Source: Halichondria panicea (taxonomy: Eukaryota > Porifera > Demospongiae > Suberitida > Halichondriidae). Taken from it: a stretch of DNA of 64,000 nt. The notes under the pieces were generated by a model. That model was given only the letters and a program-made list of their open reading frames with translations, searched no databases and was not told the DNA's origin. The translations under genes and the position numbers were made by a program. The DNA is taken from contig NC_087382.1 in the NCBI RefSeq assembly GCF_963675165.1, forward strand, positions 682,001 through 746,000. The letters are read 5' to 3'. Shown here piece after piece: positions 1-64,000 of the stretch (position 1 is its first letter; the number at the start of each line of letters is the position of its first letter).

Positions 1-2760
1 CATTCCCCTAAAGACAGATCACAATAGATAAAAGCCACTCACAATTCAAGTTCCCTAACTTGAGCCAGGAGATGGTCCATTTCCAGAGACAATTCACTCC
101 TGAAAGCTGGAGAAAAATTATAGACAGTGAGATACAACATGTACCAACACCACTGTGACTGACTATAGGATTGCTATAACACGCCCACACACTGGTCGGT
201 GGTTGGCTCTAGACCAAAATAACCATCAGTACTACATACACGTAAACAGAGGCAAATTTGTGTATTGTATGTATAACACGGGCACGAGGGATTGTATGGT
301 GTATATTGTACTGAAGCACGAGGGCTGAGTGCAATATACACTAGCATCCCGAGTGCATGTGTTTAGTTTATATCCCTAGCAACACAAAATACACCACAGC
401 TTCTACACAAATTACTAGTCCCAGCTACTTGCATCTCCACTCAAAGATACCATCTGACCATTCAAGGTTGCTGTCGATCATTGGCATGACGAGGCTTGAC
501 TCACAAAACGTTGGGCTCCTCGCTCGATGCTAGACAAGAGTAAAGCAACCCCACCCCCCACAACGCTGCAAAACAGCCCTAACCCCAAAGGCAAAGCTGC
601 AGAGCAACTCAAGCAGCCCCACTTCAAACTCTGCTGCAAAAAAGCCACTCCCCAACTGTGACGATGCCTCTAACCAGTGACCGTGTCCTAGGACTATGTT
701 CAAGCAGACAGAAAAAAATGGACAAACCTAGATATGATTATTTATACTGTAAGCCTGTGCTACGCGGCATTTAATTTTTTGTAAAAATGCCATGCATATC
801 ATTAAATCCCTCAAGGCTTTGTGGCCAGTGTATAGAATATGAGATTCAGTGCATTATGCTGCATATTGCACATAGCAACAGCATAGCAACGGGATATAAA
901 ATATTTGTATGGTATTAATTGAGGATTGCCATCACTTCCAAAATTCTGGCAAATCTACTGCTATAAATACAGGCCAATGCAATGTACACAGGATTTGGGG
1001 GAAATAAAGCATGCTTCTGAAAAGTAACCAGACATTTTGCTAAAAAACTGTTATTTCAATACCCTGTTACCATATAGCTAGAAATTTCTGCGGCCAAAAA
1101 CTTCTGCGAATTCTGCAAATGAATGAGCAAACGCATGCAGTCCTCAAATGCTTATTAACCACGCCTAATTTAACAGTTGAAAATTTAATTCGCAGAAATA
1201 TTATCCGCAGACTGAAGGTATTTTTACAGCTATTCCCAGGCCGCAGAAATTTCTAGCTATACGGTAGTACGTATAGACACTCAATCAATACAACTAGTAG
1301 CTAGAGCAAATTTTAGGAGGGTAGGAATTGGAGCTAGAGGAGGGGATATCCCCCTTCCCCCCCACCCCTCTACCAAATAGATAAAGTCACTCACAATTCA
1401 AGTTCCCTCACTTGAGCCAGGAGATGGTACAGTTCCAGAGACAATTCACTCCTGAAGATGGAGGATATAGACAGTGAGTACATGTACCAACACCACTGTG
1501 TCTGACTATAGGATTGCTATAACACGCCCACACACTGGTCGGTGGTGTTTGGTACTAACCACCTCTAGACCAAAATAACCACCTCTTAGGCCTAGTTACT
1601 ACACACACGCAAACAGAGGCATATGTGTGTGTTGAATTGAGATTGAGAGGATTGAAGATAACCATCACTTCCAACATTCTGGAACATCCACTGCTACAAT
1701 ACAAGCCAATGCAATGTCTACAGAACCATCTAGAGTTTAGGAAGTAACAGAAGGAGTGTGTTATTAGGTGCTATTGGTTGATAAGTACCACTCACTGATG
1801 AGCTTAGGTCCAGCTCCTGTCTCTTGTTACTCTGTGTTTAGCAATCAGCTCTAGCAGTAGTATCTATCCTACAGCAGCTAGGTCTCCAAACTGATTTATG
1901 TTGTGTCCTCTAACAATGCTGTCAAAAGTGAAGGTAAGCTCAGTAGCTGCAAAAGAGCCATTGAGCACAAGTTCTGCATTTCACTTGTTTTCTAAATGAC
2001 GGACACTAAAAGCTTTCTTATTAGGCACTCTTCAATTATAAGCGTTCATCGTTCCTGTGGGAATATAGGCACCTCCGCTTAATAACACACGTCTACGTGT
2101 ATACAAGTCAACAAAGCTCTCAGAAAGAGACCTACAATGTATATAGTTGTCTGACATGCTATCACTCACTTTTCCAGCATAAGTTTCTTATTGTCTATAA
2201 TGATCTGATCCACTCCGGGTGTGTTGCTACCGCTGGTTGCTAGGTGGAGGTCCGCTAGTAAGCCTTCCTCGTTGGGGTCAAAGTCCACCTCACCTGGTTG
2301 GTACAAATCCTCAGGTCTGGTAGGGAGGGAAATACATGAACAGTAATAGTGTACGTGAATTCTGGCTAAAGCAATAATATTATTATAACTCTACAAACAC
2401 AAACACATCTTCAAAAGTATACATGTAGCAAAGGCAATGGCTATAATAGTTTCAAGCAACTTCACCATAACACAAGCACTGGCAAAGGTCAAATACTCGT
2501 GTCATTAGAGGCCATGACAGTGCTTGTAATACATGCACTCACGCGCTCTTTAACATCATAACAATTTCAAACACATTTCTACTATTCCGGACCATCCAAA
2601 CAAATCAAAGCGCCCCATACAGCCCCATACATACAGTGTACATGTTGGCAGTACATATATCCTGATTGGCCAAGAACTCGATCTCCTCAGCAATGGTCTC
2701 TCTCCATGGTCCTGGCTATGTCACTGTGGTCCACTATAGGACTAGACAAAGCTTCCTCCA
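1..2760 (-). CDS. Family D gene, partial copy D0 (coiled-coil protein; 3' end off the window)
   Basis: Minus-strand exons can be read at 2170-2316 (49 codons, ending before a GTGAGT donor) and, as a tandem pair of 57-nt exons, at 1395-1451 and 43-99. Each has an AG acceptor and a GTGAGT donor. The tandem pair encodes variants of SELSLEL/MYHLLAQVRELEL, a heptad-like amphipathic helix. The 2170-2316 exon encodes an acidic segment with DFDPNEEGLLADLHLATSG and GVDQIIIDNKKLMLEK. Around 2690-2760 lies a piece homologous to the last death-domain helix of gene B (EALSSPIVDHSDIARTMERDH), but its frame is interrupted by TGA. Gene A begins 185 bp away on the other strand, so the two may share a promoter region. 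The family is not one I recognise. Exon order is inferred from the other copies (15-18 kb, 24-26 kb), and the copy may be partly decayed. Confidence 0.45.
1068..1265. mobile_element. MITE-like inverted-repeat element
   Basis: The ends form an inverted repeat: ACCATATAGCTAGAAATTTC... on the left and its complement ending ...TTTCTAGCTATACGGT on the right. About 27 bp match across a 198-bp element with no coding capacity. Other elements here share the terminal ATACGGT motif (11.7, 28.9, 35.7 and 50.5 kb). I see no clear target duplication. It lies in a presumed intron of D0. Confidence 0.6.
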
Positions 2761-2944
2761 AATACAGGTAATAGTTTGACCACTTTCTCCATGCTTCAAA
2801 AGAGACAGACTACACTTTCTTGACTGTTCTGGAATTAACTCTGGTCTTGACTCTAGTTCTCAAAAGCACGTTGTTTGCTGATTCAGCAATATTTTTGCAA
2901 CAAGCGATTCATACAAAAGGGGGCGTATCTTGTAGCTGTACAAA
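2745..2944. promoter_or_regulatory. Putative shared head-to-head promoter of D0 and gene A
   Basis: The block between the minus-strand D0 remnant and the ATG of gene A is repeated upstream of A' (about 18300-18505) and in part at 7930-8000. Shared landmarks are GCTGATTCAGCAAT (near 2879) and GGGCGTATCTTGTAGC at 2921-2936; the A' version of the second reads GGGCGTGTCTTGTAGC. A related GGGCGTGTCTCGTA lies upstream of gene B at 10094-10107. The promoter role is inferred from position and repetition. I see no convincing TATA box. Confidence 0.35.
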
Positions 2945-5900
2945 ATGGCTGCAATGTTTTCTCTTCAAGATGACGCCAACTTGAGGGAGTTTGTGCTGGA
3001 GAATGTGGAGCACTTTGGAGATGAGAGAGTTCTAGGAACTGGCTCTTATGGCTCTGTTCAAGAGGTCAGTCACTGCATGCTCTGTTTCTGTGCACTGTCT
3101 CTAGTGTATCTGCTAGCTATTCAAGTGTGACTGCCTCCATGCACAGGTGATGATCAATGGTGAGGTGTATGCAGCCAAGAAGATCCACGAGGTTCTCCTG
3201 GAGACGGACGAGCGTGGTGGAGTGGCCAACATAGCTGGGAACTACCACCGAGAGTGTCGACTCATGGCTCGCATCCGTCACCCCAACATCACCCAGTTCA
3301 TTGGGCTGTGTTTCGTGACTGGCTCTCGACTGCCCCTCCTGGTCATGGAGAGGCTGGACTCAAGTCTGGACGATCTCCTAGAGTCCACCCCCAACATCCC
3401 CCTCTCTGTCTCCCAGTACATTCTGGTCTGTGTGGCTCGAGGGCTGCTCCACCTGCATCGTGAGTCCGTGGTCCATCGTGACCTCACTGCCAGGAACGTC
3501 CTGCTGACAGCATCTCTGAGAGCCAAGATCACTGACTTTGGTAACTCTCGTATCGTGAATCTGGAGCCTGGTCGACTGGCCAGGACTCTGACGAGGTTTC
3601 CTGGGACACTGGTGTACATGCCACCCGAGGCCCTCTCTGACAGAGGCCACAGTGTGTACGGACCCAGTCTGGACGTCTTCTCTTTCGGAGTGCTGCAATT
3701 ATTTGCACTCACACAAGTATGTTATTCGTTGGTAAATTCCTATAATTATTGATGACCTTCACTCCTAATGACATATTTATACACTTAATCAGTACTGTGG
3801 TATATATGTAGATTCCTCTAAAATGGTTGACCTTTTACCTGCAGCAAATGCATTGTGTACCAGAGGAGATAACGATAGGCGCGGTGCAGCTCAGGCAATT
3901 AGCCTTTGATTGAGCAATAATTATCCGCCCACGCCGTATGTTTTTGCTGAGAGTAATCAAAGGCTAATTACTTGAGCTGCACCGCGCCTGTCGTTACCTC
4001 CTCTGATTGTGTACTAATGGAATGATTGTGACACATGTACACTTCATACATACGTAAATGCAATCATGACACTCAGTATTGACATGCTCTTCCACTCCAG
4101 GTGTTTCCAGGAGATCTCCTTGTCCCCACGTACAGCGACCCCAACAACCCAGACCACCTCCTGGCTCGCTCAGAGTTTGAGCGTCGAGGTCCCTACACGG
4201 CTCTTCTTGAGAGGAGTCTGGCGGGTGGACGTGAGCACCCTCTGTTTGGTCTGGTGAGGGAGTGTTTGACCAACACCCCAGAGAGAAGACCGACCACCGC
4301 TGACCTCCTCTCGTCTCTGGAGGAGGTGGGGAGGGAGATGGACGGAGGACTGTTCCAGCTGGACATTGCACGAGTGAAGACTGCCAGGACCCTCAGGGCA
4401 AAGGAGAAGAGGATAGAGGTTCTACAGGTGAGTCCAGTCCAGTGAGCTAGTGGGTGCAAAGGTCTGACACTGCATGCTGTACTCTGTTCTCAGAGAGAGG
4501 TGGTCGAGAAGGACAGGATACTGGAGAGGAAAGATGAGCAACTTGTACAGAAAGACGATCAACTGGATCAGAAAAACGCACTTCTGGTACAAAAAGATGA
4601 GCAAGTAGCAGACAAAGATACTCAACTTGCTAGACAGCAACAGGTCAGTAGAATTTTTACTTCACTTTTTACACGCAATTTCGTATTATGCTAATCATGC
4701 AAGATAATTTCTCTTCATGCAGATATTGAATAGTGTCCATGCTACTGCTACCACCAAAGATGGTATGATTGCTGACAAGGACAGACAACTCAGCGAACAA
4801 GAGTCAAGGATCACTGATCTCATTTCCCAGAGAGAGGCTGCTCTAGTTGAGAGGGACGCTCTTTTACAGGTATTATAGTAGTCACCAAATGCACACACTC
4901 TTTTACTCTACATGTATAATTGTCCACTGATACAAGATTTCCACCAACGTTCCCCTGTACAGGCACACAGGGAACAGATGGAGCACAAAGATGCTGAGCT
5001 GGTCAGGAGAGACGCTATCATTCAACAGCAGAGACTGGTGAGACGAAATGCACCATTATAATATTGCAGAGCTATAGTAGAAGCTTTGGTCAGTTATAAT
5101 CGTACTGTACATTCTAGTGGACTGGTGGGCGTCGCCTCTTAAGCTAGTAGACGCTATCCTAATTTAATACGCTCATTCATTATTCAGGGTCCCCCTCCCA
5201 GAGAGTTGGAACCTCCACTCACTCTAAAATGGAGAAGAGGAAAAGACATGCCAATCAAGATGAGCAGCTCGGTACAGAGTGTTGTTATCGGTGACACGGT
5301 GTATGTTGGTGGAGGCAATGCATACGAAGATGATCATGACAGGACAGTGATGAAGCTCGAGCAAGATCAATGGACCAAACTACCAGTGCACACTGCCAAG
5401 TGGTTTGCTATGACATCACTCGCTAATCGACTAGTGCTGGTGGGAGGATTTTATCCACGAAACAGCAAACTAACCAATCAACTTTCTATCTTTGAGTCAG
5501 GGAAATGGACTCACCCGTACCCACCAATGAACATTGCTCGTCATTCCTCAACAGCTGTCTCCTTCAACAACCACATCATTGTAGCTGGTGGGCGTCATGA
5601 TAAAGGACGTGCCTCCTCCTCTGTGGAGGTGTTGGACGTGGCATCAATAAGATGGTACATTGCTCAGTCACTACCTAACTCACGATCATTACTGAAATCA
5701 ACTCTCATAGGAAACACCCTCTACCTAATGGGAGGGTATGATCACACTGGATCAACTAAGACAGTGCACCACGTCGACCTCAATGAATTGATTGCAAAGG
5801 CTCTTTCCAACCGGGACATACCCACTCTCTGGCAGACTTTACAGGAAGTACCACTCAAGCATTCAGCTCCTCTCAATATTGGGAGGTCACTATTAGCCGT

Positions 5901-6105
5901 TGGTGGAAAGGACGACACACGCAACCCAAGTTCATCGATCCACCTCTACCAGCCTGACACCAGGAGGTGGGTGAAAGTGGGAGACTGGCCTACTGCACGA
6001 TACAACTGCACATGCTCAGTACTTTCTAGTGGAGAGGTCATTGTAGCCGGAGGAGAGAAAAAATGCTTGAGCTATATTCAAACTGTGGACTTCTTGTCAG
6101 TATAG
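2945..6105 (+). CDS. Gene A: protein kinase - coiled coil - six Kelch repeats
   Basis: Seven exons: 2945-3064, 3147-3716, 4101-4427, 4494-4643, 4723-4869, 4963-5037 and 5188-6105. All have GT-AG junctions and phase-0 introns, giving 768 aa. Exons 1-3 form a kinase of TK/TKL type: GTGSYG loop at residues 31-36, Lys51 in YAAKK, HRDLTARN with catalytic Asp152, DFG at 170, and MPPEAL. It therefore looks catalytically competent. Exons 4-6 (residues 340-463) are a charged coiled coil built on KDxQLxQK repeats. The last exon carries six Kelch repeats, each with a hydrophobic-GG signature (VGG, VGG, AGG, MGG, VGG, AGG), predicting a six-bladed propeller for protein binding. There is no signal peptide or membrane segment, so a cytoplasmic kinase is inferred. 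The chosen ATG is the first in frame before the glycine loop and is kept in A'. Substrate and pathway are unknown. Confidence 0.88.
3861..4005. mobile_element. 145-bp MITE in intron 2 of gene A, 9-bp target duplication
   Basis: The inverted ends (CAGAGGAGATAACGATAGGC and complement) extend about 50 bp through GCGGTGCAGCTC and AATTAGCCTTTGATT. The element is flanked by ATTGTGTAC at 3852-3860 and 4006-4014. The paralogous intron of A' (about 19395-19410) has this site once and uninterrupted (ACTGTGTACTAATGG), which is direct evidence of insertion after duplication. A 9-bp duplication suits Mutator-like elements. Confidence 0.85.
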
Positions 6106-6305
6106 AGCTTAGTTTATTGTTTTGGTTTCACAGGTGTTAATAACAATTAACAACCTCGATGATTATGATAATTATTCTTGTTGAGAATAGCTTTTCGTAT
6201 AATTATGTTGCAACAGAATTTCATTGACTTTGTTTGTAAATTAAAAGTAGTAAATTGTCAGAATTGCCCACATATAAATCGAAACAAACAAAATATGTGA
6301 CAGTG

Positions 6306-7850
6306 TCATAACAAGTTCAGGTCCTTGGTTGGGGTCTTGTCCGAGGGTAGGGTGGACGCCTTCTCCCAGAATCCAAAGTCTATCTCCTCTTCCGAGTCAG
6401 ACAGTAAGGGATGGGGCTCGGGAACTGAGGGGTTAAAGAGTCACATACACTCTCCAGGAACTTGTCAAAGTCCTCCTCATCCTGAGTCAGTGTTCTGTAG
6501 CCAGGATAAACAACACATGGACACATTCAAACTGGTAGTGTGATGAAGGGTCTGGTACATGCACGTACTGTTAAAAGTATCCATAGCATGCATGTGTTTG
6601 GACCTTTGTTAGCCACTTCTTTATTATAATTATACAGCCACTGTTGGTCTATCCAATAGGTGACCACCATAATAAGAGGTTCGACACATGTGCCTCAATT
6701 TAGCAATTAGCATCGATCTGCAATAACGTTGCGCGTGGGCAGAATTATTGTGTGACCACTATAGACAGTTTACAATAATGCAGGCCACTCACTACAATAC
6801 AGCCAGGCTAACGAGCCAAATTTAGTCTCCACCAGCATGTGTTTGGACCTGTGTAGGAGGCCACCTCTTTATTACAGCCACTGTTGGTCTACCCAAGGGC
6901 CAAAAAAAAGGACGCATGCAGCTAGCTAGAGGCCAACGTGCAAGTTAAAGCTTCTTCAATAACGTACGTACATGCATGTCTACTCAAATAAACAGTCTCC
7001 ACTGCACCTCATTATCTCTCTCTCTGTCCATTATTTCTTGTTCTGCCAACAGCTGATCAAAGTTGCCACTCATCACATGTTCTCTCTCCTCTTCTGTCAC
7101 CACCTGTGTACGCTCCCGGAGCTCGTTCTGTGAGGGGTGGAAGGTGTGTGTGTGTGTGTGTGGGTGGGTTTGGATGTGTCGGTGTGTACTAATTAAACTA
7201 AAATCCTTTGTGGACATAAAATGAATCTATAAGAGCTGCAGCATAGTAGGCCTAAAGGTGTGTGTGTGTGTGTGTGGGGGGGGGGGGGATCGTACATGAT
7301 TGTACATTGCACACCTTCAAATACATTACAGGGAAACACACATCATGTGCTAAATAGGACACACTATAACTGACCTTCAATTACTTTAAGGGACTCTACA
7401 AAGTATGACACAAATGCATTTTCCGCTAATGTACTCCGTACCTCCATTCTCAGTTCCTCTTCTTGTCTCCTCAACTGTAGGAGAGAGGAAGCCATTGAAT
7501 GATATGAAAACACCACTCACATCAACACAGTGTAAAGCACAAACCAAACAGACACACTCAACCAGAATAACAGAAGCAGCTCGGAATTGTCACCATTGCT
7601 TACAAGACTCCATTGCAGTAGGCACTCACTCATCTCATGCTATAATGTACTGTACAACACACTGTACACTAACACAGGCTCAGAATTGTCATCTTCTTAT
7701 GCAGTCTAGAGTCACTCATTGAGTTGCCTGCCCTTCTCATACCTATACGACGTTGGCTTCCTCAGTGCTTGCACCAGTAGACTGTACATGGTCTCTCTCT
7801 ATGGTCCTGGCTATGTCACTGTGGCCCACAATAGGACTGGACAAAGCTTC
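6306..7850 (-). CDS. Family D gene copy D1 (death-domain tail, coiled coil, acidic C-terminus)
   Basis: Minus-strand gene convergent with gene A. Supported pieces are: an exon starting at 7850, homologous to the final death-domain helix of gene B (EALSSPIVGHSDIARTIERDH) and ending near 7750; a short exon near 7482-7450 (LRRQEEELRMEV); an exon near 7134-7005 with charged helix LLAEQEIMDRERDNEVQWRL; and a 119-nt last exon at 6306-6424 ending in FWEKASTLPSDKTPTKDLNLL and TGA. The last exon has the same length in the copies ending at 15438 and 24475, which argues for coding selection. The part upstream of the death-domain helix is not found, so this copy may be truncated. Function unknown; the connecting exons are uncertain. 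Confidence 0.45.
7141..7290. repeat. TG and poly-G tracts in family D intron
   Basis: (TG)n at about 7146-7162 and (TG)n followed by a run of 13 or more G at about 7258-7287. The second tract has shorter counterparts at 16216-16232 and 25177-25198. Read on the minus strand it is a C/CA-rich tract just before the splice acceptor CTTTAG used in the D2 and D3 copies. Confidence 0.7.
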
Positions 7851-7929
7851 CAGACAGTGAAATGTTTGGCCACTTGCTCAATTTCTTATTTCAACTCCTG
7901 TTCTCTCTCTCTGGTCTACATGTAAAAGT

Positions 7930-8110
7930 AGACATGTGCATGTTTGCTGATTCAGCAATGTTATTGCATGTGACAAGAAAAAGGGTGTGTCTTGCTGCAA
8001 AACTCAATCTCTTACTCTTCTCTCGTACTTGTGTATCTACACGAACTCCTAGCTAGCTGTGATCAGAATGAAGAGATGCTGTAGTCTCTGGATTATTATC
8101 AGTGAGTACA
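7930..8110 (+). promoter_or_regulatory. Duplicated 5' flank of the kinase-Kelch genes, without a gene
   Basis: GCTGATTCAGCAATGTTATTGCA at about 7949 and GGGTGTGTCTTGC at 7983 match the upstream blocks of A and A'. CTGTGATCAGAATG...CTGTAGTCTCTGG...TTATCAGTGAG at 8057-8107 matches the 5' leader of gene B (10157-10200). No coding kinase follows in plus orientation here. I read it as an orphaned promoter/leader copy. Confidence 0.4.
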
Positions 8111-8225
8111 GACATCACTGTGTACTGTAGATATACAGACATTCAATGATTCATACTGTACTCTGACTCACAATCAATTGCTTGTGAGTTTCGGTATATA
8201 ATTATCACACACTAAATAGACTCAC

Positions 8226-8362
8226 AGATGTCCCTGGCAGATGGTCTCCTCGTCATGTCTTCTTGCAAACAACTGTCGATACGCTTCCTCCACCTGTGTG
8301 TGTGAGGGATCTGGGCAACATGGAATGATGGATCCTTGGCTGATGTGATGGTCTCCAACAGG
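8226..8362 (-). pseudogene. Inverted fragment of a gene B/C-type kinase (C-lobe)
   Basis: On the minus strand this reads as the end of the B/C kinase exon: AKDPSFHVAQIPHTH, then RKRIDSCLQEDMTRRPSARD, ending at the same GACATCT/GTGAG donor used in genes B and C. The rest of the kinase is absent, so it is a broken, inverted copy about 45 codons long. It shows that the B-type kinase duplicated here in both orientations. Confidence 0.75.
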
Positions 8363-10019
8363 TGACACTGGACAGTACGAGAACATGGAACTGGACAAGG
8401 AGGTGTGGCAATGTGAGTGTGCTGCTCTAAACTATAACATTTGTGGACTCTGTCAAGAGCTGCTTTAAGGAAAAGATGTAGCTCTATGGAGTGGTACGTG
8501 TTTGTTTAGCTGGTGGATCTGATTAATCAAGACTTGCACAGTATGCATGTATACGTATGTGCTGTGTCAGCAGAAACCTTGAAGACCCATACGGTAACTT
8601 GACTGACCAATTTCTAGTGTAAAAAATGTGTTCAGTAGCTTTTAGATTTATGGTGTGTTTAGCTTTAGCATCAAAATGACCAAACTAAAGGACTTAACTT
8701 AATACTGTTGTAGCTCTTCCTATAAAAGTGCTCGTATAATTATCGTGTTTGAAAGAAGAAGTCATCACACTTTGTGTCTACTACCGTATTACTACTGCAA
8801 TGTTTTAATTGTGAGTTTCAAACACTTGCAAACTTCGTGAGTGCTTATGACATCGCTAAAATAAGATTGCAAATACCTGTATACCAGTACTTGTATGATA
8901 ATAGCACGATCTTTCCTTATTACAAAGTTTCAAATGTTTCCTCAATCATAAAGGCTGAATTTGAACTCTGTACCCAGGCACATTGTTACAGTAGCAGTAC
9001 AGTATCTTAATGTACAGTGTGTATTCTTGTAGTATGGCAATACAATGTGTATGTGCTTCCAAGGGGTTTAATCAATATCTCCATTCCTCCAGTCTTATCC
9101 CCCCGCCCACACACTCTCCACAGAGTCACTCCCAGAGTTCATAGTCCACCACACAATTGAAGAGCTGTGTATGCCTTGTTGACTGGTGCTCCCCTGAGAC
9201 TCCGCCCCTTCCCCTGCCCAGCCCATCCCTCGGAGGAGACCAGCTGGTGTACAACAAGCACTGGAGTAGGTGGGTGAGGTTTGCAGTGTAGGAAGATTCC
9301 TAAGAGCTGCTATATTATGTTACGTAGGTAGAGTACGTACGTTCAAGAGAATACGGTAATCTCATTTGAAGCATGTCTGTAGTTTTTGGTTGGGTCAAAA
9401 TGATCAGTTTGCACCGTTAAAATTTCACTCAATTGAAGGACCTTCTATTGTTAAGAGCAATTAAAACATATTCACAATAGCTTCATGTAATGGTGAAAAA
9501 ATGTCAGAGAGGTCAGGGTTCACCCGTTACCCCATTACCTTATTACCGTACGTGCATGTAGGTAGCTATACATGAACTTGGAACAAGCCATCACAATTAT
9601 ACACAGTGTGTCAAAACATTCCGCTCTCTGTGACTAATCCACAAAATTTCCAATTCACGATTTTTTTACATACTATATGTCCATATTCCAACTATATACA
9701 CGTACCTAGGCTAGTACACTATAATATTAACCGTCACTCTCCATGCATGCAATTCACAAAATTAATGTTTAGACCCTCAACTATTATTATATGGTACGTC
9801 CATAGTGTCATTATTAACCATCACTCCCCATGCATGCACAGGTGCTTTGGTATTGTCTACCACCCCTGCCTGCACAAGATGCTCTCAGCTACTGCTGTCT
9901 GGTGTTTTCCGAGTTCTACTCCTCACAACCTGTTACATCAGTCGGTGAACTTTGTCCATAAAAGAACACCAAATAGCTAGACACACTTATTTTACCTTGT
10001 GTGTTGTATTTTCCAGGTG
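8363..10019. other. Intergenic stretch before gene B
   Basis: AT-rich, with only short unsupported reading frames. No domain, splice-supported exon or clear transposon ends were found. The longest open stretch (9606-9980) is low in complexity and has no recognisable motif. Confidence 0.5.
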
Positions 10020-10281
10020 TCAAAATAATTGTAACCCACCATTAATTTGCCAATGACAGGCTATGCGCATGCGCAATGTGCACAAAAGAAAGAGGGCGTG
10101 TCTCGTAAAGTTGCTCTGGTGTTGTTCTCCGCTAACCTCACTGTGTATCATCATGCTGTGATCAGAATGCTGTAGCCTCTGGGATATTATCAGTGAGGGC
10201 AGACAATTAACTGTGTATGGATGTGCTAGATAATTGCTTTTTGCCATACAGCTTTTTCGTATTCCACACTATACAGAAAAG

Positions 10282-13200
10282 ATGTCTGACTATCTCACAA
10301 TAGAAGATCTTAAGAAAGTGTACTTAGTCACATTCGATGCTCAAGTGAAGTGGCGAAACTTCTTGCTTGTTCTTGACGTATCCTCGGATACTATCGACAG
10401 CATAGGTACGAAATGGCGAGATGATCCTGATGACTGCTATCGTGAGGGTTTGAAAGAATGGCTGAAAAATGGGGAGAGCCGCTGGGAAGATGTTGTCAAA
10501 GCATTGTCTAGTCCTATTGTGGGCTTCAGTTACATAGCCAGGACCATCGAGAAAGATCATGTACAGTCTACTGATGTGAAGTCAGAGGGTACGTATGAGT
10601 ACCAATTAATTGAGCTGGAATTCATATTATAATTATAATGTTTGTTAGCAATCTTTCCTATAATTCCATGATCACTGTTAATTCACTGCCTCACCCACTC
10701 ACTTTCCCCACACCCTACAGTTGACCACAATCACCAGAAGATCAATGAATATTTGACCATTTTCCTGGACGAGCCACTCGGTAGTGGTGCATTTGGAGCA
10801 GTCTTCAAAGGTAGCTACAGAGGCGACCCTTGTGCTATCAAACTATTACATCAGGTTGCTATGGAGATGCAGACAAATATTCCCGCCACCAAAAGTGAAA
10901 ATGCTAGCGATGCAATTGATCGTGAGAGTGATTTTCTCAAGTCGTTCCAGCACCCAAACGTTGTTCAGTTTTTGTCGACTGTTAAGCACCCCAAATCAGG
11001 TGGTACAATTCTCGTTGTTGAGCTGATGGATTGCAATCTGAGATCCTATTTCTCCGGCCTTGATGAAGAGCCCCTCTCTAGCAAATGTGAAATTAGCCTC
11101 TCCAAAGACATGGCTTGTGGTCTGGCCTACATTCACAGCAAGCAGATTATCCACCGTGACCTCTGTGGCGATAACGTCTTGCTGAAGCTGACACTGCCAG
11201 TGCCTGTTGCAAAGATTTCCGACTTTGGTATGTCGCGACTATACGATCCCTCCAAGCTCAGCTCCACCCTCACAGCCATTGGTCAGCGTAGAGGGTATCT
11301 ACCTCCCGAGGCATATCGATTGGAAGAAGAGAATTACGATAATAGCCTGGATGTGTTTTCCTTTGGGGTGATTTTGACGCAGATCATTTGCAAGTTAGAG
11401 ACGATCAAATCAGCCAAGGATCGATCATTCCATGTTGCCCAGATCCCTCACACACACAGGTTGAGGAAGCTTATTGACAGCTGTTTGCAAGAAGACATGA
11501 CGAGGAGACCATCTGCCAGGGACATCTGTGAGTCTATTAGATACTGTATAGCGCGGATTTCATGGGTTAGCAATCCTACACAAAAATTAAGTCAACGAAA
11601 ATTGTTCTTTAATTAGAATTATCTGCTATAACGTGCAAAGATTTAAAGGCTTGGCTTCCGGTAAGCAGTCATTCTGCGAACATTGTGCAACGAAATGCTT
11701 TTAGAGGCCATTCCACGAAAATTAATATAAGTGCCTCGAAAATTTTGCGCTATACGGTACTAGGAGTACATTAAGAGGAGTATCCAACTGTAGCAGTTGT
11801 AGTGTAAACCAGGTTACGGTAGGAGCATGTCATACCACGTCACTATCTGACCACATCTTAAGTGGGTGCGTAGGTGTAGTGGTTATTAGATATCAGCACA
11901 CACACACATGTGGTTTGTACCTCCAGCCCACATTCATGGCTAACAGTTTACACAACTACAAGTATTAGTGATGGATTCAGTCCGAGATGTAGAATGGAAT
12001 GTGCGTGGGAGTTGCATACTCCTCTTAATGTGCTCCTGACGGTACCTAGTGCATGATAATTATGTGTTTTACGCTTCAGAAATTATCGATTTTGTTTTTT
12101 ACGTTTAATTCTTACTTTTAGATGTTTCACTGACAAGAGACTCGGACTCAGTGGAGGCAACAAAGAGGGACACTCTACCAGTCGAGAAGGTGCGTACATG
12201 TAGTGTGTGAATGAGATTCCTAATTACAGCCACAAACAACAGTACTGTACCATAGGGTCCTGTTTCATTGTTAAGTATGGTTACATAATTTTTTTAGCGT
12301 AAAGATTAATTTTGTTCTGTAGTACTGTACATAATTGTCTACTGCTACAATTATGATTATTCACGTCTTTTTCCTATAATTAGAAGATTTCCACCAATGT
12401 TCCCCTGTACAGCCACACAAAAAACAGATTGAGCACAAAGATGCTGAGCTGGTCAGGAAAGACGCCATCATTCAACAGCAAAGACAGATTATATTCTCCT
12501 ATGAACGTTCCCCTGTACAGTCACACAAGGAACTGATTGAGCACAAATATGCTGAGCTGGTCAGGAGAGACGCCATCATTCAACAGCAGAGATTGGTGAG
12601 ACGCAATGCACCATTATAATATTGCAGAGCTATAGTAGAAGCTTTGATCTGTTATAATCGTACTGTACATTCTAGTGGACTGGTGGGCGTCGCCTCTTAA
12701 GTTAATTAGAGAAAGTGATTTAGTATGCATACAATTATTGTTACAAGTAACACTCGCTTGTTAGTAGACACTATCCTAATTACACTCATTCATTATTCAG
12801 CGTTCCCCTCCCAGAGAGTTGAGACCTCCACTCACTCTGATATGGAGAAGAGGAAAAGACATGCCAATCAAGATGGGTTGCTGCGTACAGAGTGTTGTTA
12901 TCGGTGACACGGTGTATGTTGGTGGAGGTGATGCAGACAATGAGCGTGACAGGTGTACAGTGATGAAGCTCGAGCAAGATCAATGGACCAAACTACCAGA
13001 GTACACTGCCAGGTACTTCGCTATGACATCACTCGCTAATCGACTAGTGCTGGTGGGAGGACGTGATCCAAGAAACAACAAACAAACCAATCAACTTTCT
13101 ATGTTTGTGTCAGGGGAATGGACTCACCCGTACCCACCAATGAACATTGCTCGCGTATCCTCAACAGCTGTCTCCTTCAACAACCACATCATTGTAGCTG

Positions 13201-13742
13201 GTGGGAATGATGATAAAGGACATATCTCCTCTGTGGAGGTGTTGGACGTGGCATCAAGAAGATGGTACATTGCTCAGTCACTACCTAACCCACGAACAAC
13301 ACTGAAATCAACTCTCATAGGAAACACCCTCTACCTAATGGGAGGGTACGATCACATGTGGTCAACCAAGATAGTGCACCACGTCGACCTCGATGAACTC
13401 ATTGCGAAGGCCCATTCAAACCTGGACACACCCACTCTCTGGCAGACCTTACAGGAAGTACCACTCGAGTTGTCAGCTCCTCTCAGTATTGGGAGGTCAC
13501 TATTAGCCGTTGGTGGACGGGACGACAGAAACGAACCAAGTTCATCGATCCACCTCTACCAGCCTGACACCAGGAGGTGGGTGGAAGTGGAAGACCTGCC
13601 TACTGCACGATACAACTGCACATGCTCAGTACTTCCTAGTGGAGAGGTTATTGTAGCCGGAGGACAGACGAAAACTGATTACATTGAAACTGTACATTTA
13701 TTAAAATATAATGTTATGCTCTGTGTAGTTAGGCCTGGGTGA
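10282..13742 (+). CDS. Gene B: death domain - TKL-type kinase - coiled coil - six Kelch repeats
   Basis: Exons 10282-10588, 10721-11527, 12122-12189, 12413-12595 and 12801-13742 join in phase (1,1,0,0) into 768 aa. Residues about 1-95 form a death domain (LTIEDLKKVYLVTFDAQVKW..., then WLKNGESRWEDVVKALSS). The single kinase exon has GSGAFG, CAIK, HRDLCGDN (Asp codon 11158-11160), DFG and LPPEA, so it should be active. A short linker (RDSDSVEATKRD) and a coiled-coil exon with two copies of EHKxAELVRxDAIIQQQR follow, then Kelch repeats with the GG signatures. A probable noncoding first exon lies around 10094-10195. The C-terminus is altered: the stop used by gene A is lost and about 12 residues (ending CVVRPG) are added. 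The kinase/coil/Kelch part is almost identical to the end of gene C. A death-receptor-like or RIP-like adaptor kinase role is inferred only. Confidence 0.88.
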
Positions 13743-14137
13743 GGCACTGATAACATTAATTACCAACATGTAATGTAGATCATGTAGTGTTAATGAGATT
13801 CATAATCAATATTAATGTTATTCATTGCAATTGATGTCACGTGTCAAGAAGAAGTCAAGGTACTTGCTTAGCTAGCTGCTGGAAATATTGTACAGAATCT
13901 TTAGCAACAAATGCGGTGGACTTGCACAAGGTAAGACTAGTTGTTTAGGCCCTCAAAAGATAGAGTAGGTTGTCATGATTATATTTCCAGCGGGGGAAGT
14001 CAATATGTGCAAAACTGCCTTAGCTATACTGGCTTCTTTAGCTCTGACAGCCACTCTAGAGGTAGGCTATGTCGTGTATCTCAAGAATACAGTAACTCCT
14101 GCTCTTCCCCCGCCAGATACTAGTACCTAGCAATGAT
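13743..14137. other. 3' flank of gene B
   Basis: No supported coding. The sequence is AT-rich and leads into the foldback element at 14147. Confidence 0.4.
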
Positions 14138-14146
14138 AAGTTCATC

Positions 14147-14897
14147 TAGTTGGGCGGAGTCCAACCAACGCTTCGCTCATGGTTGGGTATCAGTACATGT
14201 AGCAGTTTTGTTCCCACTGCAAGAAATTTGCAGCCCAATCAGATTGCTGCGTTCAAGTGGGAAACCTTACAGCTCAATTTAGCTGACAAGGCGAGCTGGG
14301 ACACTGTATTTCTCTGGAGAATGCAGAAACAGCTCCTGCTGGATATCTAGGCTACTAGAAAAGAAGCGTAGTCTATCTTAGCATCTATGAATGAAGCTTG
14401 AACAGTATGTATTAATTAATTAAAAGGACTTGTCTTTGTTTTAAGTTTTGTTGTGCTACCAATAAGATTAGATCATTAGTTTGGACAAAACCTGTGTTAT
14501 GTATGCCTTCTTTGGTCTTCGAAAAGCTTCTCAGAAGCCTTGGGGTAGTCTTATAGCTGGCTGTACCTCTCCTTGTGCTAGATGTCTAACTATTATGAAA
14601 AAGTTTATTTCTGCCTGTACTAAATCTTATATTACAGGCTAAAGTATTCTTCTACTTTCTCTAAGAGTCTGAGGTCTTTCTTGAATTCCAAAACAACTAT
14701 AGCTAGATCCAGTCAGCTAGAATAGCCATCCAAATAGTTAATTGATTTCTTTATATCGCACCCCTGAGCCATGCGGTTGTCAGCCACTTAAAGATTAAAC
14801 AATATTCATACTCTGTCTCAAGTACCGGTGGAACAAAACTGCTACGTGTACTGATACCCAACCCAGAGCGCAGCGTTGGTTGGACTCCGCCCAACTA
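14147..14897. mobile_element. 751-bp foldback element, family TAGTTGGGCGGAG, 9-bp target duplication
   Basis: It begins TAGTTGGGCGGAGTCCAACC and ends with the complement GGTTGGACTCCGCCCAACTA. The inverted match runs at least 75 bp (the left arm continues through TTGGGTATCAGTAC and CAGTTTTGTTC). It is flanked by AAGTTCATC at 14138-14146 and 14898-14906. It encodes no protein. The same family occurs at 25816-26369 and, truncated, at 27795-28375. Confidence 0.85.
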
Positions 14898-14906
14898 AAG
14901 TTCATC

Positions 14907-15437
14907 TAGCCTTGTTTTTGAAGCTTGATCTTAGCAGCTTCATGACCGCATTTGTAGTTCTTCTTATTAAAAGTGCCATGACGTCATCACCATTTTTGGG
15001 CTAATTAGCATAATTGAATTAAGCTAATTGGAAAAAGAAAACATTGAGCTTCATTTTGGATCATTTTGATGCAGCATACACTGTACATTGCAAATAATAC
15101 AGCAGTATGAACATAGTGTTAAATTTTGGTATTTACAGCCAGACCCGGGCCTTAACTACGCAGAGTGTATAATTAGGTACGTATATTTACAGCAGATTAC
15201 CTCATTGCATGTTTGTTACTTATTTAGCTATAAGTTCTAGAATATTATTTATAATTTATGTGTTGTAATTGTTTATCTTAACTGAAAGGTCAATGTAATA
15301 ATTTTATGAATAATGTTGAGAAAAGCTCTTCTAGTTGATAAGTACATGTATGCATTGCAAAAGTAAACAATGGTCGATCTGTTGTACATAATAATAGATC
15401 ACACAAACAGATAAAATAATTATGTGATAGTCTCATA
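14907..15437. other. Spacer between foldback element and D2
   Basis: AT-rich and without supported genes. It forms the 3' flank of the minus-strand D2 copy. Confidence 0.4.
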
Positions 15438-18290
15438 TTATAACAAGTTCAGGTCCTTGGTTGGGGTCTTGTCCGAGGGTAGGGTGGACGCCTTCTCCCA
15501 GAATCCAAAGTCTATCTCCTCTTCTGAGTCAGACAGTGAGGGGTGGGGCTCGGGAACTGAGGGGTTACAGAGTCACATGGTCATAGTCATACTCAGTGGA
15601 AGTTGGAGGGCTTATAGGAAGTAAGGGGTGAGAAAATCACATATGATAATAGTTCTAATGCAAATGCAAAATGGCTCAACAATTATACCACTATAGCTGT
15701 AAGCCAGGATAAACAACACATGGACACATTCAAACTGGTAGTGTGATGAAGGGTCTGGTACACGTACTGTACAATGTCATGTACAAATATTGTGAGCTAG
15801 TGTTCTCAATTGACACACGTTTCCCTGTACACACCTAAACTGCATACATTGAAGCATACCTTGTATACAAGTGCATGTACATACAGACTAGTAAGCATGC
15901 TAGGTTCCCATTCTCTGTACTGTACATTCAATAGTACACAGTGGACTCATTGCACTGCATAACTACACATTATACACACGTACCTTGTTCTTGATGAAGG
16001 TTCCTCAGTAGCCCCTGTCCATGGACCCATGTCTTCAGACTGTCCCTCACTGCTTATAGGCTGCTCACCAGACTGGAGGTGGGCGTCATGTAAGGGCTGG
16101 GTGTCAGGGGAGTTTTTAGTCTCTGATGACAGAACCTTTTCCATACTGCTGAGGTCTGTTAGCGTCTGAGTGGCCAGTATACGTGAGGCCCCTCTCTTAG
16201 CAGCATAGTAGGCCTAAAGGCGTGTGTGAGGGGGGGGGGTCATACAAGATTGTACATTGCACACCTTCAAATACATTACAGGGAAACACACATCATGTGC
16301 TGAATAGGACACACTATAGCTGACCTTGAATGACTTTAAGGGACTCTACAAAGTATCACACAAGTGCATTTTCCAGCTAATGTACTCTGTACCTGTACCT
16401 CCATTCTCAGTGCCTCTTCTTGTCTCCTCAACAAAGCTTATCTCCAGACTCCATCTCTCCACATTTGGACGTGTTGAAAGTGGCCGCACTAACTGGGGGG
16501 GGGGCAAAGGTCAGGGGTGGAAAAATCAAACAATAGTACAGAAGATAATCAATCAGTTGATCTAGAATAAGCGTATAGACAATAATTATTAATAGGACAT
16601 TTATTTTGTTCATGGTACTTTACTGCACTATAATCATACTTCAGTGAAGAATAAGAAAGCTTCACTACACACTAATTGATGTGACACAACTCACTAGTAT
16701 AGAGCCATTTTTATTTATTTCCTGCCCTTGGATTTAAAGAGAGCCAACTCATCATGGTGCCCACTCACTAGCCTCGATTCCAGGCCGCAGGGAAAAGCCC
16801 ACTGTTGAAGGGGCTGGAGTCGAGGCTACCCACTCACTTTCCAACTTTCACTTTCCCCGCTTTACCCCAACCGGGGATCATTGTCGGGTCTGGCCGCAGC
16901 CAATGATAAGTCGAGAGTCCACACTCATCCTGGGCAACGGATCAACCAATTAAAGTTGTATAGTGCATGTACCAACACCACTGTGACTGATTATAGGATT
17001 GCTATAACACGCCCACACACTGGTCGGTGGTGTTTGGTATAACCACCTCTAGACCAAAATAACCACCTCTTAGGCATAGTTCTATAGTTACGCAAATTCC
17101 TGTGTTGAATTCTGTGATTGTGAGGATTGAAGATAGATTCATCCACTGCTATAATACAAGCCTTCTAGAGTTTAGGGAACTGACAGAAGGAGTGTGTTAT
17201 TAGGTGCTATTGGTTGATAAGTACCACTCACTGTTAAGCTTAGGTCCAGCTCCTGTCTCTTGTTACTCCGTGTTTAGCAATCAGCTCTAGCAGTAGTATC
17301 TATCCTACAGCAGGTCTCCAAACTAATTTATGTTGTGTCCTCTAACAATGCTGTCAAAAGTGAAGGTAAGCTCAGCAGCTGCAAAAGAGCCATTGAGCAC
17401 AAGTTCTGCGTTTCACTTGTTTTCTAAATGACGGACACTAAAAGCTTTCTTATTAGGCACTCTTCAATTATAAGCGCTCATATCGTTCCTGGGATTATAG
17501 GCACCTCCGCTTAATAACACACGTCTACGTGTATACAAGTCAACAAAGCTCTCAGAAAGAGACCTACAATGTATATAGTTGTCTGACATGCAATCACTCA
17601 CTTTTCCAGCATCAGTTTCTCATTGTCTATAATGATCTGATCCACTCCGGGTGTGTTGCTACCGCTGGTTGCTAGGTGGAGCTCCGCTAGTAATCTCTCC
17701 TCGTTGGGGTCAAAGTCCACCTTACCTTGGTCGGTACAAATACTCAGGTCTGGTAGGGAGGGAAATACATGAACAGTAATAGTGTACGTGAATTCTGGCT
17801 AAAGCAATAATATTACTATAACTCTACAAACACAAACACATCTTCAAAACTCTACATGTAGCAAAGGCAATGGCTATAATAGTTTCAAGCAACTCCACCA
17901 TAACACAAGCACTGGCAAAGGTCAAATACTCGTGTCATTAGAGGCCATGACAGTGCTTGTAATACATGTACTCACGCACTCTTCAACATCATAACAATTT
18001 CAAACACATTTCTGCTATTCCGGACATCCAAACAAATCAAAGCCCCCCCCCCCATACATACAGTGTATACGTTGGGAGTACGTATATCCTATAGAGAAGC
18101 TCCCCCCTCACTAGATAGAACCTGTTAGGCTAATAACAACACTACCACTCACTCATCATCCAGTGTGTCACCAGACTCTGCATCTTTACGAGCAGCTTTC
18201 GTCATGTCCTGATTGGCCAGGAACTCGCTCTCCTCAGCAATGGTCTCTCTCCATGGTCCTGACTATGTCACTGTGGTCCACAATAGGACT
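15438..18290 (-). CDS. Family D gene copy D2, most complete
   Basis: Minus-strand pieces in order: a death-domain tail near 18330-18230 (KHGGSWPNYC...VEALSSPIVDHSDIVRTMERDH); an out-of-frame exon-like segment near 18250-18153 (ETIAEESEFLANQDMTKAARK, DAESGDTLDDE, then GTGAGT donor); 17602-17749 (DFDPNEERLLAELHLATSG, GVDQIIIDNEKLMLEK); about 16433-16412 (LRRQEEALRMEV); 15984-16213 (76 codons: AYYAAKRGASRILATQ...MEKVLSSETKNSPDTQPLHD); and a last exon at 15438-15556 ending TPTKDLNLL and TAA. It is head-to-head with A' and convergent with gene B. At 17602-17749 it has one base more than the D0 exon, so one of these copies is shifted. I cannot assign a known family. It is an acidic, coiled-coil cytoplasmic-looking protein. 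Confidence 0.45.
16769..16828. mobile_element. 60-bp miniature element, TAGCCTCG ends, 9-bp target duplication
   Basis: TAGCCTCGATTCCAGGCCGC at one end and GGCTGGAGTCGAGGCTA at the other, flanked by CCCACTCAC at 16760-16768 and 16829-16837. Its ends match the 760-bp element at 62216-62975, so it is an extreme internal-deletion derivative that was still able to insert. Confidence 0.8.
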
Positions 18291-18505
18291 GGACAAAGCT
18301 TCCACCAAATACAAGCAATAGTTTGGCCAACTTCCTCCATGCTTCAAAAGTGTCAGACTAACATTTTCTTTCTTGACTGTTCTCAAAAGCACGTGGTTTG
18401 CTGATTCAGCAATATTTTTTTGCAACAAAGGAGATTGGAATTCTTTATACAAACGAGGGCGTGTCTTGTAGCTTTACAAAAGAATGCAGCGCAGAGATAA
18501 GATTG

Positions 18506-21500
18506 ATGGCTGCAATGTTTTCTCTTCAAGATGACGCTAACTTGAGGGAGTTTGTGCTGGAGAATGTGGAGCACTTTGGAGAGGAGAGAGTTCTAGGAAC
18601 TGGCTCCTATGGCTCTGTTCAAGAGGTCAGTCACTGCATGCTCTGTTTCTGTGCACTGTCTCTAGTGTATCTGCTAGCTATTCAAGTGTGACTGCCTCCA
18701 TGCACAGGTGAAGATCAATGGTGAGGTGTATGCAGCCAAGAAGATCCACGAGGTTCTCCTGGAGACGGACGAGCGTGGTGGAGTGGCCAACATAGCTGGG
18801 AACTACCTTCGAGAGTGTCGACTCATGACTCGCATCCGTCACCCCAACATCACCCAGTTCATTGGGCTGTGTTTTGTGACTGGCTCTCGACTGCCCCTCC
18901 TGGTCACGGAGAGGCTCGACTCAAGTCTGGACGATCTCATGGAGTCCACCCCCAACATCCCCCTCTCTGTCTGCCAGTACATTCTGGTCTGTGTGGCTCG
19001 AGGGCTGCTCCACCTGCATCGTGAGTCCGTGATCCATCGTAACCTCACTGCCAGGAATGTCCTGCTGACAGCATCTCTGAGAGCCAAGATCACAGATTTT
19101 GGTAACTCTCGTATCGTGAATCTGGAGCCTGGTCGACTGGCCAGGACTCTGACGAGGTTTCCTGGGACACTGGTGTACATGCCGCCCGAGGCCCTCTCTG
19201 ACAGAGGCCACAGTGTGTACGGACCCAGTCTGGACGTCTTCTCTTTCGGAGTGCTGCAATTGTTTGCACTCACACAAGTACGTGTGTATAGTTAATGTGA
19301 GATCCTTGCAGTATTACAGTTTGCTTTGTGTAATGGGGTCTGTATTTGTGGTATTGTAAATTGTTGACTTTTGCCTGTATTGCCTGCAGCGAATGCACTG
19401 TGTACTAATGGAATCATCATACTCTTCCACTCCAGGTGTTTCCAAGAGATCTCCTTGCCCCCACGTACAGCGACCCCAACAATCCAGACCACCTCCTGGC
19501 TCGCTCAGAGTTTGAGCGTCGAGGTCCCTACACGGCTCTCCTTGAGAGGAGTCTGGCGGGTGGACGTGAGCACCCTCTGTTTGGTCTGGTGAGGGAGTGT
19601 CTGGCCAACACCTCAGAGAGAAGACCGACCACCGCTGAGCTCCTCTCGTCTCTGGAGGAGGTGGGGAGGGAGATGGACGGAGGACTGCTCCAGCTGGACA
19701 TTGCACGAGTGAAGACTGCCAGGACCCTCAGGGCAAAGGAGATGAGGATAGAGGCTCTACAGGTGAGTCCAGTCCAGTGAGCTAGTGGGTGCAAGGGTCG
19801 ACACTGCATGTTGTACTCTGTTCTCAGAGAGAGGTGGTCGAGAAGGACAGGATACTGGAGAGGAAAGATGAGCAAATAACTGAGAAAGATGCAGTTATAG
19901 TGCAAAGAGACCACCAATTTGAACAAAGCATTGCACTACTTGCACAAAAAGAAGATCAACTGGATCAGAAAGATGCAATTCTGGCACAAAAAGATGAAGA
20001 AGTAGCAGAAAAGGATACTCAACTGGTTAGACTGCAAGAGGTCAGCAGAACCAGTTTTACATTTGCTTTTAAGCAATTTCGGTATTTGCTAACCATGTAA
20101 GTTGATAACGTTTTTCACTTTTCAGATATTGAATCGTGTCCGTGCTAATGCTGCCACCAAGGATGGTATGATTGCTGACAAGGACAGACAACTCAGTGAA
20201 CAAGATTCAACGATCACTGACCTCATTTCCCAGAGAGATGCTGCTCTAGTTGAGAGGGACGCTCTCTTACAGGTATTTGCACACACTCTAGTACTGTACA
20301 TGCGGAATGTAGAAATAATACTAATATTAATATTCACGTCTGTTAGAAGATTTCCACCAACGTTCCCCCTGTACAGGCACATAGGGAATATATTGAGCAC
20401 AAAGATGCTGAGCCGGTTAGGAGAGACGCCGTCATTCAACAACGGAGACAGGTGAGACGAAATGCATTATTTTAATATTGCTGATCTTGTTATATAGTTA
20501 TTGACTGGTTAACTGGCTTATAACCAACCAATGCCGAGGGCGTACCCCGAGGCTGAGGCGGTTGGTTATAAGCCATGCAACCAGTCAACAACTGATTCAT
20601 TTATTTCAAAAATATATCAGTCAAGCTTGGCTCTCACAGCCACTTCTGCCTCAGAATATGCAGTTACAATTACAGCTGTCGAGTATGACAACTATCTACT
20701 TACGTACTTCTCCAAGCAGCTAGGTTCTGGAAGCCAAAACTTTGACAAGACCTGCCCCAATATCAGCAGCTGCCGTTTTACATTGCATGCACAAGTCCAC
20801 CAACACTACTTGGCCCGTACTCTGAGCCATAATTATAACCTTGACTAGAAATACCGAGCAAGAATTGAACTGCAGTGTTTCAGGCCTCATGAGCATATCA
20901 TGTAATAAGTAGCTTAGACTGCATGCAGGTTAATATAATTATGACAATAGCACAAAACAAAGTCTACAAATGCATCTGTATTGCTATTTTGCTGTGTACA
21001 ACTGAATTTTCAAGATGATTCAAAAGTTAAATAGTGCTTGTAGGAAATATGAGCCATATTCCGTACTTCCCTGGGGGAACCTATATTTATTATATAGAAC
21101 GTTGTAACTAGTTTATATCCCAATGGAATAGCAACATGTCGTAAGATTATAATTACAGGACGATGACAAATTAATCAACGTCACATTTATATGTACTACT
21201 GTACTTATTGGCCAGGAAAAGTACCAATAATAATTATAGCTTAAATTTCTTGAAACAGTACATGCGAATGACGTTGTAACGGATTGGAGTTATGCACTCG
21301 CCGAATTTCTTGTTGCTTCACTTTTTCGCGCTTTTCTTTTCCTGGCAATCCTAGCAACTCTGTCTATATCTTACTCTTAGTAACACGATAAATAGAAAAT
21401 AACAGAGACAACCATATAGACATATCTCCATCTCTTGTCTCTTCTAGACAATATGTACCAGCTAGTATCTGCTGCGTATAAGATTGGCATGGACCAACGA

Positions 21501-24130
21501 ATGGCTTAACACAAATTGTTGCTGCAAAACACCCCCACCTCACTACTGCTGCTGCAAAATAGCTCCACCCACTACTCCTGCTCGACGGTCTACCTCACAA
21601 CCAATTAAGCCGAAGAAGCTCGCAGAGCTCGCCTACGCACTGCTGCAACGCAGCTCAAGCCCCGCTTCTATAGATACTTAGTGCGAAGCAGAATTAATGC
21701 ATCATGCTAGCCTCGTTCCCAGGCCTTACTTTTTCTTGCTGTTGTCACTGTTCATCCATAAATCATAAGAAAGACATAGTGAGGCAGCAAAGAAAGAAAT
21801 GGGCGTACAGTTAAGAAAAAGTAAGGCCTGGTTTGGGAAATCGCGTGATCCACAAGGATTTTTATGAACGTGGGCGATATGTAGCCCACAATCGTGACGT
21901 AAGGTATTCTCCCACGCATTCAGAGTTTTAATAAGACTGTACTGTGACAACCACCAAGCTGTGCTGCAAGTCAGATCAGAGAACCAGCGTGGCCAGCTCT
22001 GGTGGCAGTAGCTACCTGCTATATGATAATGATGACTAAGCTATTCTTGATCTATACTATAGACTATAGCATGTAGAAAGACAAGGTGATAGTCTGATAG
22101 AATCTGAACACACAATTGCAAATTCAATCTAGACTAGTAGATCATCTAGCTAAGCCTAAGGTATAGCTAGCTATAGTGCTTGCAAACTTCCAGTTCCAAG
22201 TCCATGTCCAGCTTGCTGCTTTATTAGTCATAGATTTCTGCGTGGGCAGTCCAACATCTCTAGCTCAGCATGCCCACGCTCATTTTCACCCTTCTACCAC
22301 CCTTCTACCTAGTCTCGCGAGCAGACGTGGGAGGGAGGGAACGTCTGGTCACTATTGCAGCAATTCCGTGGACCCCTACCAGAATGTTGGCAGTGCCAAT
22401 CAGATTTGTCCACGTCATAGTGGGCGGGTAACATCCCGTATATTTTCCTATTATAGCATAAAATGAACGTGAAAGAAGGATTATTGACTCTAGCAAAGGC
22501 TAATTTTAGTATTGAACCATACCTGGCTGCGAAGGAACTCGGTACAAGGAGCTCAGACCAAGCAAGAGCTAGCTAGCTGCGAATGAAAATATTTGTCTAC
22601 ATGTGAATTTGGTTAATTAACAAATATCTTGCACGTGACTACATTCCTCAGTGCCATGGAATTGCTGCAATAGTTACCAGACGTTTCCTCTAGGACAAGT
22701 CTGCTCGCGAGACTACCTTCTACCCTCACGCGACTTCCCGATACAGGCTCTCCTTTTTCCTAACCCTACGTCTATTTCTTTCTTTATTCCTCCAATTAAT
22801 ACCGTATTTTATCTCATTGAACAATTAATACAGTATTTTATCTTATTGAACGATTGTGATAAAGAACAGAAAAAGAAGAGCCTGTGTAGAGGCTAGCATC
22901 ATGCATGCATTAGACTTAGAAACACAGAATCTTACAAAAAAAGTGCAAAGAAGAAATTCCAGCAGTACTGAACATTAACGGAGTCCTACATGTTACTGTT
23001 ATTTTATTTTATATATCAGCCTATATAATTCCAGAGGGGCGTTTTGTGGTTAGTGCATTGCACTTAGCAACAACATAGCAACAGTCCGTTATAATCGTAC
23101 TATACCGGTACTTGCTAGTGGACTGGTGGGCATCACCTCTTAAGCTAATTAGAGAAAAGTGATTTAGTGTGCATACAATTATTGCTACTGTACTATAGTA
23201 ACACTCGCTTGTTAGTAGACACTATCCTAATTACACTCATTCATTATTCAGGGTCCCCCTCCACTCACTATGAAATGGAGAAGAGGAAAAGACATGCCAA
23301 TCAAGATGGGTGGCTCGGTACAGAGTGTTGTTATCGGTGACACGGTGTATATTGGTACAGTGATGAAGCTCGAGCAAGATCAGTGGACCAAACTACCAGA
23401 GTACACTGCCAAGTGGTTTGGTATGACATCACTAGCTAATCGACTAGTGCTGGTGGGAGGACTTGACACACGAAACAACAAACGAAACAATCAACTTTCT
23501 ATCTTTGTGTCAGGGGAATGGACTCACCCGTATCCACCAATGAACATTGCTCTTTCTTCCTCAACAGCTGTCTCCTTCAACAACCACATAATTGTAGCTG
23601 GTGGGACTGATGATGAAGGACGTATCTCCTCCTCTGTGGAGGTGTTGAACGTGGCATCAAAAAGATGGTACATTGCTCAGTCACTACCTAACCCACGATC
23701 AGGACTGAAATCGACTCTCATAGGAAACACCCTCTATCTAATGGGAGGGTTGGATCACACTGGGAGTCTAACCGAGACAGGGCACCACGTTGACCTCAAT
23801 GAACTCATTGCAAAGACCCTTTCCAACCTGGACACACCCACTCTTTTACAAAAAGTACCACTCAAGTTCTCAAATCCTTGTTCAGCTCCTCTCAGTATTG
23901 GGAGGTCACTATTAGTCGTTGGTGGACGGGACGACAGAGGCAAACCAAGTTCATCGATCCACCTCTACCAGCCTGATACCAGGAGGTGGGTGAAAGTGGG
24001 AGACCTGCCTACTGCACGATACAACTGCACATGCTCAGTACTTCCTAGTGGAGAGGTCATTGTAGCCGGAGGACAGACACAACTATCTGATTACATTCCA
24101 ACTGTGGACTTATTCTTTATAAGTGCCTAG
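18506..24130 (+). CDS. Gene A': kinase-like (HRN) - coiled coil - Kelch, paralogue of gene A
   Basis: Exons 18506-18625, 18708-19277, 19436-19762, 19828-20040, 20126-20272, 20377-20451 and 23252-24130, all phase 0, give 776 aa. Kinase motifs GTGSYG, YAAKK, DFG and MPPEAL are intact, but the catalytic-loop Asp152 codon of gene A is AAC here (19041-19043), giving HRN. This predicts a pseudokinase or strongly impaired kinase. The coiled coil is 21 residues longer than in gene A through extra KDxQLxQK-type repeats in exon 4. The Kelch exon lacks the PREL segment and about 10 residues of the first repeat. The last intron is 2.8 kb against 150 bp in A, because of an insertion. That exon 7 is still spliced on is inferred from the conserved acceptor and open frame. 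Confidence 0.8.
20495..23080. mobile_element. About 2.6-kb insertion in the last intron of A'
   Basis: Introns of A, B and C read ATGCACCATTATAATATTGC...CAGTTATAATCGTACTG without interruption. In A' the left part stops near 20495 and the right part resumes at about 23081 (CCGTTATAATCGTAC). The inserted DNA begins with a hairpin (20503-20590, ACTGGTTAACTGGCTTATAACC and complement), carries the dispersed repeat at 21711-22330, and has no convincing gene. Several nested insertions are likely. Confidence 0.7.
21711..22330. repeat. Dispersed repeat, copy 1 (also 53354-53965 and 63772-64000)
   Basis: Begins TAGCCTCGTTCCCAGGCCTT, contains an internal partial inverted repeat (AAGTAAGGCCTGGTTTGGGAAA) and continues with CACAAGGATTTTTATGAACG. 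The copy at 53.4 kb runs straight into the KDZ transposase gene, so these may be the 5' end of that element or a derivative of it. Confidence 0.7.
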
Positions 24131-24474
24131 TTATATCATTGGTTCACTTTAATTGTCATGAATTGCTATATAATTATGTATATACATATCATGTCATGAG
24201 AAAGGCTCTTATTATCTAGCACAGAATAATTATCATAATAATTGTTTATTAAATCATGCAAAAAACAATTATTATGAGTTGTATACACATATAATGTTTG
24301 ATTGGATTGTAAAAAGCTAGTATATACGTAACAGTACATTATTAAAGCTAGTAGTTTATAATTATAATATATATGCATAAACAATTGCAATGGTATGAAC
24401 AATTTATAATTATTACGTATACATTGTCAGAATAGACGATAAAAAACAGACAAAATGTGTGACAGTCTATAGTC

Positions 24475-25766
24475 TCATAATAAGTTTAGGTCCTTGGTTG
24501 GGGTCTTGTCCGAGGGTAGGGTGGACGCCTTCTCCCAGAATCCAAAGTCTATCTCCTCTTCCGAGTCAGACAGTGAGGGGTGGGGCTCAGGAACTGAGGG
24601 GTTAAAGAGTCACATGGTCATAGTCATACTGAGTGAAAGTTTGAGGGCTTAGGAAGTAAGTGACGAGAAAATTTAATAAAAATTGGTTAAATGCAAAATG
24701 GTTCAATAGTGATAAAAGGGACACCATACATGTACTAGTGACAATAATGCAGTGTTTGTGTAGAAGTATCAGTAGTTCGACACTCTTCTCTTCTTATGCA
24801 CTCTTGATTGAAGCATACCTTGTATACAAGTGCATGTACATACAGACTAGTAAGCATGCTAGGTTCCCATTCTTTGTACTGTACATTCAATAGTACACAG
24901 TCGACTCATTGCACTGCATAACTACACATTATACACACGTACCTTGTTCTTGATGAAGGTTCCTCAGTAGCCCCTGTCCATGGACCCATGTCTTCAGACT
25001 GTCCCTCACTGCTTAAGCTGCTCACCAGACTGGAGGTGGGCGTCATGTAAGGGCTGGGTGTCAGGGGAGTTTTTAGTCTCTGATGACAGACCCTTTTCCA
25101 TACTGCTGAGGTCTGTTAGCGTCTGAGTGGCCAGTTTACGTGAGCCCCCTCTCTTAGCAGCATAGTAGGCCTAAAGGTGTGTGTGTGGTGGGGGGGGGTC
25201 GTACATAATTGTACATTGCACACCTTCAAATACATTACAGGGAAACACACATCATGTGCTGAATAGGACACACTATAGCTGACCTTGAATAACTTTAAGG
25301 GACTCTACAAAGTATGACACAAATGCATTTTCCAGCTAATGTACTCTGTACCTGTACCTCCATTCTTAGTGCCTCTTTTTGTCTCCTCAACTGTAAGAGA
25401 GAGGAAGCCATTGAATGATATGAAAACACCACTCACACCAACACAGTGTAAAGCACAAACCAAACAGACACACTCAACCAGAATAACAGAAGCAGCTCGG
25501 AATTGTCACCATTGCTTACAAGACTCCATTGCAGTAGGCACTCACTCATCTCATGCTATAATGTACTGTACAACACACTGTACACTAACACAGGCTCAGA
25601 ATTGTCATCTTCCTATGCAGTCTAGAGTCACTCATTGAGTTGCCTGCCCTTCTCATACCTATACAACGTTGGCTTCCTCAGTGCTTGCACCAGTAGACTG
25701 TACATGGTCTCTCTCCATGGTCCTGGCTATGTCACTGTGGCCCACAATAGGACTGGACAGAGCTTC
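24475..25766 (-). pseudogene. Family D copy D3, with a 2-nt frameshift
   Basis: Minus-strand exons: the death-domain helix exon starts at 25766 (EALSSPIVGHSDIARTMERDH); LRRQKEALRMEV near 25393-25360; 24943-25170; and the 119-nt last exon at 24475-24593 (TPTKDLNLL, TGA). The 24943-25170 exon is 228 nt against 230 nt in D2, because GAGCAGCCTATAAGC in D2 is GAGCAGCTTAAGC here. This shifts the frame and soon creates a TGA. The copy is therefore probably a pseudogene unless splicing bypasses that exon. Confidence 0.5.
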
Positions 25767-25815
25767 CTACAAATCCAGACAGTGAATGTTTGGCCACTTG
25801 TTCCATGGTCCAACA

Positions 25816-26369
25816 TAGTTGGGCGGAGCCCGACTGTCCCTAACGGGAGGTCGGGTTGCAAGCCTATCTGGGATTTGTTCCAGCGCCACTATAGTGGCGC
25901 CCTATCAGATTGCAGCATTTTTCACGTGGCTTGGTTACACTTCCGCTTGCGCTTGCTAGTTGCAAAACCGCATGCAGTATTTCCTTGTGATTTACACGTC
26001 CGGTTAACACCCACTTGAGAATCATAGCAGTACTACATAAGGCCACTCCAAGTGACACTCTGGTTTCTGGTCCTGAAGTTTTTCTAATTGCATGCGGGCG
26101 GGCGGGTTTTCTCATTATGCCATTATTAATTTCACCTTATGAATCTCATTATTTTGCAAATGAATATCATTATCACACTATTTGTACCGCATGGACCATT
26201 ATGCACATGCGTAGTAGAAATAATGGGATAGAAATCCAAGAATAAAATCTGATGCGGGTGGTGGACCAGAAACCAGAGTATCACTTGGAGTGGCCTAATG
26301 CGCAGAACAAATTCCAGATAGGCTTGCAACCCGACCTCCCGTCAGGGACGGTCGGGCTCTGCCCAACTA
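25816..26369. mobile_element. 554-bp foldback element, family TAGTTGGGCGGAG, 9-bp target duplication
   Basis: Starts TAGTTGGGCGGAGCCCGACTG and ends with the near-complement ...CGGGCTCTGCCCAACTA; the arms pair for about 65 bp. Flanked by GGTCCAACA at 25807-25815 and 26370-26378. It has no coding capacity. It lies next to the D3 death-domain exon and interrupts the region that would hold the rest of that domain. Confidence 0.85.
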
Positions 26370-26618
26370 GGTCCAACAGTCACTTCTTGTTTCAACTCCT
26401 GTTCTGCTCTAGCCTTGACCCCAGGCCGATCCGTCTCCAATTGAACGCTAGGTCGCCTACTATAGGCCTGGTATTGATTGTATTTGGGCGTGATCTGGGC
26501 GTGGTTTTTTAATACATTGACTCTTTGACTCTTGGGTGCTTGTTGATGTCTCATGTAAGATGGATCCATAAAGAGTTAATAATTACAGAGTCCTACCTAC
26601 GCAATAAGTACATGCAGT

Positions 26619-27300
26619 GTTTACAGTGATGCCAGTGTTCCCAGTGATGCCAGTGAAGCCAGTGTTCACAGTGATGCCAGTGATACCAGTGATGCCAGTG
26701 TTTGCAGTGATGCCAGTGATGCCAGTGATGCCTAGCCTCGAGACCAGCCGTTCGTTATCTGAAAGAACGCCTGGTCAAGTTCCAATGTAGCACTCGTCCT
26801 ATGGTCCAGGAATTTCTTGGACCGGTAATTGCCCGCAAAGGTCCGCCCAAGGTGTAATACCAATGAATATCATTATGATGCTATAAAACGCTGACTCAGC
26901 TAGAACAAGTGCTACATTGGAACTTGACCAGGCGTTCTTTCAGATAACGAACGGCTGGTCTCGAGGCTAGACTATAGAGTGATGCCAGTGTTTGCAGTGA
27001 TGCCAGTGATACCAGTGTTTGCAGTGATGCCAGTGTTCACAGTGATGCAGTGATGCCAGTGTTTGCAGTGATGCCAGTGATGCCAGTGATACCAGTGTTT
27101 GCAGTGATGCCAGTGATTGCAGTGATGCCAGTGTTCTCAGTGATGCCAGTGTTTGCAGTGATGCCAGTGTTCACAGTGATACTAGTGTTTACAGTGATGT
27201 CTTCTCAGTGATGCCAGTGTTACCAGTGTTTGCAGTGATGCCAGTGATTGCAGTGATGCCAGTGTTTGCAGTGATGCCAGTGTTCACAGTGATACTAGTG
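26619..27300. repeat. Minisatellite of GTGATGCCAGT(GTTTGCA) units
   Basis: Tandem 9-, 15- and 18-bp variants of GTGATGCCA and GTGTTTGCA, all multiples of three, so the array reads open on the plus strand as repeats of [11 protein letters not shown]. It is interrupted by the inverted-repeat element at 26732-26970. It abuts the Kelch remnant that starts near 27301. Confidence 0.85.
26732..26970. mobile_element. 239-bp MITE with 62-bp perfect terminal inverted repeats
   Basis: CTAGCCTCGAGACCAGCCGT opens the left arm, which stays perfectly complementary to the right end for about 62 bp (to ...CCAATGTAGCAC). It is embedded in the minisatellite. I see no clear target duplication. The perfect arms imply recent insertion. 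Confidence 0.85.
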
Positions 27301-27696
27301 TTCCCCTCTCACACCGACAATCATGACATCTTCAGGAAAATACAACATCTGGAATTAAAAACATCTGCATGCGTGTCATTTCGCAACCATGTATTGGCAA
27401 TTGGAGGCTGGAAATTTAATACGGAGACAGGCCAGCAAAAAGGCATGAAGCTTGTCCACGTCTATCATGCTGGTGAAGATGTTTGGAAGGAGCTGAAAGG
27501 TCAATTGTCTGAGCCTCGATGTTTAAGTTTTGCTGCTGCTTTTGAAGACAAGATAATGATTGTAGGAGGGTATGATAGACCTAATGGAGCATGTACTGAT
27601 TCTGTAGAGTTTGCCATCATTCCCAGTGATGAGCCAGAGCAAGTCTGTCAGGCCCCACTACAGTCTGAGAGGGAAGCTGTCGTTCAAGGGGCGTTG
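27301..27696 (+). pseudogene. Isolated diverged Kelch-repeat exon
   Basis: An open frame from inside the minisatellite continues into a Kelch-like segment: VLAIGGWKF... then VYHAGEDVWKELKGQLSEPR, and KIMIVGGYDRPNGACTDSVEF. It ends at a good donor (GCGTTG/GTAAGT at 27696). Two blades are visible. The sequence is only distantly related to the Kelch exons of A, B and C. No kinase or start codon outside the repeat is found nearby, so it is either a remnant or an exon of a gene whose other parts I cannot see. Confidence 0.55.
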
Positions 27697-27794
27697 GTAA
27701 GTTCCATAGTTGAAGCGTGTACGAGTGTGGTGTGTGTGCATGTGTGTGTGCTTGTGTGGGTTGTGTGCATGTGTGGGTGTGGGTGTGGGGCAAA

Positions 27795-28375
27795 GGAGTT
27801 GTTATAGCGGCGCCTTATCAGATTGCATAATCGTTCACGTGCTTAGTTACACTTCTGTTTGCATCTCATACAGTAATGCTGTGGTTTAGTCACGTCATCA
27901 AGTCGGTTAACCCACTTGGAGAAATATTCATAGCATATACTGTGCAGCAGAGCAACCCAGAGGAGGTTGGTCAGTCACATATCAACGGAGGAATGTGCAC
28001 GTAAAGTAGCTATCTTAGCTAAGCCAAAAGGCTGCAAAAGATTGCAACACTCTATATACTAGCTATAGTATAGCGAATTAACAAAACCCGTCACACTAGA
28101 AAGTGATACTCAAAGCAATGAGCCAGAAACTTGGATTGAGTCTTAAATTTCGTGGTTGCTGCACTTCCCACTAAGATTCAATACAAGAGAGATAACATAA
28201 AGTAAATGCTCAGGGATGCCAAAAATAAGACAATAAGACTCAAGCTGGTTGAAGAAGGTTGAAGGCAAATTTGAAAATTTTACATAGCTTGTTTTGCCGC
28301 AGTTTAAATCGTCCAACCTCCTCTGCTTGCAACCTGACTTCCTGTCCTAACGGAAAGGTTGGGCCACGCCCAACT
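27795..28375. mobile_element. Third, truncated copy of the TAGTTGGGCGG foldback family
   Basis: The interior (TTATAGCGGCGCCTTATCAG, CACGTGCTTAGTTACACTTC) matches the inside of the 25816-26369 element. The right end reads GGCCACGCCCAACTA at 28358-28372. The left terminal arm is missing. Confidence 0.6.
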
Positions 28376-28689
28376 ATAGCCGGAAGCAACCTTTGTAAAC
28401 TTTGACCTTATTGGAGATCCACCTCCTTTTTAAATTAGGGAAACGCAAAATACCTATTAAAATGTGTACATTGTAGATCTACATGCATGCTTCTATCCTT
28501 GAAGATTATTCATCTCTCCTCTGCTATAATGACTGTGTGGATCATTGTCAACAATTGTACACTATACAAAGCAAACTAATATATGCCCAGTGAGTGTCAC
28601 TGCCAGTGCTCTGTATTATGGCGTGTTGCATCACTACCATAGTAACCACTGCAATCTGCAATGTGCCATATAATGCACTGCAATATAAT

Positions 28690-28912
28690 TATCGTATATA
28701 TATAGCAGGTAATTTTCGTGGGGTAAAATCTGATTCGTTTCTTTTGTGGGCAAGTTGACCTACATGAAATTTTCCCCACGAAAACGTAGGTGTGACTCAC
28801 CGTAACGCATGCAATGCAGCAGTGCATGCAATGAAGTTTATACTAACGAAAATCATCACTTTCCAGTTAAACAAATATTTTACCCAACGAAAGTTACCCG
28901 CTGTATACGGTA
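28690..28912. mobile_element. MITE with TATAGC(A/G)GGTAA-TTTCGTGGGG ends
   Basis: Left end TATATAGCAGGTAATTTTCG, right end ...CGAAAGTTACCCGCTGTATA. The termini resemble those of the element at 35511-35717. Noncoding. Confidence 0.55.
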
Positions 28913-31070
28913 TATGGCATGTTGCACTGTGTGTAAATGCAGGGGATGAAATCTGCTTTTGGACTTATGCCCCACTCAATAACTCATTTTGGTCCCTTTT
29001 ATAGGCTACTTCTTTTGCACTAGTTGTGGTAAGAAAAACTAAGAATACTATAATTATGGAATTCACTCAAAACACTTACTACAATTTTTAGGGAACAACT
29101 CGACCAATTAGAAGAGTTTGACGTCATTGCATGGGCAACAAGTTAGTTATTGCAGACGCCCTCACGCCAAGGGCATTTTGTTGCTCCAGTGCAATGCATA
29201 ATTATGTATAATAGCTGCATGTTGCACTTGTACTGGGCAATAAACTAAATAAATACATAGACTTCTTCTACCTGTCATACTTTTGAGCAAAGCAAGAGAG
29301 ACTGCAGAGACATTAGCACATGCAGCACAGCTTGAGACCTAACAGCTACCCTGCTAACAAAAGTATGCCAAGACGTGTACATAGAACCATAGATAGAGTA
29401 TAGAAGAGGGATTGGAAACGAAAGTACCCTCATAGTACAGCTAAGGCTGTGTAACTAAGTATAGTGTACTGTGTCCTGAATGGCCTCAAGTATGAGATGA
29501 AAGTTGATGCATGTTTAGCAGCAGAACTGCTCTTGGACTTTTTACAGACAGCAAAATAATTCTCATGAATTATTCATGTTAGCCCTCGCGTTGTTAAAAG
29601 TAAGCCTCGATTAAAATCGCAGAGAAACTTAATTGGATGGTATTATAGGTATAAGCATGAAAAAGTGCTTTGTGTACTCCAGCTACTTCACCGAGATTAA
29701 TTTTCTTCGTTCCCAAATGATACCTATACCATCAGGGGCATGTGTCAAGCAAAATCCTGAGAGATCAGGTTCCTCAGCGAACTGCCAAGAGGAGCAAGAC
29801 AAAATGTAGCAGCAAATAGATTTTGGGGAGGCACATGATTGAACGTACGTATATATCAGTATGCAATCTAACGAAAAGGAAAGAAAGACAGTAGCTACAT
29901 GCACACAGCACTATATGTGTTTTGAGACAATGTACACACATGCATGATGATCAGATCCCACACATAGCTATGCCAGGTTACTATAAAGCATTGACTGGTT
30001 TCCGAGCAACAGTTATACACCATCTCCAAAGGATTGATCATATTATACCAAACCAGTCTCTGCATCGTAATTATTCTGGGCTTACTCGTGTCAGTTGTGT
30101 GTATATTTCCTATGCAGGTATCTGAGGCCAAAGGGAAGCCAAAGGGAAGCTCCTAAAGAAGCTCTGTCTCTGAACTTTGACACTGTTTTTTTTAGTGCAT
30201 ATCTTGCATATAGTGCATGGTATTTTTGTAGATATAGATCTAATATACTTAGTCAAACCTTTCAGTAGTTAGTCTATAGCTTAGTTACTAGTTACTAGTT
30301 ACTAGTAGATAATAAAATCCACCTCACCTCATGCAGCTGTCAATCTGATCTAAAGTGGCTCTATAATTATACTATATATATATACCATTATAAGTGGAGC
30401 AGCATAAACGTTGTAAATATGCATGGGCCCTGACTGGGGAAATGTTGCAGATCTAGAAGGTACGTACATGTGTGTTTCATTTATGCCTTGGTGCATGCAT
30501 GTATGTACGTAGGCAATAACTTGTTTAGAAAAAAACATGAGAAAGCAAAGAAATTAATAACTCATTCGAATGGTGGAATATTGTCGTAAGTGTTACATTT
30601 GGCATCTCTCATAGCAGACCTAGCGAGACTATACAGGTACGTGACAGTTGCTCACGATCATAGTTCATTGCTTCGAATAGATAAAAATATATAATTATCA
30701 CATTAAATTAAACATGCATGCATATACACTCAATTTACTATTAGTGATGCACATTGCAATTGTCTAAACTTCTTCATCTTCACTCAATTCCCAAACCTGC
30801 ATGAATGTGAATGGGTTCAAGTGATTCAATTGATGGTGTATATAATTATATATAAAGAGCTCATACTACTATATACATGCAGCATTCTGATCATGAGTTA
30901 CAGCGATACAGTATAGAACTCCTCTAACCGCCAACCCCCTACTGTGATATAAAGACGAGGCATCCATGCAGATCCATTCGGAATGAACACTTTGTGCTAA
31001 CGGCCAAAACTTTGTTCCCTAATGTGCCCGTTAGTTTAAAGGGTTCCACTGTTACAGTAATAGAGTACAC
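28913..31070. other. Gene-poor interval
   Basis: AT-rich sequence with no supported exon. The segment 29910-30480 is partly duplicated at 32890-34000: shared ACATGCATGATGATCAGATCC-like sequence, the TAGTCAAACC...CAATCTGATCT block, and a short ATG...GGAAATGTTG piece followed by GT at 30422-30459 and 33962-33991. The last could be a duplicated first exon of a few residues, but that is weak. Confidence 0.4.
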
Positions 31071-31072
31071 AC

Positions 31073-31450
31073 CTGATCATCGTAAGTCTGGGCGTACAGC
31101 TGGCTGAGTCCAGTGAGGTCCTCCAGATAGTTGGGACAGTTGAACGCTTTCAGAAGGAAAGCGAACCCTTCGGCCTGGTAGGTTTCTATAACCTGAGAAG
31201 AGAGAAGGTAAAAGATGGATTGGGAGTAAAAAACGTAATAGAAACATTGTACTCTAGCTGTAAAAATGTACACTAGCATTCCAAATGATATTACACTGTA
31301 TATATCTATATTTAGCGTCATTAGAGGTATATGATATGTTTGACTAATGCAATGTATTATATAACTAGTTGACTCAGAACATGCTGTGCACATGTCAAAC
31401 CTCCTGCTCGCTGGTAGCACGTGGTGGAACCGAGACAAAAACCCACGAAT
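31073..31450 (-). CDS. Two adjoining coding-like exons of an unrecognised minus-strand gene
   Basis: An exactly 120-nt exon (31073-31192, AG acceptor, GTGTGT donor, phase 0) encodes 40 residues, VIETYQAEGFAFLLKAF then NCPNYLEDLTGLSQLYAQ. Upstream, an open piece ending at 31401 with a GT donor, also phase 0, reads WVFVSVPPRATSEQE. The composition and clean boundaries look like real coding sequence. I do not recognise the family and cannot find the rest of the gene. A decayed copy of the first exon lies at 32640-32776. Confidence 0.4.
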
Positions 31451-32639
31451 CTAACGAGTGAACCAGCAGATTACACAACATACGAGATGCTCTACAATAA
31501 CACATGCATGTACGATGGAACTGCTAACTCAATGTGGACAATAATAGTATGCATATTGGATCTTGTTGAGGTTTCAGTGTTACGTCTACATGTACAAGTC
31601 ATGTTGTTGTGTCATGTTGTTGTGTCATGTTGTCACAATGTTACTGTTGTGTCAGAACTTGTGTTCCACACACTTCGGAAGCTTTCCCACTGGCCTATCA
31701 GACTGTCCATCTTGTTGAGACTTTCAACCTAGCGCGGGATGATGTCCAAAGATATGGAGGTGTTCTGTTATCTGTTAATGGGTCACCACAGACATATCAC
31801 AACATGTCACATATGCATGCAGGTACAGATTCTTTAGAGTGAGGGTAGTGGAGAGGGTGCATGGGGGAGAGTAGTATCCATAATTATTGTTTCAACATTC
31901 GACTTTAATTGTTTAAACTATATAATAATACTTGCTCCACATTACCTGACAGTTCTACCACACACACGGACACAACACTGCCGTATGGTATACTGGTGGA
32001 AAATGTGCTCATATAGCATCCCATACATCTATTTGCCTGGCAGAAATTTGAGGGCATTGAGTCGAATGGACAACTAATTTAATTTTCAATGGGTATGACT
32101 GTCGTCCACTGTTGACCCTATAACGGATATACGATTAATAGTTCACCCTGTGGACATTGTAATTGAAAAACTAATAGTACAGTGAATGCACAGACACTTG
32201 TAATTTGATAACAGACTGGCTCAATGTCCTACAGGTATAGAACGAGAGATTATTCAAACAAACACACTATACATGCATGCACGGCTGGACAAACAGCATG
32301 CATCACGCAGTAACTTTCTGTTTTGGTCTTCCTTGTCTTTTTTCACCATGCCTTCATTACAATGACAATTCTGAAAATACTAGGGTGTTAAAAGAACTTG
32401 CATGCAGTCAGCTAGTATCAGAATGATAGAATATTCAGCTTCGATTACAAAACAATAGATTATAATGTATAATACTCTGTGCGATCTCAAGCTAGGAAAT
32501 TCAATAGCCAATTGTGGATTATTATAAAGGCCATGCAGGCAGTGAACACTAAGTGTACAAAATAGTCCGGCCTTTGTATTATAATTATGACGGCAAACTT
32601 TTGTTCTCTAAATGCATGGTTAATCAGTTATAAATTAAG
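31451..32639. other. Non-coding interval
   Basis: AT-rich, with short simple repeats (TGTCATGTTGT at about 31600-31635). I see nothing functional. Confidence 0.4.
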
Positions 32640-32776
32640 GGTTTACACAGAGTACACATCTGATTTTGGAAGTGTGGACTGAGTCCAGCCTCCAGATAAT
32701 TGTATGTTAAGCTTTCAGCAGGAAAGAGATCCTTTTGGTCTGGTAGCTTTGTATCACCTGGGATCGAAGAGAGAGG
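32640..32776 (-). pseudogene. Decayed duplicate of the 31073-31192 exon
   Basis: The minus strand reads VIQSYQTKRISFLLKA and then a stop, followed by sequence related to the rest of the 40-residue exon (LEAGLSP in another frame). Together with the repeated flanks it marks a local duplication of 29.9-31.4 kb into 32.6-34 kb. Confidence 0.5.
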
Positions 32777-33047
32777 GGTGCAAAATGTCGATTATGACCG
32801 CCATTTATGTCAACAGCTTCGTTTATACCTTGACAATCACTGGTTGTCCAGTATACGTAGCTACACAGCACCACAATTTTGTAGATCGATAACAATGTGC
32901 CCACATGCATAATTTTGATCAGATCCCACATAGCTATAATTAGTGCATGGAGATATCAAAAGATTATACTACATGCATGTGTAAAAAAGGTTCTGACAGC
33001 CTCTTCAAGAGAGTAAATTGATGGAATCGTTTGATTTACCTATAGCT

Positions 33048-33131
33048 TGTATGCCATTGCGGACGGTAGCTCTGATGATCCCGAGCTGCTATGGCGTGTG
33101 GCAGAACGTACTTTTGAGAAACACAAAGATA
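33048..33131 (+). pseudogene. Short RMDN-like exon fragment
   Basis: After a CCTATAG acceptor the plus strand reads LYAIADGSSDDPELLWRVAE then RTFEKHKD. This resembles the opening TPR helix of regulator of microtubule dynamics proteins (DPE-LLWR-AR). Only about 28 residues are present and no neighbouring exon is found, so I call it a fragment. Confidence 0.4.
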
Positions 33132-34335
33132 AAAAGAAGTAGCAAAGAAGGGAATTGAAATATATCAAAGAAAGCGTTGATCTTGGGCAGTTGGTTTATA
33201 AGTTTAAGCAATGGAATAATCGACGTCTCACCATCTTCCTAATACGTGTCTTGCTGTCATAATTATCATTAGGATCCAACTCACGAATGAACTTGTTAGT
33301 AAGATTATGTTCGATGATAACCTGGCGAAATACTCTTCCGTTTGCTGTGAATTGGCCAACTTTTCATTTCTGCCGAGTGTGTCACGCCTGCCATCTGAGT
33401 TGTACAATTTGTATTTATTTAGTGAATACAATAAGATAAGCACTATAGCAGTCATGTCATTGTAGTGTACTCAGACCAAACATTTACATTAAATCTGAAA
33501 GTTGATAGTAGACATCAGCAGTAGATGCTTGTACATGCTTGCTGCAATTGCTTCAGTTTAAAGTTAATAGATCTACTATAATTATATGCAATGCACATAA
33601 TTCATGTCTCTTTTTGCATGCGCGCCAATCACAGTTATTATAGCTTATTATAGTGATATATTACAAGCATTCATTGAACAACAGTTATAAAGGATTACAG
33701 TCCCTGCATCATTAACTCACTTATGTATCTAATTTGGCACAATGCATCTTGATCTACCATAATAGGTCTAGTAGTGCATTTTTGGGGAGGGGCTGGTATT
33801 TTTGTTGTGGGATATAATTATTATAGCCATGCAGCTAGATCTAGTCAAACCTTTTTTCAGTTCTCTCTATTCATTGTATTGAAGAATCATCTCAGCCTGC
33901 CAATCTGATCTAGATCTTGGAGCAGTCAATCTCATCAATGAACTGTTGTTAGCTTTCAATCATGGGCTATGACAGTGGAAATGTTGTAGAAGGTATATCA
34001 TAATTATACTATATATGTTTCATTCATCATTCATTCGCGATACTTTTTTACTCAATTAGCTGGCCTGAATATTACCTTTTATAATGAGACTAGCTATAAC
34101 ATTTAATTAATACTAAACATTTCTGTAATAAGTCTGAACCTGAATGTAACTTTCACGAAAAAAAAAAGAAGGTTTTATGGCACTTGTGTTTTTAGATCTG
34201 TAGAGTCTGTTGTACCAATATCCTATAGTATAGATATTGGCCACTCTATTTATATAATTACACCGATTCTATTTTCACTGTATGAAGGCACGTACACTGA
34301 TGCTGTGTTGATTACCAACCACTATCAATCTACCC
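33132..34335. other. Upstream region of gene C
   Basis: AT-rich. It contains the second copy of the duplicated segment described for 28913-31070. No clear promoter motif was identified. Confidence 0.35.
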
Positions 34336-37300
34336 ATGCTTCCCACAGCCCTTAGAGACTGTCTCTCTCTGCCCACAATAGAAGCCCCCACATTCTGTGT
34401 ACAAAAACAGGAAGATGTTTCGAGGAAAATGTCACCTCTCTTTGTTCACAAGAAACACAGACATTGTCCAAACTGTGTACACACTGAGACTGAGCGGTAT
34501 AAACATTCTCCTGGTGTTCCTATGGCACTGGTAGTGAGCTTCAAAAGGAGACTACAGATTTTGAAGGTTCTTTTAATGTTGCTAATTATTGCTGGAGATG
34601 TCGAGACTAATCCTGGCCCTGTTCCCAAACTCAAACTCGCAAATTTATACAAAGAATTGTGCGAGTTGACTAATCCAATTTCTTTTGGTAAAGAACTTCA
34701 TATTCCTCAGCTGGAATTAGACAGAATTCAAGATGATGATCCCAACGGTATATATAGGTGTACACATTTTGAATAGTTAGACTAGTACTTAGTAAAAACT
34801 AACTTTTCACAGATATAAACAAACAGAAAATGGCTCTATGTCAATATATTGTCAAGGAGCTACATGGAATTGACTGGGACAAAATTGCCGATGCTCTCAA
34901 AAGCATTTCAATGGAATATTTGGCAGTGAAAATCAGACAAAGTTATTGTCAACAAGGTATGCATCCTGTGCTTATAATTATATTAATATTGTAATCATTG
35001 TCAATTGGTTCAGATTGTTCCTCTTCTGATTCTTCTACCGAGTATCTCTCAGCAGAGGAAGAACTCACACAAACTGCACCATTGTGTAAGTCCATTAGTG
35101 TACATTGCAGAAGAAGTAGTACATGCCATCACCCTTCATTCACTGCTTGTACTATGTTTTTAATATAACAGCTAGCCAGTTGACACCAGACCGTCAAGTC
35201 CAACTACCTACAGTGCAAGATGGTGAAAAAGCGCCACATTCTCGAACTAGCAGAGTTAGGGGTGAACCAAAGAAGCAGCAGAAACAAGAGACTTCTGATG
35301 CTTCAGTATCAGCCACAATGGGTCCTCCTAGGCCTAGCACTAAAGGTGAGAATAGTGAACCAAGACTAAATTGGGCCAGGCATGCATGGCTTCATCAGTC
35401 CTGCATTCTGATTGTTAAATATCTTTTGTTCATCAAAGGCTACCAATTTCTATAAATATGTCACTAAGTTAATTGCTGCTCGTTGGTATTTGGTTTAATT
35501 GGAAAGGCACACTGTATAGCGGGTATTTTTCTGGGGGCAAAACATTCGTGGAGCAATATTTATTCACTTTTTGGATAATATTTTCGTGATTGCTGCTTGC
35601 ACTGCAGGTAAAATTAAGTAAGGTCGCTTCATTCGTGGGTAAATTATTCGTGGTAAGAGCTTCAACCACAAAAACCACAAAAATTTTGCCCCACGAAAAT
35701 TACCCGCTATACGGTAGCTAGTATAGGGTGTGTAGCCTCGATTTAAGGTTGCAGTCCTAATTCACAGGCCTTGGATTGAAGAAAGAAGGCCTGCTATACA
35801 TGCAGTCCCTTCCATGTGATATTATTTTTCTTACACGGTCACGTAGCCTCAATTAAGGTATGATTCGGTGAGGGGGTCATTGTGATATAAAACACAGAAT
35901 TATAGCATGATAATCCTTGTATTTTATTCAATATACAGGCAACTCGCCCTCGGGGCTTCGCCCTCGTGCTTGTGCTAAAACAAGTACGTGCTATACTCCT
36001 AGTGCATATGATAAAATTAGTAGTCTGGGTCCACGTGGTGGTCTATATGTAGTGTGCTGCTTTTAGTGAGCTCGTGCCCATCAGTTAAGAGCAGTACGAT
36101 GGATTATGGGGACTGGAGAGAAAAGGCTCCATTTCGAGCATGAACCAATGCCACCACAGAAACAAAGATTTGTGTCTATAATTTTCCATGACAATGATGA
36201 AATGGGGTTATTGATTCTACATTGCTTGCCTTAATTGAGTGCGACACTCCTAGAGGATAGATACCAGAGATCTATGCTTCTAGTGTATATCTGAAACTTC
36301 CCAGCACTGATCCTAACCTTGTAGTGTCAATCAAAGGGTAGCAACTGGGCCTGTTCTTTCATGAGAGTGAAGAGTTCTTGCTTCGCAAAAGACGGAGTAT
36401 ACTATACTCCACTCCTAATAGCTAAAAGCTAGCTATAGGTATAAAATATGACACGGATTTAGTTGTGATTATGGTAACTTTTACTGAAATTGTTTTTACG
36501 TACACCTTTAGTGTTTGTTTGCTCAGGAATTCGTTTGTTTGAGGGAATACCTGAGACGAATTCCAACCATGACAATACCAGGCCTAGTTGTCGACCTAGA
36601 TATAGAGACAAATCGGCCTGGTAACGAGGCTATAGGTATAATTACAGCTCATCCTTTCACAAGGCTAGTGTCAGCTTTCAGTCTGTTCAAATGATGAGCC
36701 ACCCACACTGTGCGTTTTGTACTATAGAAACCTTCAATCGAACTGTAATACGAATACAACTGAGTTGCTAGATCTACCACTAAAATTAATTACTTGTTCT
36801 ATCAACTAGAGAAAGGCATCTATATTCAGACACAATGCATGTTCAGACACTCATTCTAAGGAAACAGGTAGTGATAAAAAATTATCTTTTGCACCATCTG
36901 ATCAAGCATGTGTACGTGTTACTATGAATGTATGCAAAAACGAATTGATAAATATCAACTACTATTAAAGTCTTCAAGAGCTGAAAATGTGCTAGTGTCT
37001 GATAAACGGTAAGAACAGACAAAAAAATCGATCATCAGACACAACCTACCGTTTCTTCTGTAGAGGGATATGCTGAGAGTCACATAGTAATTATGTAAGG
37101 ACAATAACAAACCCCCAAAGTTGGAGTTGCAAAACGCTTGTATGTCTGAGTCACTCGCGTATCAATGATGATCAGACAGAAAATGAGGTCAAAGGTTATT
37201 GGCATCCCATGCAACTGGGGTCAAAGGTCAACTGTTTTAGTGGGCGTGTACGTGGATGCCAATGATATTTGACCTTTGACCCCATTTGCTGTCTGATCAT

Positions 37301-40300
37301 TGAAGTGACTCAGTAGCCTCGACAACAGGCCGATCGGTCTCCAATTGAACGCTAGGTCGCCTACTAGGCCTGGTATAGCCTCGATTCCAGGCCGCTGAGA
37401 AAGGCGGCCTGGTATACACTGTTTACGCATGCGCCAGAATTACCAAGAATCTTGGTAATCGTAAATTGTAGTATAATAATAATTATTTATCAGTATTCTT
37501 ATTCCGCATTTAGTTGTAAAACATTGATATCCGTTTCATTTATAATAATGTCATTGAAAAAAGAAATCTAGTCCAAGTTAATTGTGTAATGGCTGCTACC
37601 TTCTCTTCTGCTCTTGCATACGCGTTATCCTGTGTTGGAAAACCAGGTCTAGTCTTGAAAGACAAGCAGCTGGAGGCGTTGATTTGTCTGTACGCTGGTG
37701 TTTATGTGGGCAAGCCCCAGAGCAAGTCCATCTGCTTTCCAGACACTCCCTTTCTTGATTGATGTGAAGCTTGACAGGACCAGTGCACCTCTCTCTGAAA
37801 GAAGTGTTGTGATGGTGATTTCTCCTCTTGTTTCTCTGAGTGAAGCCATCTTCAAAGTGTTGGTGTGTCTGTTCGACGTTCAGTGCCATTCTCTCTGGAA
37901 GGAAGTATTGTTGTGACATTTGCCGAAAATTGGTCACAGAGTAAGTACGTGGTATCTGATCCGAGAACTGTGTGGCCTGAATGTGTTTACAATCCGAGGG
38001 ACTTGTGTGTATCCGATCCGAGGGACTTGTTGCTTGAGTGTGTATCCGGACTTGTTGCTTGAGTGTGTATTAATGGATAGTGCTTTCAATGGTAAATCTA
38101 TTGTGTAAATCAATAAGTAGTCCTCACATTATTTTACGTCACAGCCACTGTACTTATCCACATTTATTTTTTACCCACAGGTTTAACTAATTTCTTATGA
38201 GATTAGCTTGTCGCCTGAGTGTGTATTCGATCCGAGCCTCAAGTTAATGAATAAACGCAGTGCTGTGGCATCCAGGTGAGTAGATTCACCTGTCACAAAC
38301 AAACAAACAAACAAACAAACAAACAAACCAAACGACTACTATAACCCGTGGCCGCCCACGCGCCTCGGGTTAATAAATCTACAGAGCTGATGTTTTACTT
38401 AGCTGTCTCTGTCCACAGTATATACAGAGAGGTAGCCTCTCCTTTTTCTTCTTTATCACAATAAGATAAATACTGTTTTAACGTTCAATGAGATAAAATA
38501 CGGTAAATAATAAATTAATTGTCCACCCACGCGCCAACAGTAAATACCAGGCCCACTATTCAAGGGGCTGGAGTCGAGGCTAATACAATACCAGGCCCAC
38601 TATTCAAGGGGCTGGAGTCGAGGCTAGGCCTGGTATTGATTGTATTTGGGCGTGATCTGGGCGTGGTTTTTTAATACAGGTATAACAAAAAATGAATCCT
38701 CTAACAGTGGTCTTCAACAGCAGCCTCTGGGGCCGGGCAGTATACAGCAGGAAATACTTCCCAGAAGACACTTCTTTGGCAGTGGCAACCAAATCTTTGT
38801 CGATTCCTTTATTGCTACTGAGGATGGCAGCAGAAACACCTCTATTGTTTAGACTCCTGACCTGGTCAATCATGGGTCTCATGATGAGAGATACAAGGGG
38901 AGAGACAATTAACAAGAATTATACCACACTTACGTCACCACAAATTGATCTCATTGGTCAACAGCTGTAGGATATATAGAATATTAGCATACAGCCCCAG
39001 GCTAGTCTGGGGGCCAGACCTAATAGCTCGGGGGCAAAATCAAGAGAGCTAGGATTAGTATGAGAGTATTGCTACATCTACTCCTTCTTTATAACCTCCA
39101 ATATCACAGTCTCCTCCCTATTGACAGTCCAAGAGCACACGGAAGTGCTGTAAGAGTCTCCAGACCTTCTTTCTCTCTTCCCCCTCCCCCCTCTGAGAAA
39201 AAGGTCTGGCCCCCAGACTAGCCCCAGGCATGCACAGTTTTTCAAGTTGTTTTTTAGTTTTTTCATTTGTTCAAGAAAGTAAGGAAAGAGAAAAGAGCCA
39301 TGCTTGACGGTACTAAGACTCAAAGTGACGGCAGAAACACGGAAGATGCTCTCCAACAAGATGGCTAAGCTTCCATGGGTCCATGGGCGCGGTTTAGATA
39401 CATTTTATCCAAGAAGAGCTTGCAACTCCAGTAAGGGACGTCGAATGGTCAACGCTTGGACCAAGGAAGCTCTTGAGCATCTGTAGGAGTCAACATGTTG
39501 CTCAACTAGCTCTTTGACGGCTGCAAAATTCGGCATAGTCTCGTTCTTTTTTGCAGTCTGCATCGTGATTGAATTGTTGCTAGGGGGAGGTCCTTTTATA
39601 GTGCTGCGGTCACGTGGTATAAGTCAGATATGCCACACCTACTCGGAGGATATGCACCCTATGTATCCTCCGCTACCGTGGTTACATACCCCTCGGCTCT
39701 GCCTCGGAGTAACCACGGTAGCGGAGGATATAATTATGGGTGCATATCCTCCTCTTAGGTGTGGTATATCCTATACCAACACTTTTGTCAACAGGAGGAG
39801 CCTTGGTCCTACCTAGCTTGTAGTCCATTAAAAAGGGTAGCAACTGATATAGCAGAGAGACTTGCCATACCCCGTTGGGAACCAGATAAACACATCCCTT
39901 CCCTCAAACAGGAGCTTGAGAGCCTGGGCCTGTTCTGCCATGAGAGTGAGGCCATCTTGCTTCAAACAAGACAACGCGTTGCATGCCTAGACTCGCCAGC
40001 CAGCCCTTGAGAAAGGGACTGGTCAAACTCCGTGTAGAGACTCGTGTAACGTTTGCCACGATATTTGTGGCAACTAACCGCATGCGGTTACCGCAAGATC
40101 AATGATAGTGACGTTTCACTAGAAAACTCTACGTATCACATGCAGTATACTGACGTCACGAAAACCGCTGCCACTTAAAATATTTTCTGATATGCTGACT
40201 GTGCAACACGAGTCTCAACACGGAGTTTGACCAGTCTACTGTTCGCCTGCAACAGTGACGGCATGCGAGTCTATTGCATGCCATAGCTAGCTAGCTAGCT

Positions 40301-43300
40301 AGCTATAAATTGAGAACATGACACGGAGCTACATTACTGTAACTTTTACGGGAGTAAAATGCCTCTACGTCAGTACACCTTTAGTATTACAGAAAAAAAG
40401 CAGGAAACAAAATGTGAAGAATCTCTGCTTTAGTTTCCGGTTCCTGCCACGCCCAGATACAATCAATACCAGGCCGTATTTTTCAACTTCGTTCTATTAA
40501 AAAAAAATCGGCCTGGGACCGAGGCTAGTGACTCAGCAGAAATAATTGCTGCATGGACATACAAGCGTTTTGCAACTCCAACTTTGGGGGTTTTATTGTT
40601 TAGTTATTGTCCTTACATAATTACTATGTGACTCTCAGCATATCCCCCTACAGAAGAAACGGTAGGTTGTGTCTGATGATCGATTTTTTTGTCTGTTCTT
40701 ACCGTTTATCAGACACTATAGCACATTTTCAGCTATTGAAGACTTAGTAGTTGATATTAATTTTATCAATTCTTTTTTGCATACATTCATAGTAACACAT
40801 GCTTGATCAGACGGTGCAAAAGAAAAATTTTTATCACTGCTTGTTTCCTTAGAATGAGTGTCTGAACATGCATTGTGTCTGAATATAGATGCCTTACTCT
40901 ACTTCTTTTTCGTTGTAATGGCATTGTTTACCGCGAACATTTATATCCACGAATTTATTATCGCATGCATGCTGCGGAAAGGTTGCTATTCTGCAAAACT
41001 TAAATCCACGAAAACCTGATGCCAGGCCCATCTCTGAGAGGAAGTGGGCGTGGAATTGAGATTAGCTGCGGAGAGGCGGGCTTCTCATCTTCAAGGTTAC
41101 ACAAAGGTTTCTTATTGTTGTGATTGTAAGAAATGCATGCGTACTACCTTAGCGCTCTAGAATTATATGCGAGCATACAATTACAGTACTCTCGCTATTC
41201 CGGCTCTCTGAAGTACGGCCACCTCAATATAATTATACCGCCCATTAATTTGGTTTGGCACAGATTGCTAGCTAGATGTTTACTGCACAACAACACTCGC
41301 TATTCCGTATACTGCATGGCCAGTACTGGCTGCCCTAAACTAGGTTTTCAATGTACGTTTATTACGGCTGGATATGACGTTTGTGTGTGGTTGTGGTTTG
41401 GCAGATAAATTTGTAAATAGAATTAAAGCAGAATGATTTATTATCCTCGAGACAAGAACCGCAAAGTTAGTCATTATATTCGAGGTAAGGTCATTTTTTA
41501 GCTGCGGTTTTTTTATGAAATGCGGCCACCTCGCTATTCTGGCCAAGCTACACTGTCCACTGTTCTCAAGGGTAACCGGATTAACTGTACACGTTTTGGC
41601 CAATTTTAAGGCTCCAAAAACGGTGTGCGATATCTATTTATGTTTTACTTCCTCGATTAATATGCCTTAAATTTTAGTGTCACGATATATTTATCCCTAG
41701 TGACTTTTCAAAGACTTGTGAAAAGACACCATCTAACTGATGTTCAACTCAACCGTGAAATAGGGCGAGATGATATTCCCCTCTTGGCTATTTATTTTGA
41801 CAAGATTGAATTATATCCCAAACTAATGAACCTCAATCCAGCTGAAGAACAGGACGTGATAAACACTTTGCATGCAAGTAGCCAAGTTGCGATGATCAAG
41901 TGCTTATCTCTGTGGAAAGGACACGATCCTTTCAAAGCAACATACGTAGCTCTACTGGAAATGTTACTCAGGCTGGAGAAAGGAGAGATAGCCAATAACA
42001 TCTGTCTGTACTTGGCTGCAAAAAATGGTAAGGCTAGCTCTTGATAGGTATATGCATGCTATTAATTGCTAGACATAATTTTGTGCACAGAAAGCAGTGG
42101 AGCGTTAAATCGAGAATCAATATCATCAGACCTTAGTGATTCAAGTGAATCGTTTACATCTATAGCTAGTGATTATGCAACTGATTCAGTTTCGTCATTG
42201 GGATCACAGCAAGTGCCTCGCTTGCAATTTGAGTGTGGGTGTGGGCAATGCACTGTGTATGGTTTCATCACTGGAGAGACCTGCCCCAATCCCAAAGCTT
42301 TTCCATTTCCCAAGTTGGAAATCTACGGAATTCCTTCTGACGATATCGACTATATTGAAATCAAATTGCATCAGCAATCGACAAAACTGCACAGAAGTTT
42401 TTGCGAGTTAGTATTGGACACATTTAATGAAATGCTAGAGAGGTCTGTAGACGTTCAGAAATTAATTGTGTATTTAAAGATGCTTTTAAAGCCTAAGTGG
42501 TATTTCCCATTGACCAGCTCACAAGTTTTAGATTGCTTGGATGATCTCGAGAGTTTTGATGATATTGGAGTCTATTTGACAAAACAGCAATACTGTTCAT
42601 GGTTCGATTATGAATTAATTGAACATCTCCGAAATAAATATCTGTTCACTAGTAGTGATTCAGTTTTGGACGACTACAAAGCTAAATTTAAAGTATATGT
42701 CAGTCAGCGTTGCTTTATATATCTAAATGACGAGGGTCCTTGGCCAAAACACCAAGTAAAAGTGAAGTTCAAATTAGATTTCCAATATGAACAGCTATCA
42801 CACAACGTGATCAAGCATCTCAAGTGTGTGTTTGCAGATATTCTTGGCTCACCAAACTATCATCTATGTTTCAAACAAGCGAGAGAAGGCTGTACTGAGC
42901 TTGTATTCGGAGCACCTCCTTACTTTGGGGAAATCCGCCAGCTGTCAAAGTATCAGAAGTCTCAGCTTAAAGCTCATGGCTTCCTCAAAGTTATTATAAT
43001 GGAGCAAGATTTCCTCGAAGTTGACCCAGAAAAAGTTAAACTGAAAGATACAAGTGAGAGAAAATAATTATTTGCTGCTCTATTAATAATTATATGTCAT
43101 GTGCAGATTCTGTGTCTAGTCTCGATAACAGTGAGCTGGGTGAGATCAGCAGTACATGCAGTGAAGGGGATAATGAGACAAGTGATGGAGAAGAGGCAGA
43201 CATTGATACAACAGACCTTGAATACACCACAGGCGAGTAAATAATTTGTTGTGGATTGTTAATAACTATTTTTGTAGGTCCTGGATCTACAGTGGAAGTA

Positions 43301-46300
43301 ACCTACGATCTAATTCTCACCAATGTTTGTGAAAGTGAACTTGAACTACAAGAGGAAATGGACCTAGATGTGTCTCCGTGCTCGCTCTGGAAAGCTCTTC
43401 ACAGTGGGCAGCAGTGTATGGCATTAAAATACAATGGCGAAGGTGATGTACTGAACTTCAGCAAGTACATTGAAGATATGCAACAAAATAAGCGCAATGT
43501 GATGCCATCGAAATGTGTCCATTTTGATGCTAAACTCTCTTCCCACCCCGTTATCCTATTTGAAGTTCAGCAGCCATTTAATGATTATTGCTTTTCCTCT
43601 GAAGTCTTATCTGAAATGCAACAACTTTCATTGTTATTGAATGCTGCTATTAGTGTTCTTGGGTTCTCGTCGAGTATTACGCTTCAAATGACTACAGAAT
43701 CTCTCTTTGTACACACAACTAGTACAGATGACATAACTAGTACAGATGACACAAAAGCAATGTTTTTACCTATGTATGAGCATTCTTACTTCCATCAATT
43801 GGTACCCAAGACCCAACCTGAGTTACCTAGCCTAAATTGGCTAAAAGATACTCTTCTTTTGATGGTCCATCGTAAACAGTGCAACAGCAACTCCAAACTA
43901 TCGGAAAACCACATTCTCTTCAACATTTTCAAGCACAGGTGGTTCCCAGACGATAAACCAGGCTACTCAAGTACAGCAGATGTTGCCAAAGAACTGCAAC
44001 ACATACTAGGTAAGTAGACGATACAGGATAAGACGGTCAACTTGCTCTGTTGGACAAGTGAATGTGATGTTCAGTGTTATAGTTACTGGTCTGTAGCCAT
44101 ATCTACGTTTGTTTGTTGAGCTATATCAATATACTACTATGTCTGCATTATATTATTGCACTTGACTATATTATTGTTAAAGTGTGCAACATAATTATAA
44201 GCTAACCTGCATGTGCTGATCTGGCTGCTAGTTCTGGCTCTTCTGTTCTGTATTTTTGTACGTATATACATTCTAGGCAAGCGCCCATGGCAAGTGCATC
44301 TTTGTGTATTTATTGCCTCCAAACAGGGTAACGCTCACATGATTGGCATTTACCCAGCATGCGTCTGTCACATTTTGTTTACATTACATGGTTACTATTT
44401 GTTTTAGAGCTGGAGAAAACCAGATTGGAAATGATTGATACTCTAGCGGACTCTGAATATTTAGAGGTACCACATTTGCACATGCTTCTCATTGGACACA
44501 CTGGAGTGGGAAAGACGTCTATTAGAAAGCATCTTCAGAACATTCCCTTTAATGATGAGGAGAAAAGCACGATCATAATGGAGCAGGAACTCTTATATCA
44601 AGAAACATTTGAAAGTACAGTGGACTCCAAGAAAAGCACTGTGGTGTTTGAAAAGTACAACAGCGTTTATAAGAGCAACCCAGATAATATTTATCTCACT
44701 CTCTGGGACATAGGAGGTCAACCAATGTTTCAAGATCTTCTTCCTTGCTTCGCTAAAATTAGATCCATTTATGGCATCATTGTTCGACTATGTGACCTGT
44801 TGGATAATTCGAACGCTTCCATTAGACCTACCTGCCCAATTGAAATAGAGAGAGAGGCGCCTTACACATCTACTGATTACCTGTATCGATGCATTTCCTT
44901 TATAGAATCTACTTTGCTTGATCTGCATCTCAACAACCTTCCAGATATGTTGAACAAAAGAGTATTTGAAGTAGCTAGTGGAACAGCTTTCCCCAAAATA
45001 GCCTTTATCGGCACTTTCAAAGACCAAATTAATATAGAAGACAAGCAAGACCTGGAGCAAATATGTTTTCGGTTAAAAAATAATCTGAACTCTCTAGGAA
45101 CAGACTTTCTTGAAAATATAATTTTCCCTTCAACTTCTCCAACCAACTCTTTTATGTTTGAGATAGACAACACACGATCAGGAGCGAAGTATGAAGATCT
45201 TGGAATGAAAGCTTTGCGAGAGCAAATAGTTTTTTGCACAAAAAGTGCCAAAGCAAAAATACCTAACAAATGGATTGCTTTCAAGATTGATCTAGAACGA
45301 GAATCACGCTTACAACAGCCTTGCACAGGAATTGTGACATTTGAAAAGGCTAGTGAAATAGCTAAACAGCACAAAACAGACCTTAAAGCAGCTCTCTGCT
45401 ATTTTCATGAACTTGGTATCTTCATATGGTATCATGACAAGAAACATCTCCAAGAATATGTTTTTGTTGAGCCTAAGAACCTACTTTCCATTCTTGGAAC
45501 TATTCTTGACCCCCAAGTGTATACTGATCTCCCTAAACAATGGAAGCAACTTCAGACACAGGGTATTCTTAATGTTCAAGTAGTTGAACAACTTCTAGCG
45601 GATAGTAAGACTGGTCTCCCACTATCATGGATTCTTAGCTTCTTTCAAGAGCACCATTTAGCAATGCCTTTATTGGAAGGCTACTTTATTCCGTCTATGC
45701 TCCAAGTGCTTCCCATTTGTCCTAATCATCAGCATGTATTTGATGCGAACCTTTCAGCCTGTTCTGTATTACCAGCCAATTTAAAAGTGGCACCTCTCTT
45801 TTTGGCTCCAAGATCTAAGTTTGTACCACCAGGTTTTTTCCCAAGACTAATGACCGTACTTTCTGGAATCAAAGAAGGCAATATATTATGGAAACTGTCA
45901 CCTGATGTTATAAATTGTAAAAACACGGTGTCATTTGATATCAATAACCAGTTTCGGCTTGTATTCACTGAGTTTATTGACTGTGTTCGAGCTCACTTCG
46001 ATGGACTGAGTAACGACAATATTCCCCAGCGTGATGTATGTCTTCAAATTGTATTCACTCTTAATGTGCAGCTGCAAAGAGTTATCAATACTAAGTTGAT
46101 ACGCTTAACATTTGTGTGTTCTTACTCTGAACATTCATCTAGCATCCACTTTCTCAAATATTTGCCATTTGCAACGGATGATCTTGTATCATGTGGTGAA
46201 CATCCCGGCAAAACAATGGAGCTCACTGCTGCCCACAAAATATGGTTGAGTGATGAACATCATCCAAAGATAGCTACTCTAAAAGGTAAATTATAATGGT

Positions 46301-49300
46301 GTTACTATATAATTATGCAGCCAATAATAATTTCTTGTTGCAGATGCTGAGGCTAGATTTGAGGCTGCGATGAAAGGAAAGAAGTTTGGTCTGCGATTCA
46401 CAACAATTCTTTTTACTGGACTGCCAGGATCAGATGTCCATACCTGCAAGCGTTTGATTATGGATAAGAACTTTACTCCTTTTGAATCACCACACTCATT
46501 GGATCACAGCTTTGAATTTAGTTACTATACCGTCAGTGATGAAAAGATTAAACCTTTACACGATGATGATTCGGATATGGTGTTTGCTTGTAATGCAGCT
46601 GTACAGACACCAAAGGGAGCTAAAAATGACAAGTCAGATGAACATTCCATCCAACAATCCGAAGAAGCATCAATCGATTGCCAAACCGAGCCAGATGAAC
46701 ATTTTCCACAGCAAAGACCCAAAGAGGCATCAAGTAAAAACTCTGCAAGTGATCGAAGTAAGCAAGAAAGTTCTGCTCAATCTGTTGGTAAAGAAGTTGA
46801 AGTACCAAGTTCAATACCTGCTGGAAACTCCTCACAGCATCTCACTTCTAATCAGATTCTAATCTATGAGCCAATACCTAAAGAGAGTCTATTAAAATGT
46901 GTCTCTCCTGAGAATATTTTACAACTAATGGTAAATCGCGATCGATTGCTTACAAAAGATTTTGATAATTTGAACATTATTAATTGCGTATGCTGCTCTG
47001 ATGTTTGGTTGTTGAATGTACTACCAATTTTCCTTAAAGGCATCGCCATAGGCATAAACTGTATGAGTTCGAGCCAAGATCTCGAAGGAAAAATAATCCT
47101 TCAGAAAATTTTAGTTCCCGAAACTGAAATTGAAGCAGATGTATCTTTTACTAATAAGCAACTAATAAAAGACATCAGTATGCTAGCAACAAAACTGATG
47201 GTCATTGAAACACATGCAGAAGTTGAGTCGATTGAGAAAAATAGTGAAATTCTCTTTAGGGATAATGAGCAAGCCAAATTAATTGCTGATAAAAATGGAA
47301 AACAAGAAGTATTTGAAGTAGGCAAATCATTGAGGGAGATAGAAAACATTGAACGACAGCTAGTATCATCGTTGGATTTGAGTGAACTGAAGCAAGTCTC
47401 TTTATTCTGGCACATGCTTGGTCACGCTATCAAGAAAGTTATGCAACAATACAATCGGAACTTTATTAGCAAGCAAGAAGTATTGACTATTGCTGCTGAA
47501 TTCAGAATGTCAGAAACTGATCTTGAAATTGCCTTACTTAGCCTGCACATAACTGGTGTGATTCTTTACTTTGGCAATGTTCTTCCAAATGTGATATTTA
47601 AGGATTCGACCGTATTGATCCAATTGATTGCAAAGATAAACCTTTTTGACCTACAACATAATCGAGGAGCTATTATTCCCTTCTCTGCATTTGAAGTTTG
47701 TGAAGTAATGTATGCTGAAGGATTGTTCACATGTAAAGAAGCAATATCCCTCTTCAAAGATTTACATCTGTTAATTGAAATGAAAAATTCGTTATTCTTG
47801 ATGCCATGCTTACTGAGGGAAGAAGTCAGTGTTGAAACTTTCAGCTTTGTTTCCGGTTTGAAAGATACCAAAGTTGCTCCACTTGTGATCCAGTGTTTAT
47901 TAGCCCATGGTTGTTTTGAGTACATCATGTGCTACTTGTGCTCACAGTACAATGGTCACCCATGGCCATGGAAAATTGATGTTCGTCGAGATTTATTCAA
48001 AAGTTTTGTGCAGTTCATTCTACCCGGAGTCAATGCTCTCATAAATGTGTATAGAAAGGAAGATGCTGAACTAACTGTTTATATCAATTCAAATTCGATG
48101 CAAGATTATCAGTTTCTACCATTTATCAGAACAGCAATTGTTACTGGTTTAAACAAAGCCGCAGAAGCGTTTCACATTACTGGTCAAGCTCTTCCTGTTG
48201 TGGGGTTTCACTGCACATGTGGTCAGGTTGACAACACACACATGATCGTTCCTAGCACAGAGGGTCACTGGAGATGTTCTGCTACAAATGAAAAGCTTGC
48301 ACTTTTTTCTACTCAAGACATCTGGTTTACCAAGATACATGATAGTAAGTATAAATTATTAAAACTTGATCACTATTTTGGGTTGTATAATTACATAGGT
48401 GCTGACGCAGTTACCGTTCACAACGTGTTTGCTGAACTCATTCCATGGTCTAGTTCGTGGTACAAAGTGGGAATGCTCTTCAACTTGGAGAGTGATGCGC
48501 TGGAAACCATAACAGTACAGTGCCGCCAAGACACGGATGCAGCACTAATGGAGGTGATAAGAAAATGGTTCCACACTCATCACAACCCAAGCTGGGAGGA
48601 GGTTCAACAAGTCATTTCGAATCTGAAACAATCAGGTATAATTTTAACTTTATGCAGAGGCTCTAAAAGTACAGTATAATTATAGGGCCGTTCATACTAG
48701 ATCATGTTTCTCATTTCTACTTCATACAACTATAATCACTATTTTCTTTTATCCTCAGATGACTCCCTGATTGAACGGTATTCCATGACTGAAGATGTCT
48801 TTAAAGAGTGTCTCCCTAACCTCACACTCTTTGTTAGCATATCCACACTCCTTCCATACTTGCTCAAATATCGTCTGGTACATCGGGCTGACGTCGATTC
48901 TGTACAATCGCCGAATCTTGATAATTCAACTAAAATATCTAATCTTCTCAATCTAACAAAAAGAAATGGAGGTAAAAATGGTTTTGCCCTACTCTACGAT
49001 TGCTTGTTTAAGACCAGTGAGGAGCATCGAGGACATGATAAAATTGTTCAAGAACTTGAGAGATATGCACTTTCCTCCTCAACCATGAATCCCATTGCAA
49101 TAGACCCATCAATCTTGGAGCCCCCTGATGCTGACTATGCTGTAGAGTCAGTGGATGCCCTCATCAGGGAAGTCTCTGACCACATTGGACGAGACTGGAT
49201 GGTCCTAGCCAGAAGTCTTGGTTTTACGGAAATTGATATTCAATTGATTGATATTCAATCAATTGAATATGCCGATGAACGAGACCTCAAAGAGCAGATT

Positions 49301-52300
49301 TATCGGTTTTTCAACGAGTGGAAGAGAAGAGATGGGCAAGATGCTACTCGAGATAAACTTGTTACTGTCTTGTATGAGAGTGGATTAAATGAAGTCGTCC
49401 TGAAGACAACAGATGCTCAAAAAAGTAGGCAACAACATTCTGTGTACTTATAATGTTTGTTAGCAATCTTTCCTATAATTCCATGATGACTGTTAATTCA
49501 CTGCCTCACCCACTCACTCTCCCCACACCCTTACAGTTGACCAAAATCACCAGAAGATCAATGATGATTTGACCATTTTCCTAGACGAGCCACTCGGTAG
49601 TGGTGCATTTGGAGCAGTCTTCAAAGGCAGCTACAGAGGCGATCCTTGTGCTATCAAACTATTACATCAGGTTGCTATGGAGATGCAGACAAACATTCCC
49701 GCCACCAAAAGTGAAGATGCTAGCAATGCAATTGATCGTGAGAGTGATTTTCTCAAGTCGTTCCAGCACCCAAACGTTGTTCAGTTTTTGTCGACTGCTA
49801 AGCACCCCAAATCAGGTGGTACAATCCTCGTTGTTGAGCTGATGGATTGCAATCTGAGATCCTATTTCTCCGGCCTTGATGAAGAGCCCCTCTCTAGCGA
49901 ATGTGAAATTAGCCTCTCCAAAGACATGGCTTGTGGTCTGGCCTACATTCACAGCAAGCTGATTATCCACCGTGACCTCTGTGGCGATAACGTCTTGCTG
50001 AAGCTGACACTGCCAGTGCCTGTTGCAAAGATTTCTGACTTTGGTATGTCGCAACTATACGATCCCTCCAAGCTCAGCTCCACCCTCACAGCCATTGGTC
50101 AGCGTAGAGGGTATCTACCTCCCGAGGCCTATCGATTGGAAGAGGAGAATTACGATAATAGCCTGGATGTGTTTTCCTTTGGGGTGATTTTGACGCAGAT
50201 TGTTTGCAAGTTAGAGACGATCAAATCAGCCAAGGATCGATCATTCCATGTTGCCCAGATCCCTCACACACACAGGTTGAGGAAGCTTATCGACAGCTGT
50301 TTGCAAGAAGACATGACGAGGAGACCATCTGCCAGGGACATCTGTGAGTCTATTAGTACTGTATAGCGCGGATTTCGTGGGTTAGTAATCCTACACAAAA
50401 ATTAAGTCCACGAAAATTGTTCATTATCTGCTATAACGTGCAAGGCTTGGCTTCCGGTAAGCAGTCATTCCGCGAACATTGTGTAACGAAATGCTTTTAG
50501 AGCCCATTCCACGAAAATTTTGCGCTATACGGTACCAAGAGTACATTAAGAGGAGTGTCCAACTGTAGCAGCAGCTGAAGTGTAAACCAGGTTATGGTAG
50601 GAGCATGTCATACCACGTCACTATCAGACCGCATCTTAAGTGGATGCGTAGGTGTAGTGGTTATTAGATATCGGCACACACACACACACATGTGGTTTGT
50701 ACCTCCAGCCCACATTTAATTTTATTCATGGCTAACAGTTTACACAACTACAAGTGTTAGTGTCGTATTCAGTCCTAGATGTAAAATGGAATGCATGTGC
50801 GTGAGAGTTGTATACTCCTCTTAATGTACTCCTGACGGTACCTAGTGCATGATAATAATATTTAGACAGTACTCAGTACATTGTATGTGCGTAGCGCGAG
50901 GGACTGGCAAACTGCCTATCAGATTGCTCAGCGTCATATTAGCCCCCTGTAATTGTAACCACACTTACACTTCAGTGGATTCATTACATTCCATAGTAGC
51001 TAAATCTCATAGCAAAATTTAACCACATTATCTATAATGATATTCATGTTTGGTAGTGTCATATGATCTATACACTTCCGGTGAGACGAGTGACTTATAG
51101 GCAGTTGGCCAGTCGCTCGCGCGTATCGCCGCCAGTCTAACTCCTCTTAATGTACTCCTGACAGTACCTAGTGCATGATAATTATGCTTCTGAAAAATGT
51201 GTCGATTTTCCTTTTAACGTTTAATTCTTACTTTTAGATGTTTCACTGACAAGAGACTCGGACTCAGTGGAGGCAACAAAGAGGGAAACTCTACTAGTCG
51301 AAAAGGTGCGTACATGTAATGTGTGAATGAGATTCCTAGTACTGTACCTGAGGGTGCTGTTTCATTGTAAAAAGCATGTTAAGTTTCGTACGTAATTCTT
51401 TAGCGTAAAGATTAAGTTTGTTCTGTAGTACTGTAATAATTGTCCACTGCTACTGATATTCACGTTTCCTATAGTTTGAAGATTTCCACCAACGTTCCCA
51501 TGTACAGTCACACATGGAACAGATAGAGCACAAAGATGCTGAGCTGGTCAGGAGAGACGCCATCATTCAACAGCAGAGACAGGTGAGAAGAAATGCTAAT
51601 ATATTGCAGGGCTATAGTAGAAGCTTTGATCCGTTATAATCGTACTGTACATTCTAGTGGACTGGTGGGCGTGACCTCTTAAGCTAATTAGAGAAAGTGA
51701 TTTAGTGTGCATACAATTATTGCTACAAGTAACACTCGCTTGTTAGTAGACACTATCCTAATTACACTCGTTCATTATTCAGGGTCCACCTCCCAGAGAG
51801 TTGAGACCTCCACTCACTCTGAAATGGAGAAGAGGGAAAGACATGCCAATCAAGATGAGCTACTCAGTACAGAGTGTTGTTATCGGTGACACGGTGTATG
51901 TTGGTGGAGGCAATGCAGTCAGTGATCGTGACAAGTGTACAGTGATGAAGCTCGAGCAAGATCAATGGACCAAACTACCCGAGTACACTGCCCAGTGGTT
52001 CGCTATGACATCACTCGCTAATCGACTGGTGCTGGTGGGAGGACATGATACAAGAAACAACAAACAAACCAATCAACTTTCTATCTTCGAGTCAGTGGAA
52101 TGGACTCACCCGTACCCACCAATAAACATTGCTCGTCATTCCTCAACAGCTGTTTCCATCAACAACCACATTATTGTAGCTGGTGGGTTTGATGATAAAA
52201 AATATACCTCCTCTGTGGAGGTGTTGGACGTGGCATCAAGAAGATGGTACATTGCTCAGTCACTACCTAACGCACAATCAGGGCTGAAATCAACTCTCAT

Positions 52301-52697
52301 AGGAAACACCCTCTACCTAATGGGAGGGTTGGATCACACTGGGCCAACCAAGAAATTGCACCAAGTTAACCTCAATGAACTCATTGCAAAAGCCCTTTCC
52401 AACCTGGACACACCTACTCTCTGGCAAACCTTACAGGAAGTACCACTCCAGTGGTCAGCTCCTCTCAGTATCGGGAGGTCACTATTAGCCGTTGGTGGAC
52501 GGGACAGCAGAGTCAACCCAAGTTCATCGATCCACCTCTACCAGCCTGACACCAGGAGGTGGGTGAAAGTGGGAGACCTGCCTACTGCACGATACTGCTG
52601 CACATGCTCAGTACTTCCTTGTGGAGAGGTCATTGTAGCCGGAGGAGAGACCGAAACTAGTTACATTCGAACTGTGGAATTCTTGTCAATAAGTTAA
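34336..52697 (+). CDS. Gene C: giant 2A / death / ROC-COR / death-CARD-death / kinase / coiled-coil / Kelch protein
   Basis: Sixteen exons (34336-34747, 34813-34956, 35014-35085, 35172-35345, 41701-42027, 42091-43053, 43107-43232, 43278-44009, 44408-46285, 46344-48344, 48399-48635, 48759-49424, 49537-50343, 51238-51305, 51508-51582, 51783-52697) join without a frame break into about 3,198 aa. Introns 1-13 are phase 1 and the last two phase 0. In order: hydrophobic stretch and 2A motif (residues 74-95); death-like (about 100-185); low-complexity linker; death (about 268-376); region with CGCGQC and conserved FPF; ROC with GHTGVGKTS (about 1013) and DIGGQ (44707-44720) plus COR; a second ROC-like start lacking GK(S/T), acidic repeats, and a second COR; death; CARD-like; death; kinase with GSGAFG, CAIK, HRDLCGDN, DFG; coil; six Kelch repeats. 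A Roco-class signalling scaffold is inferred. The start could also be 34429 or 34522. Confidence 0.85.
34594..34620 (+). other. 2A-like ribosome-skipping motif (GDVETNPGP) in gene C
   Basis: The reading frame of exon 1 carries the canonical 2A signature D-V-E-x-N-P-G-P, directly preceded by a Leu/Ile-rich helix (LQILKVLLMLLIIAG) as in active 2A sequences. Skipping would fall between Gly and the final Pro (codon 34618-34620), releasing a 32-94 residue leader (depending on start) from the rest of the protein. 2A-like sequences at the N-terminus of NLR-type proteins of sea urchin and sponge are known, where the leader can act as a signal sequence. Activity here is predicted, not shown. Confidence 0.85.
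35511..35717. mobile_element. MITE in intron 4 of gene C
   Basis: Left end ACTGTATAGCGGGTATTTTT, right end ...AAAATTACCCGCTATACGGT, about 25 bp of imperfect inverted match. Same family as 28690-28912. Noncoding. Confidence 0.65.
37590..37916 (+). pseudogene. RecQ-like helicase fragment, frameshifted
   Basis: The plus strand reads AATFSSALAYALSCVGKPG and LKDKQLEALICLYAG in one frame, then in another frame FQTLPFLIDVKLDR and VVMVISPLVSLSEA. This is the order of RecQ helicase motifs 0, I and Ia (Q-motif, where the P-loop region is spoiled, then V-SPLVSL). A frame change and loss of the GKS segment show it is broken. Confidence 0.6.
38604..38915 (-). pseudogene. RecQ-like helicase fragment, opposite strand
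   Basis: The minus strand reads LIVSPLVSLIMRPMIDQVRS, then LNNRGVSAAILSSN and SGKYFLLYTARPQR. These correspond to RecQ motif Ia and the segment before motif II. It overlaps in content with the plus-strand fragment at 37.6 kb, so it is a second, inverted copy. It is truncated before the DEAH motif. Confidence 0.6.
39003..39220. mobile_element. 218-bp MITE, TAGTCTGGGGGCC ends, 9-bp target duplication
   Basis: TAGTCTGGGGGCCAGACC at the left and GGTCTGGCCCCCAGACTA at the right, flanked by GCCCCAGGC at 38994-39002 and 39221-39229. Nested inside the composite element of intron 4. Confidence 0.85.
39608..39772. mobile_element. Long hairpin element
   Basis: ATGCCACACCTACTCGGAGG...ATCCTCCGCTACCGTGGTTAC pairs with GTAACCACGGTAGCGGAGGA...CCTCTTAGGTGTGGTAT, giving a hairpin about 165 bp long. 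Noncoding. Confidence 0.65.
40000..40237. mobile_element. Inverted-repeat element
   Basis: ACTGGTCAAACTCCGTGT...AGACTCGTG at 40018-40048 is complementary to CACGAGTCT...ACACGGAGTTTGACCAGT at 40207-40235. Outer TAGACT/GTCTA ends match the TAG...CTA pattern. I could not identify a target duplication. Confidence 0.5.
50888..51130. mobile_element. MITE in gene C, absent from the paralogous gene B intron
   Basis: GCGCGAGGGACTGGCAAACTGCCTAT near the left and ATAGGCAGTTGGCCAGTCGCTCGCGC near the right form inverted ends. The matching intron of gene B (11528-12121) lacks it. A 45-bp stretch (CTCCTCTTAATGTACTCCTG...) stands on both sides in C but once in B, so the flank was duplicated with the insertion. 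Confidence 0.7.
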
Positions 52698-53353
52698 TAG
52701 TTATATTGTTACACTGGCATTATTGTTAATTAGTAATAACAATAATTAATTAATATTTGTTGTGAGAAATGCTTTTAATAAATAATGTTGCAACAAAATT
52801 TTATTTCTGATATGTGAGTTTGTATATTATTACGCCTCGAGGCGTAGCCGCAGGAGGGATATGGTAAAGCTGACTGTGTGTGTGTGTGTGTGTGTGTCTG
52901 TCTGTCTGTGTGTCTGTTCCAGCTGTAACTGCTCAACGGTTGCAATGCGACGAAAGCTAACAGCTTCTATAGGCTTCTAGCCACGTTCTCCTGGATTTTG
53001 ATTCTTGGATTAGCAAACTAAAGCTTCTTTCTCGAGTTATGGCTAGTTTGACTCACTTTGAAGGCTGTTACAGTCTCTTCAGAATCTTTCATAGCATCAT
53101 CTGTCCGCACAAACTTTCTATTCAACATATGAGTTAGCCTTGAACTAAAGCGCTAGCTTTTTGTTAGCTACAATACTCAGAAAATATCTGTTAAAACAGC
53201 TAGCTAGCAGTAGCCATTTGTAAAATTGATCTCTCAGGGGGTTCGCATGGTTAGCACTGGATAATAGTAGTCGGTCAGCATGTAAGCTGCAAAGCATGCA
53301 GTAGTGATTATACTTCAGAATGCTCCGTCTCACATATCAATGTGGTATTGGCC
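52698..53353. other. 3' flank of gene C
   Basis: AT-rich. It includes a (TG)n/(TCTG)n microsatellite at about 52875-52916. No gene supported. Confidence 0.6.
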
Positions 53354-53965
53354 TAGCCTCGTTCCCAGGCCTTACTTTTTTTTGCTGTTGTCACTGTTCA
53401 TCCATAAACATAAGAAAGACATAGTGAGGCAGCAAAGAAAGAAATGGGCATACAGTTAAGAAAAAGTAAGGCCTGGTTTTGGAAATCGCATGATCCACAA
53501 GGATTTTTATGAACGTGGGCGATATGTAGCCCACAATTGTGACGTAATGATTCTCCCACGCATTCAGAGTAAGACTGTACATGTACTGTACTGCACTGCA
53601 CTGAGACAACCACCAAGCTGTGCTGCAAGTCAGATCAGAGAACCAGCGTGGCCAGCTCTGGTGGCAGTAGCTACCTGCTATATGATAATGATGACTAAGC
53701 TATTCTACTATAGCATGTAGAAAGACACAAGAAAAGGTAATAGTGATAGAATCTAAACACACAATCTAGACTAGTAGATCATCTAGCTAAGCCTAAGGGT
53801 ATAGCTAGCTGTAGTGCTTGCAAACTTCCAGTTCCAAGTCCATGTCCAGCTTGCTGCAGGCAAAGTTTTATTAGTCGTAGACCTCTGCATGGGCAGTCCA
53901 ACATCTCTAGCTCAGTATGCCCACGCTCATTTTCACCCTTCTACCACCCCTCTCCTTAGACTCGC
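53354..53965. repeat. Dispersed repeat, copy 2, continuous with the KDZ gene
   Basis: Same repeat as 21711-22330 (TAGCCTCGTTCCCAGGCCTT start, CACAAGGATTTTTATGAACG inside, GCCCACGCTCATTTTCACCC near the end). Similarity ends within the first coding exon of the KDZ transposase, as expected if the repeat is the 5' part of that transposon. Confidence 0.7.
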
Positions 53966-56900
53966 AAGCCACTCCCTTTTCTGTGCATAAAAAGTCTCTC
54001 TCTTTGTCTGCTGTGCCAGAATCCTCTTCTGTTAATTCTTCCAGCAGTACTAGGTTCCTCTCCAGTGATAAAAATGAAGCTGAAGAAGTAGATGTACATG
54101 GAGCGAGCAGGCCTACTGATGTTATCAGTGGCGACTCTCCAGATGTATTAATCAGTAGTGAGTGGCATGATCATGATCCAGAGAGCTCGGGGCAGGATGA
54201 CACCACTTTTCCAGACACGGTGAGCTCAAGTGCTTATGAGAAGCGACAGCAGAAGGCTGCTGACAACTGGGCTGAAGTGCGTGTCCAGTTGCTACGTGCC
54301 AGTGTAGAAACCGGAATTCCTTCTCCTTGTTCTGTGTGTGCCGAGTGTGAAGAACCCGCTGTTGCAATTTGCCGGGATTGTGGACCACAGGCATACTACT
54401 GTGCCAACCATGTGGACTCAGTACACTCTCTGACAAATATTTTTCATCAACCTTTTCTCTGGAAAGTATGCACTAATCAAACATACTGCTGTACATTTTT
54501 GTGATTATTAAATGCATGCGATCTGATTTTACAGAATGGAATGCTTCACCCATACTATTTCAAGCAGTCGAGAACCTTTCCAGCACTTCATTGTTGCTGT
54601 ACAACTTACATAAAAGAAGTTGTTTGTCTTGACCCTAAAGGTATTTGTTTAACTACACTGATATAGCCTGTGTCTAAGAATCCAATGACTTACAGGTTTC
54701 CAGCATTGTGTGTGCGTAACCTTCTGCAAGTGTGAGCCTGAGGCTGTTACTCTTGTGCGGCATAACATGTGGCCAGCGACACCAGCAACTCCCACCCTAG
54801 CATTTCATCAGGATCTGCTACTATGGATGGAGTCACTTTTGCTGGAAGGGTGTATTGGTGTCGATGCTTTTTGTCGTTCTCTTGAATACAAAATTGGAAG
54901 AGATATATCAGCAAACAAGTATGTGAATTTGATGTCGGTTATAATTATACATTAATTGTTGCGCACTGATGAGGTGTACATGTTGCATGCGTCAGCAATC
55001 GCTTGAGGTACACACTTTTAATTGTCAGTTGTTTTAATCTGTTTATTCTTCTATAGCTCCGGAAGATCTATCCTGTCATGATTGATGCATTTGAAGAATA
55101 TAGGTAGGGTATATTAATTGTGAAAGAACATAATACGACATATTAACATTCAGGTTCAATAGATATAAACTCGACTGTCTTCTATTTTTGTCTCCTGACT
55201 TGAACACTATACAGCTATCTGCCCTGCCTGTCCTCAGGTTTGTGGTTTTGTTATAGCAATTAGACTCTGGCAGCCTATACTTACCTTTTACCTGCAGAGC
55301 AATGGAACTCAAATTATATCCATGGATGGTGTATTTGGACTATGTCGGAAAAAGTCTGCTGGTGTTAGTGTTCGACCACCACTCTTCTCTGGTGTATTCT
55401 TTGAGGAACAGCAAGCAGTAGATGAGTTTGTTGCTGATTATGATACATTTGGCCAGATAATCGACAAGGTAAGGTTTTAGCGTTATACTTAATTGGTCAA
55501 GTGTGAAAACCTGCGCTATACAATTTGGATGTAATTAAATAGACTTTTAGCACATTTCACTCAGTTAATTTTATCCTGGCATTAGGGGTGTCATGAGTTC
55601 CTCGCTGGAGACACTTTGCGCTCCAAATCAAGGTACGCAGCTCTAGATGAAACTGCCGTGTTTGGAAGCATCTGTCGTCATGAGTTTCCCCAGAGATTTC
55701 TGAATATGAAGCATGGAGAAAGGTATGTACGTAAAATTAAGGTTTTCAAAAAGAGCATACATGGTGCATTGTTAAAAATTAATGTATCTTAATTATCTAG
55801 GCTAGCATATCCTGTGTACCTGCTAAAGAAGGCACACCAAAACAAGGGTGACAAGTGTCTGTTGTTACTGTATGATATTGCCTGCTTACTTGAAACTCAT
55901 CTGAAGGTTTGTGTCTCAATAGTCAGATCTAATCTTAATTAGTACGCACTCATATTTGATTACTTCTCCAGAATCGTGGACATCTTGACATGTTAGAAAA
56001 GACAACATTAGGAGGAGTGCCAATTTTTCATGTCTATGGGCATTGTGCATTCTGTCAGGTAAGAAGAAAGATGCCAAAGCTGTGTGTTAAATAACTTACT
56101 GTTGTATTATACATGTAGCTGACATATTCACCTAGAGTCCTAACTGGATGCGGACTTACTGATGGTGAAGCTATGGAGAGACTGTGGTCATATCTAAGAA
56201 GATTTGCTAAATCCACCAAAGAAATGCGACCATCTCATCGCATTGATGTCCTTACCTCAGCTCTATTACATTATATGCATCAAGAGTACGTCTTAATCTA
56301 GGTTTGTTTTTTGTTAGGGCTGCCTTAATATTAATACTAAGGGCTTCTAAATTATGTGGAAACTTCCTAAACAGCTAGTGTCTAAGCATTAATTTTATTT
56401 TTATTATAGCAACCATGATTCTCTAGCCAATCAGATTTTGATCTACATGATTTTCTAAGTTGGATAGAACACTACCTTTAGCCAATCAGATTGTAGTATG
56501 TATGCATGCTAACATGATCTATGTACTATGTTACAGATGGTCAATCGATTGCTGCACGCCTTGCAAAGAAGATATCATCAAGTACGAGTACGCTGAAACG
56601 AACAGTGAGCAGATTTAATGGTATGCGTCATAATCAATTTGAAGGAGTAGCATACCATCTGCCAGCCAATTTGAATTGGGAGACAGTTTCCAATTTGGAA
56701 GAATTGTCTACGTTGGAGGTCGCGTCGGCGCTGGAAATTGTACCATTCCCATTCATTTGTGGATAAAAGTTGTGAGAGCGTGTAATATGAAGGAAAGGGC
56801 AACGGAAGAAGTGAAGATGATAATGGAAGAAATTAATACTGTTGCCAACAACCTGAAATACGAGCATTCCGTAATAAGTCGTCATATACAGGATATCGCC

Positions 56901-57172
56901 ACATCTGATAGTCTGTCTCTGTTTCAGAAAGGTTGCCTTAACCTTTTGCACCGAAGATTATTACTTTGCGAATCTTATTTAATTACGTTTTCCAGAACAG
57001 TTAACCAGAACAGTTAACCAGTATCATATTGTAGAGCTACCTGATACGAGCTTATTAGGTCCAGATGGTTCATTTTTTTACAATTGTCAAATTCATGAAC
57101 ATGATTACCCTTCCGTTACTGATATTATTTGTACAGACAGTAGTAGTGATGATGATTCTGACGTGGACAATT
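53917..57172 (+). CDS. KDZ-family transposase gene, intron-containing, probably damaged
   Basis: Exons: 53917-54465, 54535-54640, 54696-54937, 55057-55103, near 55200-55238, 55298-55468, 55586-55722, 55801-55906, 55972-56058, 56119-56285, and 56537 onward. Diagnostic KDZ features in order: Cys-rich N-terminus (CSVCAECEEPAVAICRDCG, YYCANH), CPACPQ, ISMDGVFGL, CHEFLAGDTLRSKSRYAALD, CRHEFP, GERLAYPVYLL, YDIAC, FHVYGHCAFCQ, SPRVLTGCGLTDGEAMERLW, TKEMRPSHR. The acidic end reads TDSSSDDDSDVDN. Trouble spots: the exon with CPACPQ and the one at 56537 do not join in phase with their neighbours, the frame changes again near 56766, and a 13-bp duplication at about 56994-57019 shifts the tail. It is either a decaying transposon or my splice sites are off. 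Role: DNA transposition. Confidence 0.75.
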
Positions 57173-57613
57173 GAACACTTATCTTTTTTATGTACTTTAA
57201 TTAATAATTTATTAATCACACTTTAATTAATTAGCTATAGGCAGTCATTATTTCTTAAACATCAATGCCTTTTATAAATTGAAGTCAAGGCTATTATAAG
57301 TCAACCGCACGCATGCATAATTAAAGTGACAACATTATATGAATATGAACTGCATATAGTTTTGACAATTATATATATAGTCCTAAACTCGGACATAAAT
57401 TATTATCTATGTCATACATACAATTGTAACATACATAATTATATACGTACGTACAAACAATAATAACGTAATCTTACTTACGTATACATGCAGTACACAA
57501 GATAGAGAGAATATAGAATCGCGAATAAAATGGAAGGAAACCTTTACCATTCCTATTACAATTGTATATACAATAATTATAACAATTATCATAGTAGTTT
57601 TATAGTCAGCTGG

Positions 57614-58191
57614 TTATTTACGTTTGCGATTAGTTCTTGTATGAAGTGGGGAGACATCAGCTACGTTTGATATCATACTGCTCGGCCATTCCACGATGAT
57701 CCCTGTGCTCAATTTATTTTCCCCAAAAGCATCTTCAAACCAAGCTTCAGCACCAACTTGTACAACATCCACAACGGAAAGCGTTTCACAATCTTTTTGG
57801 CAAGGACGACCATGAATGGTTTTATGTACACCAGGAAGCACTGTACCTGTCGCAACAATACTAGTCTTCCATCTCTGCCTTTCATAAAAATCGTACTGAC
57901 GGTATCAGTGTTAGAAATAGCTTGATTGGACAAGATTCCAGAAGGTGTTGCTTTGGTTGTAGTTTTAGTAGTTGATTTCTTCACAGTGGAAATAACAGCT
58001 TTGGATGTAGTAGATGAGGTGGTGTTGATTGGGTTTGCGTTTGTTGAGGTAACATTGAATGAGCTGGAATTTGTGTTGAGACTGGTTGTACTTGCCGAGG
58101 CTGCAGTGGCTGGGGTAGCAAATTGTTTCTTGGACAGGTCATCTGTGGTAATAATTAGAGAAACGAGGTGTACAGTTTGTCGTGCACACAA
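57614..58191 (-). CDS. Ser/Thr/Asn-rich minus-strand gene, convergent with the KDZ gene
   Basis: The last exon, 57614-57895 (acceptor CCGTCAG), reads YDFYERQRWKTSIVATGTVL, then HGRPCQKDCETLSVVDVVQV and WFEDAFGENKLSTGIIVEWP, ending in a basic TNRKRK and stop. It looks like a folded domain with a nuclear-type tail. Upstream, 57900-58191 carries a low-complexity Ser/Thr/Asn-rich stretch (NTNSSSFNVTSTNANPINTT, KKSTTKTTTKATPSG). I do not recognise the family. Its position directly against the 3' end of the KDZ transposase suggests a second transposon gene, but that is a guess. Confidence 0.45.
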
Positions 58192-58479
58192 AGCAATCAG
58201 TTTTACGTAATCAAATAATGGTATCTACATTACATTTACTTATAAAGCCTTACCATACAGAAAGTAGGAGCTGAAGGATGACAGGATTGCAGGGTGAGAT
58301 TGAAGAAATTTTTTCCCATCTGTGGTTCCCACACTTTTTATCAACAAACATCATTGTAGCCATCTCACAACCAAGTGATTGCAGCAGATTGGCCTGTATA
58401 AGTGCACAAGGTATACGTAATTATAGCCACATGTTAGGGTTTAGTGTGTTGTCTACATTATAGGCATTATATCATTTAT
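58192..58479. other. Spacer
   Basis: Possible 5' part of the minus-strand gene at 57.6-58.2 kb. No exon could be settled. Confidence 0.3.
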
Positions 58480-59031
58480 CCGACTAGAAAAACATTTGCA
58501 ATGTGAAAAATTGCTAGGATTGGCCAGGGGAACCACAAAAAAGCGTGGGAACAAGAAATCAGACGAGAGCATAACTCCAATCCGTTACAACGTCAATCAC
58601 ATGTATACTGGTAGTTTTCCCATGTTTTCCCAGCCAATATGCCACGCAATTTTTACTGGTGGAGTGATGACCAATCCCTATATATATTTATTATACATCC
58701 ATTTTAGAATGTGGGGCACATAATCATGATGATTTGTGATGAATTGATGTTCCTAATACATGCAGTGTTGAGCACAGGTGCACACAGTCCATCCATGCGT
58801 AGTAACATGCACGGACCGTACTGGTGACTGCATGGAATGATGTGGTGGATGGAAGCTGATAGGTGGATCTGGAACACAGTCTATTATTTAATATACTATG
58901 TATTGTACATGTTCATGACGTTGTAACGGATTGGAGTTATGCTCTCGTCTGATTTCTTGTTCCCACGCTTTTTTGTGGTTCCCCTGGCCAATCCTAGCAA
59001 TTTTTCACATTGCAAATGTTTTTCTAGTCGG
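58480..59031. mobile_element. Foldback element with about 120-bp arms
   Basis: Left arm 58480-58603 (CCGACTAGAAAAACATTTGC ... CCGTTACAACGTCAATCACATG) is nearly perfectly complementary to 58914-59031. The right arm's start (GACGTTGTAACGGATTGGAG) also occurs at 21270-21300, inside the A' intron insertion. Noncoding. Confidence 0.8.
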
Positions 59032-60032
59032 ATTCCCTTTCTTTTTCAGTACAGTTTACGTATCATGACATGCATAAGTGGAACGTTAAGAGGCAGTACA
59101 AGAAGAGAAGACAGGACTAATCAGATATCTTCTAGAATATCTCTGGACTAATAATTATAGTATAATGAGTAATAATTTATTGCTTGATAATTATGTTGAA
59201 TTTGCGAATCAGTATTAAATGACAGCCATTTTAAGAGCATGATATCTAGCCAGTGCATATAGCATGCCTTTCAGAGAAAGGGAGCTAGAGCTGAACAGTG
59301 TGAAGAAAAGGAACACCTCAGGCTCTGGAAAAGCACTGCTGCACTGATTTTAGGCGCACGGTTTATTAGCCACGCCTATCTATTATTATTGGCCACAACA
59401 CAATTGCTGAGTCATTAAAGATGGCGGAATTGTCTAGGTAAGAGAAATAGAGACTGAGAGGTCATCTGCCTTGTGGAAGCAATCGCAAATCTGAAGAAGC
59501 GCTTTGTAATCCAGGTTGTAGTCGTTTGGAAACCCTGTGCAGAATGTCCTGGAGATGGCTGTACTTGGAGTAAATGCTGGGCAAGAAACTTACTTACTTA
59601 CTTACTCACTTACTTACTTAGTCAGTCAGACAAAGAGCGGTGAAACGTCGAAATAGTGCAATTTTTAAAATGAAAATATTCATTCATTAAAATGTTTATG
59701 GATTATGAAATGAGAGATACAAATAGAGAAAAGGCTAAATAAACTATCTGTTCAGCCAGTATCTTGATGTGGCCTTTCCCTGCAGAGATAGAACAGTTTG
59801 AACATGAGTCAAAATAATTGAAATATTGCTAAACACAGGCAAACCCACTGCCAATCCTATGTAAAACCTACTGGTTTTACTAATAAGCCCGCCTCATAGT
59901 AAAAGTAATTATTTCCTTAGCTCGCATAAATTGGACCTGTCGCAACATCATAATAATTATGTTCACAAAATTAATTTTAGGTGATAAAATACAATATTAT
60001 ATGTGCCGTCTACGTGCACATACAGTACTCAC
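59032..60032. other. Intergenic with (CTTA)n repeat
   Basis: (CTTA)n at about 59588-59620; otherwise AT-rich with no supported exon. Confidence 0.45.
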
Positions 60033-60500
60033 AACACCTACATCTCCCTGATGTCTCTTAGCAACCCGAACAATGAGCTGCCTCTTCTTTTCCGGCGTTA
60101 GTTCCTCCTCATCCTCCTCCTCATTGCTACCCTCAATATCGTTTGCTACTGCATTGTACTTTTCCTTATCAGCAGTGCTGATTTTTCTCCAAGCCTCTGC
60201 CATCAATTTTGATTTATCTGAGAGAGTCTTCCCTTTGAGATCTAATATAATCGTGCATTTGCTGAATAGTGAGTGAATGCACAACTTTTATATACGGCAT
60301 GCACGTCATTAAAATAAACTATCCACCATAAATCTACGTACCTTGTTGTTTGTGAAACTCTTTACTGAAGACATTAAAGCCAGAGGCCTGCCTTAATTTC
60401 CTACGTGTGGACAGCTTTTTAGTTCTAGCACGAGGAACAGTGTCACAATGAGAGCTGGTGTGCCGTTTCTTGTGATTGTTTATCCAATACTGCATGTATG
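60033..60500 (-). CDS. HMG-box protein gene, partial
   Basis: Two minus-strand exons join in phase 1. The first ends at 60342 (KKLSTRRKLRQASGFNVFSK then EFHKQQ) and the second is 60033-60241 (DLKGKTLSDKSKLMAEAWRK then ISTADKEKYNAVAND, followed by an acidic EGSNEEEDEEE). The split sequence has the HMG-box pattern: FNVFSKEF in helix 1, SDKSKLMAEAWRK in helix 2, and KEKYN in helix 3. HMG boxes bind and bend DNA. The second exon ends at a GTGAGT donor, so more exons lie downstream, and upstream exons lie beyond the CA repeat or are missing. It may belong to a mobile element or be a host gene. Confidence 0.6.
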
Positions 60501-60540
60501 CATGTGCGTATTTAGTTTTGGTAGTGTGTATGTTGCTGTA

Positions 60541-60675
60541 CGCACACACATACACAGACCCACATGTACACACACATGTACACACGCATACACACACACG
60601 CGCACATGTACACACACACGTACACACGTACACACGCACGCACACGCAACGCGCACGCACACGCACACGCACACG

Positions 60676-60708
<33 letters not shown>

Positions 60709-60716
60709 ACACACAC
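60541..60716. repeat. Long CA/GT microsatellite
   Basis: About 175 bp of (CA)n with frequent CG and TA interruptions (ACACGCACACGCACACAC). It creates long spurious reading frames of Cys/Val or Thr/His on both strands. Alternating purine-pyrimidine sequence of this type can form Z-DNA. Confidence 0.95.
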
Positions 60717-61019
60717 TAATTAATGATCCCAGACTAAATAATTGGACAAAGTTAAAGCCATCTCATGTGTAACCAATACCGACTGCATGTACATGTTACA
60801 AATACTATACTACCAATTAAAGTCCATATAATACTAAGGCAGCGTGTATACACATAACCAATATTGACTGCAATCAATGCTACTACCAAGTAGTAGCTAC
60901 ATGTGTCAGGCTACAGCCTAAAAGTAACCAATGCTTGACTACAATCAATACTGCTAGTCTTTACAGCAGGTGATGTGTACAGGGTGAAACATCTGTACCT
61001 TAATTAGCTGCAAGGGCTG

Positions 61020-61210
61020 ATAAAGAGAAGAGGGCATGCAACTCTGTTTAATGTGCGAGCAAAACTGCATTCAATTTATTTTATAGCTATCTGCACATGT
61101 AATTTACACAAAATCAGAAGTAGTTTGTACTTTTCCAGTAAATTCCACCGCCCATGCACTTACAGTTTTTGCTCGCAAGCTGTTGCATGCCCTCTTCTAT
61201 TTATTAACCC
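61020..61210. mobile_element. Small inverted-repeat element
   Basis: AGAAGAGGGCATGCAAC near 61027 pairs with GTTGCATGCCCTCTTCT near 61184, and GCGAGCAAAAACTG-type sequence pairs just inside. It is about 180 bp and noncoding. Confidence 0.55.
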
Positions 61211-61262
61211 TCAACTCTCCCGCAAATGCTAGTAGAAAGGCAGAGGTAAAACGCAATTAACT

Positions 61263-61764
61263 GGTCACGTGACCAAAATTGCTGTCCAAAGCGCAATGCT
61301 TACTTGGCAATTTTTTAGGATCTTTTTTGGACATAAGCAGACGGTAAGAGATGTAGAGAGTATTTGTATAGCTAGAAATTAATTGTATATAGGGGCTAGA
61401 CGAAGTTTAATTACAAATGCATGTATTTGATGACAGCTTGTTAGTGACAATGTACATTTTTGACGTATAGGTATCAGATATGGACCGCATACCTAAAAAG
61501 AAGTCTAAGGCATCCAAGGTAAAGCTACAAGCAAGCTCAAGACTCCTTAAAAAGTCGACATAACTGTTACAACTTATCCCGATCTTCAACCTTTCCTAAA
61601 TATGATTGTGCTAATCCTATACACAATTACTTTCTAGCTATACAAATACTCTCTACATCTCCAAGTGACTGCTTATGTTCAAAAAGATCCTAAAACAGTT
61701 TAGCAGAATGTGCATATTATATGCCAAGAAAGCATTGCGCTTTCTGTAATTTTGGTCACGTGAC
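61263..61764. mobile_element. Foldback element with GGTCACGTGACC ends
   Basis: Left arm 61263-61382 and right arm 61631-61764 are imperfect inverted copies (GGTCACGTGACCAAAATTGC; AGAGTATTTGTATAGCTAGAAA; and complements). The centre has an ATG followed by a Lys-rich 13-codon stretch (MDRIPKKKSKASK) and a GT, which could be a captured first exon but is too short to judge. Confidence 0.65.
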
Positions 61765-62215
61765 GCCAGCCTACAAGGTAACTAACCAGTTGACTATGAT
61801 CAATACTGTTACTAAGCAACGTACATACAGACTAGCCGACTAGCAATGTGCACACAGTGACTAGCCTGACTATATCATACTGACTATAGAGCATATCGCA
61901 TATAGCACGACCAGACTCAATTTTAGAGACTGCGCATGTATACATCATCCTGATACCAATGTTGACAGGTCAATCTCACGTATATAGTATTTAATGTCAA
62001 GCCAGTCTCAGTAGCAGCAGCTTGTCGAGCATTCAGAGTGTTCTGTCCACAACTGTGCATCCCTTCTTCAAATTGCCTCACAAGAAATTCTCTCTGGGAT
62101 ATTGTGATCACTGTTCGGGAAGTCATGATTCTACTGATCACTAGCACTACTCTCCACCTTGTACCAACCAGCTGTGTTGTCCAGTCCAGTAGTACCAAGG
62201 GCGTATATATAGAGT

Positions 62216-62975
62216 TAGCCTCGATTCCAGGCCGCTTGAACAAGGCGGCCTGGTATACCTTGTATGCGCATGCGTGTACATTACCCCAAAAAGGGGGTAA
62301 TCCGTGTATTTGTGGATACTGTCAGTAAAATAAACCGTATACTATTTGTATTCTGATTTTAGAGTCCGTTACATAGAAGTATTGTGCAAAGATGACTTGA
62401 GTTCTTACGCCCTTTATTGTATCAAGCTAAGTCTCTACTTAACGACACCCTACACTGTAAGGCTACAGATGTTATAGGAAAGGCATGATGTGTTCCTGTG
62501 GGTCCCCTGATGAGGCTGTGGTAATATAGACCAGGCAAGTGTTCTGCTACTAAATCTTGCCTTTATGTTCGACAAGAAGTCATTGCTGAAGATAAAGAAG
62601 CTAATGATTACTCCTGAAAGCTTTTAATAAGCTTTAACTCGACACTCAGGAAGTTATTCACTCAAGATCTACTGATGTATTAAAGAGTCCACCACTCTTC
62701 CTAGCTGGCAGCTCTAGCTGTCTGGGAGCCTTTCTTAAACTGTCTCTTTGATAAACAGAGCTAGAAGAAGCAACACTGCTGCAGCATAATTATTCTACTT
62801 TGATTAGTGTCTCTGAAAGCTGCCATTGTGGTCACATTGTCATACGTACTATTCCCTTTTGTAACTTTGTCCGGTTTTTTACAATTTGTATGATGAAATT
62901 GTTGTCAATTATTTTGCGCATGCGCATACAAGGTATACCAGGCCGCCTTGTTCAAGCGGCCTGGAATCGAGGCTA
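62216..62975. mobile_element. 760-bp foldback element, TAGCCTCGATTCC ends, 9-bp target duplication
   Basis: TAGCCTCGATTCCAGGCCGC...CAAGGCGGCCTGGTATACC at the left pairs with the complement at the right for about 65 bp. Flanked by ATATAGAGT at 62207-62215 and 62976-62984. A partial copy of the same end is at 37375-37440, and the 60-bp element at 16769 has the same termini. It encodes no protein. Confidence 0.85.
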
Positions 62976-63106
62976 ATATAGAGTAAACAATGGAACTTCG
63001 CAGGACACGTATTTTCGAACGATTTAGCACCACGGTAAGCAAAAACAAACAGCGTTATGCAGAATCTGACCCTACACAAGCCGACTTACATGCCTTAGGA
63101 ACAAGC

Positions 63107-63405
63107 TAGTCTCGTGGACCAGCCGATATATTATCGTCTGGCAAATTACACATGAGCTACTTGTGCAGCGGTCTAAGTGGCTGTTTACATTGATAAGTGG
63201 TTAGTGGTTGGAGGATGGATGTGTGAAACCACATAATTAGATTTGCCAAATCTACTTTAGCTAGCGGTGCAGCTGTGCGGTTTCACAACTTACTACAAAC
63301 ACTTATCAGCCACTTAGAGCGCCACCATATTTGTGGCGCGGTCAACACAACTCTGTACGGTGAAATTGGCCAGGCCCTTATTCAGGGTCTGGGTCCGCGA
63401 GACTA
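63107..63405. mobile_element. 299-bp MITE, TAGTCTCGTGGACC ends, 9-bp target duplication
   Basis: TAGTCTCGTGGACC at the left, GGGTCCGCGAGACTA at the right, flanked by GGAACAAGC at 63098-63106 and 63406-63414. The interior also contains TTTGCCAAAT-type inverted pieces. Noncoding. Confidence 0.8.
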
Positions 63406-63771
63406 GGAACAAGCTGGGTTGAACAGCAACTTCGCAGCCCTTGCAGTGATGACGTAATAAACCAGAAAACAAAAGTGTGCGATAGTTGGAATTTCGACAA
63501 AAGTAATGTATCTCCGAACTAAGGTACTTGCCGCTTTAACTAGCTAATTTCGAGCTTCCCATCAGCTTTAGCATGTCCTATTTAGTATAGAGTGAACTTA
63601 AGCAACACTAAAATGACTGCATTGCTGCTCAAAACAAACAAAACTGCTTTCCAACAAAAAGTGCTGAATCAGCACTTTTAACACCCACGTACACTGCACG
63701 ATTTTATTCTTTTTAAGGTGAATAATTAATCATTAATGATCTCAGAATTATCATCATCAAAAATAATTAGC

Positions 63772-64000
63772 CTCGTTCCCAGGCCTTACTTTTTCTTGCT
63801 GTTGTCACTGTTCATCCATAAACATAAGAAAGACATAGTGAGGCAGCAAAGAAAGAAATGGGCGTACAGTTAAGAAAACGTAAGGCCTGGTTTGGGAAAT
63901 CGCGTGATCCACAAGGATTTTTATGAACGTGGGCGATATGTAGCCCACAATCGTGACGTAAGGTATTCTCCCACGCATTCAGAGTAAGACTGTACTGTAC
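63772..64000. repeat. Dispersed repeat, copy 3, runs off the window
   Basis: TAGCCTCGTTCCCAGGCCTT start, then near-identical to 21711-21940 and 53354-53580. If the repeat is the 5' part of the KDZ transposon, another transposase copy may follow outside the window. Confidence 0.75.

Follow-up and report, generated by a model that had tools for sequence, protein, structure and literature searches.

A 2A-like element under selection in frame with a predicted giant Death/ROC(-COR)/kinase/Kelch protein of the sponge Halichondria panicea

In the 64,000-nucleotide stretch of Halichondria panicea DNA analysed here (the window; C6:682001-746000 of the 131.5 Mb genome), a 2A-like motif lies near the front of a giant reading frame, raising the question of whether translation of this frame yields two products and, if so, which. 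The interval 34522-34620 translates to MALVVSFKRRLQILKVLLMLLIIAGDVETNPGP, which carries the canonical 2A/StopGo octapeptide DVETNPGP in an L-rich ...AG context. The octapeptide conforms to the StopGo/2A core, (D/G/C/N)(V/I)ExNPGP, as defined in the available text of Li et al. 2026 (PMC12846837), and the upstream hexapeptide, LLIIAG, was judged by eye to fit the L-rich, (A/S/C)G-ending class described there, whose motif 6 is active in reticulocyte lysate in vitro. The pattern DVExNPGP has a single match in the window and no match in 100 shuffles of it. Genome-wide, D(V/I)ExNPGP-coding DNA was matched 116 times (coordinates are listed for 109 of these matches and the remaining seven were counted only), as compared with ~0.11 expected from composition and zero in the reversed control; the motif is thus real and no chance match. 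PADLOC returned no match for the 33-residue leader. From its sequence, we infer that the window motif has StopGo activity.

The gene model that begins at the ATG at 34522 has 15 exons encoding 3,165 residues without an internal stop, in agreement with the earlier claim that the frame continues through phase-matched exons. Inclusion of an upstream exon 0 gives 16 exons and 3,234 residues, with a predicted NPG|P junction after residue 100 and predicted products of 100 residues, ending in 2A, and of 3,133 residues, starting with Pro. Among the 15 introns of this model, all predicted, 13 are in phase 1, and 14 are GT-AG and one is GC-AG. The GC-AG intron lies at the exon 7/8 boundary (43232/43278 in the window), and a GC donor is also found in the C10 paralogue. 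Automatic parsing recovered exon 5 (41701) and those after it, with the exon 6 start, exon 7 and the exon 14 end set by hand; exons 1-4, which it missed, were placed from conserved splice sites and paralogues. The automatic 5′ path from the ATG at 34522, which spliced out of the first exon at 12 bases and so bypassed the 2A, was judged wrong.

Table 1. Predicted features of the window gene (positions are those of the window)
Feature	Position	Strand	Evidence or remark
Exon 0, MGYDSGNVVE, probable true start	33962..33992	+	Phase-1 donor; found in 5/5 close copies, window included
Exon 1: remaining first product with hydrophobic segment and 2A; beginning of first death-like domain	34349..34747	+	Acceptor cttcccacag and frame kept in 5/5
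Leader, MALVV...DVETNPGP	34522..34620	+	Within exon 1; translation of interval
Octapeptide DVETNPGP	34597-34620	+	Predicted skipping between G (ends 34617) and P
Exon 2: remainder of first death-like domain	34813..34956	+	Pfam Death 21.1 bits, E 3.4e-4, on joined exons 1-8; just below cut-off 22.6
Exon 3, linker	35014-35085	+	GT-AG, phase 1; matches in paralogues
Exon 4, linker	35172-35345	+	GT-AG, phase 1; matches in paralogues
Exon 5	41701-42027	+	Weak Death match, E 0.058
Exon 6	42091-43053	+	Predicted
Exon 7	43107-43232	+	GC-AG donor
Exon 8, conserved region, no assigned fold	43278..44009	+	dN/dS 0.30 vs C10 paralogue
Exon 9, ROC GTPase and COR-A-like domain	44408..46285	+	Pfam Roc 38.6 bits (cut-off 27); COR-A 34.9 bits, just below cut-off 35.3
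Exon 10	46344-48635	+	Without Pfam match
Exon 11, Death domain	48759-49424	+	Pfam Death E 3.5e-14
Exon 12, protein kinase with HRD and DFG residues	49537..50343	+	Pkinase E 5.9e-37, 127.9 bits
Exon 13, linker	51238-51305	+	Exon model
Exon 14, linker	51475-51582	+	Exon model
Exon 15, Kelch propeller, stop	51783-52697	+	Kelch_1 E 1.2e-27

The ROC, Death, Pkinase and Kelch matches are above their Pfam cut-offs, and a profile of the first death-like domain had the FAS death domain as its top PDB match (E 0.11). Pfam analysis of the joined exons 1-8 (921 residues) gave, at E 0.1 or better, Death plus one unrelated weak match, and no LRR of the LRRK type was found there before the ROC domain. The kinase follows ROC(-COR) as it does in LRRK-type proteins, the two being joined by exon prediction. 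In the predicted model, the downstream part forms a coherent ROC(-COR)-Death-kinase-Kelch gene. A comparison by sequence of ROC-COR with solved structures gave no match at 0.01, and a search of protein collections with the first 1,578 of the 3,165 residues gave 7,796 candidates, none of them at E 0.001.

To assess the conservation of the leader, we searched the genome with a 75-residue exon 1 query. All nine of the strong matches sit on exact 2A motif places; two weak ones, on C13, lack the leader part. In five of the nine copies (the four more distant ones, at C10:4.27-4.42 Mb, were left out), the pooled pN/pS of the leader was 0.23, as compared with 0.51 upstream of it and 0.45 in the next domain. 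Three of the nine leaders are identical, and the copies, being tandem relatives, are statistically dependent. Against the C10 paralogue, dN/dS ranged from 0.19 to 0.47 across the six exons compared (exon 10 in part), indicating purifying selection. These results support the notion that a 2A-like element is under selection in frame with a predicted giant Death/ROC(-COR)/kinase/Kelch protein.

We then considered where this frame starts. MALVV, at 34522, is the sole in-frame exon 1 ATG common to all five close copies. It is the only one at all in exon 1 of both C10 copies, one of which has none upstream of it back to the stop, while further in-frame ATGs in the window and C12 copies differ in position from copy to copy. 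In all five copies, the frame can be followed upstream of MALVV without a stop as far as a good acceptor, and the distances from acceptor to MALVV (173, 173, 155, 182 and 182) are all in the same frame. Exon 0, or a near variant with an in-frame 3-base insertion in both C12 copies, is present in each of the five and joins in frame to the acceptor at 34349. Exon 0, and not 34522, is probably the true start. The exon 0 donor scored above 3 with our own donor matrix in three of the five copies, the window copy scoring below, and pN/pS is higher upstream of the leader than within it; a second form initiated at MALVV is possible for these reasons. With the leader probably not at the N-terminus, the first product would have ~100 residues and its hydrophobic segment near the C-terminus. 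Thus, of the proposal that the frame starts with a hydrophobic helix and the motif, both elements stand and their N-terminal position probably does not; the proposed Pro-starting protein of about 3,100 residues is retained as a prediction, with a partner of ~100 residues in place of a short leader.

We regard it as probable that a working StopGo element in the second coding exon yields these 100- and 3,133-residue proteins. Ribosomes finishing ...AGDVETNPG would release a 100-residue product whose C-terminus consists of a short hydrophobic segment and the 2A tail, and most of them would resume at Pro, yielding a separate cytosolic death-like/ROC(-COR)/Death/kinase/Kelch protein. A first product that is separated while its hydrophobic segment is in the exit tunnel would be expected to resemble a tail-anchored protein. 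As the segment here would still be in the tunnel at release, the first product is possibly membrane-bound; this fate, like the splicing of exon 0, is predicted. The company of Death, ROC and NACHT domains suggests a possible immune role of the gene.

With exon 9 as query, we found 11 Roco places in the same genome at ≥55% identity, the window counted. A same-strand 2A lies within 16 kb upstream in seven of them, where the chance expectation is ~0.007 each. The other four (two on C1, one each on C4 and C28) have no listed 2A within that distance, and a reading of the 6.5-7.4 kb ahead of exon 7 on C4 and C28 turned up none of exons 1-6; the 2A therefore appears dispensable to part of the Roco family. 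The elements from leader/2A to the C-terminal Death domain have the same order in the C10 paralogue, where they span ~9.2 kb. The gap between exons 4 and 5 is 6.3 kb in the window as compared with ~0.2 kb in a C12 copy, and two of the nine leader copies (C10:1224148 and C12:5112012) head partial genes without a ROC match of their own.

The motif is also frequent outside this family. The largest 2A array, on C14, has 41 motifs. A search with its leader found 48 places, and 45 of 47, after omission of one weak C2 match, are on exact motifs (41 of 43 on C14 and 4 of 4 on other contigs, the tandem copies not being independent). Behind the array, NACHT was identified in the copy read (L044; 73.4 bits against a cut-off of 26.7). 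Among the 102 NACHT matches listed, nine lie 1.1-2.3 kb behind a same-strand 2A (seven on C14, one each on C1 and C6) and most have no nearby 2A. By eye, 11 of the 13 loci inspected in detail have a death-like or CARD-like exon downstream, with none in L013 and an ambiguous one in L004. Pfam matched three of seven death-like exons to Death or CARD (E 0.015-0.15, all below the cut-offs) and the other four to nothing; a profile of seven exons of this kind ranked FADD first in PDB (E 0.018). Another family, with the N-terminus MGISVELWRARIG..., gave 29 matches. A 2A follows 26 of these at a distance of 289-414 bases, which is a multiple of three in 25 cases, so that long first products are predicted elsewhere in the genome as well; one copy contains a stop. 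As read from these exons, the 2A is not peculiar to the window gene and is also found before NACHT and death-like exons.

The nearest precedent is provided by the SpNLR2A sequences of sea urchin, N-terminal 2A-like signal sequences on NLRs (Roulston et al. 2016, PMC4981915). By analogy, MALVV could be the start and the leader a signal sequence, with the non-skipped form entering the secretory route and the skipped form remaining cytosolic. SpNLR2A6, the most similar host sequence to have been assayed, offers a precedent, skipping at ~80% in vitro by its authors' qualitative estimate and showing targeting in HeLa and plant cells (PMC4981915), and the window leader, with a best 17-residue hydropathy of 2.18, exceeds SpNLR2A6 (1.88); the shared MALVV codon would suit such a start. 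Yet the hydrophobic segment becomes internal once exon 0 and the in-frame stretch of exon 1 ahead of MALVV are included, and secretion would be odd for a ROC/kinase protein. Moreover, such a switch would need a conserved targeting segment, whereas four Roco paralogues keep DIETNPGP at a hydropathy of 1.58. We thus consider dual targeting unlikely, and the earlier suggestion of a switch between secretory and cytosolic forms, weakened by these observations, is unsupported as stated.

Separation into a 100-residue product and a cytosolic protein, which we prefer, has also to be weighed against the possibility that the ROC-kinase part is a gene distinct from the one with the 2A exon, or that the giant tail results from artefactual joining with a neighbour. 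The kinase exon belongs to a tandem family with at least 134 genome matches (143 of 750 candidates were scored), many of them on C1 (15.49-17.36 Mb), and copies with 96-99% identity to the window kinase lie on its own contig, C6. Kelch copies adjoin kinases within the window at 10672-13742 and 49537-52697, the former being a second kinase-Kelch set. Behind the C10 paralogue, KH domains are found instead of a kinase. Against this, the exons form a single phase-matched chain without a stop, the kinase exon starts 112 bases past the Death exon with an open frame lacking an ATG before the kinase domain, and C28 likewise has ROC and then a kinase ~4 kb on, the window and C28 being the only such cases among the kinase matches listed. 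Two genes, or an artefact, are accordingly improbable to us; the tail of the giant gene suggests a fusion with a neighbour, giving an LRRK-like ROC-kinase-propeller order. This order, with a kinase that has near-identical copies on its own contig, is interesting in its own right. A third possibility, that the leader is a functionless retrotransposon remnant caught in an exon, draws on the presence of 2A in apparent non-LTR retrotransposons here: by eye, five of 36 loci of 3 kb with a 2A (L010, L012, L014, L026 and probably L013) were so classified and 31 were not. It is opposed by conservation of the leader at the protein level and by motif retention in 9/9 and 45/47 copies, and in our own reading the gene leaders have little in common with the elements beyond the 2A. 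We disfavour this explanation as highly improbable.

In L010, L012, L014 and L026, the 2A is directly ahead of a PHD-like finger and an endonuclease-like stretch; in L010, the one scanned, Pfam gave a PHD finger that exceeds the cut-off, along with a weak match to an endonuclease (E 0.07). Odon et al. reportedly described 2A in APE-type non-LTR retrotransposons in 2013. These share with the window gene a 2A in the frame of a host-genome element and differ in being mobile, the window gene being intron-rich. In C10:1193001-1225500 (L037-L039 and L042), similar open frames lie behind both C10 copies in place of the kinase. The KH domains were found in the one set of frames that was scanned, and these frames may be part of the same gene.

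SpNLR2A and the window gene, which may likewise encode an immune receptor, both have a hydrophobic stretch followed by DVETNPGP near the front. In SpNLR2A, however, these are 26 residues at the very N-terminus, followed by an NLR, whereas the window gene has probably 100 residues (33 if MALVV starts), an upstream exon and a ROC(-COR)/kinase/Kelch partner; it has ROC and not NACHT, which a C14 copy has (PMC4981915, available text). With viral StopGo/2A it shares the core octapeptide and the (A/S/C)G-ending, L-rich hexapeptide, but the viral elements lie inside polyproteins and this one near the start of a host frame (PMC12846837, in part). ROC(-COR), then kinase, then propeller is the order of LRRK and Dictyostelium Roco proteins, and the Death domain recalls DAPK1; in contrast to these, the window gene has a 2A leader, a death-like domain before ROC, where no LRR was found, and Death after it (review PMC6320773, as far as its available text goes).

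The earlier statement that 2A leaders occur on NLRs of sea urchin and sponge is correct for sea urchin (PMC4981915), while for sponge no precedent was found in the literature searched. That literature, mostly non-subscription papers, likewise contained no 2A joined to a Roco gene and no 2A in sponges, consistent with the remark that none was known on a Roco/kinase/Kelch protein. The available text of a sponge NLR paper (PMC12909245) does not contain '2A-like', 'NPGP' or 'Roco'; it mentions transmembrane NLRs, which unrecognised 2A leaders might explain. As far as searched, the Roco/kinase/Kelch partner, the longer first product and the scale are new, the known relative being the sea urchin NLR 2A. 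Rao et al. (2025) may already list such animal 2A sequences.

More tentatively, we suggest a host-wide StopGo strategy, in which a large set of death-fold, immune-type receptors (NACHT NLRs and Roco kinases) would each co-produce, at ~1:1, a first protein that is conserved, is ~100-140 residues long and ends in a short membrane segment. If this is true, a single reading frame would supply two partner proteins per receptor. StopGo is described as rare in cellular genes (PMC12846837, available text); more than 100 intact motifs, many of which precede exons of the NACHT, Roco or death-like kind, would turn it into a mechanism in regular use by the host. The same kind of leader would link two receptor classes and offer many natural variants for tests. 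At L001 (C1:10.2 Mb), an open frame with three hydrophobic segments lies ~500 bases before a 2A, and a NACHT match is 1.8 kb behind the 2A; the frame may encode a multi-pass membrane protein that StopGo releases beside an NLR. Elsewhere on the nuclear contig C1, L059 (C1:5280527-5280718) is a 64-residue fragment of mitochondrial cox1 with in-frame TGA codons.
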